From contig JABMNR010000129.1 in NCBI GenBank assembly GCA_013203465.1, positions 1-39,511 of the forward strand: DNA of 39,511 bases, in the 5' to 3' direction. The stretch comes from Alphaproteobacteria bacterium. GTDB taxonomy: Bacteria; Pseudomonadota; Alphaproteobacteria; Thalassobaculales; Thalassobaculaceae. The notes below the pieces were generated by a model. That model made no database searches. It had not been told where the DNA came from and saw nothing but the letters and a program-made list of their open reading frames with translations. Made by a program: the position numbers and the translations under genes. Shown here piece after piece: positions 1 through 39,511 of this stretch (the stretch's first letter is position 1; the number at the start of each line of letters is the position of its first letter).

Positions 1-98
1 ATACCGATCCGAGGCACACTTTTTGGGTTGGGAGGATCTCATATGGAGAATCTCGGTTCAGGGAATGCCGGCGTTCTGCTCGAAATCTCAAAACCTAC

Positions 99-371
99 TT
101 AGTTCAGGGCGTCCTTGAGGCCCTTGCCAGCCTTGAATTTCGGCTGCTTCGATGCTGGAATCTTGATCTTTTCGCCAGTCCGCGGGTTGCGGCCCTCGCT
201 AGCGGCGCGATCGGCAACCGAGAAGGTGCCAAAACCGACCAGGCGAACGTCGTCGCCCTTCTTGAGAGCGCTGGTCACACTATCCAAAACCGAGTCGACA
301 GCTTTCGCGGCATCCGCTTTGGAAATACCCGCGTCGTCAGCGACCGCGGCAACGAGATCGTTTTTGTTCAC
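99..371 (-). CDS. hupB: HU-family nucleoid DNA-binding protein
   Basis: This 90-residue protein has the full length and layout of a bacterial HU subunit: an N-terminal helical dimerisation part beginning MNKNDLVAAVADDAG, then the beta-arm signature GRNPRTGEKIKIPAS at about residues 60-75, then a short C-terminal helix. HU dimers bend and compact DNA without strong sequence preference and help replication, recombination and transcription. The start codon is GTG, preceded by a G-rich stretch (GGGGGG) five bases upstream that can serve as the ribosome binding site. The gene lies downstream of lon on the same strand, behind a terminator, so it probably uses its own promoter (see 435-463). HU following lon is a common proteobacterial arrangement. 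IHF is less likely because the sequence is clearly of the HU type. The 98 bases downstream show no convincing gene or terminator. Confidence 0.96.
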   Translation of the reverse strand: MNKNDLVAAVADDAGISKADAAKAVDSVLDSVTSALKKGDDVRLVGFGTFSVADRAASEGRNPRTGEKIKIPASKQPKFKAGKGLKDALN

Positions 372-434
372 GTTAGCCCCCCAATGTGGCGACAGGAAAA
401 TTCAGGCGCCGTCTAGGCAGCGCTTAGAGAGGGA

Positions 435-463
435 CTTTAAAACGGTGTTTCTCCATGCGTCAA
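435..463 (-). promoter_or_regulatory. Candidate sigma70 promoter of hupB
   Basis: Reading the minus strand, TTGACG (458-463) is followed after exactly 17 bases by TTAAAG (435-440). The -35 element is near consensus and the -10 is weaker. Transcription would begin near 428, giving a leader of about 57 bases before the hupB GTG. It lies between the lon terminator and hupB, where an independent promoter is expected. This is pattern matching only. Confidence 0.42.
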
Positions 464-540
464 TCACTGAGAGCCTCAAAAACCAAGGTTTTCTCCCGGG
501 TTTCCCTCTTGACTCGGCGTATAAGGTCTCTTTGGACACA

Positions 541-580
541 CAAAACGCAAAGCGGCCGCTCCCCTGAGGAAGCGACCGCC
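541..580 (-). terminator. Rho-independent terminator after lon
   Basis: On the minus strand a nine-base-pair stem (571-579 pairing with 552-560, one G-U pair) encloses a ten-base loop. It is followed by a T-rich run, TTTGCGTTTTG (541-551). It sits 30 bases past the lon stop codon and separates lon from hupB. Confidence 0.72.
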
Positions 581-608
581 ACACATACACGCGAAAAAAC
601 GCGATCGA

Positions 609-3026
609 TCAATGGGTGATCACGCCTTCCACCCCCTCGCCCTTGGTCGCCGGTGCCGGGACCTCGATGCCGTCCTCCGCCTTCGATTCGAGCGCGGCCA
701 AATCGATCGGTACCGGCTGACTTACAAGCGCATGAGCGATTACCTCATCCACCGTCGAGACCGGGATGATTTTCATGTTGCGCTTCACGTTGTCGGGAAT
801 CTCCGCGAGATCCTTCTCGTTGTCCTTCGGGATCAGCACCAGTTTCAAGCCGCCACGCAAGGCCGCCAGCAGTTTCTCCTTCAACCCGCCAATCGGCAGC
901 ACCCGGCCTCGAAGGGTGATCTCGCCGGTCATCGCCACGTCCCGGCGCACCGGAATCCCGGTCAACACCGACACGATCGACGTTGCCATGGCGACGCCGG
1001 CTGATGGGCCGTCCTTCGGGGTTGCACCTTCGGGGACGTGAACGTGGATATCCCGATTTTCAAACATCTTAGGTAGAACGCCGAACACCAGAGACCGCGA
1101 CTTCACAAAGGACTCGGCCGCTTGGACCGATTCCTTCATCACGTCGCCAAGCTTGCCCGTGGAGGTAATCTTACCCTTGCCCGGCAGGGTCAGGGCCTCG
1201 ATCGACAGCAACTCGCCGCCAACCTCAGTCCAGGCCAACCCGGTTGTCACGCCGACCAGATCGGTCTCCTCGACCTCGCCAAAGCGGAACTTCCGCACGC
1301 CCGAGAATTTTTCCAGGTTGCGGCGGGTGACCCGCACCTGTTTGCGGCCGTGCTGGATGATCTCCTTGACCGATTTACGTGCCAGATTGGCAAGCTCGCG
1401 CTCCAGATTTCGAACCCCCGCCTCGCGGGTGTAGTAACGAATAATGTCACGCAACGCGTCCTCTGAGATCGACCACTCGCCCTCACGCAGACCGTGCTCC
1501 TGGACCTGCTTGGCGATCAGGTGCCGCTTGGCGATCTCCACCTTCTCGTCCTCGGTGTAACCGGACAGCCGGATGGTCTCCATGCGGTCCAGCAACGGTT
1601 GCGGCATCCGCAAGGTGTTGGCCGTGGTCACGAACATCACGTCCGACAGGTCGTAATCGACCTCCAGATAGTGATCCTGGAAGGTATTGTTCTGCTCCGG
1701 GTCGAGAACCTCCAGCAAGGCCGACGACGGGTCGCCACGATAGTCCTGGCCGAGCTTGTCGATCTCGTCGAGCAGGAACAGCGGGTTCGAGGCCTTGGCC
1801 TTTTTCATTCCCTGAATGATCTTACCCGGCAGGGCGCCGATATAGGTGCGTCGGTGACCACGGATCTCAGCCTCGTCCCGCACACCGCCCAGGGACATGC
1901 GCACAAAACTGCGCCCCGTCGCCCGCGCGATCGATTTGCCAAGCGATGTCTTGCCAACGCCGGGTGGGCCAACCAGACACAAGATCGGTCCTTTCACCTT
2001 GCCGACGCGTGTTTGCACCGCGAGGTATTCCAGGATCCGCTCCTTCACCTTCTCCAGACCGTAATGGTCGGCGTCGAGCACCGTCTCGGCGTGATGGAGG
2101 TCCTTCTTGGTCTTGGAACGCTTTTTCCACGGGATGCCGACCAACCAGTCGAGATAGTTGCGCACCACCGTCGCCTCGGCCGACATCGGGCTCATGTTGC
2201 GCAGTTTCTTCAACTCCTGCTGCGCCTTCTCCCGCGCCTCCTTCGACAGCTTGGTCTTGCGGATTTGCTCCTCAAGCTCCTGCAAGTCGTCGCGCGCATC
2301 TTCGTTCTCGCCGAGTTCCTTCTGAATCGCCTTCATCTGCTCGTTCAAATAATACTCGCGCTGGGTCTTCTCCATCTGACGTTTGACCCGGCCGCGAATG
2401 CGCTTCTCCACCTGAAGCACGCCGATCTCGCCTTCCATGAAGCCATAAATCCGCTCCAACCGCGGGACCACGCCGGCGGCGTCGAGCAGTTCCTGCTTGT
2501 CAGCGATCTTGAGATTGAGATGCGATGCGATGGTGTCGGCGAGCTTTGCTGGCTCGTCGATCTGATTCAACGACACCAGCACCTCGGGCGGAATCTTCTT
2601 GTTGAGCTTGATGTACTGCTCGAACTGGGCAACGACCGTGCGCGACAACGCCTCAAGTTCCTGTTCGTCGCCCAACTCCTCCTCGATCTCCTCGGCCTCG
2701 GCTTCGAAGAACGTATCGGTCGCGGTGTACCGCAAAATCCGAGCGCGGCGCCCACCCTCGACCAGCACCTTGACGGTGCCGTCAGGCAGTTTCAGGAGCT
2801 GTAGAACAGTCCCGACGGTACCAACCTGATAGATATCGTCGGGAGCGGGATCGTCATCTGTCGCGTCCTTCTGTGTCACCAGAAGGATTTTCTTGTCGTC
2901 CTGCATCACGTCTTCCAGCGCGCGCACCGACTTATCGCGCCCGACGAAGAGCGGCACGATCATATGCGGGAAGACGACAATGTCGCGGAGAGGAAGGACC
3001 GGGTAGATCTCGGTTCCATCAGTCAC
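609..3026 (-). CDS. lon: ATP-dependent protease La (Lon)
   Basis: Lon is a soluble homo-oligomeric AAA+ serine protease that unfolds and degrades damaged and regulatory proteins. From the start chosen here (805 residues) the order is: N-terminal substrate-binding domain (about 1-200), coiled coil (200-300), ATPase with Walker A GPPGVGKT (353-360) and Walker B LFLLDE (416-421), then the protease domain with catalytic Ser675 in PKDGPSAG and Lys716 in GGLKEK. This closely matches E. coli Lon (S679/K722). The frame is open nine codons further, to a GTG at 3053. The GTG at 3026 is preferred because TGAGG lies nine bases ahead of it and because the protein then begins [15 protein letters not shown], as in relatives. 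It follows clpX on the same strand with 138 bases between, which hold a possible heat-shock promoter. A terminator lies downstream. Confidence 0.97.
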
Positions 3027-3088
3027 GTCAGCTGGCCTCAAAACAAGCGCCACCCCCGTCCGAAGAACTCCGTGTCACGCAGGGCGGG

Positions 3089-3116
3089 GGATGGGACCCT
3101 GCGCACCTTATACAAG
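3089..3116 (-). promoter_or_regulatory. Possible RpoH-type heat-shock promoter for lon
   Basis: On the minus strand CTTGTA (3111-3116) is followed 14 bases later by TCCCATCC (3089-3096). This resembles the sigma32 pattern CTTGAA / CCCCATNT with acceptable spacing, 60-90 bases upstream of the lon start. lon is a heat-shock gene in many proteobacteria, so the site is plausible, but the match is partial. Confidence 0.3.
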
Positions 3117-3164
3117 TGGCGTTCGCCCCCCGCCAATCAAGGCGAACGGTCGTACAAAGCGTAA

Positions 3165-4439
3165 TCACGCGCCCGTGCTGACGTCCTCGCGCCGATCGGC
3201 ATGGACCATGATGGGTTTGGCGCCGTTTTCGACGACATCGCCGTTAATGATAATCTCCTCGACATCCTCGAGGCTCGGCAAGTCGTACATCGGATCGAGC
3301 AGGATGTTTTCCATGATCGATCGCAGACCTCGGGCGCCGGTCTTTCGCTCGACCGCCTTCTTCGCGATCGCGGACAACGCATCCTCACGGAATTCGAGGC
3401 GTACATCCTCCATCTCGAAGAGCCGCTGATACTGTTTCACCAGGGCGTTCTTCGGTTTGGTCAGGATGTCGATCAACGCGTCTTGCTCAAGGTCCTCTAG
3501 CGTGGCGATCACCGGCAGGCGACCGACGAATTCAGGGATCAGGCCGAATTTCAGCAAATCTTCCGGCTCCACCTCACGCAGCACCTCGCCGGTACGGCGG
3601 TCGTCGGGGGAGCGGACATCGGCGCCAAAGCCGATCGACGATCCCTTCGACCGGTTGGAGATGATCTTTTCCAGACCGGAGAACGCTCCGCCGCAGATGA
3701 ACAAGATGTTGGTGGTGTCGACCTGCAGGAACTCCTGCTGCGGGTGCTTCCGCCCACCTTGGGGCGGCACGCTGGCAACGGTGCCTTCCATGATCTTCAG
3801 CAACGCCTGCTGCACACCTTCACCCGACACGTCCCGCGTGATCGACGGGTTGTCGGACTTGCGGCTGATCTTGTCGACCTCGTCGATGTAGACGATGCCG
3901 CGCTGTGCCCGTTCGACATTGTAGTCGGCCGATTGCAACAGCTTCAGGATGATGTTCTCGACATCCTCGCCAACATACCCGGCCTCGGTCAGCGTGGTCG
4001 CGTCCGCCATGGTAAACGGCACGTCGATGATCCGCGCCAGGGTCTGGGCCAGCAAGGTCTTGCCACACCCTGTTGGGCCGACCAGCAAGATGTTCGACTT
4101 GGCGAGTTCGACGTCGTTGCTCTTCTGGCCGTGGGCGAGACGTTTGTAATGATTGTGCACCGCCACCGACAGGATGCGCTTGGCCTGCCCCTGCCCGATC
4201 ACGTAATCGTCGAGCACCTGGCAGATGTCGGCGGGAGTCGGTACCCCGTCGCGCGACTTCACCAGAGTCGTCTTGTGCTCCTCGCGGATGATGTCCATGC
4301 ACAGCTCAACGCATTCATCGCAGATGAATACCGTCGGCCCCGCGATGAGCTTGCGAACCTCGTGCTGACTTTTCCCGCAGAAAGAGCAGTAGAGCGTATT
4401 TTTTGAATCGCTCGTGCCGCCGCTACCGGACTTGCTCAT
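3165..4439 (-). CDS. clpX: ATP-dependent Clp protease ATP-binding subunit ClpX
   Basis: ClpX is the AAA+ hexamer that recognises tagged or specific substrates, unfolds them and feeds them into ClpP. All expected parts are visible in 424 residues: the N-terminal C4 zinc-binding domain (Cys18, Cys21, Cys40, Cys43), Walker A GPTGCGKT (121-128), the pore loop GYVG (154-157), Walker B IVYIDE (182-187), and the IGF loop (269-271) that docks onto ClpP. The length equals the family norm. It lies 143 bases downstream of clpP in the same direction. That spacer is large enough for its own promoter, but I see no clear one. A weak AGGG sits about ten bases before the ATG. Confidence 0.98.
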
Positions 4440-4582
4440 GATGTTACGGCCCTGACCGTCTGATCTACCGGGTTCATGTTAGCCGCCCACTTTCGCCAGC
4501 GACAATGCGTAATACCACCCCAACCGGTAAAAAATCCTTAATCGGCACACGGACGCGGGTGATCGTGGGTATATAACACGCC

Positions 4583-5221
4583 TCAGGTGGTCGTGGCTTC
4601 GTCGTCCGGAACCGGGCGTTTCTCGATCACCTCGTCGATCAACCCGAACTTCTTGGCGTCTTCGGCTGTCAGGAAATTGTCGCGGTCCATGCCCTTTTCG
4701 ATCTCCTCGATCGGCCGACCTGTGTGTTTGACATAGATTTCGTTAAGGCGCGCGCGCGTCGCCAGGATTTCCTTAGCGTGAATTTCGATGTCCGCGGCTT
4801 GTCCCTGAAAACCGCCCGACGGCTGATGAATCATCACCTTGGCGTTCGGCAGGCAATACCGCTTGCCCGGCGCCCCGGCCGCAAGCAGCAGCGAGCCCAT
4901 GGAGGCTGCATGCCCGATACAAACCGTTGAAACCTCGGGGCGGATGTATTCCATGGTGTCATACATCGCCAGACCGGAGGTGACGATGCCTCCCGGCGAG
5001 TTGATGTACATGGAGATATCCTTCTTTGGATTCTCGGATTCAAGGAACAACAACTGCGCGCACACCACGCTGGAGATCGCGTCGTTGATCGGCCCCATGA
5101 CGAAGATGATCCGCTCCTTGAGGAGCCGCGAGTAGATGTCGTAGGCGCGCTCTCCCCGGTTGGTCTGCTCGACCACCATCGGAACCAGGGCGTTCATCGA
5201 GATATCGGCCAGGTTGGCCAT
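4583..5221 (-). CDS. clpP: ATP-dependent Clp protease proteolytic subunit ClpP
   Basis: ClpP forms the barrel-shaped tetradecameric serine peptidase that degrades proteins delivered by ClpX or ClpA. The 212-residue protein carries the catalytic triad: Ser107 in GHAASMGS, His132 in MIHQPSGG and Asp181 in MDRDNF. The first residues ([20 protein letters not shown]) fit a short propeptide. The start ATG is supported by GAGGAAGG about nine bases upstream. It lies between trigger factor and clpX on the same strand, in the order tig-clpP-clpX-lon-hupB typical of proteobacteria. The acidic C-terminal tail is unremarkable. Confidence 0.98.
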
Positions 5222-5321
5222 CGTTAACGTCCTTCCTCATCGGTGCTCGGGATTCGATCCCGCGTCACGAATATGGCAATACCGCGTCCGCTGTACCAGC
5301 CCCGCGATCCAATCTAGACCC

Positions 5322-6905
5322 TTAGCTCTCCTTACCCTTGTCGGCGTCGGCCTTTTTCGCCTTCGGTTTTGCCTTGGCCTTAGGCGTCGCCTTGGAGTCG
5401 GTGTCCTCCGATTTAGCCCCCGACTTTGCCTTGGCGGTTGGTTTCGCCGCCGCCTTCGGCTTTGGCTTCTCCTCGCCATCGGCCGGTGCTTCGTCGGCGT
5501 CCGGGTCGGCGAACAACGCCTCGGCGCTCACGATCGTATCGGTAACCTTAGCCATTTCGACCATGAAATCGACCACCTTGTCCTCGAACAACGGTGCTCG
5601 AACCTGGGCTAACGCCTGCGGATTCTTCTGGTAGTATTCGAAGACGAACTTCTCCTGCCCCGGGAAGCGGCTGGCCTGTTGCTGGATGGCGCGCTGCACC
5701 TCGTCGTCCGTCACCTGGATACTGTTTTGCCGCCCAACCTCCGACAACAGCAGACCCAGGCGCACCCGACGCGTGGCAATCGAGCGGAACTCAGCGCGAT
5801 CTTCCTCGCTCAGCTTGGCTTCGTCGGCCTCGTGGCCGGCAGCGTGATTGTGATCATCGCCATGATCGTGGTCGTGGTTGTGGTCGTGTTCCTTACCATG
5901 GTCGTGGTCATGATCGTCGGACGCGCCCTTATCGCCCTCGGCATGGTGCACCACCTGATGGACGATGCCACGGTACTCCTCCTCGACCATGCCCGGCGGC
6001 ACGTCAAAGCTGTACTTTTCGGCCAGGGCGTCCAGCAAAGACCGCTTCAGCCGCGCCCGCGAGGCATCGCCGAATTCGCCTTCAATCTGCTCCTTCACCG
6101 CCGCCTTCAGAGCATCCAGCGAGTCCATACCGAACCGCTGAGCGAAGGCGTCGTTGATCTCGACCGGAGCCGGCTCGCGCAATTCCTTGGCGGTGACGGT
6201 GAACACCGCCTCCTTGCCGGCTAGATGCGCCGCCGGGTAATCGGCCGGGAAGGGCACCGGCACGTCCTTGGTCTCGCCGACCGCGATGCCGATCAGCTGT
6301 TCCTCGAAGCCCGGAATGAAACTGTCCGAGCCCAATTCCAAATGATGATCCTGGCCGGCACCGCCTTCGAACACCTCGCCATCGATCTTGCCCTCGAAAT
6401 CGATGACCACGACGTCGCCTGTGGCGGCTGGACGCGCCTTCTCGACCGGGGATGATTCCTTCTGCTGGGACGCCATCCGATCCAGCGCTTCCTTGATCTG
6501 GTCCTCGCCGACCTCGGCCGTCACCCGCTCAAGCGACAGCTTGGCGTAGTCGAGCGTACCGATGTCCGGCATCAGCTCCAGGCTGACCGTGTATTCGAGG
6601 TCCTTGCCTTTATCGTAGGACGTGATCTCGATCCGCGGCTGGCTGGCGACGCGCAGATCGCGCTCCTCCAGGGTCTTTTGCGTGTTCTCGTTTACCGATT
6701 TCTCGATGATCTCGCCCAGCAAAGAGTCGCCGTATCGCTGTCGCAACAGCGACGGCGGCACCTTGCCCGGCCGGAATCCCGGCAGGCTGACCTGTGGTGC
6801 CAGCTCGACCAGGCGGCTGTTCAGCTCGGCGTCAAGCTCGGCCGCTGGGATGATGATCTTGAACTCACGCGTCAGTCCCTCGGCGAGGGTCTCGGTCACT
6901 TCCAT
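5322..6905 (-). CDS. tig: Trigger factor with His/Asp-rich insertion and Lys/Ala-rich tail
   Basis: Trigger factor is the ribosome-associated chaperone and prolyl isomerase that meets nascent chains at the tunnel exit. Beginning at the ATG at 6905 puts the ribosome-docking signature GFRPGK at residues 43-48, exactly as in E. coli, so this start is preferred over the in-frame GTG three codons upstream. The FKBP-type domain spans about residues 150-245 (VVVIDFEGKIDGEVFEGG). The C-terminal substrate-binding arms follow, with the helix ending near VEMAKVTDTIV. Two features are unusual. An insertion at about residues 320-358 has 13 His, largely as HD/HN dipeptides. A roughly 55-residue tail is rich in Lys, Ala and Pro. 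The protein is therefore 527 residues instead of about 430. It heads the clpP-clpX-lon direction and sits 53 bases after tRNA-Leu. Confidence 0.96.
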   Translation of the reverse strand: MEVTETLAEGLTREFKIIIPAAELDAELNSRLVELAPQVSLPGFRPGKVPPSLLRQRYGDSLLGEIIEKSVNENTQKTLEERDLRVASQPRIEITSYDKGKDLEYTVSLELMPDIGTLDYAKLSLERVTAEVGEDQIKEALDRMASQQKESSPVEKARPAATGDVVVIDFEGKIDGEVFEGGAGQDHHLELGSDSFIPGFEEQLIGIAVGETKDVPVPFPADYPAAHLAGKEAVFTVTAKELREPAPVEINDAFAQRFGMDSLDALKAAVKEQIEGEFGDASRARLKRSLLDALAEKYSFDVPPGMVEEEYRGIVHQVVHHAEGDKGASDDHDHDHGKEHDHNHDHDHGDDHNHAAGHEADEAKLSEEDRAEFRSIATRRVRLGLLLSEVGRQNSIQVTDDEVQRAIQQQASRFPGQEKFVFEYYQKNPQALAQVRAPLFEDKVVDFMVEMAKVTDTIVSAEALFADPDADEAPADGEEKPKPKAAAKPTAKAKSGAKSEDTDSKATPKAKAKPKAKKADADKGKES

Positions 6906-6958
6906 GGAACGCACCCGATCGATCTTGGGGGTCAGCCGTCACGACCGGCGCGGCGTCA

Positions 6959-7043
6959 TGGTGCGGGTGGAGGGATTTGAACCCCCAAGGCTTGCGCCAC
7001 TGGAACCTAAATCCAGCGTGTCTACCAATTCCACCACACCCGC
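6959..7043 (-). tRNA. tRNA-Leu (anticodon UAG)
   Basis: The 85-base gene folds as a class II tRNA. The acceptor stem GCGGGTG pairs with CACCCGC. The anticodon stem CTGGA/TCCAG encloses the loop TTTAGGT, giving anticodon UAG, which reads CUA. There is a variable arm and a T-arm with GTTCAAAT. The CCA end is encoded (6959-6961). A candidate promoter lies upstream at 7080-7106. Trigger factor begins 53 bases downstream on the same strand with no terminator between, so read-through into tig is possible. Confidence 0.96.
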
Positions 7044-7079
7044 GCCGGGCCGTGCGCGCCTGTCGTCAGGGAGCGCACT

Positions 7080-7106
7080 GCTATAGGACACCGTCCGCCT
7101 CGTCAA
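7080..7106 (-). promoter_or_regulatory. Candidate promoter of tRNA-Leu
   Basis: On the minus strand TTGACG (7101-7106) precedes TATAGC (7080-7085) with a 15-base spacer, a little short. Transcription would start near 7073, about 30 bases before the mature tRNA 5' end. It also could drive trigger factor by read-through. Confidence 0.4.
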
Positions 7107-7138
7107 CCATGGCAAACTCCGATACCGAGCCCCATGGC

Positions 7139-8569
7139 TCAGCCACGCGCCAGGGTCCGGATCGACGAGGACATGGCGATCCGGCCGGTGTCGGTATACG
7201 CCTCATGATTTCCATCGATGTCCGCGAGTTTGTAGAGGTAATTGATCATCAAGCCGCAGGATTGCGCGAGTCCGTTGCTTGAGAGATCACTCTTCCAGTT
7301 CAACCGCTCCATCCGGGCGCCATTCGACAAGTGAAAATGCGCCACCGGATCGGTGGTGACGCCGGACCGCCGTTTTTCGGTGGTCAGATACTGCGTGGCC
7401 GCGCGCATAACAGGCGCCTTCAGGCTATCGGCCACCGGCGCCTGCTCCCACCATCCTTCGTGACCCAGCGCCCTCGTAATCAAGGCGTGATCCGATACCT
7501 CGTTCCCCGCGTCCAAGGTTTCCGCCAGCGCACGGCGTTCGGCGCTGGACAAAATAGGGCCGACCCCGTCGTCAAGGCGCCCGTCCAGCCATTTCCGAAA
7601 CCCTGGAATGGGCGACAACGTCGCGAACGTCTTGAGGTTCGGCAGCTCCGACTGCAGCAGGTCCACTACCCGTTTGATCAGGAAATTGCCAAAGCTGATC
7701 CCGGCCAGCCCACGCTGCGCGTTGGAGATCGAATAGAAGATCGCGGTGTTGGCCTCTCCCGGGTCGGATGCCGGCGCGTATTCGTCCAGCAAGGCTTGGA
7801 CGTTGTCCGACATGCCGTCAACCAACGCCACTTCAACGAAAATCAGTGGCTCGTCCGGCATATTCGGATGGAAGAACGCGAAACAGCGCCGGTCGGAATC
7901 AAGTCGATTTTTTAAATCATCCCAGGACCGGATGGCATGTACCGCCTCGTAGGCGATCAATTTCTCCAGCAAGGACGCCGGCGCTTCCCAGGTGATCCGC
8001 CGCAGTTCCAACAACCCGACATCGAACCAGGCCGACAACACGGCCTTCAAATCGGCGTCCAGATCGGCCAACTCCGGCGTTTTGCGAGCCAGCGGCAATA
8101 GCTCAGCCCTAAGGTCAACTAAAAACTTAACACCTTCAGGCAGTGCATTGAAGCGCATTAGTAAACGTCGATATCTTGGCACCAACGCTTCCCGAAGAAC
8201 ACGTTCAGCGGTGCGCCGCGTTGCTTCGTTTTGCGCGGCTCTCAGCTCCTCGACCGCAGCCTCGACCTGCTCCTGATCGGTGCCGAACTCAGTCGCCAGC
8301 AAAGCCAAGAACCGTTCCCGTCCGGTCGTGTTTAGCGAGAGATAGGATCGCCCGAGCTCCGCCGCCCGAGCGCGCGCTGACACCTCGCCTCCCAACTCCT
8401 CCAAACAGTCGAGCATGTGCTGGCGGATTTTCACCAAATCGTCGTCCGGCAAATCCGGGCGCAGCGCTCCGGTCAGGTAGTAACGCGTGGAATCGGACAT
8501 GTCGGTCCACGCGGTACGCAAGTTCCGGAGGGTGCGGTTGAGCAGGCTGGTGGCTATCACGTCACTCAT
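7139..8569 (-). CDS. Malonyl-CoA decarboxylase
   Basis: The enzyme decarboxylates malonyl-CoA to acetyl-CoA, either for malonate use or for setting the malonyl-CoA level. The 476-residue protein has an N-terminal helical oligomerisation domain (about 1-150) and a GNAT-like catalytic domain with the family landmarks HPNMPDEPLIF (234-244), YSISNAQRGLAG (279-290) and FHLSNGA (412-418). The Ser in the second block and His413 in the third match the Ser-His pair considered catalytic in this family. Bacterial relatives include rhizobial MatA, but no matB (malonyl-CoA synthetase), matC or matR is visible here, so I do not assign a symbol. It stands alone between tRNA-Leu and prfC. Its start lacks a good ribosome binding site; the nearest is AAGG thirteen bases ahead. 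The 75 bases upstream contain a small palindrome that may be regulatory. Confidence 0.95.
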   Translation of the reverse strand: MSDVIATSLLNRTLRNLRTAWTDMSDSTRYYLTGALRPDLPDDDLVKIRQHMLDCLEELGGEVSARARAAELGRSYLSLNTTGRERFLALLATEFGTDQEQVEAAVEELRAAQNEATRRTAERVLREALVPRYRRLLMRFNALPEGVKFLVDLRAELLPLARKTPELADLDADLKAVLSAWFDVGLLELRRITWEAPASLLEKLIAYEAVHAIRSWDDLKNRLDSDRRCFAFFHPNMPDEPLIFVEVALVDGMSDNVQALLDEYAPASDPGEANTAIFYSISNAQRGLAGISFGNFLIKRVVDLLQSELPNLKTFATLSPIPGFRKWLDGRLDDGVGPILSSAERRALAETLDAGNEVSDHALITRALGHEGWWEQAPVADSLKAPVMRAATQYLTTEKRRSGVTTDPVAHFHLSNGARMERLNWKSDLSSNGLAQSCGLMINYLYKLADIDGNHEAYTDTGRIAMSSSIRTLARG

Positions 8570-8603
8570 GACATTGAGTCTGCCTTGTTGCTCACGTTTG
8601 TGG

Positions 8604-8627
8604 CAATCGATGATTTTGTTACAATCG
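8604..8627. promoter_or_regulatory. Palindrome with flanking direct repeat before malonyl-CoA decarboxylase
   Basis: TTGTTACAA (8616-8624) is a perfect odd-centred palindrome. CAATCG occurs twice, 18 bases apart (8604-8609 and 8622-8627). The element lies in the 75-base gap between the prfC stop and the decarboxylase start, where its regulator could bind. GntR-family MatR controls malonate genes in rhizobia and binds TTGT/ACAA-type palindromes. This one is one base shorter than the form I recall, so the link is speculative. Confidence 0.25.
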
Positions 8628-8644
8628 TTGGATTTTCAGGGGTC

Positions 8645-10249
8645 TTAGGCCATTTGTTCCTTGGTCGCCATGAACCGCAGCTTCGGCCAGGTCTCGGCGG
8701 TGTGGTTCAAATGCCAACCGTTGCGCGCCAGAAACACCGGCTCACCGTCATGATCCTCCGCCAGGTCGCCCTGATGGGCGTCCATGAACCGTTTGAGCTC
8801 GGCCGGGTCGTCGGCGGCAAGCCAGCGCGCGGTATGCAGCCCAGCCGTCTCGAATGTGACGGGCACTTCGTATTCAGTGCGAATCCGATCGGCCAGCACC
8901 TCGAATTGCAGCGGCCCGACCACGCCGACGATCCACTGGCTGCCAAGCCGGGTTTTGAACGCCTTGGCCGCTCCCTCTTCGGCCAGCTGTTCCACCGCCC
9001 GTGACAGGTGCTTCATCTTCATCGGATCGGCAGGCCGCACCCGCTGCAACAGCTCGGGCGCGAAACTCGGAATGCCCTTGACGGTCAGCTCTTCGCCCTC
9101 GGTCAGGGTATCGCCGATCCGCAAATTGCCGTGGTTCGGCACGCCGATGATGTCGCCAGCCCAGGCATCCTCCGCGACCTCGCGATCGCGGGCCAGGAAC
9201 AGCACCGGATTGTGCATGGTAAGCACCTTCCCGCTACGCACATGCTTCAGCTTCATGCCGCGCTTGAAATGCCCGGAACTCAACCGCACGAAGGCGATAC
9301 GGTCCCGATGTTTGGGGTCCATGTTCGCTTGAATTTTGAACACGAAGGCCGTGACCTTGTCTTCGTCCGGCGCGATCTCCCGCGGGACCGCCGGTTGCGG
9401 ACGCGGCGACGGGGCAAACTCCGCCACTCCCTGCAGCAGCTCGCGAACCCCGAAATTATTCAGTGCGCTCCCGAAGAATACCGGTGTCATCGTGCCTTGG
9501 CGAAACGCCTCCAGATCGAACGCCGGGCACAGGCCGCGCGCCATCTCGACTTGTTCGCGCAGTTCCGCGACCTGATCCTTGGGCAGCAGCTCATCGAGTT
9601 TGGGATCATCCAGTCCCTCGCACTGAATGCCCTCGGCCGGACGATCGTTATTCCCGCGTTCGACCAGGATGAGCTGATCGCGCAACAGATCGTAGCAGCC
9701 CTTGAACCTCTGACCATTGCCGATCGGCCAGCTTGCCGGCGTGACGTCGAGCGCCAGGGTCTGCTCGACCTCGTCGAGCAGTTCGAACGGATCACGGCTG
9801 TCGCGGTCGAGCTTGTTGATGAAGGTGATGATCGGCACGTCGCGCAGACGGCAGACCTCGAACAGCTTCCGGGTCTGGGTCTCGATGCCCTTGGCGGCGT
9901 CGATCACCATCACGGCGGAATCTACGGCGGTCAGGGTGCGATAGGTGTCCTCGGAGAAATCCTCATGCCCCGGGGTGTCGAGCAAATTGAACGTCTTGCC
10001 CGCGAATTCGTAGGTCATCACCGACGAGGCGACGGAAATACCGCGCTCTTGCTCCACTTTCATCCAGTCCGAGCGGGCGCGCCGCCGCTCGCCACGGGCT
10101 TTCACCGCGCCGGCAAGCTGGATGGCGCCGCCGAACAGCAGTAGTTTTTCCGTCAAGGTGGTCTTGCCGGCGTCGGGATGCGAGATAATCGCAAACGTCC
10201 GGCGACGGGCGACCTCATCGGCGAGGGTGGCCATGGGCAGGGAGTCCAT
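8645..10249 (-). CDS. prfC: Peptide chain release factor 3
   Basis: RF3 is the translational GTPase that removes RF1/RF2 from the ribosome after peptide release. The N-terminal GTPase domain shows G1 (SHPDAGKTT), the switch region with ERGISVASSV, G3 (DTPGHEDF) and G4 (NKLDRD). Domains II and III follow, including the RF3-typical region around LPKDQVAEL and the C-terminal VVGPLQFEVLADRI. Two in-frame ATGs are possible: 10249 (534 residues) and 10234 (529 residues, the same as E. coli RF3, beginning MATLADEVARRRTF). Neither has a strong ribosome binding site. The open frame reaches further back but would overlap the divergent cyclase gene. LepA or EF-G are excluded by the RF3-specific sequence. 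The neighbouring cyclase gene is divergent, about 108 bases away. Confidence 0.96.
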   Translation of the reverse strand: MDSLPMATLADEVARRRTFAIISHPDAGKTTLTEKLLLFGGAIQLAGAVKARGERRRARSDWMKVEQERGISVASSVMTYEFAGKTFNLLDTPGHEDFSEDTYRTLTAVDSAVMVIDAAKGIETQTRKLFEVCRLRDVPIITFINKLDRDSRDPFELLDEVEQTLALDVTPASWPIGNGQRFKGCYDLLRDQLILVERGNNDRPAEGIQCEGLDDPKLDELLPKDQVAELREQVEMARGLCPAFDLEAFRQGTMTPVFFGSALNNFGVRELLQGVAEFAPSPRPQPAVPREIAPDEDKVTAFVFKIQANMDPKHRDRIAFVRLSSGHFKRGMKLKHVRSGKVLTMHNPVLFLARDREVAEDAWAGDIIGVPNHGNLRIGDTLTEGEELTVKGIPSFAPELLQRVRPADPMKMKHLSRAVEQLAEEGAAKAFKTRLGSQWIVGVVGPLQFEVLADRIRTEYEVPVTFETAGLHTARWLAADDPAELKRFMDAHQGDLAEDHDGEPVFLARNGWHLNHTAETWPKLRFMATKEQMA

Positions 10250-10356
10250 TATCGTGCGGAGCCGACAGATAGCGCCCCATCCCCGCGCCATCAAGGCCCG
10301 CTTCCATACGCAGGGAAGGCTGGACGGCCTTGGTGAAGACCGGTAGAGCCCAAAGG

Positions 10357-12168
10357 ATGACCCAGCAAGACACCCCTTCCCCACCTCCCGCGCGGCGAAC
10401 CGTGTCGATCGCGGTCGTGCTGCTCGGCGGCATCGGCGGGCTGATCGTTATCGCTCAGTTGGTGGTCATGGCGGCCGGCTTGATCACCGCGAGCCGAAAC
10501 ACCGTCGACTTGCTGCGGGAACGCGCGACCCACACCATGCAGGCCACCGTCAAACAGGTTCATGCCCATCTTGCCCCGGCCGACCGTCATGCCCTGTTGG
10601 CGGCGGAGCTGATCGCCGAGAACGATCTCGTGCTCGATCCGGCCATGCTGGATCGGGTCTGGCTCACCATGCTGGTCAACCCGCAAATCCGTGGAAGCGC
10701 GATCGTGCTGAATTCGGAACACACCATCCGAATCGGCCGTGATGGGCTAATGGCACAGGGAGCATGGTCTGATATGGGCGTTCTTCGGGAAGAATACGTC
10801 CGTATCATCCAGGGTGAGGCACGGTGGTCGGAGCCGATCTGGAGCCGTGAACTCGGCGAAACCATCGTCGCGGCCCGCGAGCCCATACGCGATGGCGGCA
10901 AAATTATAGGTTATGTAGCGACCGCCGTGACCGCGTCGGAACTGTCCGAGTACCTCGACTCAATATCGACCCATTCTAGTACGGTCTTCATCATCGATGG
11001 CGGCAATCACGTGATCGCCCATCCGTCGATGGAACGACCACCCCCAAGCTTCTTCATGAACCGATCCACAATTCCCACCATCGCTGAAATGAAGGACCCG
11101 TTTTTGACCGCCTGGGCCGCGGGGAAGTTCGAGTCCGCAAAGCTGTTGGGATCACTCGATGGTTTGGTCGCGGATATCGTCACCGACGCCAAGGGCCACG
11201 AGCATGTGGTGCTCGTATCCAAACTCGACGATGATTTCCCGCACGACTGGCGCCTAGGCATATCGATCGACACGGCCGAGGCGGACTTGCTATTTGATCG
11301 CCTGCAGTGGAGCGCGGCCGCGGGCCTGGTCGTGTTGGCGATCAGCTTGCTGATCCTGGCCCGGGTGGCACGCGCCATCCGACGGCCGATCACCGCACTC
11401 GCCGAGGCGTCCGAGCATGTTCGTCGCCTTGATGTTGACGCCGTGACACCCCTGCCGGCAACTCGCTTGACCGAACTTGCTCAAGCCTCCGACGCTTTCA
11501 ACAAGATGGTCGGCGCCCTGCGCTGGTTCGAGACTTACGTGCCCAAGCGCCTGGTCGCCCGGATCATGCGCGACAGGGGCGACGACGGCCTACCAACCCG
11601 GCGGCGGCTCGTCACCATCCTGTTCACCGACATTCCTGGCTTCACCACTCTCGCCGAGGGTATGGACGCCCGGGCCGTCGCTGGCCTGTTGAATCACCAT
11701 TTCACCTTGATTGCCGGCGCCGTGGAAGCCGAGGGCGGCGTCATCGACAAATACATCGGCGACAGCGTCATGGCGTTCTGGGGCGCGCCGGCCCGCCAGC
11801 AGGATCATGCCACCCGCGCGGTGCGCGCGGCCCGCGCCATTGCCGAGGCGGTCCGTGCCGACAACGCGCGGCGTGTCGCGGCGGGTGAGTTACCGATACG
11901 CATACGGATTGGCCTGCATGACGGCGAGGTGGTGGCCGGCAACATCGGCGCGCCGGGCCGGATCAACTACACGCTTGTCGGCGACGCGGTGAACATCGCC
12001 AACCGATTGGAGGCACTGGGTAAGGAGATCGACCCCAGCGCCGAGGTCATCGCGCTGGCCAGCGCCGACACCGTGGCCAACGCGGCGGTCACCGAGGACC
12101 TCACCGATCTCGGCCCGTACGCCCTGCGCGGGCGGGTCGAGCCGATCCAGGTGTACCGGCTGGTTTAG
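10357..12168 (+). CDS. Membrane-bound class IIIb adenylate cyclase with Cache-type sensor and HAMP
   Basis: This 603-residue protein is built as a one-component receptor. TM1 lies at about 16-45, then a periplasmic Cache-like sensor (about 50-315), TM2 (about 320-341), a HAMP linker and a class III nucleotidyl cyclase domain (about 415-600). Catalytic residues are complete: metal Asp425 (FTDIPGFT) and Asp469 (IGDS), adenine-binding Lys465, Thr539 in the position that is Asp in class IIIa, and transition-state Asn546 and Arg550 (GDAVNIANR). The Thr places it in class IIIb and indicates ATP, so cAMP is the expected product. The ATG at 10357 is chosen; GTG and TTG codons upstream also are in frame. 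AAAGG touches the ATG, which is too close to be an ideal ribosome binding site. It is divergent from prfC and ends 15 bases from a convergent oxidoreductase gene. The ligand is unknown. Confidence 0.92.
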   Translation: MTQQDTPSPPPARRTVSIAVVLLGGIGGLIVIAQLVVMAAGLITASRNTVDLLRERATHTMQATVKQVHAHLAPADRHALLAAELIAENDLVLDPAMLDRVWLTMLVNPQIRGSAIVLNSEHTIRIGRDGLMAQGAWSDMGVLREEYVRIIQGEARWSEPIWSRELGETIVAAREPIRDGGKIIGYVATAVTASELSEYLDSISTHSSTVFIIDGGNHVIAHPSMERPPPSFFMNRSTIPTIAEMKDPFLTAWAAGKFESAKLLGSLDGLVADIVTDAKGHEHVVLVSKLDDDFPHDWRLGISIDTAEADLLFDRLQWSAAAGLVVLAISLLILARVARAIRRPITALAEASEHVRRLDVDAVTPLPATRLTELAQASDAFNKMVGALRWFETYVPKRLVARIMRDRGDDGLPTRRRLVTILFTDIPGFTTLAEGMDARAVAGLLNHHFTLIAGAVEAEGGVIDKYIGDSVMAFWGAPARQQDHATRAVRAARAIAEAVRADNARRVAAGELPIRIRIGLHDGEVVAGNIGAPGRINYTLVGDAVNIANRLEALGKEIDPSAEVIALASADTVANAAVTEDLTDLGPYALRGRVEPIQVYRLV

Positions 12169-12183
12169 CGGCTTCATCTGGTC

Positions 12184-13203
12184 TCAAATCTCGACACGCG
12201 CGGCCAATTCGTTCGACCGATAGATCGCCTCGACCAGCTCGGCGTTTCGCAGATAGGCCCGGCCTTCATTGGCCGCGTGCCGCCCGGCGGCCCAGGCGTC
12301 AACCGCCGCCCGGTTGGTCGCGTACACACAGTCTCCAGCAAAGCCCTGGTTTTCCCAGTCGAAAGCATGCCGCTGTTCCGGCGCGCCATGGGGTTTCCAG
12401 AACAACGCCCCATCACCGTTCAGGCGCAGCACGCCTTTCTCCCCCTCCAACCACATCTCCCCCATGGTGCGGCGGGCGTTCTCCGCCACATGATCGTTCA
12501 GCCGATTACCGTCGAACAGGCCGACCGCGCCACACTCGAAGTGGAGCAGGATGTGGCCCGCATCCTCACCGGCGATCACCGGGTTGAGCCGACGTAGATC
12601 GGCGTAGACCGAGATGACCTCGCCCAACAGCATCCGGAACGTGTCGACGAAATGCACCGCCGTCTCGAACACCAGGAACCGGGGCATCTGCTGAAAATAG
12701 GGCTGTCGCAAGAGATAGGCATCGACCCCTTGCCCGTCGCCAGGCCGCAAGCGGAAACTGATACCGTGAACCCGGCCAAGCCTACCCGCGTCAATCAGGC
12801 GGCGTGCCTCCAGATACCAGGGCTGGAACCGGAAATTCTCGTGGACCGCCAGATGCACTCCGGCGGCCTCGGCGGCCGCGACGATCGCCCGCGCCTCATC
12901 CAACGTCGGTGCCAGCGGCTTCTGGCACATCACATCGGCACCGACCTCGGTAGCGGCGGCCACCAACGCCGCGTGGGTGACTGGCGGCGTGACGATGTCG
13001 ACGATATCCGGACGCAGGTCGTCCAGCACCGCCATGGTGTCGTCGAATGCTTTAGCCGTCGGATGGAATTCGGCGATCGCCGCCTCGGCTTTGGTTCGAT
13101 CCACATCGCACACGCCCACTACGTCGACGCCTGCCATGCGTGCCCAAGCGTCGTGGTGAAATTGCGCGAAATACCCGCATCCGACGACCGCGACCCGACG
13201 CAT
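12184..13203 (-). CDS. Gfo/Idh/MocA-family NAD(P)-dependent oxidoreductase
   Basis: The protein starts MRRVAVVGCGYFAQFHHDAW, a Rossmann fold with the GxGxxx dinucleotide loop, and has the two-domain plan of glucose-fructose oxidoreductase and inositol dehydrogenase relatives (about 339 residues). The family's EKP motif appears as CQKPLAPT, a known variant that keeps the catalytic-region Lys. Such enzymes oxidise sugars, inositols or related polyols, or act in dehalogenation-type redox; the substrate cannot be read from sequence. The frame is open to 13326, but the ATG at 13203 has GGGAG seven bases upstream. The ATG at 13209 is only one base from that site and so is less likely. The gene is divergent from the MscS gene with 116 bases between. 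No sugar transporter is adjacent. Confidence 0.88.
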   Translation of the reverse strand: MRRVAVVGCGYFAQFHHDAWARMAGVDVVGVCDVDRTKAEAAIAEFHPTAKAFDDTMAVLDDLRPDIVDIVTPPVTHAALVAAATEVGADVMCQKPLAPTLDEARAIVAAAEAAGVHLAVHENFRFQPWYLEARRLIDAGRLGRVHGISFRLRPGDGQGVDAYLLRQPYFQQMPRFLVFETAVHFVDTFRMLLGEVISVYADLRRLNPVIAGEDAGHILLHFECGAVGLFDGNRLNDHVAENARRTMGEMWLEGEKGVLRLNGDGALFWKPHGAPEQRHAFDWENQGFAGDCVYATNRAAVDAWAAGRHAANEGRAYLRNAELVEAIYRSNELAARVEI

Positions 13204-13319
13204 GTCCATGCTCCCGCCTTCCAACAACCGGCCGAAAGGCTGCGCCGAGTGACCCCGGCGTGCAAGATCGGGGTGCGGCCCAGCTTGTGCGCCACGCGCC
13301 ACCATGGCATGAGGCATCG

Positions 13320-15863
13320 ATGACAACCGTCGCCAGACACCGCGCTGGGTGCCGTTTGACCGCGCTTGTCGTGGTCTTTCTCTGCGTCACCTTGCTGCCG
13401 GCCATGGCGCAAGTTGCCGGCGGCAAAACGGAGACCGAGCTCTGGGATCAGGCCATTCGTGCCGCGATTCCCGGCGAATCGAATCCGGATTTCAACGAAC
13501 AGGATCTCCACCTTACCGACCTGACAATCGCCCGCTGGCGCGGCACCTTGGAGGCTGCCAAGCCTCTGCTGACCGACGACACCGATCTGACAAAAGAGCA
13601 GATCTCGATCTTGCGTGGCCGATTGATCGAGATCGAGGTCGCCGCTACTGACCGCCGAGCCCTGTTGGATAAACGGATCATCGAGTTGACCGCGCAACGT
13701 GACGCGCTGGGTCCATCACCGAACGATCCGACCGACCAAGAAACCAGTGAGATCAAAGGGCTTCGCACCGCTATTGAAGCGCGGCTGGCGGCTACAAGCG
13801 CTCGAACCAGGGCGATTGGCCTAATTGCCGAACGTTCGCGCCAATTGATCGAGCGGGCCAATCGTACCCGCGCGCAGCAACTGCGCGATCAATTGCTGGA
13901 GCGTTATCCCGCCCCGGTCCGACCGGCTGTGTTCCTGCAAGGCATTACCGACTTCGTCGAGTTGGTGCGCGGTGGACTGCGCGCGCCACTCGCCGCAGTG
14001 GTTGTACACGGTCCATCGGCGAGCAATGCGGTACCCCCGCTGGTTTTCGTGCTGATCGGCCTGACGACGCTGTGGGCATGGACGCGGTTTTGGCTTGAAC
14101 GGCGGTACGGCTGGCGGTTAGAGGTCGAGACACCCAGCTATGCCCGAAAGGTCCTCGCGGCAGTGATCGTGGCGTTGTCGCGTGGAGCGGTACCGGCGGC
14201 CCTGATCGCGGCGCCGATTAGCCTGATCCTATCGATGGACGTGATCCATGGCGAGGCGGCGTCGATAGTATCCGCCGCCGGATCGGCGGTGGCCCGTTAC
14301 TTGGTGATGCTGGGCTTGGTGATGGCCGCGCTGGCGCCCGACCGGGCGGCATGGCGGCTGACGACCTTCACGGAACCCGCGGCGCGCGCGATCTACCGGC
14401 GGTCGCTGATCCTGCTCGCAACCCTGCATTTTTCCCTATTCGTGCTGCGGGCGAGCGAGGTGCTCGATACCTCACCCGAGCTCACCGCGACCTCGATGTT
14501 CCTGATCTCTCTGGTGTTGGCGCTCAACATTCTCGCCCTGTTGCGCCGTGAGAATTGGGAGCAGGCGACGGTCGCCGCTGTCCCGGACAAAAGCGTCGAG
14601 GGTCTAAAACCAGAAGACACGCCGGATGAGGATGAACGGAGCGGTCTCGATCTTGGAGCGATCCTGCGCACCTTGCTTGCCGTGGTGGCTGTCGCTTCAC
14701 CGGTATTCGGCGCGATCGGCTACAGCCAGATCGCGGTGTATCTGGTCGGTCATCTGATCGACGCGGGCTTCCTGGTGCTGGTTCTGGTGCTGACTCGCGG
14801 GTTGGTGCGTGATGTTTGCAGTATCGTCCAGATCGCGGACGGGCAAGCCAACCGCTTCGCTAAAAGCGCCTTCGGCTTGTCCGACGCCGGTCTGGAACGG
14901 GCGGTGTTCTGGCTGAACTTGGTCACGGATGTCGTGATCGTGTTGCTCGGCGTGGCGGGCTTGGCGTTGATCTTTGGCGTCAGCGGCGACGATCTGCAAC
15001 TCGCCGCGCGACGGGCGTTCGCCGGCATCACCATCGGTAGCGTGCAGGTATCACCCGGCACTTTTGTGGCTGCCGTAGTCACCTTCGTGGTGGGCGTCGC
15101 GATTACGCGACTGGTGCAACGCGGGCTGGCTCAACGCATTTTTCCGCGCACGCACATCGATCCCGGGGTGCAGAACTCAGTGTCCGCCGGAATCGGTTAT
15201 GTCGGTTTCGCCCTGGCGGTGTTGGTCGCGATCGCGGTCACGGGCCTCGACTTGTCGAACTTGGCGCTGATCGCCGGCGCTTTGTCGGTCGGTATCGGGT
15301 TCGGTCTGCAAGCCATCGTTAATAATTTCGTCTCGGGCCTGATCCTGCTGATCGAGCGGCCGGTGAAGGTTGGCGACTGGATCAAGATCGGCGACCATGA
15401 AGGCACGGTGAAACGGATCAATGTCCGTTCCACCGAGATCCAGACCTTTCAGCGTTCGGAAGTGATCATTCCGAACTCAGACCTCATTTCCTCATCGGTG
15501 ATCAACTACACTCATAGGGATCGCTACGGGCGGATCGAGATCGGTGTGCCGGTCGCCTACGGCACCGACCCGGACCGCGTCGGCGAAATCTTGCTGGAGG
15601 TTGCCCAGGCCAATCCGATGGTCGCCCATTGGCCGGAGCCGCATCTGTACTTCCACGCGTTCGACGACCACGCCATGCGAATGCGGCTGCGGGTCTATCT
15701 GATCGACATCAACAATTTCGTGATCGTCACCAGCGACCTGCATTTCGCCATCGTCAAACGCCTGCGCGAGGAGGGTATCGCCTTCCCGCTGCCGCGTCGG
15801 GATGTACGCATGTTGGACACCGATCCCCAGACGGCGCCGGAGGGATCGAGCGAACCCGCTTGA
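13320..15863 (+). CDS. Large MscS-type mechanosensitive channel with DUF3772 domain
   Basis: The 847-residue inner-membrane protein begins with a signal peptide (residues 1-31, ending AMAQ). A periplasmic helical, coiled-coil-like region follows (about 50-230), corresponding to DUF3772. Then there are many hydrophobic helices and finally the MscS core: pore helix with GIGFGLQAIVNNFVSGLI, the beta domain IERPVKVGDWIKIG, and a C-terminal alpha/beta part ending near REEGIAFPLPRRD. MscS proteins open on membrane tension and release solutes after osmotic downshock; large members such as MscK add N-terminal helices and domains. The ATG at 13320 is chosen because GAGG lies five bases upstream and because it creates the signal peptide. 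The frame is open further upstream but would run into the divergent oxidoreductase. It converges with the acyl-CoA synthetase, six bases apart. Confidence 0.93.
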   Translation: MTTVARHRAGCRLTALVVVFLCVTLLPAMAQVAGGKTETELWDQAIRAAIPGESNPDFNEQDLHLTDLTIARWRGTLEAAKPLLTDDTDLTKEQISILRGRLIEIEVAATDRRALLDKRIIELTAQRDALGPSPNDPTDQETSEIKGLRTAIEARLAATSARTRAIGLIAERSRQLIERANRTRAQQLRDQLLERYPAPVRPAVFLQGITDFVELVRGGLRAPLAAVVVHGPSASNAVPPLVFVLIGLTTLWAWTRFWLERRYGWRLEVETPSYARKVLAAVIVALSRGAVPAALIAAPISLILSMDVIHGEAASIVSAAGSAVARYLVMLGLVMAALAPDRAAWRLTTFTEPAARAIYRRSLILLATLHFSLFVLRASEVLDTSPELTATSMFLISLVLALNILALLRRENWEQATVAAVPDKSVEGLKPEDTPDEDERSGLDLGAILRTLLAVVAVASPVFGAIGYSQIAVYLVGHLIDAGFLVLVLVLTRGLVRDVCSIVQIADGQANRFAKSAFGLSDAGLERAVFWLNLVTDVVIVLLGVAGLALIFGVSGDDLQLAARRAFAGITIGSVQVSPGTFVAAVVTFVVGVAITRLVQRGLAQRIFPRTHIDPGVQNSVSAGIGYVGFALAVLVAIAVTGLDLSNLALIAGALSVGIGFGLQAIVNNFVSGLILLIERPVKVGDWIKIGDHEGTVKRINVRSTEIQTFQRSEVIIPNSDLISSSVINYTHRDRYGRIEIGVPVAYGTDPDRVGEILLEVAQANPMVAHWPEPHLYFHAFDDHAMRMRLRVYLIDINNFVIVTSDLHFAIVKRLREEGIAFPLPRRDVRMLDTDPQTAPEGSSEPA

Positions 15864-15869
15864 ACCGCT

Positions 15870-17495
15870 TTACAGAACCTTCGCCTGCTCGCGCAGGACG
15901 AACTTCTGAATCTTGCCGGTCGAGGTCTTCGGCAGCTCGGTGAAGACGATGGTCTTCGGCACCTTGAAGCGCGCCATATTGTCCCGGCAGTAGGCGATGA
16001 CCTCCAACTCGGTCAACACCGCGCCCGGTGCCGGCGTGACGAAGGCGCAAGGCGTCTCGCCCCACTTGTCGTCGGGACGGGCGACCACCGCCGCCTCCAT
16101 GATCTTCGGGTGTCGGAACAGCACGTCCTCCACCTCCAGCGAGGAAATATTCTCACCACCGGAGATGATGATGTCCTTCGACCGGTCCTTCACCTCGCAA
16201 TAGCCGTCGGGGTGCAGCACCGCCAGATCACCGGACCAGAACCAGCCGTCGCGGATCGCCTCGCCGGTCGCCTTCGGGTTCTTCAGATACCCTTTCATCA
16301 CGGTGTTGCCGCGCACACAAAGTTCACCGATCGTCTTACCGTCGGCCGGCACATCCTCGCCGGTCCCGGGATCCTTCACGGCCATACCCTCCAGCGTCGG
16401 ATAATGCACACCCTGGCGCGCCATCTTGCGGGCCTTATCATCGAGTTCCAGGGAATCCCATTCCGGCGGCCAGGCGCAGATCGTGGCCGGGCCATAGGTT
16501 TCGGTCAGGCCATACAGATGGGTAACCGTGAAACCCATGCGCTCCATCTCGGCGATCACCGCACTGGGCGGGGCAGCACCGCCGGTCGCGACGGCGACCG
16601 CATGGTCGAATCTCCGCTTCACCGTATCGGGCGCATGGATCAGCATCGTCAGAACGATCGGCGCGCCGCACATGTGGGTTACCTCGTGCTCGGCGATCAG
16701 CGGGAAGATCAACGCCGGGTCGACCTTGCGCAGACAGACGTGGGTGCCGCCGACCGCCGTCACGGCCCAGGTATAGGTCCAGCCGTTGCAATGGAACATC
16801 GGCAGGGTCCAGAGATAGCGCGACTGCCGGTCCAGCCCGAAGGCGATGGCGTTGCCCATGGCGTTCAGATACGCGCCCCGGTGATGGAAGACCACGCCCT
16901 TGGGATTACCCGTCGTGCCGCTGGTGTAGTTCAACGCCAGCGCCTGCCATTCGTCGACTGGCCACTCGAACCGGTAGTCCGGATCACCGGACGCCAACAA
17001 CTCCTCGTATTCCATCTCACCCAGCGGATCACCACCCTCGGCCAGTACATCATCGATCCAGACAACGGGCGGCTTGCGCTCGCTGAGAGCGACCGCCTCG
17101 GCCATGGTGGCGGTGAACTCGCGATCGACCAGGACCAGCTTGGCCTCGCCATGGTCGAGGACGAAGCCAATGGTCTTGGCGTCAAGGCGCGTGTTGATGG
17201 CGTTCAGGACGGCGCCGGCCATGGGGACGCCGTAATGCGCCTCCAACATCACCGGGGTGTTCGGGCACAGCACCGCCACCGCGTCGCCGGTCCCAATCCC
17301 ACGCTTGGCGAGCGCCGACGCCAACCGCCGGCATCGTGTCTCCATCTCGCCGTAGGTCCGCCGGATCGTGCCGTGGATCACCGCCACCTTGTCCGGGTAG
17401 GTCCCCGCCGCCCGCAGCAGAAAGTCGATGGGTGTCAGCGGTACGTGGTTCGCCGGTGTACGCGGCAAGTCGCGGTCGTAGATCGTGTCGGTCAT
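15870..17495 (-). CDS. AMP-forming acyl-CoA synthetase, DmdB/medium-chain type
   Basis: The 541-residue enzyme activates a carboxylic acid with ATP to the acyl-adenylate and then transfers it to CoA. Adenylate-forming landmarks are present: the P-loop TSGTTGNPKG (191-200), YGLTETYGPA (A5), the hinge region with SGDLAVLHPDGYCEVKDRSKD (A7-A8) and the C-terminal catalytic Lys in TSTGKIQKF. Overall sequence resembles the alphaproteobacterial short/medium-chain ligases that include methylmercaptopropionate-CoA ligase DmdB, so the acid could be a short or medium fatty acid or MMPA; this is inference. The start ATG has GAGGG upstream at a good distance. It is divergent from the FrnE-type gene, with 130 bases between, and is not in an operon. 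Confidence 0.9.
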   Translation of the reverse strand: MTDTIYDRDLPRTPANHVPLTPIDFLLRAAGTYPDKVAVIHGTIRRTYGEMETRCRRLASALAKRGIGTGDAVAVLCPNTPVMLEAHYGVPMAGAVLNAINTRLDAKTIGFVLDHGEAKLVLVDREFTATMAEAVALSERKPPVVWIDDVLAEGGDPLGEMEYEELLASGDPDYRFEWPVDEWQALALNYTSGTTGNPKGVVFHHRGAYLNAMGNAIAFGLDRQSRYLWTLPMFHCNGWTYTWAVTAVGGTHVCLRKVDPALIFPLIAEHEVTHMCGAPIVLTMLIHAPDTVKRRFDHAVAVATGGAAPPSAVIAEMERMGFTVTHLYGLTETYGPATICAWPPEWDSLELDDKARKMARQGVHYPTLEGMAVKDPGTGEDVPADGKTIGELCVRGNTVMKGYLKNPKATGEAIRDGWFWSGDLAVLHPDGYCEVKDRSKDIIISGGENISSLEVEDVLFRHPKIMEAAVVARPDDKWGETPCAFVTPAPGAVLTELEVIAYCRDNMARFKVPKTIVFTELPKTSTGKIQKFVLREQAKVL

Positions 17496-17590
17496 TGCGC
17501 GTATCCCTCGGTTGGCCAGCCTACTGTTCCGTTCGCGCCCGACGCCGTCAAGCGGTACCAGCCCCGTCGCGGATTGGTGTTTTGGATGGG

Positions 17591-17619
17591 TTGTGATGCC
17601 ATGATACGCGCGCTAGGGT
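17591..17619 (+). promoter_or_regulatory. Candidate promoter giving a leaderless mRNA for the DsbA-family gene
   Basis: TTGTGA (17591-17596) is followed after exactly 17 bases by TAGGGT (17614-17619). The gene's ATG begins seven bases after the -10 element, which is where transcription should start. The bases before the ATG (CACCTC) contain no ribosome binding site. A leaderless transcript is therefore likely. Confidence 0.45.
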
Positions 17620-17625
17620 CACCTC

Positions 17626-18285
17626 ATGCGCATCGATATCTTCTCCGACGTGATCTGCCCGTGGTGCTTCATCGGCAAGCGCCGACTGGAACGTGCCCTG
17701 CGGGAAAAACCGCAGGAGGATCTGGAGATCCACTGGCGGGCGTTTCAGCTGAACCCGGATATGCCAATCCAAGGCATGCCACGGCAAGCGTATCTCGACA
17801 CCAAGTTCGGTAACAAAGAACGCGCGACCCAGATTTACGAAACCATCCGGCAGAACGGCGCGCGCGAGGACATCGATTTCCAACTCGATAAAATCCAGCG
17901 GACGCCGAACACCGTGAAGGCTCACCGGTTGATCCGGTTCGCGTCTGAGCAAGGCATGGCCGATCCGTTGGTCGAACGGTTGTTCACCGGATATTTCTAT
18001 GAAGGCGTCGACATTGGTGACGCCGACCGCCTCGCCGATCTAGCGGAAGACGCCGGTTTGCAGCGCGGTGAAGTGGCGGTGTTCCTGGAAAGCAGCGAAG
18101 GCACGGCGGACGTGCTCGCCGAAACCCGTTTCGCCTATGAAAACGGCATCAACGGCGTGCCGTGTTTCATCTTCGACCGGCACTACGCCCTTGCCGGCGC
18201 TCAGGAGCCGGAGGCGTTTTTCCCGCTGTTCGAGTTGGCGCGTAACGAAGCCGCCCAGAAGCCGAAAGCGGCCAACACCGCCTGA
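17626..18285 (+). CDS. FrnE-like DsbA-family oxidoreductase
   Basis: This 219-residue thioredoxin-fold protein of the DsbA/FrnE group has the active-site motif CPWC at residues 11-14 directly after the first strand (MRIDIFSDVICPWCF). A helical insertion follows and the cis-Pro region lies near GVPCFIFD. There is no signal peptide, so it should act in the cytoplasm, as FrnE and the 2-hydroxychromene-2-carboxylate isomerase relatives do. The likely role is thiol-disulfide exchange, perhaps in stress defence; the substrate is not known. Its ATG sits seven bases after a TAGGGT -10 element without a ribosome binding site, which suggests a leaderless message. It converges with mfd, six bases between stops. 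Confidence 0.93.
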   Translation: MRIDIFSDVICPWCFIGKRRLERALREKPQEDLEIHWRAFQLNPDMPIQGMPRQAYLDTKFGNKERATQIYETIRQNGAREDIDFQLDKIQRTPNTVKAHRLIRFASEQGMADPLVERLFTGYFYEGVDIGDADRLADLAEDAGLQRGEVAVFLESSEGTADVLAETRFAYENGINGVPCFIFDRHYALAGAQEPEAFFPLFELARNEAAQKPKAANTA

Positions 18286-18291
18286 CCACCC

Positions 18292-21200
18292 TCACGCCGC
18301 GATCGCCACCAGCTCCTGCATCAGACGGGTCACGCCAAGCACCCGCTGCTCCGGCTTCTGCCAGCCGCGGCGGTAGACCAATTTGTGGTCCGGCCGCAGT
18401 TGCACCGTCCCGGCCTGTTGCTGCATGAACTGGACAAGACCACCGGGATTGGCGAAGTCGTTGTTGCGAAACGCGATGATCGCCCCCTTGGGACCGGCAT
18501 CGACCTTCTCCACACCCGCCGCCCGGCATAACCGTTTAATGGCGACAACCTTCAGCAGGTTGTCGACCTCCACCGGGAGCGGACCGAACCGGTCGATCAA
18601 CTCGGCGGCGAAAGCCTCGATTTCTTCTTGATCGACCAGAAGCGCGATCCGGCGATAGAGGCTCATTCGCACACTGAGGTCGGCGATATAGGACTCCGGG
18701 ATCATCACCGTCATGCCAATGGCGATCTGCGGCGTCCAGCCCTGGTCCGCGGCGATGGCGCCCTCGCCGGCCTTGGCGGCTTCGACCGCCTCGCGTAGCA
18801 ATTCCTGATACAGCTCGATACCGACTTCCTTGACCTGCCCCGACTGCTCCTCGCCGAGCAGGTTGCCCGCGCCCCGGATGTCCATGTCGTGGCTGGCCAA
18901 CGAGAAGCCGGCACCCAGGCTGTCCAGGGTCTGCATCACCTCCAACCGGCGTTTGGCGACCGGGTTCAACGCCTTGGTCGGATGGGTGGTCAGATAGGCG
19001 TAGGCACGGGTCTTGGAGCGTCCAACGCGGCCGCGCAACTGATACATCTGCGCAAGGCCGAACATATCCGAGCGATGGATAACGATGGTATTGGCGGTCG
19101 GAATATCGAGACCGGATTCGACGATGTTGGTCGACAACAGGATGTCGTAGGCACCGTCGGTGAAGGCGGTCATCACGTCTTCCAGTTCGGTCGGCGTCAT
19201 CCGGCCATGGGCAACGCCGACCCGCGCTTCGGGCACCAGCTTGTCCAGCCGGTCGCGCACCCGCGCCAGATCCTCGATCCGGGGACAGACATAGAAGGTC
19301 TGACCGCCGCGATAGCGCTCGCGGAGAAGCGCCTCGCGGATGATCACCCCGTCATAAGGCATGACGAAGGTGCGCACGGCCAGCCGGTCGACCGGCGGGG
19401 TGGCGATCAGACTCATCTCCCGCACCCCGGACAGCGCCATCTGCAGGGTGCGCGGGATCGGTGTCGCGGTCAGGGTCAGCACATGCACATCCTTGCGGAG
19501 TTCCTTCAGCCGCTCCTTCTGCCCGACGCCGAAATGCTGCTCTTCGTCGACGACAACCAAGCCCAGATTGTCGAAGGAAATCTGCCTCGACAGCACCGCA
19601 TGAGTGCCGATGACGATGTTCACGTCGCCCGATGCGATTCCCTTCTTGATCTCGGCCGCGTCCTTCGCCGTGACCAACCGGGACAGTTGCTCGATCCGCA
19701 CCGGCAGGCCCTGAAAACGTTCGCGAAATACCCGGAAGTGCTGGCGGCACAGCAGCGTAGTCGGCACGATCACCGCCACCTGATAGCCCTGCATCGCCGC
19801 GACCATGGCGGCCCGCAGGGCGACTTCGGTCTTCCCGAAACCGACATCCCCGCATACCAAACGGTCCATCGGCCGACCGGAGCCGAGGTCAGCAAGCACC
19901 TCGTCGATTGCCCGTGACTGGTCGTCGGTCTCGCTGTAGGGGAACCGGGCGCAAAACTCGTCATAGACCCCGGCCGGCGGATACAGCGCGTCCGTCCGAC
20001 GCAACTCACGCGCCGCTGCTACCGCGATCAGGGCTTCCGCCATGTCGAGCAGCCGCTTCTTGACCCGCGCCTTGCGGGCTTGCCACGCGGCGCCACCCAG
20101 CTTGTCCAGTTGAGCCTTGCTGTCTTGCGAGCCGTAGCGCGACAGCACCTCGATGTTCTCGACCGGCACGAACAACTTGTCGCCGCCTAGATACACCAAC
20201 CGCAGAACGTCGTGCGCCGCACCGCCGATCTCCAGTGTCTCCAGGCCGACATACTGGCCAATGCCGTGCTCGGCATGGACCACGTAATCGCCCGGGTCGA
20301 GTGCCGAGACCTCACGCAGAAAATCCTCGCCCCGGCGTTTGCGGCGGCGTGACGGGCGCGCCATCCGCTCGCCCAACACATCCGGCTCGGCGATGATCGT
20401 CACACCGTCGTGTCGGTAGCCGCGCTCCAACGGCAGCACCGCCGCCGCCACCGTGCCGGCCGGCAAGGCGGCGGCCTCGGCTGCCGATTCAACCGGCTCG
20501 ATCGCGTCGAGCCCGTGATCACGCAGCAGGCTGGCCAGACGATCGCGGGTTCCCTCGCTATACCCCGCCACCACAACCCGATGGCCGGCCGCAATCTCAT
20601 CGGCGATGGCCACGCGGGCGGCATCGTACACCGCCGACCCGCCTCGAATGCGCGCCTCGGCCAGATCAACACCGCTCTCCGCCCCTAAATCGATGACCGA
20701 CACCGCGTCCGGCGCCGCGAACGGGGTGAAGGCGCCAACCGCCCGGTCCGCCAGCCGCGTGCTCCATTCCTCCTCGGACAGATACAGCGCGTCCGGCGGC
20801 AACGGACGGTATATCCCGCCGGCCTCGGCTCCGCCGGCGCGCAGCATGTCGGTGCGGGCCTGGTGGTATTCCTTGATCTGCTCTAGCCGGGCGGACGCCA
20901 CTTCCCCAACCTGATGGTCGAGAGTGACGGCGGCCTCTTCCACCAGATCGAACACTGTCGCCATACGCTCGTGGAACAGCGGCAGCCAATGCTCCATACC
21001 ACCGTGGCGCCGTCCGGCGCTTACCGCCTCGTATGCCGGATCGGAGGTAACCTCGGCGCCGAAGCGGGCCCGGTAGCCGGAGCGGAAGCGCTGTATCGAC
21101 GCTTCGTCCAACAACGCCTCGCCGACCGGTCGCAGCACCACACGTTTAGCCTTACCGGAAGTGCGTTGGGACATGGCATCGAAGCGGCGGACCGCTTCCA

Positions 21201-21765
21201 ACTCGTCACCGAAGAAGTCCAGGCGCACCGGCTCGTCACGACCAACCGGGAAAACGTCGACGATACCGCCGCGCACCGCGTATTCGCCAATCTCACGCAC
21301 CGTGTCACTGCGGCCGTATCCGTTGCGCTCGAAGAACGCCAGAAGATCGTCTAGGGCGATTTCCTCGCCCACACGCAGCGTCAGCGAGGCACCGGTGAAA
21401 TATGCCGGCGGCGGCACCCGCTGTAGGATCGCGTTGACCGTGGTGAGCACCACGCGCAGCCCCGCACCCGGCTTTCCCTCCACCAACGCGGTCAAGGCCT
21501 CGACCCGGCGGGAGACGATCTCACCGTTGGGGGAAACCCGGTCGTAGGGCAGGCAATCCCAGGCCGGCAGAGTCAGGCGCTTGATGCCGGGGTCGACATA
21601 GGCCAGCGATCGGGTCAACGCCGCCAGGCGCGCGTCATCGCGCGCGACATGCAGGACGGTACCACGTGCGCGCGCCAAATGGGCGATGGCCACGGCGTCC
21701 AGTCCCTCGGGCGCCGACGCGAAAACGACACGGCCGACGGCGGTGGGAAACGAGCTTAAATCCAT
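18292..21765 (-). CDS. mfd: Transcription-repair coupling factor Mfd
   Basis: Mfd removes RNA polymerase stalled at lesions and recruits UvrA, linking transcription to nucleotide excision repair. At 1157 residues it is close to E. coli Mfd (1148). The N-terminal UvrB-like homology region includes PAWDCLPYDRVSPN. The CarD-like polymerase-interacting domain begins near residue 490 (GDYVVHAEHGIGQYVGL). The RecG-like translocase has Walker A GDVGFGKT (about 641-648) and the DEEQ box (about 737-740), followed by the TRG motif region and the C-terminal autoinhibitory domain. It starts 22 bases after the sdhE stop, so the two are probably one transcript. The ribosome binding site is weak (GGGAC). 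It converges with the FrnE-type gene. Confidence 0.98.
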   Translation of the reverse strand: MDLSSFPTAVGRVVFASAPEGLDAVAIAHLARARGTVLHVARDDARLAALTRSLAYVDPGIKRLTLPAWDCLPYDRVSPNGEIVSRRVEALTALVEGKPGAGLRVVLTTVNAILQRVPPPAYFTGASLTLRVGEEIALDDLLAFFERNGYGRSDTVREIGEYAVRGGIVDVFPVGRDEPVRLDFFGDELEAVRRFDAMSQRTSGKAKRVVLRPVGEALLDEASIQRFRSGYRARFGAEVTSDPAYEAVSAGRRHGGMEHWLPLFHERMATVFDLVEEAAVTLDHQVGEVASARLEQIKEYHQARTDMLRAGGAEAGGIYRPLPPDALYLSEEEWSTRLADRAVGAFTPFAAPDAVSVIDLGAESGVDLAEARIRGGSAVYDAARVAIADEIAAGHRVVVAGYSEGTRDRLASLLRDHGLDAIEPVESAAEAAALPAGTVAAAVLPLERGYRHDGVTIIAEPDVLGERMARPSRRRKRRGEDFLREVSALDPGDYVVHAEHGIGQYVGLETLEIGGAAHDVLRLVYLGGDKLFVPVENIEVLSRYGSQDSKAQLDKLGGAAWQARKARVKKRLLDMAEALIAVAAARELRRTDALYPPAGVYDEFCARFPYSETDDQSRAIDEVLADLGSGRPMDRLVCGDVGFGKTEVALRAAMVAAMQGYQVAVIVPTTLLCRQHFRVFRERFQGLPVRIEQLSRLVTAKDAAEIKKGIASGDVNIVIGTHAVLSRQISFDNLGLVVVDEEQHFGVGQKERLKELRKDVHVLTLTATPIPRTLQMALSGVREMSLIATPPVDRLAVRTFVMPYDGVIIREALLRERYRGGQTFYVCPRIEDLARVRDRLDKLVPEARVGVAHGRMTPTELEDVMTAFTDGAYDILLSTNIVESGLDIPTANTIVIHRSDMFGLAQMYQLRGRVGRSKTRAYAYLTTHPTKALNPVAKRRLEVMQTLDSLGAGFSLASHDMDIRGAGNLLGEEQSGQVKEVGIELYQELLREAVEAAKAGEGAIAADQGWTPQIAIGMTVMIPESYIADLSVRMSLYRRIALLVDQEEIEAFAAELIDRFGPLPVEVDNLLKVVAIKRLCRAAGVEKVDAGPKGAIIAFRNNDFANPGGLVQFMQQQAGTVQLRPDHKLVYRRGWQKPEQRVLGVTRLMQELVAIAA

Positions 21766-21787
21766 TGATAGTCGGTCCCGGATCGCC

Positions 21788-22051
21788 TCAGCCGCGCAAC
21801 TCGAACGTTCGGATCATCGCCAACACCTCGGTGTCGTATTCTGGAGGAGCCGCCTCCCGACCGGCGATCCACTTGTAGAGGCGGGGATCCTCGATCGCCA
21901 ACAGATGTTCGTAATCGTCCAGCTGTTGGTCGGTGAGGGCCGCCAGATGACGCTCGGCGAATGCGCCCAGCAGCACGTCGGTTTCCTTCGTGCCAGTATA
22001 GGCGCTGCGGTATAGCAGCTTCTTGCGCCGTGGATCGAGGGCCTCAGGCAT
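21788..22051 (-). CDS. sdhE: Succinate dehydrogenase flavinylation factor SdhE
   Basis: The 87-residue protein belongs to the SdhE/SDHAF2/DUF339 family, which promotes covalent FAD attachment to SdhA (and FrdA). The family pattern RKKLLYRS...GTKETDVLLGAF and the C-terminal DDYEHLLAIEDPRLYKWI are clear. The normally conserved RGxxE motif reads Thr19-Gly20-Thr-Lys-Glu23, so the Arg is replaced by Thr (codon ACT) while Gly and Glu remain. The start is well supported by AAAGGAGA upstream. It precedes mfd on the same strand and is divergent from recG, with about 40 bases between the starts. Its sdh targets are not in this window. Confidence 0.93.
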   Translation of the reverse strand: MPEALDPRRKKLLYRSAYTGTKETDVLLGAFAERHLAALTDQQLDDYEHLLAIEDPRLYKWIAGREAAPPEYDTEVLAMIRTFELRG

Positions 22052-22092
22052 ACCGCTCTCCTTTCAGGCTGACGCCGGTAGGATATAAAGTG

Positions 22093-24231
22093 ATGGGAAG
22101 GCTACGGCCATCCCGAGACGCATGTCGTCCCTCAACCGCGGATACCGCATTGCGCCCCGAGCTTCTATACCCGCTGTTCGCCGAGATTTCCCGCCTGAAG
22201 GGCGTCGGGCCGCGCTATGCCAAGCTGATCGAGAAGACGGCGGGGCCACAGATCGTCGACCTGTTGTGGCATCTGCCGTCGGGAGTGATTGATCGCCGGC
22301 CAAGTCCCAAAGTCGCCGAAGCTCCGGACGGCCTGATCGCCACCATCACGGTACAGGTGCTACGGCATCAGCCGGGAAGCGGACGGCGCAGCCCTTACCG
22401 TGTGGTCTGTGCCGACGATACCGGCGAGATCGATCTGGTCTATTTCCACGCCAAGGGCGACTGGCTGCAAAACCTGCTGCCGGTCGGCCAGACACGGGTG
22501 GTCAGCGGCCGTGTCGAACACTGGAACGACCGGCCGCAAATGGCCCATCCCGAGCATGTGGTGCCCGAGAGCGAAGCCGAAGCGATCCGCACGGTGGAGC
22601 CGGTCTACCCCTCGACCGACGGATTGCCGCAGAAAACCCTGAAACGCGCCGTGGAGGCCGCGCTGACCCGACTGCCCGATATGCCGGAGTGGATCAACCC
22701 GACCATCCTGCCGACCCACGGCTGGCCCTCTTGGGGCGACGCGGTGCGGGCGGTGCATGCGCCGCAGACCCCGACCGACATCGAACCGGACACCAAGGCG
22801 CGGCGGCGCCTCGCCTATGACGAGCTGTTGTCCAACCAATTGGCGTTGGCCCTGGTGCGCGCCCGCATGAAACGCCAACCCGGCCATGCCATCCGGGGTG
22901 ATGGACATCTGCGGGAAGCGGTGATCACCGCCCTGCCCTTCGCGCTGACCAACGCCCAGCGGATGGCGCTCGTCGAAATCGAAGCCGACATGGCCCAGGA
23001 CAGCCGCATGCTGCGCCTGTTGCAGGGCGATGTCGGCAGCGGCAAGACCCTGGTCGCCTTGATCGCCATGCTGAACGCGGTGGAATGCGGCTATCAGGCT
23101 AGCCTGATGGCGCCGACCGAAATCCTGGCGCGCCAACATTTCGCCACCATCGAACCCTTGGCCCGCGCCGCCGGCATTCGGGTCGAGATTCTCACCGGCC
23201 GAGACAAGGGAAAGGGCCGCGCCGCCGCCGTTGGCCGCATCGCCGAGGGCACGGCGCAACTCGTGGTCGGCACCCATGCGCTGTTCCAGGAGGGAGTTGA
23301 GTTCCGCAATTTGGGACTGGCGGTGATCGATGAGCAGCACCGGTTCGGTGTGCATCAACGCATGAGCCTTGGCAATAAGGGCCGCGCGGTCGACACGCTG
23401 GTCATGACCGCGACGCCGATTCCGCGCACCCTGATGATGACCGCCTATGGCGACCTGGACGTCTCGCGGCTGACCGAGAAGCCGCCGGGACGCCAACCAA
23501 TCGATACCCGGGTCATGCCGCTGGATCGCTTGGGCGAGGTCATTGACGGCCTGGCCCGCAAGCTCGATCAAGGGATCAAGGCCTATTGGGTGTGCCCGCT
23601 GGTCGAGGAAAGCGACAAGTTGGAGGTTGCCGCCGCCGAGGAACGGGCGAGCACGCTGCGCCGACGGTTCGGCGACCGGGTCGGTTTGGTGCATGGCCGG
23701 ATGAAAGGTCCGGAGAAGGACGCCGTCATGGCGGCGTTCAAGGAGGGCGGTGTGGATCTATTGGTCGCCACCACGGTGATCGAGGTCGGTGTCGACGTGC
23801 CGGCGGCGACGGTGATGGTGATCGAGCATGCCGAGCGCTTCGGTCTCGCCCAACTGCATCAGTTACGCGGCCGGATTGGGCGTGGCGATCAGGCCTCCAC
23901 CTGCCTGCTGCTGTACGGCAACGCGCTGTCGGAGACCGGCCGGGCCCGCCTGGCGGTCATGCGCGAGACCGAGGACGGATTTCGTATCGCCGAGGAGGAT
24001 CTGCGGCTGCGCGGGGCCGGTGAGGTCCTGGGCACTCGGCAGAGCGGGCTGCCGAGCTTCCGCTTGGCCGACCCCGCGGCGCACGCTGAGCTGTTCGCCA
24101 TGGCGCGCGACGATGCTCGGCTGTTGTTGGACAAGGACCCGGAGCTGGAAAGCCCGCGTGGTGAGGCCGTGCGGGTGTTGCTGTATCTGTTCGAGCGTGA
24201 CGCCGCGGTGCGGTATCTGCGCGGCGCCTAA
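22093..24231 (+). CDS. recG: ATP-dependent DNA helicase RecG
   Basis: RecG is the monomeric branch-migrating helicase that reverses stalled forks and processes recombination and R-loop intermediates. The N-terminal wedge region begins with the HhH-like LKGVGPRYAKLIEK. An OB-fold follows, then the two helicase lobes with Walker A GDVGSGKT (about 313-320), DEQH box (about 413-416) and motifs through QLRGRIGRGD, and finally the TRG-type C-terminal hook. With the ATG at 22093 it is 712 residues, and AGGA lies nine bases ahead. The GTG at 22090 also is possible. The TTG at 22150 would give 693 residues beginning at LRPELLYPLF, the usual alphaproteobacterial N-terminus. TATAAA at 22084-22089 could be a -10 element, which would favour the downstream start. 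Confidence 0.97.
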   Translation: MGRLRPSRDACRPSTADTALRPELLYPLFAEISRLKGVGPRYAKLIEKTAGPQIVDLLWHLPSGVIDRRPSPKVAEAPDGLIATITVQVLRHQPGSGRRSPYRVVCADDTGEIDLVYFHAKGDWLQNLLPVGQTRVVSGRVEHWNDRPQMAHPEHVVPESEAEAIRTVEPVYPSTDGLPQKTLKRAVEAALTRLPDMPEWINPTILPTHGWPSWGDAVRAVHAPQTPTDIEPDTKARRRLAYDELLSNQLALALVRARMKRQPGHAIRGDGHLREAVITALPFALTNAQRMALVEIEADMAQDSRMLRLLQGDVGSGKTLVALIAMLNAVECGYQASLMAPTEILARQHFATIEPLARAAGIRVEILTGRDKGKGRAAAVGRIAEGTAQLVVGTHALFQEGVEFRNLGLAVIDEQHRFGVHQRMSLGNKGRAVDTLVMTATPIPRTLMMTAYGDLDVSRLTEKPPGRQPIDTRVMPLDRLGEVIDGLARKLDQGIKAYWVCPLVEESDKLEVAAAEERASTLRRRFGDRVGLVHGRMKGPEKDAVMAAFKEGGVDLLVATTVIEVGVDVPAATVMVIEHAERFGLAQLHQLRGRIGRGDQASTCLLLYGNALSETGRARLAVMRETEDGFRIAEEDLRLRGAGEVLGTRQSGLPSFRLADPAAHAELFAMARDDARLLLDKDPELESPRGEAVRVLLYLFERDAAVRYLRGA

Positions 24232-24252
24232 GGATGTCTTGTTTGAGTGCCG

Positions 24253-24987
24253 TTACGCCGCGTCGGAACGCGCGTTCTTGCGTTCCGCCGCCTCCGCCGC
24301 ACGCTGGGCCTCGGCATCGGCCTTGGGGATCAGCGGTAACTCCCGTTGTTCCGCCGAACGCCGATCCTGCGGGGTGACAATACCGCCGGAGACGACCATC
24401 TTTATCCCCTCCTCCACCGTCATCGACAGCACCCGGCATTCCTCGCGCGGCACGAACAGCAGAAACCCCGAGGTCGGGTTCGGCGTGGTCGGCAGGAACA
24501 CGTTGACCACCTCATCCTCGGTCATGCTCTGCACCTCGCCCAACGTATCGCCGGTGATGAAGCCGATCGCCCAAATCCCGCGACGCGGATACTCGATCAT
24601 CACCACTTGGCGAAACGCGTTGGACTGCTGCGCCATGATGGTCTCAAGGATCTGCTTGAGCGCGCTGTGGACATTGCGGACGACCGGCATCCTCTGCATA
24701 ACGCGGTCGGACAGCTTGACCATCCAGCGGCCGACCAGCCCGGCGGTCAGCGCACCGATCAGTGTCAGCACGATCACCGCCACCACCACCCCCAATCCAG
24801 GGACCGAGAACGGCAGATAAGTCTCCGGGTTATAGCGCGCCGGGATCAGCGGCGTGACCCTTGAGTCAATCAAATCAATGATCAACCAAGTGAGGTACAG
24901 CGTGATCCCGATCGGCGCGGTCACAAGGATGCCGGCGAAGAAATAGGTCCGGATGCGGGAGAAAAAAGACAACGCGTTCATGGCCAT
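24253..24987 (-). CDS. DUF502 family inner-membrane protein
   Basis: This 244-residue protein carries the DUF502 plan: a short cytoplasmic start, a first membrane helix (about 15-37, FFAGILVTAPIGITLYLTW), a second one (about 60-85, GVVVAVIVLTLIGALTAGLV), and a soluble part with RNVHSALKQILETI, PRRGIWAIGFITG and NVFLPTTPNPTSGFLL. No biochemical function is established for the family. The ATG at 24987 lies eight bases after the TAG of the upstream hydrolase and uses the AGGAG that overlaps that gene's last codons, so translation of the two is probably coupled. The ATG two codons further in also would work. It converges with recG, 21 bases apart. The C-terminus is Ala/Glu-rich and probably disordered. 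Confidence 0.88.
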   Translation of the reverse strand: MAMNALSFFSRIRTYFFAGILVTAPIGITLYLTWLIIDLIDSRVTPLIPARYNPETYLPFSVPGLGVVVAVIVLTLIGALTAGLVGRWMVKLSDRVMQRMPVVRNVHSALKQILETIMAQQSNAFRQVVMIEYPRRGIWAIGFITGDTLGEVQSMTEDEVVNVFLPTTPNPTSGFLLFVPREECRVLSMTVEEGIKMVVSGGIVTPQDRRSAEQRELPLIPKADAEAQRAAEAAERKNARSDAA

Positions 24988-24995
24988 CGTGGCGA

Positions 24996-25874
24996 CTACT
25001 CCTGCAGAAACGGCAACAGATGGGCCAGCGTGTCCGCCGGCGCCTCCTCGGGTAGAAAATGACCACAGGGCAAGGCCGCGCCGGAGACCGTGCCCGTCGT
25101 GTACTCGCGCCATATGGCCAACACGTCGTAACTGCCGCCCACCACGCCCTTGGCGCCCCACAGCGCCTGGATCGGGATCGACAGCTTCCGGTCGCGGTCG
25201 GCGCGATCATGCTCCAAATCGATACTTGCCGCCGCGCGGTAGTCCTCGCAAGTGGCGTGCACCGTTTCCGGGTTGGAGAAGTGGCGCACGTATTCCGCCA
25301 CCACGTCGTCTGGGAACGCATCGGCATTGGCGGCGAGGCGCATTTTACGGTTGAGGTAATAACCCGGATCGGCGCCGATCATTCGTTCTGGATAGTCAAA
25401 GGGCTGGATCAGGAAGAACCAGTGATAATAGGCGGTCGCGAAGGCCATGTCAGTGCGCTCGAACATGTCGAGCGTCGGGCAGATGTCGAGCACCGAGAGT
25501 TTGGTCACCCGCTCGCGATAATCCCGCGCCAGCCGGTGCGCCACGCGAGCACCCCGGTCGTGACCGACCACGGCGAACCGATTCTGCCCCAGCGCCGTCA
25601 TCACCGCCGCCATATCGGCGGCCATGGCGCGTTTGGCGTACGGCGCATGATCTGCGGTCGAGGCCGGTTTGTCGCTGGCGCCATAGCCGCGCAGATCCGG
25701 CGCCACCACGGTGAACCGCTCGGCCAGTTTTGGAGCGACATGCCGCCACATCAGCTTGGTCTCGGGATAGCCGTGCAACAACAGCACGGCGGGACCGGAG
25801 CCCGCCACGGCCACATCGATCTCGGCACCGTCGCCGGCAATCCGCCGGCTCTCGAACCCCTGCAACCCAACCAT
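24996..25874 (-). CDS. Alpha/beta hydrolase, haloacetate (fluoroacetate) dehalogenase type
   Basis: The 292-residue alpha/beta-hydrolase has the oxyanion-hole motif HGYPET (34-39) and the nucleophile elbow GHDRGAR, with Asp106 instead of Ser. The residues that define fluoroacetate dehalogenase (RPA1163) all appear in order: nucleophile Asp106, carboxylate-binding Arg107 and Arg110, acid Asp130, halide-binding His151-Trp152 (YYHWFF) and Tyr212, and the base His272 (CGHFLPEE). These enzymes displace halide from 2-haloacetates through an ester intermediate. An epoxide hydrolase role is less likely because of the Arg pair and the His-Trp halide site. GGAGA lies six bases ahead of the ATG. A DUF502 gene follows eight bases after the stop and likely is co-translated. 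Actual substrate is inference from residues. Confidence 0.87.
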   Translation of the reverse strand: MVGLQGFESRRIAGDGAEIDVAVAGSGPAVLLLHGYPETKLMWRHVAPKLAERFTVVAPDLRGYGASDKPASTADHAPYAKRAMAADMAAVMTALGQNRFAVVGHDRGARVAHRLARDYRERVTKLSVLDICPTLDMFERTDMAFATAYYHWFFLIQPFDYPERMIGADPGYYLNRKMRLAANADAFPDDVVAEYVRHFSNPETVHATCEDYRAAASIDLEHDRADRDRKLSIPIQALWGAKGVVGGSYDVLAIWREYTTGTVSGAALPCGHFLPEEAPADTLAHLLPFLQE

Positions 25875-25929
25875 GCGCGCTCTCCGATCCGAGACTAGGT
25901 CACGTATCCATTAAAGGGATTTCCAAGGC

Positions 25930-26062
25930 TTGACGAATCAGATTCCCGACGGTGAAGGCAAGGATGGTTCGATGGCACGCTTTGATTTGATGGAAGTCGA
26001 GTGGTCGGTAATTCAGCCTCTGCCGCCGAATAAACCTCTGGAGGCGCCACGCTTCAAAGCTA
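25930..26062 (+). mobile_element. Remnant of an IS5-family insertion sequence (transposase N-terminus)
   Basis: From the ATG at 25972 the frame reads MARFDLMEVEWSVIQPLPPN, then KP. This is a decayed copy of the highly typical IS5/IS427-group transposase start, MARFDLTDEEWAVIEPLLPNK. Similarity stops about 22 residues in, and the rest of the transposase (DDE domain) is absent. The preceding bases, with GACGAATCAGATTCCC (25932-25947), look like the left-end region of such elements, but I cannot define the inverted repeat. The right boundary is uncertain; the membrane-protein gene on the other strand ends at 26080. Substitutions in the motif (Met for Asp/Thr, Pro for Leu) show it is old. Confidence 0.62.
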
Positions 26063-26079
26063 ACATTGGGGGCCTCCGG

Positions 26080-26937
26080 CTAGAAGATCGACGGCACGAT
26101 ATCCGGCGCGAAGAGCGCCAATACCACCGCAATCGCAGCAGGGATCGCCACCAAGACGGCAAAGGCAAGTGGCTGCGCCGCCTCAGCCTTGGCCAGCGCG
26201 TTGCGCGCGACCCATGCCCGAGCCAGCGGTTCGACCAGCACCGCCGCCAGCACGATCAGGATCAGCGAGCTGTTGGTCGTGGTGAACAACGCCGCGTGCG
26301 CCGCCAGCGCCATCGCTGTGCCGGTACCGCCCAGCAACCCCGCCACGCCGAAAGGGAATCGCCAAGCCGGCCAATTGCACATCAGCCAACCGAGCCCCGC
26401 CGCCGCCAAGGGAAACCCGATCGCCGTCGCCACACTGCCGCCCGACACAAACGCTAGAGCGCCGAGGCCGGCGGCGATCACCGCCGCCGCCGCCGAACCG
26501 GTGAAGCCCGACGCACCGATCTGGTTCAACCGCACGGTGATCACGCCAAGCACCACGGCCACCTCGGCATAGCGGTAAAGCGTCGCCTCATCCGCCGTGA
26601 AGATCGCCGGTCCGACCAACCAAGCGATCGCCACGGCCGGCCATAGGAAGCCGAGGATCGATGCGATGACACGGCCATGCACGCTAACATCGACCAGCAA
26701 ACCCAGAAGCCCGCCGCCAAGCGCTAGCCAGATCAGCTTGTCGGCGGCTTCGACCGGCGGCGTCCAAGGCAAGCCGGGAAGCACGGCGTAACCGGCGATC
26801 AGGCCGATGGGAACACCGAACGCGGCAGCGCGCGCACCGGCTCCCGCGCCGCCCATCAGACGGATCAGCACCACGGCAATCACAGTCGCGGCAACGGGAA
26901 CGGCAAGTTGGGCGATCAGCGGATCAGTCGGTATCAT
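26080..26937 (-). CDS. Polytopic membrane protein of unknown function
   Basis: About 285 residues, almost entirely hydrophobic, with roughly eight to ten predicted membrane helices rich in Ala, Gly, Val and Leu (for example VPVAATVIAVVLIRLMGGAG near the start and PLAFAVLVAIPAAIAVVLAL near the end). I do not recognise a family. The ATG at 26937 is chosen because it lies 31 bases after the nucleoside hydrolase stop and directly begins the hydrophobic segment; the ribosome binding site is poor. The frame is open further upstream but would overlap the hydrolase. Following a nucleoside hydrolase on the same strand suggests co-transcription, and a transport role could be imagined, but nothing in the sequence shows this. 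An IS5-type remnant abuts its 3' end, so the C-terminus could have been altered. Confidence 0.68.
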   Translation of the reverse strand: MIPTDPLIAQLAVPVAATVIAVVLIRLMGGAGAGARAAAFGVPIGLIAGYAVLPGLPWTPPVEAADKLIWLALGGGLLGLLVDVSVHGRVIASILGFLWPAVAIAWLVGPAIFTADEATLYRYAEVAVVLGVITVRLNQIGASGFTGSAAAAVIAAGLGALAFVSGGSVATAIGFPLAAAGLGWLMCNWPAWRFPFGVAGLLGGTGTAMALAAHAALFTTTNSSLILIVLAAVLVEPLARAWVARNALAKAEAAQPLAFAVLVAIPAAIAVVLALFAPDIVPSIF

Positions 26938-26968
26938 GGCGCGAAAATGCCAGGGTTTGGGAAATGGG

Positions 26969-27913
26969 TCACCTGTCCAATGCGTGGATACGCTCGAACA
27001 CACGATCGATAAAAACCGGTGCATCCACCGCCACCGCGATGTCCGCATTCGGTTCGCTGGTGTCGAAGTCGACCACGGTGCGGCCGCGCTCGGCACCCGC
27101 TTCGGTAATCACGGTCATCCGAGCGGCGCGAACCTCGAACAACTCCGGCCAAATCGGATAAGCCAGCGCCATGGCGTCATGAATGTGCACCCCGCCATGG
27201 CGCGCGCCGACCGCCGCCAGATAGAACCTAAGCATAGCAACCGCCGCCTCGGTAACGCGGCCGCCTCCCTCGCCCAACCGACTCAAATCCGCCTCGGTAA
27301 CCAACGCCTGCTGGGTGACGTCGAGCGGGAAGACCAGAGGCCGGAGGCCTGCCTCGACAACGATGCGCGCCGCTTCGGGATCGGCGAACACGTTGAACTC
27401 GGCGGCCGGCGTGACGTTGCCCCGCGCGATGCCGCCGCCCATCACGATCACCCGGCCAAGCCGCTCGGCGAGTTCCGGCCGCTTGATCAACAGCACGGCC
27501 AGATTGGTCAGCGGCCCAACGGCAACGGTGGTCAATCGGTCTGGGCCCGGCACGCGATCCGCCAAGGCGTCGACCGCGTGCCGGGCGGCGAGGCCTTCCT
27601 CGGTCTCGGGTAAACCGATCCCCCCCAGACCATCCTCGCCGTGGACGTGGGCGGCATGATGCGGTTGCGCCAAGATCGGGCGCGGACAGCCGGCGTGAAC
27701 CGGAATCTCCAGACGGTTGGCCAGGGCTCGAATCCGTTGAGCGTTGCGCGTCGTGTGGGCAAGCGGCACGTTGCCGACGACGGTGGTGATCGCCTCGACA
27801 CGTAATGCCTCGGGGCACGCGAACGCCAGCAACAGAGCAATAGCGTCATCGATGCCGGGGTCGCAATCGATGATCACCGGTGTGATCGTCGCCGTTGCCG
27901 CAGGTGTGACCAT
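26969..27913 (-). CDS. Inosine-uridine-type nucleoside hydrolase
   Basis: Nucleoside hydrolases cleave the N-glycosidic bond of ribonucleosides to free base and ribose in salvage. The 314-residue protein has the hallmark calcium-binding cluster near the N-terminus, IIDCDPGIDDAIALL (Asp16, Asp18, Asp22, Asp23). It also has VVGNVPLAHTTRNAQRI, the HGEDGLGGIGLPE loop, and the VMGGGIARGNVTPAAEFNVFADPEAA block with the ribose-binding Asn and Glu. HDAMALAYPIWPELF supplies the C-terminal His-Asp. Specificity (purine or pyrimidine) cannot be settled. There is no signal peptide, so it is cytoplasmic. The ribosome binding site is weak (AAGG only two bases from the ATG). The unknown membrane protein follows on the same strand. 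Confidence 0.94.
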   Translation of the reverse strand: MVTPAATATITPVIIDCDPGIDDAIALLLAFACPEALRVEAITTVVGNVPLAHTTRNAQRIRALANRLEIPVHAGCPRPILAQPHHAAHVHGEDGLGGIGLPETEEGLAARHAVDALADRVPGPDRLTTVAVGPLTNLAVLLIKRPELAERLGRVIVMGGGIARGNVTPAAEFNVFADPEAARIVVEAGLRPLVFPLDVTQQALVTEADLSRLGEGGGRVTEAAVAMLRFYLAAVGARHGGVHIHDAMALAYPIWPELFEVRAARMTVITEAGAERGRTVVDFDTSEPNADIAVAVDAPVFIDRVFERIHALDR

Positions 27914-28082
27914 GGCCTTAGATCGGGATCGTCTGGTTCATGCCGCACAGTAATCATCCCGGTGACCGCCGTCTTCCATCGATGCGCATGACGCACACGG
28001 TTGCGCCGACCGACACCCATGGGATAAGCCGTGGAATCACACTGTTCGGTTCCGTGCCAAGATCAGCTCTCAGGAGGCCCAT

Positions 28083-28298
28083 GTGACGCCGCAGGACATC
28101 GCCGAAGTCCAAATCTATCTGCGCAAGCGGTTCTCCAACTCGCGCATCGTCCTGGTGCCGCGCGCCAAGAAGGACGATTCGGTCGAGGTCACGCTCGACG
28201 ACGAATTCCTGGGCGTGGTCTACAAAGACCAGGAAGACGGAGAGACCTGCTTCCATTTCCAGATGAGTATCCTCGATATCGACCTCGAGGACGTGTGA
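28083..28298 (+). CDS. DUF3126 family small protein
   Basis: A 71-residue protein of the DUF3126 family, found in alphaproteobacteria and without known function. It starts MTPQDIAEVQIYLRKRF and has a compact alpha/beta look with SVEVTLDDEFLGVVYKDQEDGE and an acidic end. The start is a GTG at 28083 preceded by a perfect AGGAGG five bases upstream; the ATG two bases before it is followed immediately by a stop in its own frame, so the GTG is decisive. The final GTG-TGA overlaps the GTG start of the sulfotransferase-like gene by four bases, which implies coupled translation and perhaps linked roles. Confidence 0.85.
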   Translation: MTPQDIAEVQIYLRKRFSNSRIVLVPRAKKDDSVEVTLDDEFLGVVYKDQEDGETCFHFQMSILDIDLEDV

Positions 28299-29236
28299 CC
28301 ACGGCCGCCGCCCGGCCACCCGATCAGGCTGCTCGGCAACGCTTGGCCGAGAGCCCCGATCATCCGGACGCACTGGCAACCCTAGTTGGCTTCTATTACG
28401 CGCGAGGCCAAAATCCCCATTTGGTCCCGGCCCTGGCCCGCGCGCTGGTCACCGCCCCCTCGATGCTGGATCCGCTGTGGATCGATACGGTGGCGGCCAC
28501 GCGCGGCTTGCCCATGGGGATCAACGAGACGGCGGCGCGCACCCTCGGCTACCCGAGCAAACCACCGCGCAATCTGATCCTGCTCAACGGCTTTCACCGT
28601 GTGCCCACCCAACCGCTAGAGATCGCGCTGATGCGGCTGCTCGGTCTACGACGTGGCGGGTTGCACGTGCACGGTGAGCTGCGCACCACCACCTTCGATC
28701 CGATCCAGGCCCGGCGCGAGTTGGTTGACGGCCGCCTGGTGCGCGCCCATGTCCCCGCCAGCCTGCGCCTGCGCGCTTGCTTGAACATGCTTCAAATCCG
28801 GCCGATCATCCTGGTGCGGAATATCTTCGAAACCATCGCCAGTTATGTCGGTGGCGGTTATTTCATCACCGACGGTCATCGCTTCGCCGATCTGGGTGAG
28901 GAGCGGCAGCGCCGGCTGCTTCTGCTGCGCAACGCCTCGGATCTGGTGGATCTGTTCGCGTCCTGGTCGGTGTTGGCCGCCGCCAACCCTCGGCTACTCC
29001 GGGTCGACCGTTACGAAGACGTCAGCCGCGACTGGCCCGGCTACGTACTGCGGGTTTTGGAGGAACGAGGCGTGCGGGTGACCCGGGAGCGGGTGGAGGC
29101 GGCCATGGTCGGACTGCCGCCCGAGCCGGGTTTTGGGCGCTCACATTTCACGGATGCGGAAAAGGCGTTGGTCCGGGAGTTGTACGTCCAATACCCAACG
29201 GTGGATTTCCGCGCGATCGACCCGGAGTTGAGCTGA
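28295..29236 (+). CDS. Sulfotransferase-like protein
   Basis: From the GTG at 28295 the protein has 313 residues. Residues 1-70 look like TPR-type helices (PDHPDALATLVGFYYARGQN). The remainder resembles the PAPS-dependent sulfotransferase fold: LILLNGFHRVPTQPLEIALM (94-113) occupies the place of the 5'-phosphosulfate loop, RAHVPAS (150-156) that of the THxPAS segment, and LVRNIFETIASYV (173-185, Arg175 and Ser183) that of the 3'-phosphate loop. The 5' loop lacks the usual SGxxRSGTT form, so PAPS binding is uncertain. The acceptor is unknown. It overlaps the DUF3126 gene by four bases. It could instead be a non-catalytic or NDP-sugar-binding relative. It converges with the glucosaminidase, 60 bases apart. 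Confidence 0.6.
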   Translation: MTTAAARPPDQAARQRLAESPDHPDALATLVGFYYARGQNPHLVPALARALVTAPSMLDPLWIDTVAATRGLPMGINETAARTLGYPSKPPRNLILLNGFHRVPTQPLEIALMRLLGLRRGGLHVHGELRTTTFDPIQARRELVDGRLVRAHVPASLRLRACLNMLQIRPIILVRNIFETIASYVGGGYFITDGHRFADLGEERQRRLLLLRNASDLVDLFASWSVLAAANPRLLRVDRYEDVSRDWPGYVLRVLEERGVRVTRERVEAAMVGLPPEPGFGRSHFTDAEKALVRELYVQYPTVDFRAIDPELS

Positions 29237-29296
29237 GCACGGTACATCGCCTCTCCCAGCGCCGATGCGATGATGTGGACCGCTTGGTTGGACCCG

Positions 29297-30325
29297 TCAG
29301 TTCCGCAACCCCATACCGCCGATCATCTCCGCGAGTTCCCCGGATTGATGCAGTTGCTTGATCTCCTCACGGGCCGCATCGGCGTCCGCCGCGGAATCAG
29401 CGTAGACAATCAGGGTCACCGGCTCGTCCTTGAGCCGGGCCGTGTCGGCAACGTCGAGGCCGTTGATACGAATGATCGACTGCAGCGTGTCGACATAGGC
29501 CTGACCAAGCTCGGAGTATTTCGTCAGGGTCTTGGTCAGGGCCTTGCCCATCACCGGCTCGCCGACGCGGCGCAGCGCCGCACGCTCGGCGCGCAAGTCG
29601 GCATAGCTGCGATGGGTGTTCAAGTTACGCATATAGGCGCGCACCGAGTCGAGCGGCCAGTCGAACGAGGCTACCCCGTAATTGCCCTTGGCAGCGCGCT
29701 TTTCCTTGGGACGCATGCCGCTGCCGTCGAAGGTCCACTGTCCGAACAGCGCGTTTCCGAACATCGCGAAGCGCGAGGTGCCGTAACCGCTCTCGTAAGC
29801 GCCCTGGCCCAAGGCCAGGGCCGGCGGTACGGCGTCGACTCGCGCCAGCAACTCGCTGGTCGCCGACAACACGTCCGCGTCATCGGCCCCGTCCCGCACG
29901 ACACGGTAATTCCGGGCCAGATTTCGCAAAAACGCCATGTCGTCGTTGGCTGGGGTCGAACCGGCGGCTTGGCGCGCCGCTACTTCCTGAAGACGGGCAC
30001 GGTCGCGGAGAATCTCTTCATTCGCGACGAGAATGAGCGGCAGGAGAGCCCGGTAGAACAACTCCTTCTTTTCGTTCACCGGCGTTCGCTCGGCATCCTC
30101 GGCCCAACTCTGGCTGATGACCACGACCAGCGCGCGGGGCACCATCAGCGGTTTTGAGGTGTCGATTTCACCCCAGAAATCATTGGCTTTCCAGAACGCG
30201 ACCGCGCTGTCGTCCTCGCCCTGAACGTCAATCCGATATCCGGCCGGCAGGTCGGCAGCCATCCCCGAGAACGGCAGAAGCACCATGCACATGGCCGCTG
30301 CCGCAGCACATCGGAATAGTTTCAT
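29297..30325 (-). CDS. Secreted Bax-like glucosaminidase-domain protein
   Basis: The 342-residue protein has a signal peptide (MKLFRCAAAAAMCMVLLPFS, predicted cut after GMA at about 23). It ends in a domain like E. coli Bax, of the N-acetylglucosaminidase (lysozyme-like) family: PPALALGQGAYESGYGTSRF with the likely catalytic Glu178, NALFGQWTFDG, and YMRNLNTHRSYADLR. It should cleave or bind peptidoglycan in the periplasm. The ATG at 30325 is preferred to upstream in-frame codons because AGGAGGGGG lies just upstream and the signal peptide begins there. It stands alone, converging with the sulfotransferase-like gene. The 221 bases upstream, up to the end of guaA, show no further gene and no clear terminator. 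Confidence 0.88.
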   Translation of the reverse strand: MKLFRCAAAAAMCMVLLPFSGMAADLPAGYRIDVQGEDDSAVAFWKANDFWGEIDTSKPLMVPRALVVVISQSWAEDAERTPVNEKKELFYRALLPLILVANEEILRDRARLQEVAARQAAGSTPANDDMAFLRNLARNYRVVRDGADDADVLSATSELLARVDAVPPALALGQGAYESGYGTSRFAMFGNALFGQWTFDGSGMRPKEKRAAKGNYGVASFDWPLDSVRAYMRNLNTHRSYADLRAERAALRRVGEPVMGKALTKTLTKYSELGQAYVDTLQSIIRINGLDVADTARLKDEPVTLIVYADSAADADAAREEIKQLHQSGELAEMIGGMGLRN

Positions 30326-30546
30326 TGCCCCCTCCTCTTCCTCGTCCGGACACGCAGCATACCGATGTCTGTGGCATCCGGGCATCAAACGAACTGTCCG
30401 GCACAGGACGCGGCCCTGGAACATCACACGACCGCATTGTCCCCGAGACCGTCGCTGCGCAAGGTGCGAAACCCGAGATTACTGTAATGACTCCGCCATT
30501 TTGACGATGACGATACCCGGTGAGAGTTGAACGAGAAACCTTGGTA

Positions 30547-32094
30547 TTACTCCCACTCGATGGTGCCGGGCGGTTTCGAGGTGATGTCGTAGGTCACCCG
30601 GTTGATGCCGCGCACCTCGTTGATGATGCGGGTCGCCGTCCGGCCGAGGAAGTCGTGCTCGAACGGGTAATAGTCCGCCGTCATCCCGTCGGTCGAGGTC
30701 ACCGCCCGCAGCGCGCAGGCATAGTCGTAGGTCCGGGCGTCACCCATCACGCCGACCGTGCGCACTGGCAGCAGCACGGCGAAGGCCTGCCAGATGGTAT
30801 CGTACAGCCCAGCCTTGCGGATCTCATCGAGATAGATCGTGTCGGCCTTACGCAGGATGTCCAGCTTCTCCCGGGTGATGGCGCCAGGCACGCGGATCGC
30901 CAACCCCGGTCCGGGGAACGGATGCCGGCCGACCAGCGTTTCCGACAAGCCCAGCTCGCGGCCTAATGCCCGCACCTCGTCCTTGAACAACTCACGCAGC
31001 GGCTCCACCAGCTCCAGATTCATATGCTCGGGGAGACCGCCGACGTTGTGGTGCGACTTGATGGTGACCGACGGCCCGCCAGTCACCGACACGCTCTCGA
31101 TCACGTCGGGATACAGCGTTCCTTGGGCCAGGAACCGGGCGCCCTCGATCTTGTTCGCTTCCTCCTGGAACACGTCGATGAACAGCCGGCCGATGGTCTT
31201 GCGCTTGACCTCCGGGTCGTCGACCCCGCTAAGCTCGCCCAAAAACAGCTCACTGGCGTCGCGGCTGATCAGCGGGATGTTGTAGTGTTGGCGGAACAGC
31301 CGGTCGACCTCCTCGGCCTCGCCGGCGCGCAGCAGACCGTGGTCGACGAACACGCAGGTCAACTGCTCGCCGATCGCCTCGTGGAGCAGCACCGCCGCGA
31401 CCGAGCTGTCGACCCCGCCGGACAGCCCGCAGATCACTCGGCCGCCGCCGACCTGGGTGCGTATGCGCGCGATCGCCTGATCCTTGAACGCCGCCATGGT
31501 CCAGTCGCCTGATAGACCGGCCACACCGTGGGTAAAGCTGCGCAACAGCTCGGCGCCACGCGGGGTATGCACCACCTCGGGGTGGAATTGCACGCCGTAG
31601 AAACCGCGCGCATCATCGGCGATGGCGGCGAACGGTGCGTTGCCGCTGGTCCCGACCACACGGAAGCCCGGCGGCAGGGCGGCCACCTTGTCCCCGTGGC
31701 TCATCCATACCGGCTCGCGCGAGCCCGGCGCGAACACCCCGTCGAACAATCGGCAATCGTCGGTGATGGTCAACTCGGCGCGGCCGAACTCCTGATCGTC
31801 CGACGCATCGACCCGGCCGCCGAGTTGATGGCACATCAACTGCTCGCCATAGCAGATGCCGAGCACCGGCCGGCCCATCTCGAACACCATTTGCGGCGCC
31901 CGCGGCGCGCCCTCGCCATAGACCGACGCCGGACCGCCCGACAGGATCAGCGCCGCCGGATCGAAGTCGCGGATGCGGTCCGTATCGATGTTGTAGGGAA
32001 AGATCTCGCAGTAGACCCCGCTCTCGCGCACCCGGCGCGCGATCAGCTGGGTCACCTGACTGCCGAAATCGAGGATGAGAACGCGATCGGTCAT
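30547..32094 (-). CDS. guaA: GMP synthase (glutamine-hydrolysing)
   Basis: GuaA converts XMP to GMP using ATP and glutamine, the last step of guanine nucleotide synthesis. Starting at 32094 (515 residues) the class I amidotransferase domain comes first, with nucleophile Cys81 ([10 protein letters not shown]) and the [11 protein letters not shown] His/Glu pair. The ATP-pyrophosphatase domain follows with the PP-loop GLSGGVDSS, then the dimerisation domain ending KPPGTIEWE as in other GuaA proteins. The frame is open 21 codons upstream but [13 protein letters not shown] is the standard start. There is no clear ribosome binding site, and a weak TTGCCG-17-TAGCGT promoter-like pattern occurs upstream. 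It lies in the same direction as guaB but separated by rsmB, a divergent cytochrome and a GNAT gene. Confidence 0.98.
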
Positions 32095-32181
32095 GGGGCG
32101 CCACCACACGGGTCGTGGGAAGCGCGCGACGCTATCCGAAGCCGGAGCGAGCGGCAAGCAGCGACATACCCGCGCTCGATC

Positions 32182-32763
32182 TCAGCTCGCGGCGGTCTCG
32201 ATGCGTTGCACCAGATAGCTGAGATCAGGCCAAAAATAAGGGATCTGATCGGCGGGCAGTCCGCCCACGACCGACGGGACCGTATCGCCGGCCGCCCCGC
32301 CCAGCGCCTCGTAGAACCGCCGGCCGTGTCGATTCTTTTCCAATGTCAGGATTGCCAGCGAGTCAAACCCGTGCGTCGCCAACCGGCGCGCGACGTCGGC
32401 CAGCAACGCCCGGCCGATGCCCATGCCTTGATAATTCGGGTCGACATACAGCGCGTAAACCTCGCCCACACCAACCGCGCCATCCCACCCCAGGACCTTG
32501 GCCACCGCCCGTCGACTCACCCCGCCATGAGCGAAACCAACCACCTGGCCGTCATGGTCAGCGACGGCCAACCGCTCCGGCGCCGCGATCGCCCCCATCA
32601 TGCGGGTCCAACGAACCGCCGCCTGCATCTCGTCGAGATCGATGAGCGCGTCATCCGACAGCACGCCAACATAGGCATCGCGCCACGTCTCGACCTGTAC
32701 CCGCGCCAACCCGATCGCATCGGACGGTTCCGCCGTTCGCACCCTGATGTCGAACTCGGCCAT
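32182..32763 (-). CDS. GNAT-family N-acetyltransferase
   Basis: A single-domain 193-residue GNAT protein. The N-terminal strand and helices (IRVRTAEPSDAIGLARVQVETWRDAYVG) lead into the core strands. The acetyl-CoA pyrophosphate-binding motif A is clear: VYALYVDPNYQGMGIGRALL (QGMGIG). LEKNRHGRRFYEALGG gives motif B with the Tyr often used as general acid. GNAT enzymes acetylate amines of proteins, antibiotics or small molecules; the substrate is not evident. GGAGG lies six bases upstream of the ATG. It is followed after 87 bases by guaA on the same strand and is divergent from the cytochrome c gene. Confidence 0.9.
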   Translation of the reverse strand: MAEFDIRVRTAEPSDAIGLARVQVETWRDAYVGVLSDDALIDLDEMQAAVRWTRMMGAIAAPERLAVADHDGQVVGFAHGGVSRRAVAKVLGWDGAVGVGEVYALYVDPNYQGMGIGRALLADVARRLATHGFDSLAILTLEKNRHGRRFYEALGGAAGDTVPSVVGGLPADQIPYFWPDLSYLVQRIETAAS

Positions 32764-32900
32764 AAGCCGCCTCCGTTGAGGTGTGGCCGCACGCCGAGAG
32801 ATAAGGCCTCGGCCATCAAGGAAGGTGAATCATACGGTCTGGGCGGAGCCGGAGTCCAGGCGGTGGCGACATGCACGCGCCCTCACTGCACCGTGGCGGC

Positions 32901-32914
32901 CTGATCTAGGTCAA
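32901..32914 (+). promoter_or_regulatory. FNR/FixK/DNR-type box before the cytochrome c gene
   Basis: CTGATCTAGGTCAA matches the dyad TTGAT-N4-ATCAA at eight of ten positions, and its four central bases (CTAG) are self-complementary. TATGAT at 32940-32945 could be the -10 element, putting the box centre about 44 bases before the start of transcription, close to the -41.5 of class II FNR promoters. The ATG of the cytochrome is at 32990. Cytochromes are common targets of these oxygen- and NO-sensing regulators. Confidence 0.5.
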
Positions 32915-32989
32915 GGACGCCGGAACGCCAGCCCTGGAATATGATCGAGATTCCGCAGTCCATTTCACGATCTTGAGAGGGAGGAGGTC

Positions 32990-33568
32990 ATGCAGCTTGT
33001 CACGCAAACCGCCACGGTGATCGCGCTGTGTGTTGCGCTCGCGGGCGCCGCCCGTGCCGACGCCGGACATGGTCATGACGCGGATGGCCACGCGGCCGCG
33101 CCATCGGGCATGATCGATCACATGCAGGAGATGCATCGCGGCCACGAACACGGCCATGACTTCGAGGCAATGGCCCCCATGTCGCCCGAGCAGAGGGATC
33201 GCATGCTCGCCTTCATGCGCGACATCGGCCTCGTGACGCCGCCGATGGACTCCACCCGCGGCCGCAAGCTGTTCACCGAAACCGGTTGCGTCGCCTGTCA
33301 TTCGGTCAACGGCGTCGGCGGCAATTTGGGTCCCAGTCTGAACGCCGCCGATATGCCGTCGCCGATGAACGCGTTCGAGTTCTCCGCCCGCATGTGGCGC
33401 GGAGCGCCGGCGATGACCGCGCTGCAAGAGGATCTGCTGGGCGGCGTGATCGCCCTGACCGGTCAGGATTTGGCCGATCTGGTCGCCTTCGCCCATGACG
33501 AAAGGGAACAGGCGAAGCTAACCAAGGATCAAATCCCCGAACGGTTCCATGAGTTGATCGGCGAATGA
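32990..33568 (+). CDS. Periplasmic c-type cytochrome with His/Met-rich N-terminus
   Basis: The 192-residue precursor has a signal peptide (MQLVTQTATVIALCVALAGA, cut near ARA-DA at 22-24). A His/Met-rich segment follows (about 27-61, with eight His and several Met), then a class I cytochrome c domain with heme-binding CVACH (100-104) and a likely axial Met at 135 or 142. One heme is covalently attached in the periplasm by the Ccm system. The N-terminal His/Met stretch could bind copper or another metal; that is inference. GGGAGGAGG lies a few bases before the ATG, a very strong ribosome binding site. An FNR-type box upstream suggests induction under low oxygen or NO. It sits, on the opposite strand, between the gua genes. 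Partner reductase or oxidase is not in the window. Confidence 0.9.
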   Translation: MQLVTQTATVIALCVALAGAARADAGHGHDADGHAAAPSGMIDHMQEMHRGHEHGHDFEAMAPMSPEQRDRMLAFMRDIGLVTPPMDSTRGRKLFTETGCVACHSVNGVGGNLGPSLNAADMPSPMNAFEFSARMWRGAPAMTALQEDLLGGVIALTGQDLADLVAFAHDEREQAKLTKDQIPERFHELIGE

Positions 33569-33587
33569 ACCAGGGCGGCACGATGGC

Positions 33588-34925
33588 TCACCCCGGCGCG
33601 TGCACCCGCTCCAACACCGCCACGAAAAACCCGTCGGTACCCTCGCGATGCGGGGCCAGCCGCAGATAGGGAGCCTCTGGTGGTGCCGGGCACGCCGCAC
33701 CGCCAGCGGCTTCCACGGTTTCGGCCCAGACCGCGCCGATCGGCAGGGCGGTGAACGCCATGGTCTCGGCCAGGAAACCGCCGACCATCGCCTCGTTCTC
33801 CTCGGCCAGCACCGAACAGGTCACGTAGATCAATCGCCCACCCGGCTTCACCAGGGCGGCGGCGCGTTCCAGAATGATCCTTTGAGTCGTGGTAATCTCC
33901 GCCAGAGCCGTTGCGTCGTAGCGCCATTTGGCATCCGGATTGCGGCGCCACGTGCCGGTTCCCGTACAGGGCGCGTCGATCAGCACCCGGTCCGCCTTCC
34001 CGGCTAACCGCTTGATCGATTTGTCGCCCTCGACGAGAACCCGCCGTTCGGCGTTATGCACCCCGGCCCGGCGCAGCCGCGTCGCCGCCCGGTCCAACCG
34101 CCCTTTGGAAACATCCATCAACAGCAGCCGGCCCTTGTTCGCCATGCACGCCGCCAAGCCCAGCGCCTTGCCACCGGCACCGGCGCAATAGTCGACCACC
34201 GTCATGCCGGGCTTGGCATCGACCAAGAGAGCCGCCAGCTGCGACCCCTCGTCTTGGACCTCGATGCCACCGTCCTTGAACAGCGCGAGACGGTCGACCG
34301 GCCGGCGGCGGTCGAGACGGATTGCAAGAGGTGACAAACGGGTGGCCTCCGCCGGAATTCCATCGGCAACAAGAGAGGCAACAACGTCATCCCTCGATGC
34401 TTGGGCCAACGTGTTGACGCGAAGATCGAAGGAAGCGCCGTCACCCAGCGCACGGACAGCGGTCTCCACCTCGTCGCCGAACACCGCTTGCATGGATGGC
34501 CACAGCCAGACCGGGCACTCAACGCGTACGGGGGCCGGCATGTCGTCGTGGTCGAGCGGCTTGCCCACCAAATACCGCAGCGCTTTGATTTCTTCCTTGC
34601 TCAGCGACTCTGGAGCGTAGTCGGATCCATCGGCCAACGTTACGACCGCAGCCACGTCCAAGCCATCCGTCAACACCAGATCAGCCAACACCCGGCCACG
34701 CGCGTCCTTGTGAATTCCGGCGCCAGCGCGCTTGATCCACCAATCCAACCGCGCCCGCCGTCGCAACACGCCCCACACACGTTCGGTGATCGCGGCCCGA
34801 TCGCTGCCGCCAATATACCGCCGGTCACGCAAATAGCGGTCAAGCACCCGATCGGCCGGCCGGTCCGTCACGCCGATCGCCGCCAACACCTCGATAGCAG
34901 CCTCGATACGTGCTGAATATTTCAT
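33588..34925 (-). CDS. rsmB: RsmB/NOP-family rRNA cytosine-C5 methyltransferase
   Basis: The enzyme uses S-adenosylmethionine to form m5C in RNA, in E. coli at C967 of 16S rRNA. The 445-residue protein has an N-terminal helical NusB-like/RNA-binding part and the catalytic domain with SAM motif VVDYCAGAGGKALGLA (243-258). DAPCTGTGTWRRNPD carries Cys320, and YVTCSVLAEEN carries Cys370; these are the two Cys of m5C methyltransferases. The exact target site in this organism is not certain. It follows guaB by 32 bases, and guaB-rsmB-guaA is a common alphaproteobacterial arrangement. It has no ribosome binding site. A good promoter ends eight bases before the ATG, so the message may be essentially leaderless. 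It converges with the cytochrome gene. Confidence 0.92.
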   Translation of the reverse strand: MKYSARIEAAIEVLAAIGVTDRPADRVLDRYLRDRRYIGGSDRAAITERVWGVLRRRARLDWWIKRAGAGIHKDARGRVLADLVLTDGLDVAAVVTLADGSDYAPESLSKEEIKALRYLVGKPLDHDDMPAPVRVECPVWLWPSMQAVFGDEVETAVRALGDGASFDLRVNTLAQASRDDVVASLVADGIPAEATRLSPLAIRLDRRRPVDRLALFKDGGIEVQDEGSQLAALLVDAKPGMTVVDYCAGAGGKALGLAACMANKGRLLLMDVSKGRLDRAATRLRRAGVHNAERRVLVEGDKSIKRLAGKADRVLIDAPCTGTGTWRRNPDAKWRYDATALAEITTTQRIILERAAALVKPGGRLIYVTCSVLAEENEAMVGGFLAETMAFTALPIGAVWAETVEAAGGAACPAPPEAPYLRLAPHREGTDGFFVAVLERVHAPG

Positions 34926-34933
34926 TCTATATC

Positions 34934-37295
<2,362 letters not shown>

Positions 37296-37298
37296 GAC

Positions 37299-38414
37299 TT
37301 AGCTCCGTCCAGCCAACAGGCCGAATAGAATACCCTCGCGCACGCCACGGTCGGCGACCCGCAGACGCGGCACTCTCCATGTTCGGCAGATCGCCTCCAG
37401 GATGGCGCAACCGGCGACCACCAGATCGGCGCGTTCCCGTCCGATGCACGGATGTGCCGCTCGCTCATCGAAGCTCTGTGCCGCTAACCGTCGTCCAATC
37501 GCCATGGTTTCCGTCACATCCAGGAATACGCCATCGACCTTGTCGCGCACATAACGCGGCAGGTCCAGCCATACACCGGCCAAGGTAGTCACGGTGCCGG
37601 AGGTGCCGACCATTTGGACCCGCCCTAGAATGACCTGATCGGCGATAGCATGCTCGACCTCGAACGATGCCAGCGCGTCCACCACCTCGGTGATCATCAC
37701 CTCATAGGCGCCGTCACCATAACGATCGCCACCATGCCGTTCAGCCAGGGTGACAACGCCGATCGGCATCGAGGTGGCGTCAATCATGCGCTCGACAGTT
37801 CCGGAGCGGGCCCAGGCAAGCTCCGTCGACCCGCCGCCTATGTCAAACACCAAGGCGCCAGGCACATCCGGTTCCAATAAGGGGCGACAGCCGGCGAACG
37901 CCAGGCCAGCTTCCTCCTGAGTCGAGATCACCTCCAGCGTCAATCCGGTCTCGCGCTTCACCTGATCGAGAAAGGCCTCGCCATTACCAGCGCGGCGACA
38001 CGCCTCGGTCGCAACCGCCCGGAACCGGGTGACCCGACGCCGCCGCATCTTGGCGCTGCACACACGCAGGGCATCGAGCGTGCGATCAATCGCCTCCTCG
38101 GTCAGCCGACCGGATCGTCCCAATCCCTCGCCCAGGCGGACGATGCGCGAAAACGCATCAATCACGCGGAAGCCACCACCTCGTTCCGGGCGGGCGACCA
38201 GTAACCGGCAGTTGTTAGTACCGAGGTCCAGCGCCGCCAGCACGTCATCCGATCTGGCGGGACCATACTCCTGCATCGCTTCCGTCCCGGAACGCGTGTT
38301 CCTGGCGGCGGCCGGCCCGTCCCCCGATGTCTCCCCTTCGCCGCGGCCGTTATCCGGCCGTCGCGTTCGTCGTTGGGACGGGGAACCGCCGAAGCCATTG
38401 AGCTCCGAGGTCAT
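37299..38414 (-). CDS. Ppx/GppA-family exopolyphosphatase/pppGpp phosphatase
   Basis: The protein belongs to the ASKHA-fold Ppx/GppA family, which hydrolyses polyphosphate ends or pppGpp. Phosphate-1 motif AALDLGTNNCRLLVA starts near residue 60, and phosphate-2 motif VFDIGGGSTELAW lies near 190; the intervening EEAGLAFAG is typical. At 371 residues it is the short form without the HD domain, so I cannot choose between Ppx and GppA. The first 55 residues are disordered and rich in Arg, Gly and Ser. The ATG at 38414 has AGGA five bases upstream. An internal ATG at 38276 with GGGACGGA upstream would remove most of that extension and also is possible. It leads directly into rlmE with a three-base gap. 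Confidence 0.93.
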   Translation of the reverse strand: MTSELNGFGGSPSQRRTRRPDNGRGEGETSGDGPAAARNTRSGTEAMQEYGPARSDDVLAALDLGTNNCRLLVARPERGGGFRVIDAFSRIVRLGEGLGRSGRLTEEAIDRTLDALRVCSAKMRRRRVTRFRAVATEACRRAGNGEAFLDQVKRETGLTLEVISTQEEAGLAFAGCRPLLEPDVPGALVFDIGGGSTELAWARSGTVERMIDATSMPIGVVTLAERHGGDRYGDGAYEVMITEVVDALASFEVEHAIADQVILGRVQMVGTSGTVTTLAGVWLDLPRYVRDKVDGVFLDVTETMAIGRRLAAQSFDERAAHPCIGRERADLVVAGCAILEAICRTWRVPRLRVADRGVREGILFGLLAGRS

Positions 38415-38662
38415 CCCCTTCCTGCCTTTCCCTGCTATCAGCCGCGCCGTTGGGACGCCGCCTGTTATTGCTTGCCCGCAGTGTAGCGCCCTGGCTGCGC
38501 CGCCGACCAGCCCTCGCGTGCCGCTGCGTTTTTCCTGTTGCGGCTAGGGTTCCTCAACACTGATCGACGGTTTCCAGACCCCCGCGTGGCATTTGCGTCC
38601 CGCCTCGGCATTGTGATAAACACGCGCCGCCGTTGGAGGTATCTTCCATGTCCAATGGCTGC

Positions 38663-38736
38663 TGGGGGATCGTCTAGCGGTAGGACTGCGGACTCTGACT
38701 CCGCCAACCCTGGTTCGAATCCAGGTCCCCCAGCCA
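38663..38736 (+). tRNA. tRNA-Gln (anticodon CUG)
   Basis: The 74-base gene begins TGGGGGA and its acceptor closes with TCCCCCA, discriminator G and encoded CCA (38734-38736). The anticodon stem GCGGA/TCCGC encloses CTCTGAC, giving anticodon CUG, and the T-arm has GGTTCGAATCC. It lies 248 bases from the divergent ppx/gppA gene; that gap holds no gene I can support. A tyrosine integrase begins 77 bases past its 3' end, so the tRNA is a likely integration target. Confidence 0.96.
38711..38736 (+). other. Probable attachment site (left junction) in the 3' end of tRNA-Gln
   Basis: Tyrosine integrases of this kind usually recombine within the T-arm and acceptor end of a tRNA gene, leaving it intact. 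The integrase immediately downstream and the lack of conserved chromosomal genes after the tRNA make this the likely attL or attR core. Its partner copy would lie beyond the window, so the exact length cannot be given. Confidence 0.4.
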
Positions 38737-38813
38737 TTGATTTTATTAAGTTTTCTCCGGTTAATCTAACGACAGTCATCATCGGTTGGGCGAATAGTTG
38801 GGAAGTCTGTTCC

Positions 38814-39511
38814 CTAATTGGCCTCCAAGTTGGCGATTGCCTCATCGGCCAGGATCGCGGTCCGCGAGATATAATGATGATCCAGGATCGCTCCGACCTG
38901 GCCCATGGTGTGCCCGGTGATGGCGCTGATTAGCGCGTGATCGCAGCCTGCCAAAGCAAGCCGCGTCACCGCCGTTCCGCGAATGTCGTTGAAGGTGAGC
39001 CCTTCAATGCCGGCTCGCTTGACGAGCTTCCGCCACGACGAAGAAAAACCAGCTGATGTCCAGGGCCGTCCGGCCGAGTTGGTGAGGATGACCGGGCTGC
39101 ATCGTGGCGCCGTCTCAAGCGCCTGGCGCAACGTCGAGTGGACTGGAATAGAAACCCTAGCGCCGGTCTTGTTTTGGCGCAGCCTCACTCGCTCACCATC
39201 GTAAGCGGACCACGGGAGCCGGAGGAGATCACCTTGCCGCTGACCCGTGTACAGCGCGAATATAAACGCGAGACGTAATTCGGGGCTGGCTTTCGCTAAA
39301 AGCGCGACCTCATCATCGACCGTCCATATCTTGTCCGCTCTGGTTCCCCTGTACAGGCGTCCTGCCCTCTCCAAGGGGTTAGCAAGGACGAGGCCTCGGT
39401 CGAAGGCCCATGACACGACGCGCGCTAAAACTGTAAACGCATAGTCGGCTTGGCGTGGTGTAGCTGACGGCTGATGGCCGCGCTCTCCGGCAAGGCCGGG
39501 ATGATCAGCGC
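38814..39511 (-). CDS. Tyrosine-type site-specific integrase, 5' end beyond the window
   Basis: This is the C-terminal catalytic domain and part of the core-binding domain of a phage-type integrase. The frame has no stop up to base 39511 and reads PSATPRQADYAFTVLARVVS ahead of the first possible start codon, which clearly belongs to the core-binding domain, so the gene continues outside. Active-site residues: Arg in YTGQRQGDLL, Lys in RQNKTGARV, Arg in NDIRGTAVTRL, His in ITGHTMGQV and the Tyr nucleophile in DHHYISRT. The box II His found in most relatives (HDLRG) is Asn here. Such enzymes integrate and excise prophages and genomic islands. It points toward tRNA-Gln with its 3' end 77 bases from the tRNA. 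Confidence 0.93.
   Translation of the reverse strand, partial: ADHPGLAGERGHQPSATPRQADYAFTVLARVVSWAFDRGLVLANPLERAGRLYRGTRADKIWTVDDEVALLAKASPELRLAFIFALYTGQRQGDLLRLPWSAYDGERVRLRQNKTGARVSIPVHSTLRQALETAPRCSPVILTNSAGRPWTSAGFSSSWRKLVKRAGIEGLTFNDIRGTAVTRLALAGCDHALISAITGHTMGQVGAILDHHYISRTAILADEAIANLEAN

What the first reader, a model, noticed from the sequence alone, without database searches (positions are those of the whole stretch)
38663..39511. Left edge of an integrated element at tRNA-Gln(CUG)
An intact tRNA-Gln is followed after 77 bases by a tyrosine integrase that runs off the window, while everything before the tRNA is conserved housekeeping. This is the usual layout of a genomic island or prophage inserted in a tRNA 3' end. 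If an unknown system is nearby, it most likely is carried beyond base 39511.
Basis: partly seen in the sequence, partly recalled or inferred. Interest (0 to 1): 0.55.

Follow-up and report, generated by a model that had tools for sequence, protein, structure and literature searches.

The report
Two mobile elements stacked at tRNA-Gln
The window ends inside a mobile element inserted in a glutamine tRNA gene; its far end is on another contig, where it abuts an older element whose serine-type integrase belongs to a group that repeatedly sits at the ends of tRNA genes, a target credited almost only to the other integrase type.

Summary
Window 38690-38736, the 3' part of tRNA-Gln(CUG), is one arm of a 47-bp direct repeat; the only other exact copy in the 4.48-Mb draft genome is at C65:2939-2985. 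In four relatives the sequence after the tRNA matches what follows the C65 copy, so they lack this insert. The integrase (PF00589) does not simply run off: from 39449 the DNA is the end of an IS-like repeat found at seven other contig ends. Its ~125-150 first codons were not found and the HxxR histidine is Asn; the element is probably decayed. This part is ordinary.

Beyond the C65 repeat lies an element with a large serine recombinase (LSR). Of its 80 best relatives in named genomes, 49 have a tRNA 162-516 bp after the stop, all with the 3' end facing the LSR; background is 0.35% per 600 bp. Relatives with a short C-terminus: 0 of 13. In IMG/VR only 10 have a tRNA and 44 do not. [quoted passage not shown] isolated exceptions are in print.

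The parts
37299..38414 (-). Ppx/GppA phosphatase, conserved chromosomal flank; relatives keep tRNA-Gln(CTG) beside it
   Evidence: PF02541 E=1.6e-46; found at E 1e-40 in 32 of 61 genomes including own; of 17 relatives whose ppx flank was fetched, 16 have tRNA-Gln(ctg) there
38663..38736 (+). tRNA-Gln(CUG), the integration target, intact
   Evidence: ARAGORN
38690..38736 (+). left arm of the 47-bp direct repeat (attL), anticodon region to the 3' CCA
   Evidence: exact match to C65:2939-2985, E=5.3e-17; no further exact copy of its 19-base core in the genome
38737..38813 (.). 77-bp spacer between tRNA and integrase stop codon, inside the element
38814..39448 (-). C-terminal part of a tyrosine integrase; N-terminal ~125-150 codons absent; HxxR histidine replaced by Asn, both Arg, the later His and the Tyr kept
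   Evidence: PF00589 E=1.1e-15; alignments with homologues; N-terminus not found in own genome
39449..39511 (.). 63-bp inner part of an IS-like terminal repeat; contig breaks here
   Evidence: 100% to ends of seven other contigs; consensus end begins GGTCGTGTCC, missing here

Best explanation
Two mobile elements of different recombinase chemistry have been inserted one after the other at the 3' end of the same tRNA-Gln(CUG) gene. The older is led by a large serine recombinase (LSR) and begins directly after the tRNA CCA. The younger, whose left edge is in the window, is a tyrosine-integrase element: its integrase recombined in the 3' half of the tRNA, re-supplied that half at the left, and pushed the displaced 47-bp fragment and the older element to the right (now C65). 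The younger element's integrase was later cut by an IS-like sequence, so it is probably fixed. Shown by sequence: both repeats, their flanks, the relatives' sites, the broken integrase frame. Inferred: the order of events, the immobility, and that the LSR itself (not some other enzyme) chooses tRNA 3' ends, exchanging strands within the last 6-8 bp of the gene, with the neighbouring DUF2924 protein as a candidate helper.
For: 47-bp repeat, two perfect copies found genome-wide. Site without the younger element: C65 sequence after the repeat continues tRNA-Gln in G004, G022, G026 and G035; in G004 the LSR (71% identical) stands 236 bp from the tRNA. Related tyrosine integrase next to tRNA-Gln(CTG) on a phage-like contig. 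LSR clade: 49 of the 80 best named loci with facing tRNA, 45 of 64 among loci with at least 800 bp after the stop; class sample (best 30 loci of each of two searches, partly overlapping the named set) 19 of 27 long-C-terminus LSRs versus 0 of 13 with short C-terminus; background 0.35% per 600 bp, 0 tRNAs in 600 bp upstream of 72 LSRs. Near-identical BAL199 copies become identical exactly from CTCCGCCA. Complete chromosome G231: three junctions, tRNA-Val plus two internal, sharing CCACCATCC and similar sequence after it but not before. The tRNA end (GCCA or ACCA) changes 4 times on the LSR tree against 14-24 in 200 shuffles.
Against: The two repeats lie on different contigs; nothing joins them physically. 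The interior of the younger element is unassembled, so its size and cargo are unknown. 19 of 64 named LSR loci with enough sequence have no tRNA within 800 bp, 8 of 27 in the class sample, and in IMG/VR 44 loci have none in 600 bp against 10 that do. Two tRNA-adjacent LSRs (L099, L239) lack a clear C-terminal module, so that module is not strictly required. The short-C-terminus proteins group together on the tree, so the contrast is few evolutionary events, and the loci of the counts are related to each other. The predicted dyad in the reconstructed attachment site did not beat shuffling (1434 of 5000). No recombination was measured.
Confidence: 0.82

Rival explanations
1. The 47-bp copy on C65 is the scar of another tyrosine-integrase element, not the right end of the element in the window; several elements are stacked and the window's own right end is unassembled.
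For: The repeats lie on different contigs of a 238-contig draft; the C65 primase-like protein has no match on the fetched stretches (up to about 21 kb) of the eight IMG/VR contigs with related integrases.
Against: Only two perfect copies of the tRNA end were found in the assembly; the repeat is identical over 47 bp; a third copy between unique flanks would be expected to assemble.
Confidence: 0.12
2. The integrase/IS junction at 39449 is an assembly or read chimera; the integrase is really intact and the IS is not there.
For: The contig ends only 63 bp into the repeat while the other contigs run 34-66 bp further; the codons for RQ of the homologues' RQADY lie in bases that also match the IS end; the outer 10 bp of the IS end are missing.
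Against: The N-terminal part is not found anywhere else in the assembly.
Confidence: 0.3
3. LSR genes sit near tRNA genes passively: tRNA genes are hot spots filled by other integrases, and the LSR is cargo.
For: tRNA ends are common island sites; a nested tyrosine element is seen here, and five named LSR loci have their facing tRNA only 2-6.4 kb away.
Against: Gap 162-516 bp and one orientation in 49 of 49; junctions exact at the tRNA end in near-identical copies and in a tandem array; tRNA end type tracks the LSR tree.
Confidence: 0.1

Closest known systems
Tyrosine-integrase genomic islands and prophages in tRNA 3' ends (Islander class; PMC4383910, passages read)
   Same: tRNA target, restored 3' half, displaced fragment at the far end, integrase pointing at the tRNA
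   Different: integrase broken by an IS-like sequence; displaced fragment is followed by a second, serine-recombinase element
Large serine recombinases (solved domains or proteins of TP901-1, A118, SPbeta YokA and phiC31 integrases match the LSR profile)
   Same: Resolvase plus Recombinase domains; residues Y11-S15 and others invariant among 41 rows
   Different: repeated location at tRNA 3' ends; extra C-terminal part after about residue 430
Isolated tRNA-targeting serine recombinases: phiRSM1 at tRNA-Ser and eight Mycobacterium AICE enzymes at tRNA-Leu (PMC3218068, PMC4471427, passages), phage Pami6 at tRNA-Met (PMC6536676, passages); AcaML1 with attB given as 'srrA' and 10-bp repeats (PMC3826726, passages; I take srrA to be ssrA, tmRNA)
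   Same: serine recombinase, tRNA (or probably tmRNA) end as target, short repeats (13 bp, 10 bp)
   Different: phiRSM enzyme is described as resolvase/invertase-like; each is a single case or a single tRNA, whereas this clade covers ten isotypes. Only AcaML1 was shown here to carry a relative (56% over residues 7-347), and that this protein acts at srrA was not shown
Wolbachia phage WO recombinase
   Same: full-length relative at 34-35% identity
   Different: its attachment site was not examined here

Membership tests
tyrosine-integrase element in a tRNA gene | phage integrase domain PF00589 next to the tRNA, 3' end facing it | tested here: met
tyrosine-integrase element in a tRNA gene | tRNA fragment as direct repeat at the far end | tested here: met
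   47 bp at C65:2939-2985
tyrosine-integrase element in a tRNA gene | relatives with the uninterrupted site | tested here: met
   G004, G022, G026, G035
tyrosine-integrase element in a tRNA gene | both ends on one molecule | not testable with these tools
   different contigs; no contig with the IS interior was found
tyrosine-integrase element in a tRNA gene | complete, catalytic integrase | tested here: not met
   N-terminus missing, HxxR His to Asn
large serine recombinase (gene on C65) | Resolvase plus Recombinase domains, catalytic Ser | tested here: met
   PF00239 and PF07508; S15 invariant among 41 rows; that S15 is the nucleophile is recalled from the family
large serine recombinase (gene on C65) | zinc-ribbon domain PF13408 | tested here: not met
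   not reported at E 0.001; ten of 42 streptococcal serine integrases lack it too (PMC4701971, passages), so it is not strictly defining
tRNA-3'-end-targeting LSR clade | tRNA 3' end within 600 bp after the stop, facing it | tested here: met
   in the close relative G004; in G000 the tRNA is displaced by the younger element; clade counts
tRNA-3'-end-targeting LSR clade | junction exactly at the tRNA CCA end | tested here: met
   BAL199 CTCCGCCA, G231 CCACCA, G004 tandem CAGCCA
tRNA-3'-end-targeting LSR clade | recombination by the enzyme at that site | not testable with these tools
   needs an experiment

The most novel reading that the evidence does not exclude
[quoted passage not shown] It crosses over within the last few bases of the gene, follows the base before CCA, and builds stacked arrays of elements at one tRNA. 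Tyrosine and serine integrases thus compete for the same sites, against the stated view that serine integrases do not specify tRNA genes.
Probability: 0.72. Interest if true: 0.65.

Novelty: new variant of a known kind. Interest (0 to 1): 0.5.

Why it matters
The tyrosine-integrase edge itself is routine. [quoted passage not shown] A clade that does so with short cores could explain why such elements often lack a detected site (a site was predicted for only one of the serine-recombinase prophages of Paracoccus, PMC6536676, passages), gives candidate integrases for conserved tRNA ends in many species, and makes tRNA-end recognition by serine integrases directly testable.

Tried and rejected
HAD-family gene that follows tRNA-Gln in G013 as a marker of the ancestral right flank: matches in the eight other genomes are 42-45% identical and G013 itself has a second one at 43%, so they look like paralogues. 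Left end of the BAL199 element from copies L167/L168: identity breaks inside a gene, not at an att site, so rejected as element end. Inverted repeat around the core of the reconstructed G231 site: not better than shuffles (1434 and 1381 of 5000); an earlier run was off by one base and is discarded. IS interior: no contig with it was found. Extension of C65 to the left: IMG/VR contig L262 is identical over 10,550 bp and adds only 268 bp with repeats of the first bases. Second tRNA-end copy on the contig of L342: only one, so no att pair there. DUF2924 fold: no PDB match at E 0.001 or better; 9 of 40 members match RAMA weakly (best E 7.7e-6). Rows dropped: of the 30 loci, 14 that repeat places were dropped; four identical proteins (L134, L168, L169, L171) were dropped from the tree (123 kept), while the isotype counts there (71) still include L134, and L075 and L164 are the same place. 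Only the best 80 of 545 relatives, 80 of 179 and 30 loci per class search were examined.

Full report
1. What is in the window. The window is the whole contig C124 of a 238-contig, 4.48-Mb draft genome. tRNA-Gln(CTG) is at 38663-38736. After 77 bases an integrase frame begins with its stop codon (38814-38816, - strand) and matches PF00589 (E=1.1e-15) and the PHROG integrase family (E=6.2e-31). The genes before the tRNA are chromosomal: Ppx/GppA and FtsJ by Pfam, the others after base 30000 recognised by eye.

2. The integrase is broken, not merely cut by the window. From 39449 to 39511 the DNA is identical to a repeat that lies at the ends of C227, C226, C197, C179, C117, C32 and C17. There the repeat begins GGTCGTGTCCCTTGG, an IS-like end; a small copy with both ends stands on C217. 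In the window its outer 10 bases are missing. Homologues of 336-378 aa in seven class genomes' loci, and of 323-420 aa on six of eight IMG/VR contigs (the other two have broken frames), show that about 125-150 N-terminal codons are lacking. A homologue's N-terminus finds nothing else in the genome. In the catalytic box the usual HxxR reads NDIR; the two arginines, the later histidine and the tyrosine are kept. The codons next to the junction fit both the integrase and the IS end, so a real rearrangement and a chimera are both possible.

3. The other end. The last 47 bases of the tRNA (38690-38736) recur exactly once more, at C65:2939-2985. What follows that copy on C65 is what follows tRNA-Gln directly in four of 17 relatives' loci: aligned from the repeat through the tRNA end into the flank, G004 81% over 102 bp, G022 82% over 128, G026 86% over 105, G035 79% over 230 (47 bp of each is tRNA). 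These are sites without this insert. Left of the repeat, inside the element, C65 encodes a primase/helicase-like AAA_25 protein. IMG/VR holds the same contig (L262, 100% over 10,550 bp) with 268 bp more. A 60%-identical integrase on a 42-kb IMG/VR contig with phage-type replication genes ends 7 bp from a tRNA-Gln(CTG). Of seven relatives in class genomes five have a tRNA nearby (Pro, Gly, Thr three times).

4. The neighbour. Right of the C65 repeat stands, 264 bp away, the stop of a 566-aa large serine recombinase (Resolvase plus Recombinase domains); upstream of it are DUF2924, DUF3489, terminase large subunit, DUF5681 and a ParB-methylase protein. In G004 the same recombinase (71%) ends about 236 bp from tRNA-Gln; G026 keeps a remnant. 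In G004 the 169 bp that begin with the last six bases of the tRNA recur at 83% identity 6.3 kb further on, as expected if two such elements were inserted in turn.

5. The association with tRNA genes. Of the 80 best named loci that encode relatives (of 545), 49 have a tRNA within 162-516 bp after the stop, and in all 49 the 3' end faces the recombinase; 48 read CCA there and one (L136) reads N. Counting only loci with at least 800 bp after the stop, it is 45 of 64. In the same loci, tRNAs elsewhere give a background of 0.35% per 600 bp, none lies in the 600 bp upstream of 72 of these genes, and within the 600 bp after the stop 50 tRNAs face the gene and 3 do not (the nearest tRNA of each locus is the one counted). 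A second sample, the best 30 loci of each of two searches of 289 class genomes (14 repeats dropped), overlaps the first in at least three loci (L073/L134, L076/L171, L075/L164). There, recombinases with the long C-terminal part have a facing tRNA in 19 of 27 loci with enough sequence (3 more had too little), those of 432-444 aa in 0 of 13 (1 more had too little; Fisher p = 1.9e-5). Two more without a clear C-terminal hit (L099, L239) do stand at tRNA-Ser; with them in the other group the count is 2 of 15 and p = 9e-4. The C-terminal part is thus a correlate and not a rule. Ten isotypes occur: Ser 35, Gln 12, Met 8, Thr 5, Val 3, Ala 2, Lys 2, Arg 2, Tyr 1, Ile 1 among 71 loci (two places counted twice). 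On a FastTree of 123 proteins the tRNA end (GCCA or ACCA, 69 rows) changes 4 times, against 14-24 in 200 shuffles; isotype (70 rows) changes 19 times against 29-36. Against this: 19 of the 64 named loci have no tRNA within 800 bp. Of these, five have a facing tRNA 2-6.4 kb further, three have a tRNA-like 3' end, and two (L144, L169) abut DNA that ends in the same tRNA-Ser end and that I read as the end of another element; the remaining nine are unexplained. Among 79 IMG/VR loci only 10 have a tRNA, all facing, 44 have none in at least 600 bp, 20 end too early and 5 have open frames. Free-phage or trimmed contigs could explain that; I did not test it.

6. Where the strands are exchanged. In BAL199 two copies of one element (99.9% over 7.7 kb) stand beside different DNA; they become identical exactly from CTCCGCCA, the tRNA-Ser end in one of them. 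On a complete chromosome (G231:C1, of the same length, 4,291,441 bp, as CP018227.1, Kordiimonadales bacterium IMCC3096, L164) three junctions stand in a row, at tRNA-Val and at two internal places. All share CCACCATCC; on the element side of the tRNA junction the internal copies are 90% alike over 211 bp and 84% over 44 bp, what precedes it (the tRNA) is not shared. They bound stretches of 48,735 and 10,368 bp. The larger carries a terminase, Z1 and HATPase proteins, an AAA_27 and metallophosphatase pair and a WD40 protein: an island-like cargo. The crossover is therefore within the last 6-8 bp of the tRNA gene.

7. Likely mechanism. The recombinase (profile relatives with solved structures: TP901-1, A118, SPbeta and phiC31 integrases) would pair its own attachment site with the tRNA 3' end and exchange strands near the base before CCA, leaving the tRNA intact. 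DUF2924 stands directly upstream in 103 of 107 long-type and 14 of 14 short-type loci with enough sequence. I propose it as partner or directionality factor; this is inference. Its model is locally confident (mean pLDDT 87, pTM 0.51), without a PDB match, and 9 of 40 members resemble RAMA. The recombinase model (mean pLDDT 81, pTM 0.41) has a helical C-terminal part after residue 477.

8. Against the literature. [quoted passage not shown] PMC3218068 (passages) calls such integration rare, naming phiRSM1 and its own group of eight Mycobacterium enzymes at tRNA-Leu. PMC6536676 (passages) reports one serine-recombinase phage at tRNA-Met. PMC3826726 (passages) lists AcaML1 with attB 'srrA' and 10-bp repeats; I take this to be ssrA. 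AcaML1 carries a relative of this recombinase (56% over residues 7-347). PMC4471427 (passages) gives 13 bp of tRNA-Ser for phiRSM, in the table as 3' and in the text as 5'. Williams 2002 is not held. I found no description of a tRNA-specialised serine clade in these searches; TIGER data (described in PMC12884075, passages) may already contain it unseen.

9. Verdict. Window finding: confirmed, supported, by itself a new member of a known kind. With its neighbour: a new variant, because a serine-recombinase clade uses the same kind of target.

Noticed in passing
window 1-60: The first 60 bases are a repeat, 98% identical to the right end of contig C32, whose left end is the IS end.
   Followed up: no
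L011 (C217) 11830-11888: A short MITE-like copy of the IS ends, inverted repeats GGTCGTGTCCCTTG, stands alone.
   Followed up: no
L011 (C217) 36-372, and L010 (C117) 5-66 with L011 12166-12227: Tandem repeats of about 62 bp near one end of C217 (76-79% alike); separately, a 62-bp stretch is shared exactly by the ends of C117 and C217.
   Followed up: no
L125 and L133 against L130: 3.5-6.4 kb lie between the serine recombinase stop and tRNA-Gln in two Kiloniellaceae bins but only 456 bp in a third.
   Followed up: partly
L199/L200 (G231 element): The 48.7-kb stretch at tRNA-Val carries Z1 plus HATPase_c_3 and AAA_27 plus metallophosphatase genes, possible defence cargo.
   Followed up: partly
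L009 (C65) 4946-5410 and relatives: DUF2924 is the near-constant neighbour of this serine recombinase family, tRNA-targeting or not, and 9 of 40 members resemble RAMA.
   Followed up: partly
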